Assembly (NCBI GenBank): GCA_003697085.1
Contig: RFFU01000036.1
Location: 1 to 15,439 of the forward strand
Source: Candidatus Hydrogenedentota bacterium
GTDB lineage: Bacteria > UBA8481 > J006
Reading direction: 5' to 3'
Length of the DNA stretch: 15,439 nucleotides
The first letter of the stretch is position 1. Every line of letters begins with the position of its first letter. This document shows positions 1-15,439 of this stretch, piece by piece. The notes under the pieces were generated by a model, which saw only the letters and a program-made list of their open reading frames with translations, was not told where the DNA came from and made no database searches. A program made the translations under genes and the position numbers.

Positions 1-93
1 GAAGAGATGCGCTCCGGCCAACAAAAGAATCACGAAAGTCGTCCCCTCGAGAAACCGTCTCGACGTGCTCTTTTCCACGCTCACCTTCCTCAT
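1..93 (-). CDS. N-terminus of an unidentified membrane protein (runs off left edge)
   Basis: Reading leftwards from the ATG at 93-91, 31 codons stay open to the window edge. The product starts MRKVSVEKSTSRRF, a basic, Ser/Thr-rich leader, followed by a hydrophobic stretch (FVILLLAGAHLF) that looks like the first half of a membrane segment or an uncleaved signal anchor. The ATG shares an ATGA overlap with the TGA of the upstream membrane/MBL fusion gene (90-92). That is a classic sign of translational coupling and supports both this start and co-transcription. No strong Shine-Dalgarno is visible (GAGGCGG lies just upstream), which fits initiation by coupling. Family cannot be judged from 31 residues. 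Confidence 0.6.
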   Translation of the reverse strand, partial: MRKVSVEKSTSRRFLEGTTFVILLLAGAHLF

Positions 94-3000
94 CGATCCG
101 CCTCGATCCGGTAAATCGACGGCTTCTCCGCCGGGAAATAACGAGCGACCTTTCGCCCGTGTCCGGGAATCACAAACCAAAGTCCGGCCGCGTTCGCAAG
201 CATTCTCTCACGAATCCGTGTATTCGCGGCGGAATCGGCGGCGGTTCCCACGACGAGATTCCGAAAGAGGTTGTCGTAAACCATCACCTCGTCACCCGCA
301 AGCCAGACTTTTCCGACATCGGCCTCGACGGCGACAACCTGCGAACCCGGCGTATGACCGCCGGCGGGAATGAGCGAGACGCCGGAGGCGATCTCGGTTT
401 CCCCATCGACGAGGCGCAGGCGCCCCTCCCCGGCGATCTCTTCCAGAACCTCCAGCGTCTTCCGATCGACACCGTGAACGCGCTCCCGCTCGTTTTCGGC
501 AAATCCCGCGCGCGCCCATTCGTATTCCTTCCTCTGGAGCCAGACGCGCGCTTCCGAAAACCGTCCCACCGCGCCCGCGTGGTCCCAATGAAGATGCGTC
601 AAAACGAGGTCCGTCACCGCATCCCGCGGGACACCGATCTCCCTCAACAACGTCTCGACCCGCCGGAAATGCCGGATCCGCCACCGCCGCGCGTCCTTTC
701 GACGGAGAAATCCGCAATCAACGAGAATCGTCCGATCCGTGCCGCGAATCAACCATGCATACCATCCCGCGCGTTCTCTTCCCCTCTCCGCTCCGGCATA
801 GAGGTTCTTCCGAGCCATCCTCGATTCTCCGTACTTCAGGGCAAGAACACGCCAGGCATTCCCGCCGGCCGGGCCGGAGCGTGGAGTGGTCGCGGAGGGA
901 AGGAGAACGCTGAGGAGAAGGAGCGCGGGAAGGCCGAACCCCAGTCCCACCCCCGCGCGGCGCATCGAAGCGGTTCCGCGGGAATCGAGAAAGAAGAGCA
1001 GAGCCACGAGAAGATAGAACCCGGCCGCCGCCGAGGCCATCGTCCTGAATCCGAGCATCACCGAAAGGTTCAAGGCCAAGGGCACCGCCAGAGCAGACGT
1101 AACTCCGTTGATCGCAAAGAGAATCGGAGTGTGACGCTCGTGCTCCCTCGCCTGCGCCGCGTGGAGAACGGCGGCGAAGGGTATCCCCATCAGGAAAGAA
1201 AGCGGGGCGAGAGCCGCGAGATTCACGGCGCTCCGGATTCCCGACGGCGAAGAGGAGAAGAATTCGAACACCGCGCCCGCGTAAGCAGGGAATCCGACGG
1301 CCAAAAGGAAGATCGCGGGAGGAACGAGGATCAAGATCGCGGGAGAGATGTGAGAAGCCAGCCGACTGCCCAACGAGGAAAACACAAGCATTCCGCCGAG
1401 AACGACAGCCAGCGAGACCGTTGGAGAGCCGAGAAAGCGTTCGCAGATCTGGAAGAGCGCGATCTCGATCAGAAGATAGGCCAGTCCGGTCAGAAGAGCA
1501 ATCGCCGAGAGAAGTCCCGCGGAAAAGTGTGTCTCCCTCGAAGAATTCCGCAGGCAAAGAGCAATCCCGACGGCGATCAGAAGAACGGCCGGAATCGCGA
1601 CGGGGAGGAGCGCCTCGCGGAGTTCCTTCCGGCTCGGATCGACGAAAAACGGAAACGGACGGTCGTCGGTCGCGGGAACGAGGTTGTAGCGCGCTCGGGT
1701 CGCCTCGCTCAAGCGTCCCTCGATGACTCGGGCGATCGTATTGTCCAGATTCGCTCCGGGAAAATAGAGCGGCGTGCAGACGGCCGTGTGGATCGGTCCC
1801 AGAGTCCCGCCCGCCGCTTTCTCCCGCTCCTTGATCCGATTCACGTCATCCAGCCATTTCCGAAACCGTGCGATCTCCGGTTCGGTCAAGGAACTCTTCT
1901 TCACGAGAATCTGGTAATACCGGTTCTTCCGCGTCGTCCACGAGAAGGCCAAAAGATGCCGTTCGGGCTCGGACACGCCGAGACGGACGAGCGCCTCCCG
2001 CAACGTCAAAAGCATCTTCCAGACGGGGGCTTCGCGGGAAGGACGGTTGACGGGCTCCTCGATCGAGAGAAATCCGCGATCCGTGAGATGTTCGAGAAGC
2101 GCCTTCCCCGCCTCGACCGTATGAAGATATTCCGGTGACGGAGACAATCCAGAGTATTTCCCGCGGGCGAAGTGCGTGTTGAGAAGCGTGATGAAGTCAT
2201 ACCGCTTTTCGGAGCGATCGAGAAATGTCCGACCGTCGATCATTTCCGTCTGAATATCGCCGAAGACGTGAAGGATCTTCCGGCCGAGTTTTCCGTTGAG
2301 AACACGCAAGACGGCCTCGTTGATCTCGACCCCCTCGACCTCGCCGCCGAGATTCACCGCTGTCTTCGTTACGCCTTCGCCGGAAAGTCCGATGATCAGA
2401 ACTGAAGGAGAATCGATTAGATTGTAGGGAAGTCGAGGATCGATGCGGTAGGCTTCTTTGCCCAGAATCCGCAACGTGTCGATCGTCCGACCGTTCTCCT
2501 TGAACTTGAAATAGATGCTTCCCCGTTCCCTCCAGACGACATCGATACGCCCCGCCAGGCTCGATGCCGAGGCGACGAGCGCTCCATTCGGGTAATCCTT
2601 AGCGTAGAGCGGACGCGTCACGGAAAGAAGACGGGTCCGTTGCTGCAATCCCAAGAGGAAAAGAAAGAGAAAGGAAAGCCAGAGATAAGCGCGCCGGAAA
2701 CGTTTTTCGTCTTCTCCAGCACCGTGCGCCGCCTCACCCGAGGAAGAGGCAGCCGCCATCCGAGTGAAGAGAAGGGGGAAAAAAGCAGCCAGAGACGCCA
2801 GAAAGAGGAAGGCCCCCTCTTCCTGCATGATGCGCACGATCGGATCAGCCAGCGCCGCACCCAGAGCCGCGCCGGCCAAGTCCGCGGCGTAGATGCGGGG
2901 ACCGTAAAACCGCCGGAGAAACGTCGTCGTGATGAAACCACAGAGGAGGAAGGGAGGAAGAAGAAAGAGAGCCGCGAGGTACGGATATTTTCCGGCTGCC

Positions 3001-4088
3001 GAGGCGGCACCCAGCGCGGCGGGCAAGAAGAACGGAAGAAGAAGGAACGCGGCACTCAGAAATTGCTCGCTTTCTCCTCCTGCCGGTGCCTTCGGAGGAA
3101 AGGCCGCCGCAAACGCACCGACACTGATTCCGAAGAGCGCGATCGCCACGGCGGAAGTCGCCGTAACGTAATCCGCCGAGACCATCAGGACTTGGAAGAG
3201 GACAAGCTCGAGATCGATGGCAAGGAACGCCGTCAGACCCGTGAGGAGAAGGATCCGCCTGGGAGGCTTCTCAACCGGTCGACACGATTCGAGCAATGAA
3301 GTCCCTTTCCCCGACGACGACTTCTCCGACTCCCGCGTTTCTTGCTCGGCGCCTTCCCGGGATCCGTTTTGAAGAAGTATCTCCGGAACCGCGACGCATC
3401 TCGAAAGACGAAGGGAAAAATCGACGAGATGGATCGCGGCGAAGAGGAGAATCTCCCCTTTTATGAGTGCGGGAAGGAGGTGGGTGTTTGCGATCCACGG
3501 CGGATAAAGATGGGTTATAAGCACAAGGAGAAGGAGTAAGAAAAGGGAGTTGTTTTCGTGTTTCGAAAAGCGATCCGGCAGGGCGGCGATGGCGCGCGAT
3601 GCGAGGCGATGGAGAATCCAAAGGGCTGCGGCGGAGAAGAGCAGAAGGTGATAGGGGCCGCGCAAGAGACCGATCGCGTCGAGCCGATGCCAGGAATCGA
3701 AGAGTGTCGTCGGAAAGAAACCGAGGCGGACCGACCAGCGGGAGAACTCCGAGAAGGAGAGAAGGAAGCACGCGGCGGCGGCAAGAGCGCATTCCGAGCG
3801 AAAACCGAGAACGTTCCGTACGGAAGAAGAGGAACCAGGGGGCGAATTCGAAGAATCGCCAGGGGAACACGCGTCATTGCCAGCGCGGTTCCGCGCGGCA
3901 AGAAAGAGGAGCCCGGCGGCGGCGAAGAGTGCGGAAATGACCCAGGATCCGAGGCTGAGCTGCCGGCCGAAATTGAAGTAGGAATGCCGTCCCTGTCCCC
4001 AACGATACTCGGGAAAGAGAAGATGCATCCCCCCCAGAAGAAAAGGTGTCATTCTTACAATTTGACACTTTCGGAACGAGCGCGTCAT
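90..4088 (-). CDS. Polytopic membrane protein with spermidine-synthase-like SAM domain fused to a C-terminal metallo-beta-lactamase domain
   Basis: Up to 1,332 residues. About five membrane segments lie in residues 45-230 and several more in 278-485. A Rossmann-like SAM-binding domain covers about 500-735 (VLIIGLSGEG at 563-572; acidic VEIN at 587-590 for ribose contact). More membrane segments run 827-1065. A full metallo-beta-lactamase domain follows from about 1076 to the end, with all expected metal ligands: HLHWDH 1165-1170, His1245 in AGGHTPGS, Asp1266, His1310 in PGHG. The MBL part most resembles lactonase/glyoxalase-II-like hydrolases. The SAM part has LLNTH (635-639) where true spermidine synthases carry catalytic acidic residues after the YD-hydrophobic strand, so polyamine synthesis is doubtful. 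The start is uncertain: ATG 4088, ATG 4052 and ATG 4028 are all possible and none has a good ribosome site. The reading frame is uninterrupted for 4 kb, unlike the two upstream genes. Substrate unknown. Confidence 0.85.
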   Translation of the reverse strand: MTRSFRKCQIVRMTPFLLGGMHLLFPEYRWGQGRHSYFNFGRQLSLGSWVISALFAAAGLLFLAARNRAGNDACSPGDSSNSPPGSSSSVRNVLGFRSECALAAAACFLLSFSEFSRWSVRLGFFPTTLFDSWHRLDAIGLLRGPYHLLLFSAAALWILHRLASRAIAALPDRFSKHENNSLFLLLLLVLITHLYPPWIANTHLLPALIKGEILLFAAIHLVDFSLRLSRCVAVPEILLQNGSREGAEQETRESEKSSSGKGTSLLESCRPVEKPPRRILLLTGLTAFLAIDLELVLFQVLMVSADYVTATSAVAIALFGISVGAFAAAFPPKAPAGGESEQFLSAAFLLLPFFLPAALGAASAAGKYPYLAALFLLPPFLLCGFITTTFLRRFYGPRIYAADLAGAALGAALADPIVRIMQEEGAFLFLASLAAFFPLLFTRMAAASSSGEAAHGAGEDEKRFRRAYLWLSFLFLFLLGLQQRTRLLSVTRPLYAKDYPNGALVASASSLAGRIDVVWRERGSIYFKFKENGRTIDTLRILGKEAYRIDPRLPYNLIDSPSVLIIGLSGEGVTKTAVNLGGEVEGVEINEAVLRVLNGKLGRKILHVFGDIQTEMIDGRTFLDRSEKRYDFITLLNTHFARGKYSGLSPSPEYLHTVEAGKALLEHLTDRGFLSIEEPVNRPSREAPVWKMLLTLREALVRLGVSEPERHLLAFSWTTRKNRYYQILVKKSSLTEPEIARFRKWLDDVNRIKEREKAAGGTLGPIHTAVCTPLYFPGANLDNTIARVIEGRLSEATRARYNLVPATDDRPFPFFVDPSRKELREALLPVAIPAVLLIAVGIALCLRNSSRETHFSAGLLSAIALLTGLAYLLIEIALFQICERFLGSPTVSLAVVLGGMLVFSSLGSRLASHISPAILILVPPAIFLLAVGFPAYAGAVFEFFSSSPSGIRSAVNLAALAPLSFLMGIPFAAVLHAAQAREHERHTPILFAINGVTSALAVPLALNLSVMLGFRTMASAAAGFYLLVALLFFLDSRGTASMRRAGVGLGFGLPALLLLSVLLPSATTPRSGPAGGNAWRVLALKYGESRMARKNLYAGAERGRERAGWYAWLIRGTDRTILVDCGFLRRKDARRWRIRHFRRVETLLREIGVPRDAVTDLVLTHLHWDHAGAVGRFSEARVWLQRKEYEWARAGFAENERERVHGVDRKTLEVLEEIAGEGRLRLVDGETEIASGVSLIPAGGHTPGSQVVAVEADVGKVWLAGDEVMVYDNLFRNLVVGTAADSAANTRIRERMLANAAGLWFVIPGHGRKVARYFPAEKPSIYRIEADR
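4046..4068. promoter_or_regulatory. Operator-like inverted repeat GTGTCA-N11-TGACAC at the start of the membrane/MBL gene
   Basis: Half-sites GTGTCA (4046-4051) and TGACAC (4063-4068) form a perfect 6+6 dyad with an 11-nt spacer. Flanking A's at 4043-4044 pair with T's at 4070-4071, giving AAgGTGTCA-N11-TGACACtTT. One possible start codon of the downstream gene (ATG 4052-4050) lies partly in the left half-site. The 9-mer TTTGACACT recurs at 4295-4303, and ATGACAC occurs near 4151. The geometry suits a dimeric repressor, but that is inference; the repeat could be chance in a short spacer. Confidence 0.3.
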
Positions 4089-4422
4089 TCCCTCATTTTT
4101 TCAGTTTCGGAACGGGGAGACAAAAGAAATCAGACCACGGAAAGCGCGAAATGACACGGAAAAAGAGAAAGGCAAAAGTCAGAAGGAAAAAGGAAAAGGG
4201 GAAGAAAAATGAAACGGGTGCCGAGAGAAGGAACTCTGGCAGGAAGCCATCGGAGAGAAGGGAAAAGGGGGGGTAAAGAAAAGGGAGGCGGGGGTTTGAC
4301 ACTGGGACACTTTGTCGTAGAGGGGAAACCGAGCAAAGCCCGCCTGCCTACCGGCGGCCAAGGCCCTAATCCCTGTCATTCCGAGGAGGTCGGAGGCGGC
4401 GAAGGCCGTAGCCGAAAGCGGA
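4089..4422. other. Intergenic spacer with strong purine/pyrimidine strand asymmetry and a dispersed-repeat fragment
   Basis: No convincing gene. From about 4130 to 4295 the plus strand is almost entirely purine (long A/G runs such as GGGAAAAGGGGGGG), so the minus strand, which is the direction of transcription here, would carry a C/U-rich leader before the membrane/MBL gene. Short Phe/Leu/Ser/Pro-rich minus-strand frames follow from this composition. Its right end (4342-4397) holds two short sequences also present in the 13.7-13.9 kb spacer. There is no stem followed by a T-run that would end the upstream operon. Confidence 0.5.
4342..4397. repeat. Fragment of a dispersed intergenic repeat
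   Basis: Two blocks match the spacer near 13.7-13.9 kb. The 24 nt at 4374-4397 equal the reverse complement of 13714-13737 except for one base. The 18 nt at 4342-4359 (core GCCTGCCTACC) equal 13882-13899 except for one base, in the same orientation. Both copies are outside genes. Two separately arranged matches at that length are not expected by chance and point to a genome-wide small repeat family (REP/MITE-like). Only two copies are visible here. Confidence 0.55.
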
Positions 4423-5199
4423 TCAGAAAAGATGGAGGAAATCGTGGACGAAGATCATTGGCGCCGGGAGTCCATTGATATTGACCACGGCGACGGAGAG
4501 GATCTCAAGGTTCTTTCCGGCGCCTTCCTTCAAAGAATGGTACTCCGTCTCAAGGATTTTCATTTGACGCGCGGCATGTTCCCGGGCCATTACGAGTAGG
4601 CGAACGTTCTCGGGGATCTTGGCGATTCGTTCACGATCCGGTTTTTTCCACTGTTCCTCGACATCCTCGAGAAACTCGTTGCCTTCCTTTCCTTCGAGCA
4701 CGGCGTTCAGTGCTCCGCAACAATCTGACTCACGAGTATAGCGCATCAACACGCCGAATCGCGATTCGGCCGAGGGGTCCTCGAAGGAGTTCCACTCGGG
4801 AAGGTACATGCGGTCCGTTACCCGGAGGGGGAGAATGACACCACAGTGCGACTGGATCCAGACGATCAGCAATAACGGCCTTCCGCGGTCGAAGTGATCG
4901 ACGGCCAGGTCAAGTATCCCGGCGGGAAAGACAGCGCCAGGCGTGGAGACGATCATCGGAGAGCGTTTCCCATCCGGAAGAGGGCGAAGAGACCGCGCGA
5001 TTTCCAGTACTCGGTCAAGCAAGCGGGCTCGACGAAAGAGATTCACAGTTTCCCTGGGATTTCGTTTCATCCGTTCCGGGGCGTCCTTCAGCTGCTCTTC
5101 GAGAAAGGCAAGGTCTTCCTTGTCGGGAAGGGAATCGGGATCAAACGCTGCGGCGGCCAATTCCGTCGCCTTCTTGATCCTGTTCCAGAATTCAGCCAT
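4423..5199 (-). CDS. Unrecognised 258-residue protein, last gene of the flotillin/ATPase operon
   Basis: I do not recognise the family. The start at ATG 5199 is chosen over an upstream in-frame start at 5232 because GGAGGTGA sits five bases before it. The product begins MAEFWNRIKKATELAAAAFD. It has no signal peptide or membrane segment and looks like a soluble mixed alpha/beta protein: a helical, charged first 85 residues, a hydrophobic core around residues 95-130 (PLLLIVWIQSHCGVILPL), a Cys pair in SDCCGAL near 170, and a terminal strand-rich part ending VHDFLHLF. It overlaps the ATPase 3' end by 8 nt (stop of that gene at 5192-5194), so it is probably translated by coupling and works with the ATPase, perhaps as an adaptor. 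It is undamaged, unlike its two upstream neighbours, and ends at TGA. Confidence 0.8.
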   Translation of the reverse strand: MAEFWNRIKKATELAAAAFDPDSLPDKEDLAFLEEQLKDAPERMKRNPRETVNLFRRARLLDRVLEIARSLRPLPDGKRSPMIVSTPGAVFPAGILDLAVDHFDRGRPLLLIVWIQSHCGVILPLRVTDRMYLPEWNSFEDPSAESRFGVLMRYTRESDCCGALNAVLEGKEGNEFLEDVEEQWKKPDRERIAKIPENVRLLVMAREHAARQMKILETEYHSLKEGAGKNLEILSVAVVNINGLPAPMIFVHDFLHLF

Positions 5200-8101
5200 C
5201 GGAATCACCTCCTCCAGGATCAAGAGTGACACGGAGTACGGAATACGCCGCGAACCGTTCGTGCGGATTCACGATCGTAAACGGCAGTTCCTCGATCACG
5301 GTTTCCTTCAACCCGCGATTCGTAATCACGCCCCACGTGATCCTCAAAAGCGCCTCGTTGGACGAGAGAACGCGGAATTCCACCTCCTCCGCCTCATGCT
5401 CCACCCCTTGCGCCTGTTTGTCCTCCAGCACGGTGCGATTATCGACCTTCTGACCGTCATACATGATGACCGGATGGTCCTCGTCGTGAATGTAAATGTA
5501 GGCGCCTTTCTGAAACCCGTATCCTCGAATCCGATACTCGCGCGGTTCAAACTCTCTCGTCTGTCCGAGAGGAATAAGGAGACGATCCTCATATTCTCCG
5601 ACGAATTCCGGCATCCCATCCGCGTCTTCATCGCGGGGCAAATCGGGCGGCTTCGTTACGGCCGCTTCGAAGCCACCAGGCCGCTTTTCTTCCGTTCTTT
5701 TCCCACTCGTGGAATCCGCCGTGCCAACCGAGGCTGGGGGAGGGATCACGACGACGGCCGGCTTAATCTGCACCGAGGAGAAGGCCTTTTTGAGGCGTTC
5801 GAGCGTTTCCTCCGGCAATGTCATCTCGACACGGGAGTCCGCGCCTTCTCTGCTCCGCTCCTCCTCCCGGGCCCTTCGTTCTTCCTCGAGCCTCCGCGCC
5901 CGCGTCTCCAACTCCTCGCGCCTCTTCCTCTCCTCCTTCTCCCTCCGGCTTCGTTCTTCCCTCTCCCAGTCCGCGCGCCGATCGAACCATTCCTTAAGGC
6001 TCTCCAAACCCCCGCCGATCGTTTCTCCGATCGCGTCGAGCCCTTCTTTGAAAGAGGCCAGATGAACCGCGACCCGGCCGACGGGATCACTCTCGTCCGT
6101 TTTGGCAAAGAGAAGATTCCGCCAAAAGGTCTTTTTGATCTCTTCCCATCGTTCCTTCTCCGTCTCAGTCAATGTCCCGCAGAGTTCCTTGAACTTCAAA
6201 AGATTCGCCTCGGCTCCGGTTGTCAAGGTCTGAGCCTCATTTCGGTAATGTTCGTCCAGCAGCGCTCGAATCTCCTCCTCGTTCATCACCGGAAGGACGC
6301 GTTCCGCCAGGCGGTTCATATTCCTGTACGATCCCTGGAGTTTGAACGGAGGCTCGGTTCGATACTCGTCAGCCTGGGCGGCGGAGGCAATGTATTCCTG
6401 ATTGACCCGAAGGACGATATCGCGAATCCGCAAGAGGCGCTTCATCACCTCGACCATCTCATTGAGTTCCTCGGGCGCGTACTGGCCTTCGAAGGCGCTG
6501 GAATCGACCGCCCCTCCTTCGGCCATGCGGATAATCGCGATCACATCCCCGCGGCTTCGCTGCGCCAAGCGGGAAAGGATCGGATTCGAGGTGACGGCGT
6601 TCTCGAGGTAGCTCCGGCGAAAGGCCTCCGCATTGGCACTGACGATGTCGCCGAGGTTGTAGGTATCAGCGCGGTTCGCCAGCATATCCGGAATCACGAA
6701 CTTTTTGCCGCTTTCGGTGTACGGATTGCCGGCCATGACGACCATAACCTTCCGGCCGCGCAAGTCGTAGGTTCGGGTCTTCCCTTGAAAGACTCCTTCG
6801 ATCCGCCGTTGAGCGTCGCAAAGGGATATGAACTTCTGGAGAAATTCGGAATTCGTGTGCTGAATATCATCGACGTAAAGCATTACATTGTCGCCCATTT
6901 CGAGCGCGAGGTTGGCCTTTTCGATCTCTTCCCGCGCCGCCGCATTCAGCGCCTCGGCGGGATCGAGCGAAGTTACGGCGTGGCCGAGCGCCGGTCCGTT
7001 GATCTTCATAAAGGTCATCCCCAACCTGTTCGCCACATACTCCATCAACGTCGTCTTCCCATACCCCGGTGGGGAAATCAGCAGAAGCAATCCCAGCCGA
7101 TCGGTCCGTTTTGCGTCCCCCGCTGCGCCGATCTGCTTCGCCATATTGGCCCCGATCAAAGGCAAATAATGTTCGTCGATCAACTGGTTCCGTACGAATG
7201 TCGTCAGAACCCGCGGTTTGAATTCGTCGAGGCGGAGTTCCTCGCGCTTCCGAGCGAGGCATTCCTTCTTTCTGGCAAGGTATTCTCGAAACGCCGGAAC
7301 AGCCTCTCGTTCGAATCGTTCCAGTTTCTCCATAAAGGAAAGATAGTCGAGACGATACGTTCCCTGCCGGATCACGGGATGGGAACCGACCATTCCCTTC
7401 ACGAGTGCCGTGAAGGAGACCGTTCCCTCATCCGTTCCATCACCGAAACCCGGATCTCTTTTTCCCGCATCCTCGTAAAGAAGCATCACGCCGGCCTCGT
7501 CGAGAAAACGGTAATCCAGTGGAACGATTCTCTCTTGTCCCCCAGACACTTCCTCCCTCCCCTCTTTCCTCGCGGTCGGATCATGTTCTGCGGCGACGGG
7601 ATATTCGTTCTCGATCCCGGAGCCGCCTTCACGGCGTCTTTCGGAGGCGAAAAGCGCCAGCCAGTCGCGAATCACGTCCCATTCGGCACGCCGATCGCCC
7701 GCCACGGCTTCGCGAGCCGCGGCGAAGGCCTCCTCCGCACCGCGCTCCCGAAGGTCCTCGTAAAAGATTCGCACGATCTCTTTCGCCGGTCGGCTCGACA
7801 GAAATCTCTCCCCGCTCGAAAGCACCTCAAAGAGGTACTCCGCCGTCTTCTCCGCATCGGCGGGATCGAACCATCCTCCGTTCTCCGCGAAATTCTTGAT
7901 CCGCTTCCACAGTTCCCGGATATAACGCTCCTTTCGTGGTTCAACAGCGAAGGTTCGCTCGGCCCTTCCCGCACTCGTAATTCTGGCCTCCAGCGACGGT
8001 TTCGCTTCCGAATCCTGCCATTCGTTCCAGAAAATCCGGGCCGCAGCGCGGACACGCGGAGCAAACCTGAAGAGACCAATCGTCCGATGAATCCGTGCCA
8101 A
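5192..8101 (-). CDS. AAA+ ATPase module with beta-rich C-terminal tail (third fragment of the giant ATPase)
   Basis: 969 codons counted from TTG 8101, but the frame is open back to the TAG at 8159-8161 and the extra codons (KEGYVKGVHD) look native, so 8101 is not a credible independent start; no ribosome site precedes it. Numbering from 8101: helical region 1-300; Walker A PPGYGKT 344-350; Walker B VMLYVDDIQ 406-414; sensor-1-like VMAGNP 455-460; Arg-bearing ANRADTYNLGD 475-485; sensor-2-like YRNMNRLAERV 592-602. A highly charged Glu/Arg coiled coil spans about 705-755 and a Pro-rich linker about 780-825. The end (about 835-955) is a beta-rich domain I do not recognise. The ATPase core is complete, so purifying selection was acting until recently. 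The product is soluble and cytoplasmic. It ends at TGA, overlapping the next gene. Confidence 0.8.
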   Translation of the reverse strand: MARIHRTIGLFRFAPRVRAAARIFWNEWQDSEAKPSLEARITSAGRAERTFAVEPRKERYIRELWKRIKNFAENGGWFDPADAEKTAEYLFEVLSSGERFLSSRPAKEIVRIFYEDLRERGAEEAFAAAREAVAGDRRAEWDVIRDWLALFASERRREGGSGIENEYPVAAEHDPTARKEGREEVSGGQERIVPLDYRFLDEAGVMLLYEDAGKRDPGFGDGTDEGTVSFTALVKGMVGSHPVIRQGTYRLDYLSFMEKLERFEREAVPAFREYLARKKECLARKREELRLDEFKPRVLTTFVRNQLIDEHYLPLIGANMAKQIGAAGDAKRTDRLGLLLLISPPGYGKTTLMEYVANRLGMTFMKINGPALGHAVTSLDPAEALNAAAREEIEKANLALEMGDNVMLYVDDIQHTNSEFLQKFISLCDAQRRIEGVFQGKTRTYDLRGRKVMVVMAGNPYTESGKKFVIPDMLANRADTYNLGDIVSANAEAFRRSYLENAVTSNPILSRLAQRSRGDVIAIIRMAEGGAVDSSAFEGQYAPEELNEMVEVMKRLLRIRDIVLRVNQEYIASAAQADEYRTEPPFKLQGSYRNMNRLAERVLPVMNEEEIRALLDEHYRNEAQTLTTGAEANLLKFKELCGTLTETEKERWEEIKKTFWRNLLFAKTDESDPVGRVAVHLASFKEGLDAIGETIGGGLESLKEWFDRRADWEREERSRREKEERKRREELETRARRLEEERRAREEERSREGADSRVEMTLPEETLERLKKAFSSVQIKPAVVVIPPPASVGTADSTSGKRTEEKRPGGFEAAVTKPPDLPRDEDADGMPEFVGEYEDRLLIPLGQTREFEPREYRIRGYGFQKGAYIYIHDEDHPVIMYDGQKVDNRTVLEDKQAQGVEHEAEEVEFRVLSSNEALLRITWGVITNRGLKETVIEELPFTIVNPHERFAAYSVLRVTLDPGGGDSDG

Positions 8102-8158
8102 GGGTTCAAGGATCGCGGCCGCATCGAGATCGTGGACGCCTTTGACGTATCCCTCCTT

Positions 8159-9634
8159 CTACCGCGGCGTGGCGAAAGCCCGCATCCAGTCCAAACGCTC
8201 CTCCGGCGTCTTCTCGAGGAACTCCGCCACACCTCCCTCCCCTTCCTCGAGCGCCTTCAAGGCGCAAGCGGCGAGATATTCCGCACGATAGATTTCCTCG
8301 TTCTCCGAAAGCACTTCCTGCTTCCAGACCGGCCGCGTCGCGAGGAATTCCGGATCGCTCACCTTTTCGAAATACCGTATTCCCGTGAGGTGGTAATACA
8401 TCTCTCCGTCACGCTCAACCATCGTGCAATCGAGGGGCTGGGTGTTGACAGAGAAACGATATTTTCCGAAGCGAATGATCTTTTCGCCATCCTCGTAAAG
8501 TTCCCGCGCATCGCGGAGTTGGCGCACCGTTTCTTGCTGGAGCGTCTTGAGACGACCGAGGAGATCGTCAGCTTTAACGGAATCACCGAGCGCCTGGAGT
8601 TGTTCCACGAGGTCGCGGACCTTAGCGACCATCCTATCCGATGCGTACCAGGCGTTGAGGTCCTCGAGCGTCCTGAAGGCGGAGGCGCGCGACCGGATGC
8701 CATTGAGAACCCGTTCGGCGGCGGCGTAGAGCGCCTGCGCCCGCCTGTTCCGTTCCTCGACGAGCCGAACCTTACGAGAGGTGAAAGCGGAGGAAATCTC
8801 CTCGCGCTTCTCGACCATCGTTCCGATGAACTCGTCAAAGTCGGCGAACCTCCCCTCCATCTCCTCCAACTGAAGCATAACCTTCGTGAGATTCTCGTCG
8901 CATTTTTCAGGGGTATCGCTGAGGTCGAGGTAATTGGCAACGGATTGGTTGAGGAGTTTCACCTGCGCATTAAAATGGGCGGTGCCCTCCACGCGCGACA
9001 GATCCTTCCGCCGGTTCTTCAAGAGGGCCTTGACCTGGTTGAGGCGCGCGTAGATCGCGGAGATGTCATCGATAATCCGCGTCGCCTCCGTGGCATCCTC
9101 GATCTCGAGATTCCCGACGATCTCGATCAGCATCTCCAACTGAGCCGCGGTCTCCGTAATCCGTTTCTCCAGAGCGTCCGCCTCCGTCACCTTCCCCACT
9201 GCCTCGAGCTCCTTCTTCGCCTCTTCCACACGAGTCGCATACGGATCGAGCGCGCCGTCGGAAAGAAGAAAGGCGACGCATTTTCGGGAAAGATTGTCGG
9301 TCTCTTCGCGGACGCGTTCCTCCAGAGTATCGAGCAGGGCGAGATCGACGTAGCGTAGTTCGCGCGCCGAGATAATCGCCCCCCGGCAGCCGCGCAAGGC
9401 CGCCAAGCGTTCAACAAACACGTCTATCGCCTCGAACGATCCCCGCCGCGCCTCCTCCAACACCTCCTCCGTCCGCCGCTCGATCTCCGCCACGCGATCC
9501 GCCGTCTCCTTCCGAATTCGTCGCACCTTCTCAAACTCCTCGATCGCCGCGCGGGCTGTGTCTCGAATCGCTTCCAACGGCTCTCGAACCCGGAAGGCTC
9601 CGTCCTCCCCCAGCCAAAAGTAGGCGTCAATCAC
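8159..9634 (-). CDS. Coiled-coil middle fragment of the giant ATPase
   Basis: 491 codons from GTG 9634 to TAG 8159-8161. The start is forced: an in-frame TGA lies a few codons upstream, GTG is the only usable initiator, and it has no Shine-Dalgarno. Residues 20-65, 100-175 and 245-385 are rich in Glu/Arg/Lys/Leu with heptad-like spacing, i.e. long coiled coils. Residues about 386-460 form a small beta-containing part (IIRFGKYRFSVNTQPLDC) and the end is helical (LDWMRAFATPR). The first residues, IDAYFWLGEDGAF, read like the continuation of the preceding fragment, and the last, FATPR, continue into KEGYVKGVHD after the TAG. I read this as the central arm of one polypeptide, not a free protein. 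Confidence 0.7.
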   Translation of the reverse strand: MIDAYFWLGEDGAFRVREPLEAIRDTARAAIEEFEKVRRIRKETADRVAEIERRTEEVLEEARRGSFEAIDVFVERLAALRGCRGAIISARELRYVDLALLDTLEERVREETDNLSRKCVAFLLSDGALDPYATRVEEAKKELEAVGKVTEADALEKRITETAAQLEMLIEIVGNLEIEDATEATRIIDDISAIYARLNQVKALLKNRRKDLSRVEGTAHFNAQVKLLNQSVANYLDLSDTPEKCDENLTKVMLQLEEMEGRFADFDEFIGTMVEKREEISSAFTSRKVRLVEERNRRAQALYAAAERVLNGIRSRASAFRTLEDLNAWYASDRMVAKVRDLVEQLQALGDSVKADDLLGRLKTLQQETVRQLRDARELYEDGEKIIRFGKYRFSVNTQPLDCTMVERDGEMYYHLTGIRYFEKVSDPEFLATRPVWKQEVLSENEEIYRAEYLAACALKALEEGEGGVAEFLEKTPEERLDWMRAFATPR

Positions 9635-9660
9635 ACCGGTGGGAGACGCACGAGATCAAA

Positions 9661-10965
9661 TTAGAGGTTGGCGTAGGTGTCCTCTTTTTCGATCAGGTTC
9701 AGAACATCGTGACAATCGGCCAAACATCCGACCACAGCCGGATTGCTGATCTTGTAGAGGTAGGAATCCGTCTTTTCCTCCAGCACAACGTTCGGACCGA
9801 CGTACGGAGTCCGCCAGACCTGGAGCAGGTGATGTTTCCGCGGCTCATTTTCGCCCTTGAAGAGAACCATCTCCCCAGTATCAAAAAGCGTGAAACCGTT
9901 GCACACGATGGGCGTCTCCAGCCTCTGTTCGACTCGGTTGTACGAAAGAAGGACATAGACCCCCGAGGCGCGATTGTAGAAGACGCAGAGGAAATCCTCG
10001 CCGTTCCGCGCCTCGATCCGGCGAGAATACACCATCCCCGACAGCTCATCCTCGAATACCTTGTGCTCGCCTGTCTGGAGATAGTATCTGTTGTGAAAGA
10101 TGATCCCCCGCCCGTCCGGCAAGAGAACACAGGACTCGCCGATTTGATCGATCCGCTGGACCTCCTGGAGTTTCTCGTTGAAAACGAGGTACCGAAACTC
10201 CTTCTCTTGAAAAGGACGAATCTTCATCAGGATGAGATGCCCGAGGATGGCGTAGTAGATTTCGGCGTCGTCGAGCGTCTGATCGGGATCCAAAACGGGT
10301 TCGGAATAGATTCCTTCGCCGGTCTCCGTATTGTCTTCCACCTTGACCGTCAGGTCTCCTCCGACCGTTTCGACGAAGACACGATCTTCAATCGAGATGT
10401 GCGGATGGGTGCCGTAACGGTGAAAATCGCGAATCACGCGCTTCCATTCAAACTCGTGCGGCGGGGGGAAGTGATACTCGTGATCAAAGCGGTTGCCGAG
10501 ATAGCGAATTCCTTCCTCCGTCACCGCCCACTTGAAGCACTTGAGGTCATCGATGTCCCTTCCCACTTGAAAAGCCATATAGAGAAAATCGTCCATCCGA
10601 CGAAAATCCGAAAAGACCGTCTCTCGATAATACTTATAGAGTTCGGCGAAATCGCGTCCAAATTCCGGATCACAAATCGGATCCAGGTCCCGCGGCACGA
10701 ATTTCCGATCCGCGAATTCGTACACGGCGAAGACATCTTCCAATTTCACCTCCCGCTTCAGGCCCATTCTCACGTTATAACCGAAGAGAAAACGGTCCCC
10801 TCCAAGAAGCACCATATCGCGTGGACTACAGTTGTACTTGGTGGTAATGCGTTCGGTCGAGACGAGGGCGAATTCGATCGAGCCGAAGACGCGCTTGCGC
10901 TCCGCATTGAGCCGTTCGACGCGGCGGCGCAATTCCGCCCCGTGTTCGAGAAGCCGTTTCCGCAA
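9661..10965 (-). CDS. DUF3686-like N-terminal fragment of the giant ATPase
   Basis: 434 codons if begun at TTG 10965. The same frame is open back to a TAG at 11116-11118 and encodes EGIEAGTYEI directly before LRKRLLEHGAEL, so the real N-terminus lies further upstream (see the ATG at 11209). A helical start (residues 1-25) is followed by a mostly beta-strand domain with repeated aromatic/charged blades (ERITTKYNCSPRDMVLLGGD, FLFGYNVRMGLK, GIIFHNRYYLQTGEHKVFED, MVLFKGENEPRKHHLL), plausibly a propeller-like fold. This matches what I remember as DUF3686, the N-terminal region of the DNA repair ATPase family. No enzymatic motif is apparent; a substrate- or DNA-binding role would be inference. It ends YANL then TAA at a place where the family would be expected to continue. 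Confidence 0.7.
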   Translation of the reverse strand: MRKRLLEHGAELRRRVERLNAERKRVFGSIEFALVSTERITTKYNCSPRDMVLLGGDRFLFGYNVRMGLKREVKLEDVFAVYEFADRKFVPRDLDPICDPEFGRDFAELYKYYRETVFSDFRRMDDFLYMAFQVGRDIDDLKCFKWAVTEEGIRYLGNRFDHEYHFPPPHEFEWKRVIRDFHRYGTHPHISIEDRVFVETVGGDLTVKVEDNTETGEGIYSEPVLDPDQTLDDAEIYYAILGHLILMKIRPFQEKEFRYLVFNEKLQEVQRIDQIGESCVLLPDGRGIIFHNRYYLQTGEHKVFEDELSGMVYSRRIEARNGEDFLCVFYNRASGVYVLLSYNRVEQRLETPIVCNGFTLFDTGEMVLFKGENEPRKHHLLQVWRTPYVGPNVVLEEKTDSYLYKISNPAVVGCLADCHDVLNLIEKEDTYANL

Positions 10966-11088
10966 AATTTCGTATGTTCCCGCCTCGATCCCCTCGGGAG
11001 TTGCGGGCCCTGGTCCCGCTTCCGACCCCGCCCCCTCCTCGCCGGCGTCGCGCTGAACGGGAAGCCTCGTGGAAACGCTTGACGCAGG

Positions 11089-11096
11089 CCCCCCCC
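11089..11096. repeat. C8/G8 homopolymer at the 5' end of the ATPase gene
   Basis: Eight C's on the plus strand (eight G's in the gene). Removing one G would fuse the ATG-led leader to the downstream fragment. Such tracts are hot spots both for slipped-strand phase variation and for base-calling length errors. Confidence 0.85.
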
Positions 11097-11209
11097 GAAC
11101 CAGGGCTCTCTCCGGCTAACCCGTCTCCCGCCCCGGCCGGGCCGGTCTTGGAAGTCGAGGTATTTCCGGCGGGTTCGGACCGGTCCGCCATCTCTTTCTC
11201 TTCAGCCAT
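11089..11209 (-). pseudogene. Out-of-frame N-terminal leader of the giant ATPase, ending at a G8 slip site
   Basis: ATG 11209 lies 45 nt after the flotillin stop. It opens MAEEKEMADRSEPAGNTSTS followed by a Gly/Ala/Pro/Ser-rich linker, then reaches eight G's (C8 at 11089-11096 on the plus strand). Staying in frame gives Arg-rich nonsense (ACVKRFHEASRSARRR). With seven G's the frame becomes GGPASSVSTRL and joins the DUF3686-like fragment through EEGAGSEAGPGP and EGIEAGTYEIL. The disordered leader is poorly conserved territory, so the assignment rests on this clean in-frame join and on the lack of ATG or GTG in the downstream frame before 10965. Confidence 0.6.
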
Positions 11210-11254
11210 CTTCCGGGCGCGTTTCCGGAACGGAGATTCCCGCGAGCGTTCCGG

Positions 11255-12388
11255 CTAGGCCTCGGCCCCCCCAAGGAACTCGCCGACGATCTCGGAACCG
11301 ATCCCGGCCTTCTCGGCGTGCTCCGCAAGCGTCTTCAAACCGGCTCGAACGTCGTCCGAATCAGCCAAGGCCGTCAGTTTCGCCAAAGCAGCGGCGACGC
11401 TGAGGTTCTTGAGGTCGGCCGTGGAAAGGCCGAACTGATCGCACCACTTCCGGATCTGGCGGCGAAAGTATCCGGGGTCGGAGCGGAAGAAGGTTCCCTT
11501 GATGTCTCCCAGGACGCGGCTGCTTCCAACAGTGCGGTCCACCGCCTTGCCCGCCGTGATGGCGTTGACGATCTTGTCGAAGAAGGCCGTCTCGCCGCCG
11601 ACGATATCGACCTTGGCGTTCTTGAGCGCTTCGGCCACGACGGCCGCCTGCGCTTCGGCGATGTCCTTCCGGATCTGGATTTCGGCCAAGGCGATTTCCT
11701 TCTCGATGTTCGCGCGGATCTTGAACTCCTCGTGTTCGCGGCCTGATTCATTGAAGAGTTTCATCGCTTCGGCCTTCTTCGTGATCCCGTCCGCGTCCGC
11801 CTCGAACTTCAAGCGCATCACCGTGGCTTCGGCCGTTCCCTGTTTTTCGGTCGCAACAGCTTTGGCCTCGAGAACTTGCGCCTCGGCCAGTCCCGGCGCG
11901 GCGGTCTCGGCCGTGATCCCCTCCGCCAGGGCCTTTTTTTCGGCAGCAAGCTTCACGTTCGCGTTCTGCTCTCCTTCCGCTTCGATGACCTTCTTCTGCG
12001 CGATAAGTTCGGCGGCGCGGCGCTGCGCTTCCGCGGCCTTGACCTGTTTCACCAACTCCTGTTCCGCATCCGCCTTCGCAAGCGTAATCGCGACCTTCTT
12101 CTCACGTTCCGCCGTCGCGAACTCCTCCGTATCCTTCACCCTCTGCTCCTCCGCCACGACCTCCTTCTGCACCGCCACTCTCTGGCGTATCACTTCCTGA
12201 ATGTTCTTTTTCTCGATCTCGACAGCCTTCTGCTTCTCAATGTCATTCAGGGTCACGACCTTCTCGCGCTCAATATCCTCCAGCTGGCGTTCCTTCTGAA
12301 CGCGAACCTGCTCGACCGCGTCCGTCCGCTCTTTGTTCCGCTGCGCCACAATGATCTGGTGGAGTTTGTTCTGCTCGGCCACCTGCAC
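11255..12388 (-). CDS. Flotillin C-terminal fragment (coiled coil and oligomerisation region)
   Basis: 377 codons from GTG 12388 to TAG. GTG is merely the first possible initiator after the TAA at 12440-12442; the 17 codons between (starting QEERLKAEKSR) are clearly native coiled coil. The N-terminal two thirds is Ala/Glu/Lys/Gln-rich (NKLHQIIVAQRNKER, VVAEEQRVKDTEEF, AEREKKVAITLAKADAEQEL), typical flotillin repeat helices. The end contains EAMKLFNESGREHEEFKIR, a segment I recall as conserved in this flotillin subfamily, then VDIVGGETAFFDKIVNAI, GKAVDRTVGSS and a final helical part ending GEFLGGAEA. Alone it lacks the membrane anchor and SPFH domain, so it would not act as a normal flotillin. 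Confidence 0.75.
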   Translation of the reverse strand: MQVAEQNKLHQIIVAQRNKERTDAVEQVRVQKERQLEDIEREKVVTLNDIEKQKAVEIEKKNIQEVIRQRVAVQKEVVAEEQRVKDTEEFATAEREKKVAITLAKADAEQELVKQVKAAEAQRRAAELIAQKKVIEAEGEQNANVKLAAEKKALAEGITAETAAPGLAEAQVLEAKAVATEKQGTAEATVMRLKFEADADGITKKAEAMKLFNESGREHEEFKIRANIEKEIALAEIQIRKDIAEAQAAVVAEALKNAKVDIVGGETAFFDKIVNAITAGKAVDRTVGSSRVLGDIKGTFFRSDPGYFRRQIRKWCDQFGLSTADLKNLSVAAALAKLTALADSDDVRAGLKTLAEHAEKAGIGSEIVGEFLGGAEA

Positions 12389-12439
12389 CTCTTCCTCCGT
12401 CGCGATGCGTGACTTTTCCGCCTTCAGGCGTTCCTCCTG

Positions 12440-13057
12440 TTAAATCCGAATTGTTTCCGCTTCCTCGCGCGCCTTGATCGCCGCCACCTCGCGCTTCTGT
12501 TTCTCCTCCGCTTCCGCCAACTGGCGATTTTGCTCCAAGATCATCTCACGCGTCTCGACATTCTTTTTGTTGATGTCGCGTTCTTTGTTCCGCTGGAATT
12601 CGTTCGTCAACACGGCCTGCGCCGCCGTCCGCTCGGTTATCAACTTGATCCCTTCCGCATCGAGAACATTTTCGGGATCGAGGTCCTCGATCTTGGTCTG
12701 TTCGAGAAGGTCGATCGCGGCATCGTCGAGGATATAGCCATTGAGGTCGGTTCCGACGGCCTTGAGGATCGCTTCACGAAAGGCCTTCCGCTTGTTCAGA
12801 AGATCCTCGAAGTTAAACTCACGCCCCGCCGTCTTCAGTGCATCCGAAAACTTCGGCTCGAAGAGTTCCGAAAGAACCTGGGGATCCGAGGCACGCTGGC
12901 ATCCGATCGTCTGCGCCACATGCTTGATCATCTCTTGATCCTCGCTCTCCACCCGGACGTAAAAGGTGACCTGAATGTCCGCTCGAAGGCTATCGCGACA
13001 GATCAACCCCGTCGGCCCGTGACGGTGAATCACGACTTCCTTGACGGAGATATCCAT
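12440..13057 (-). CDS. Flotillin SPFH-domain fragment
   Basis: 205 codons from ATG 13057 to TAA 12440-12442. Starts MDISVKEVVIHRHGPTGLIC and continues with RADIQVTFYVRV, FEPKFSDALKTAGREF, GTDLNGYILDDAAIDLLEQT and LDAEGIKLITERT, all typical of YqiK-like SPFH domains. The frame is open a further 36 codons upstream to the first TAA and encodes GQALVRTGLGGIKVATAGG, the expected preceding strand, so ATG 13057 is an internal Met rather than the true start. The GGAGG before it lies only two bases away and falls in the codons for Leu-Glu-Val. The segment ends in coiled coil at AREEAETIRI, and the same frame resumes with QEERLKAEKSR after the TAA. Confidence 0.75.
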   Translation of the reverse strand: MDISVKEVVIHRHGPTGLICRDSLRADIQVTFYVRVESEDQEMIKHVAQTIGCQRASDPQVLSELFEPKFSDALKTAGREFNFEDLLNKRKAFREAILKAVGTDLNGYILDDAAIDLLEQTKIEDLDPENVLDAEGIKLITERTAAQAVLTNEFQRNKERDINKKNVETREMILEQNRQLAEAEEKQKREVAAIKAREEAETIRI

Positions 13058-13165
13058 TACCTCCAGGCGATGGACGATCGGAAGTACAAAAATGCCGCCG
13101 GCCGTGGCAACCTTGATCCCGCCCAGCCCCGTGCGTACCAGGGCCTGTCCCTGACGGGGGATTCG

Positions 13166-13273
13166 TTAAGTCCACCCGACGATAAGACGAATGATTCCAT
13201 AGAGGACGGTAAAAAGAACAAGCCCTCCAAAGAGATACCCGACAATCGACAATACGGATAGAAATGCACCCAT
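13166..13273 (-). pseudogene. Flotillin N-terminal membrane anchor segment, cut by TAA
   Basis: 35 codons, MGAFLSVLSIVGYLFGG..., forming one hydrophobic helix (about residues 4-32) and ending RLIVGWT before TAA. GGGAGGGG seven bases upstream of the ATG makes this the best-supported start in the operon. After the TAA the same frame gives RIPRQGQALVRTGLGG, aligning with the post-membrane region of E. coli YqiK as I remember it (LYRRASAEQAFVRTGLGG); the Tyr there falls exactly on the TAA. If translation really stops here, the product is only a short membrane peptide. Confidence 0.65.
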
Positions 13274-13573
13274 CGATACCCCTCCCAAAAGAGAAAATCT
13301 TTTTCTAAATCACATCGCAGCGCAACGGTAACATCGTGCCGTTTTCCCGGCACCCCCTTTCCTCGAATTCGGATGCGTGGCGAAAAAGGATACCTTTTGC
13401 CGGATCGGGTCGGTCAACTCTTGGGCGAAACCCCGCATCGGATCGGGGCGGCCGAAAGGTGATCCTCTACGAAGCCGTTTTTTCAGACCTGCCTACGAGA
13501 AGACCCAGACGGAGCGCCATTGCTGAGAGTGCTGGTTCTCCAACCTGCGGAGGGCGGTTCGGTGCTTCGCAGA

Positions 13574-13658
13574 CTAGAAGCGGTTTCATAAGGCTCCCTT
13601 CCTCCTTGATAATGCAGGAGTTCCGAGGCCGTAACGGTACTTATGAAACCGCTTCTAG
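13574..13658. repeat. Perfect 19-bp inverted repeat with a 47-nt loop
   Basis: Left arm 13574-13592 (CTAGAAGCGGTTTCATAAG) and right arm 13640-13658 are exact reverse complements. The loop holds a smaller nested stem (CTCCT...AGGAG around an AT-rich loop). No transposase is near. It could be a small non-autonomous element, a structured RNA or a protein-binding cruciform. Confidence 0.75.
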
Positions 13659-13697
13659 AGAGTCTAGGCTCCATCGTGGAACGGAGATGGTGCGCGT

Positions 13698-13806
13698 GGG
13701 AGATTCCTCGTCAGCCTCCGGCCTCCTCGGAATGACACCAGGGGGGGAGCGAAGCGACACCCTGGTGTCATCTCGAGTTCGCCGCAAAACGAACGAGGAA
13801 TCCCCT
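13698..13806. repeat. Nested imperfect palindrome (REP/MITE-like element)
   Basis: Inner arms ATGACACCAGGG (13732-13743) and CCCTGGTGTCAT (13760-13771) pair perfectly around a 16-nt loop. Outer arms GATTCCTCGT (13702-13711) and ACGAGGAATC (13793-13802) also pair perfectly. Part of it (13714-13737) recurs inverted at 4374-4397 with one mismatch, which supports a dispersed repeat family rather than a one-off structure. Confidence 0.65.
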
Positions 13807-13881
13807 CCCCACGGTATCCCGAGCGAAGGGCAACGGCAAGGGCAAGAAAAAGGGAATAAGAAACCTGTCCTGAGGGCGCAT

Positions 13882-13899
13882 GCCTGCCTACCCGCGGCC
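13882..13899. repeat. Second copy of a short dispersed repeat
   Basis: 18 nt with core GCCTGCCTACC, same orientation as 4342-4359, one mismatch. A shorter CCTGCCTAC also occurs near 13490. All are intergenic. Confidence 0.45.
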
Positions 13900-13943
13900 G
13901 GACATCTTGCCTGCGGATGGTGGTCCACAGCGCGGCGGGTGAG

Positions 13944-13963
13944 CGCGGACTCTCCAGTCCGCG
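13944..13963. repeat. Perfect 8-bp hairpin with a 4-nt loop
   Basis: CGCGGACT (13944-13951), loop CTCC, AGTCCGCG (13956-13963). A very stable GC stem without a following T-run, so it does not read as an intrinsic terminator on either strand. GCAGAAGTGTG just after it is echoed as GCGGAAGTGTG near 14026. Probably another small repeat element. Confidence 0.6.
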
Positions 13964-14181
13964 GGCAGAAGTGTGCCCTCCGGGCCGGCTTCGAGCCGCA
14001 GCGGATCCGAATCACCCGTCCGAGAGCGGAAGTGTGTGTTCTCTCATTTTCTCCGTGTCGCCACCTCCCTGCCGAATTTTGTGCACATCGGTTCCAGTCT
14101 TAAACATTAATTTCCAATAATTCCTCTCCGCCATCCCGCCGATGAAATAACCCTACTCATCGAAACAGACCAGGAACGTGC

Positions 14182-14192
14182 AGGAGGAGAGG
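14182..14192 (+). promoter_or_regulatory. Ribosome binding site deciding the GTG start at 14198
   Basis: AGGAGGAGAGG lies 5-10 nt before the GTG at 14198-14200. It is the strongest Shine-Dalgarno on the plus strand here and fixes a non-ATG start that yields a clean signal peptide. Confidence 0.7.
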
Positions 14193-14197
14193 TTTTC

Positions 14198-15439
14198 GTG
14201 TCAGAGAAAGGGGATTGTCACCCGCCGCGATTTATCGGGGCCCTTTTTCGGACACGAGAACTACGCCTGCTTCTCTTCTTCGGGGGCCTTCTCTTTGGAA
14301 CTCATCCCGCGGTGAGGGCCGAGGTTCGGTCCCACGTATTGTGGCCTCCCCCGGGAGCGATCGTGAATGACACCGTCGTCGTCCGCTGGACGGCGACCTA
14401 CTCCGGCGGCGACGTGGGAGGCGACACGCGCTTCGGAGTCCTGAGGAATTTCGAAAACATCGACGGGATCAAGGCCTCGGGCAATCCGCCGGGCGGAGAC
14501 CCGCCGCCGGACAGCACCGTTCCCGTAACCGGCCCGGGCAGCACCCATCTCTGGAACACGCGCGAGGTTCCGGACGGCATCTGGCATCCAAACATCTTCA
14601 TTCGGGAAGGTAATGCCGCCGGAGACGACTACGACGGCGATACGGAGGGCCCGGAAGTTCTCGTGGACAACACGCCGCCGTGGATCACGGAGATGGATCT
14701 CACCGGTTGGGACGGATTACCGTTCGTGCAGGGGAAACCCGGGGACACGGCGCGGATCGAGGCGCGGGTCGCGGCTCAGGGCGCGCCCCTGGATACGACG
14801 AGCGTTCTTCTGACGCTTCCCAACGGGACGACGATGTTGATGGGAGACACGGGGAACTACGGGGATCGCTTCGCCAATGATTCGGTCTTCACGGCGATCT
14901 TCACGCTCTCCGACTCTCCAACGGGAACCTATCAGATCACGGTCACGGTGCGGGACACCTTTCCCACGATGCCTGTTTCGAACATTCGTACGGCCTCCGA
15001 AGGATTCTTTCTCGACAACGACACGGCGACGATTCTTTACATCACAACGACCGACCCGGACACGATCTACCGAAACGGGCAAACGATCACCTTTCAAGTC
15101 TTCGCGGACACGAACGCCTCCGGGCCCGGCGAGAGCGGTTTGACCGTTACAGCGAACTTTCTCAATGTCGATGACCGGTACATCCAAAACGCCGAGGTCT
15201 TCTCGGACGACGGAAGCGGCACGTATACCGTCCGCTACACGATCTCCCTGAACAACACTCTTCCCAACGGCAACGACAGCCGCATCATCGTGCGGGTTGA
15301 GGACGCCGTCGGAAATTTCGACACGGAGATCTGGCTCGTTTCGCTCGACAACTCCGGCCCCACGATGGATTCGCTCGTCATCTCCGATCTCCAGATCGGA
15401 ACCGATTCGGCCTTCGACCAATTGTTGAACGACAACGAC
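14198..15439 (+). CDS. Secreted protein with Ig-like repeats (3' end beyond the window)
   Basis: 414 codons from GTG 14198 remain open to the right edge. The N-terminus MSEKGDCHPPRFIGALFRTR is followed by a signal peptide core LRLLLFFGGLLFGTHPAVRA with a likely cut after VRA, so export by Sec is expected. The mature part is rich in Thr, Asp, Asn and Gly with alternating strands and few Cys or Lys. Linker motifs VDNTPP (residue 156), LDNDTA (272) and LDNSGP (383) recur every 111-116 residues, marking successive Ig-like domains; within them YQITVTVRD and YTVRYTIS are typical late strands, and DDYDGDTEGPE may bind calcium. No catalytic motif is seen in this part. Likely a cell-surface or extracellular adhesin/structural protein; an enzyme could follow downstream. 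It is divergent from the flotillin operon and apparently undamaged. Confidence 0.8.
   Translation, partial: MSEKGDCHPPRFIGALFRTRELRLLLFFGGLLFGTHPAVRAEVRSHVLWPPPGAIVNDTVVVRWTATYSGGDVGGDTRFGVLRNFENIDGIKASGNPPGGDPPPDSTVPVTGPGSTHLWNTREVPDGIWHPNIFIREGNAAGDDYDGDTEGPEVLVDNTPPWITEMDLTGWDGLPFVQGKPGDTARIEARVAAQGAPLDTTSVLLTLPNGTTMLMGDTGNYGDRFANDSVFTAIFTLSDSPTGTYQITVTVRDTFPTMPVSNIRTASEGFFLDNDTATILYITTTDPDTIYRNGQTITFQVFADTNASGPGESGLTVTANFLNVDDRYIQNAEVFSDDGSGTYTVRYTISLNNTLPNGNDSRIIVRVEDAVGNFDTEIWLVSLDNSGPTMDSLVISDLQIGTDSAFDQLLNDND

Follow-up and report, generated by a model that had tools for sequence, protein, structure and literature searches.

A polytopic spermidine-synthase-like membrane protein fused to a metallo-beta-lactamase-fold domain in bacteria of at least three phyla

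Polytopic spermidine-synthase-like (SpeE-like) proteins and secreted, lactonase-like proteins of the metallo-beta-lactamase (MBL) fold are both very common, and the functions of both families are vague. The locus described here raises the question of whether members of the two have been joined into one protein and, if so, what such a protein may do. The window, i.e., the whole stretch of DNA analysed (15,439 nucleotides of a Candidatus Hydrogenedentota genome), contains on its reverse strand, at positions 90..4088, a single uninterrupted frame of 1332 amino acids with an ATG start, a TGA stop (90-92) and, in ORF analysis, no internal stop codon. Full-length homologues of 1233-1278 aa (L069, L070 and L071) are 34-36% identical to this protein from end to end. 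An earlier note, made from the sequence alone, had described a polytopic protein and an MBL on one chain, which holds true, although an N-terminal membrane module of approximately 245 residues was not separated there; the junction that it placed at 1065-1076, figures that are residue numbers, is indeed open in frame.

All features of the locus lie on the reverse strand. The N-terminal membrane module (residues 1-245, positions 3354..4088) has approximately six transmembrane (TM) helices and a conserved PEY-WGQGR-SYF motif, and is homologous to the N-terminus of the protein encoded by the downstream gene. It is followed by a polytopic spermidine-synthase-like core, which consists of a first block of seven TM helices (residues 279-483, 2640..3254), a soluble domain of the spermidine-synthase/methyltransferase fold (residues 484-825, 1614..2639) and a second block of seven TM helices (residues 826-1034, 987..1613). 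Unfused polytopic relatives, which are 747-861 aa long, cover approximately residues 277 to 1035 of the window protein and stop at the latter point. Relative to this usual 7TM–domain–7TM core, the window protein is extended at both ends, by residues 1-245 at the N-terminus and by residues 1042-1332 at the C-terminus. The latter begin with a junction segment (M1042-S1066, 891..965) containing a signal-peptide-like helix (1047-1066), a Met being present at or near the same site in all four fused proteins, and end with the MBL-fold domain (residues 1077-1332, 93..860), which has seven metal ligands. Lactamase_B (PF00753) is the sole Pfam match of the protein, the rest of which, towards the N-terminus, has none.

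A frame of this kind might result from an assembly or sequencing error that united two adjacent genes, and several features could be read in this way: the contig ends only 90 bases from the fused gene, an internal Met with a signal-peptide-like start falls exactly at the junction, and a nearby flotillin gene contains two in-frame TAA codons. However, the same stop-free junction is present in three independent full-length homologues from metagenome-assembled genomes (MAGs) of other phyla (one of Nitrospinota and two of Planctomycetota), which bears out the claim of the earlier note that the fusion is real. In addition, comparison of the two Scalindua copies gave dN/dS (omega) values of 0.21 for the N-terminal module, 0.14 for TM7-13, 0.14 for the SpeE-like domain, 0.18 for TM14-20, 0.25 for the junction and 0.20 for the MBL, i.e., every segment of the fused protein, the junction included, is under purifying selection. 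A frameshift or lost base near nucleotide 863, which the same note had named as a possible flaw, is ruled out by the homologues and by the selection on the junction codons, as is an artefactual loss of a stop codon. The alternate frames are open from codon 1010 onwards, their first stops lying at codons 1084 and 1123, and correcting for a single lost base would thus not give the upstream protein a normal end. In none of the four fused genes is the internal Met preceded by a ribosome-binding-site-like sequence, and a separate internal start of the MBL was rejected for this reason. An artefact is thus extremely improbable, and the gene is a genuine fusion whose single frame is conserved across at least three phyla.

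The flotillin/YqiK-type gene (window 11255-13189, reverse strand) is in frame over its length apart from the two TAA codons. Its Streptomyces homologue has Thr at one of these sites and a gap at the other, and TAA terminates other genes in the window genome; the gene is probably broken or affected by a consensus error. It belongs to a conserved SPFH/flotillin–DUF3686–DUF7902–AAA ATPase cluster upstream of the fused gene (window 4423-13057, reverse strand), and in a Streptomyces plasmid homologue flotillin likewise adjoins a 'DNA repair ATPase'.

The fused gene has a sporadic distribution. When 386 genomes spread over the domain were searched with the N-terminal part, one strong homologue was found (G205, the Nitrospinaceae MAG OFTM379), 39% identical and in a 1236-codon frame, whose protein carries the MBL and matches the window protein end to end; two of the 386 genomes, the window's own included, have fused copies. 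Searched against GTDB genome contigs, the window protein alone gave no match, while the profile of a two-row alignment recovered OFTM379 along with Ca. Scalindua sp. OFTM1, Ca. Scalindua rubra BSI-1 and a contig of Acidobacteria M0029. The first three carry the full-length fusion. The acidobacterial copy has the N-terminal half and is cut by the contig end inside the core, and is probably the same fusion. Fused copies occur in 1 of 24 genomes of the phylum of OFTM379 and in 2 of 75 genomes of the class of Scalindua, and the contig-end-cut copy is the only one among 347 genomes of the sampled phylum of the acidobacterial match; the gene is absent from the only other sampled genome of the window's order. 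A second fragment in Scalindua OFTM1 (L098 1-218, G408:C27), located at a contig start, matches the C-terminal 72 residues of the fusion and may be a second copy or a remnant.

Phylogenetic analysis of the core groups the four fused proteins with the cut acidobacterial copy in one clade (100/99), the sister of which is an unfused, MBL-less protein of 861 aa (100/100). The core of the fused proteins has one origin, and the MBL tree is compatible with one or more joinings of the MBL. This single origin, together with the sporadic presence in several phyla, suggests horizontal spread of the fused gene.

What the soluble domain of the core may catalyse was examined through its relatives and its active-site residues. 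Spermine_synth (PF01564) is matched by 10 of 12 aligned family members, the window protein itself being below threshold, and the PDB matches to a profile of the domain include spermidine synthases (E 7e-11). A literal polyamine synthase with an accessory hydrolase would agree with this shared fold and with a weak match of L070 to NF002956, the family of polytopic polyamine aminopropyltransferases (27 bits vs. a cut-off of 472; the window protein has no match). On the other hand, both active-site aspartates of the synthases are replaced in all fused members, the one after the 'YDxII' strand by Leu or Met (L636 in the window protein) and the second by His (His639), a position at which most relatives have Asp, and Gly (G570) stands in place of the acidic residue of GxG(D/E)G in all of them. 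A polyamine synthase is therefore very unlikely, and the earlier designation 'spermidine-synthase-like' is valid for the fold but not for the enzyme. The domain has a nucleotide-binding loop (GLSGEGVTKT) and retains an acidic residue, E588, at the end of the second strand; judged by its residues, the pattern is more in keeping with a SAM-type transferase than with an aminopropyltransferase.

The MBL domain is complete, as had been claimed: Lactamase_B matches residues 1111-1278 (E 3.7e-22, 79.7 bits vs. a cut-off of 22.7), and the four full-length fused proteins all have the seven metal ligands without variation, namely HxHxDH (H1165, H1167, D1169 and H1170), H1245, D1266 and H1310. The best sequence matches are AHL lactonases (AiiA and AidB) and methyl parathion hydrolase, and the fold matches of a structure model, which is of good quality in most parts of the domain (mean pLDDT 71, helix included), are likewise AHL lactonases (PDB 8x78) and methyl parathion hydrolase. 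A true beta-lactamase (subclass B3) was rejected (19.8 bits vs. an NCBIfam cut-off of 240). The domain appears to be an AHL-lactonase-like dinuclear metallo-hydrolase. Its closest stand-alone relatives are acidobacterial proteins (L094-L097; 31-37% identity, E 1e-40 to 1e-44) that start with signal-peptide-like sequences and are predicted to be secreted; the junction helix looks like a former signal peptide kept as a membrane helix.

These similarities, along with the predicted location of the MBL outside the membrane, could also point to membrane-tethered quorum quenching, in which the MBL would hydrolyse AHLs from the outside and the polytopic core would be an anchor or transporter. However, the MBL scores far below every NCBIfam cut-off for AHL-lactonase equivalogs (AiiA/AidB/AttM; 54 vs. 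375, 50 vs. 360 and 46 vs. 390 bits), and the residue three positions after the bridging Asp is Met1269 in the window protein but Tyr in L069, L070 and L071, a Tyr which we take to be equivalent to AiiA Tyr194. Since a selected SpeE-like core and a partner gene would also be left unexplained, quorum quenching seems unlikely.

On which side of the membrane the MBL lies, a point raised in the earlier note, was addressed with a simple hydropathy/charge model of our own, whose emission tables are approximate and on which both the helix count and the topology rest. The model predicts 21 helices, an N-terminus inside and both soluble domains outside. In this orientation, the loops of the fused proteins contain 26.8 K+R inside vs. 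17.0 outside, and those of unfused polytopic relatives 15.6 vs. 7.9, with inside exceeding outside in 28 of 28 relatives; thus, the charge bias predicts an MBL outside the membrane. An AlphaFold model of 1200 residues with five sequences (pLDDT 43) was too weak to test the topology. We infer that both soluble domains probably face the outside of the cytoplasmic membrane. The same bias suggests that the spermidine-synthase-like domain is also outside in the unfused relatives (L010, L011, L025 and others; 28/28 sampled).

It is also conceivable that both domains, or the SpeE-like one, are cytoplasmic, and that we are dealing with a conventional SAM-dependent methyltransferase of the membrane to which a hydrolase of a detoxifying or lactonase type has been attached. 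SAM is cytoplasmic, and the hydrophobicity of helix 399-418 is weak; should this helix not span the membrane, the SpeE-like domain would come to lie inside. Yet the charge bias for the outside in 28/28 relatives and all four fused proteins speaks against this arrangement, and the secreted ancestry of the MBL favours an outside placement of that domain. We regard the cytoplasmic arrangement as possible but rather doubtful.

Additional clues come from the downstream partner gene, which starts (MRKVSVEKSTSRRFLEGTTFVILLLAGAHLF...) at the very end of the fused gene (1..93, reverse strand), with which it shares an ATGA overlap. It is cut by the contig end and resumes on contig C114 of the same genome, which extends it via an exact 36-base overlap. 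The gene after the fusion is conserved in Nitrospinaceae, both Scalindua genomes and the window, i.e., wherever the DNA is readable, with a GTGA overlap in Nitrospinaceae, an overlap or a gap of at most approximately 20 bases in OFTM1, according to which start is assumed, and approximately 50 bases in S. rubra. The membrane module of its product and the N-terminus of the fusion are homologous (hhalign probability 96%, E 1.6e-9); the partner model also matches the S. rubra fused protein (E 1e-4), and a strong partner module (E < 1e-100) was found in only 2 of 386 genomes, the two with the fused gene. In the homologues, the module is followed by a C-terminal GH127-like (alpha/alpha)6 part (25.9 bits vs. 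a cut-off of 24.9 for GH127 in L070), whereas the joined window partner (approximately 293 aa) consists of the membrane module only, without the GH127-like domain. A 450-aa protein of the window genome (L076 7624-8976, on contig C141) is related to this GH127-like C-terminus and is encoded apart from a membrane module. Following the window partner on C114 are genes for a FemAB-type acyltransferase (TIGR03019, 238 vs. a cut-off of 260 bits), a GT2 glycosyltransferase and a DUF2304 protein, a context seen in the window genome only. The XrtA/PEP-CTERM glycan system, to which the FemAB neighbour had drawn attention, was rejected as the window genome has no match to exosortase (PF09721).

Taken together, the fused protein would comprise approximately 21 helices and four units: a membrane module shared with the partner, a 7TM–methyltransferase-fold–7TM core, a former signal-peptide helix and a metallo-hydrolase. 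With both catalytic domains facing the outside of the cytoplasmic membrane, the SpeE-fold domain might modify an exported or lipid-linked substrate by transfer of a small group, which is most likely methyl, the metallo-hydrolase might open or remove an ester, lactone or similar bond of the same substrate, and the partner would contribute a glycan-acting domain of the (alpha/alpha)6 type. We consider the modification of cell-surface glycans or glycolipids to be the most likely function; the GH127-like C-terminus of the partner and the FemAB, GT2 and DUF2304 genes behind it in the window genome count for a role in glycans. We therefore favour, though tentatively and with somewhat less than even confidence, a two-enzyme machine bound to the membrane, by which an exported glycan or lipid-linked substrate is modified. 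Against this surface-modification reading, the three glycan-related neighbours are limited to the window genome, where the partner is without the GH127-like domain and exosortase (PF09721) is not matched, and, as S-adenosylmethionine is not known to occur in the periplasm, a methyltransferase fold on the outside would have to be reached by its donor along some route, use a different donor or be inactive. A bolder version is that of an undescribed, horizontally spread two-gene surface-modification system in which methyltransferase- and lactonase-fold domains, held outside by one 21-helix protein, act in sequence on an exported substrate; it is speculative and, in our opinion, could well be wrong. 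If true, it would mean that the outer face of the cytoplasmic membrane is supplied with a SAM-like donor in a so far unrecognised way.

The fusion and the operon linkage suggest a shared substrate and hence tie the polytopic spermidine-synthase-like and the secreted lactonase-like MBL families to one pathway, whose carriers include anammox and Nitrospina-type bacteria. If the topology holds, an outside SpeE-like domain matters for the annotation of the whole polytopic family, and the role of a SAM-type transferase fold at the outer face of the membrane becomes a testable question for all of its members.

In the open-access journal literature, we found no published description of a SpeE-like protein and an MBL on one chain, in agreement with the earlier impression that the architecture is unfamiliar. 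Each domain is known, and the combination and the two-gene unit appear to be new as far as the literature was checked. Polytopic spermidine-synthase-like proteins (NF002956/PRK03612-like, PF01564) share the 7TM–SpeE-fold–7TM core and the conserved motifs (approximately 25-30% identity to unfused members), but the unfused members have neither the MBL nor the N-terminal module and end at approximately residue 1035, and many keep Asp where the fused proteins have His639. The secreted acidobacterial MBLs (31-37% identity) have a signal-peptide-like N-terminus at the position of the junction helix, but are stand-alone proteins of 282-297 aa, with no SpeE-like gene adjoining in the stretches read. 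AHL-lactonase-type MBLs (AiiA, AidB and PDB 8x78) provide the best sequence and structure matches and have the same fold and seven metal ligands, whereas the window MBL is joined to a membrane protein of approximately 20 helices, is below all family cut-offs and has Met instead of Tyr at the third position after the bridging Asp. The fungal 7TM histidine methyltransferase NHMT, the 7TM part of which was reported to be fungus-specific, is an ER-resident protein with an SpdS-like domain that methylates secreted proteins and enzymes, and a SAM-type transferase rather than an aminopropyltransferase has been argued for it likewise (PMC10349129). Although NHMT (AN4663) has one 7TM block and no MBL, it offers a precedent for the surface-modification reading and resembles the fusion in layout, combining 7TM helices with a spermidine-synthase-fold domain that is without the synthase acidic residue and acts on the secretory side.
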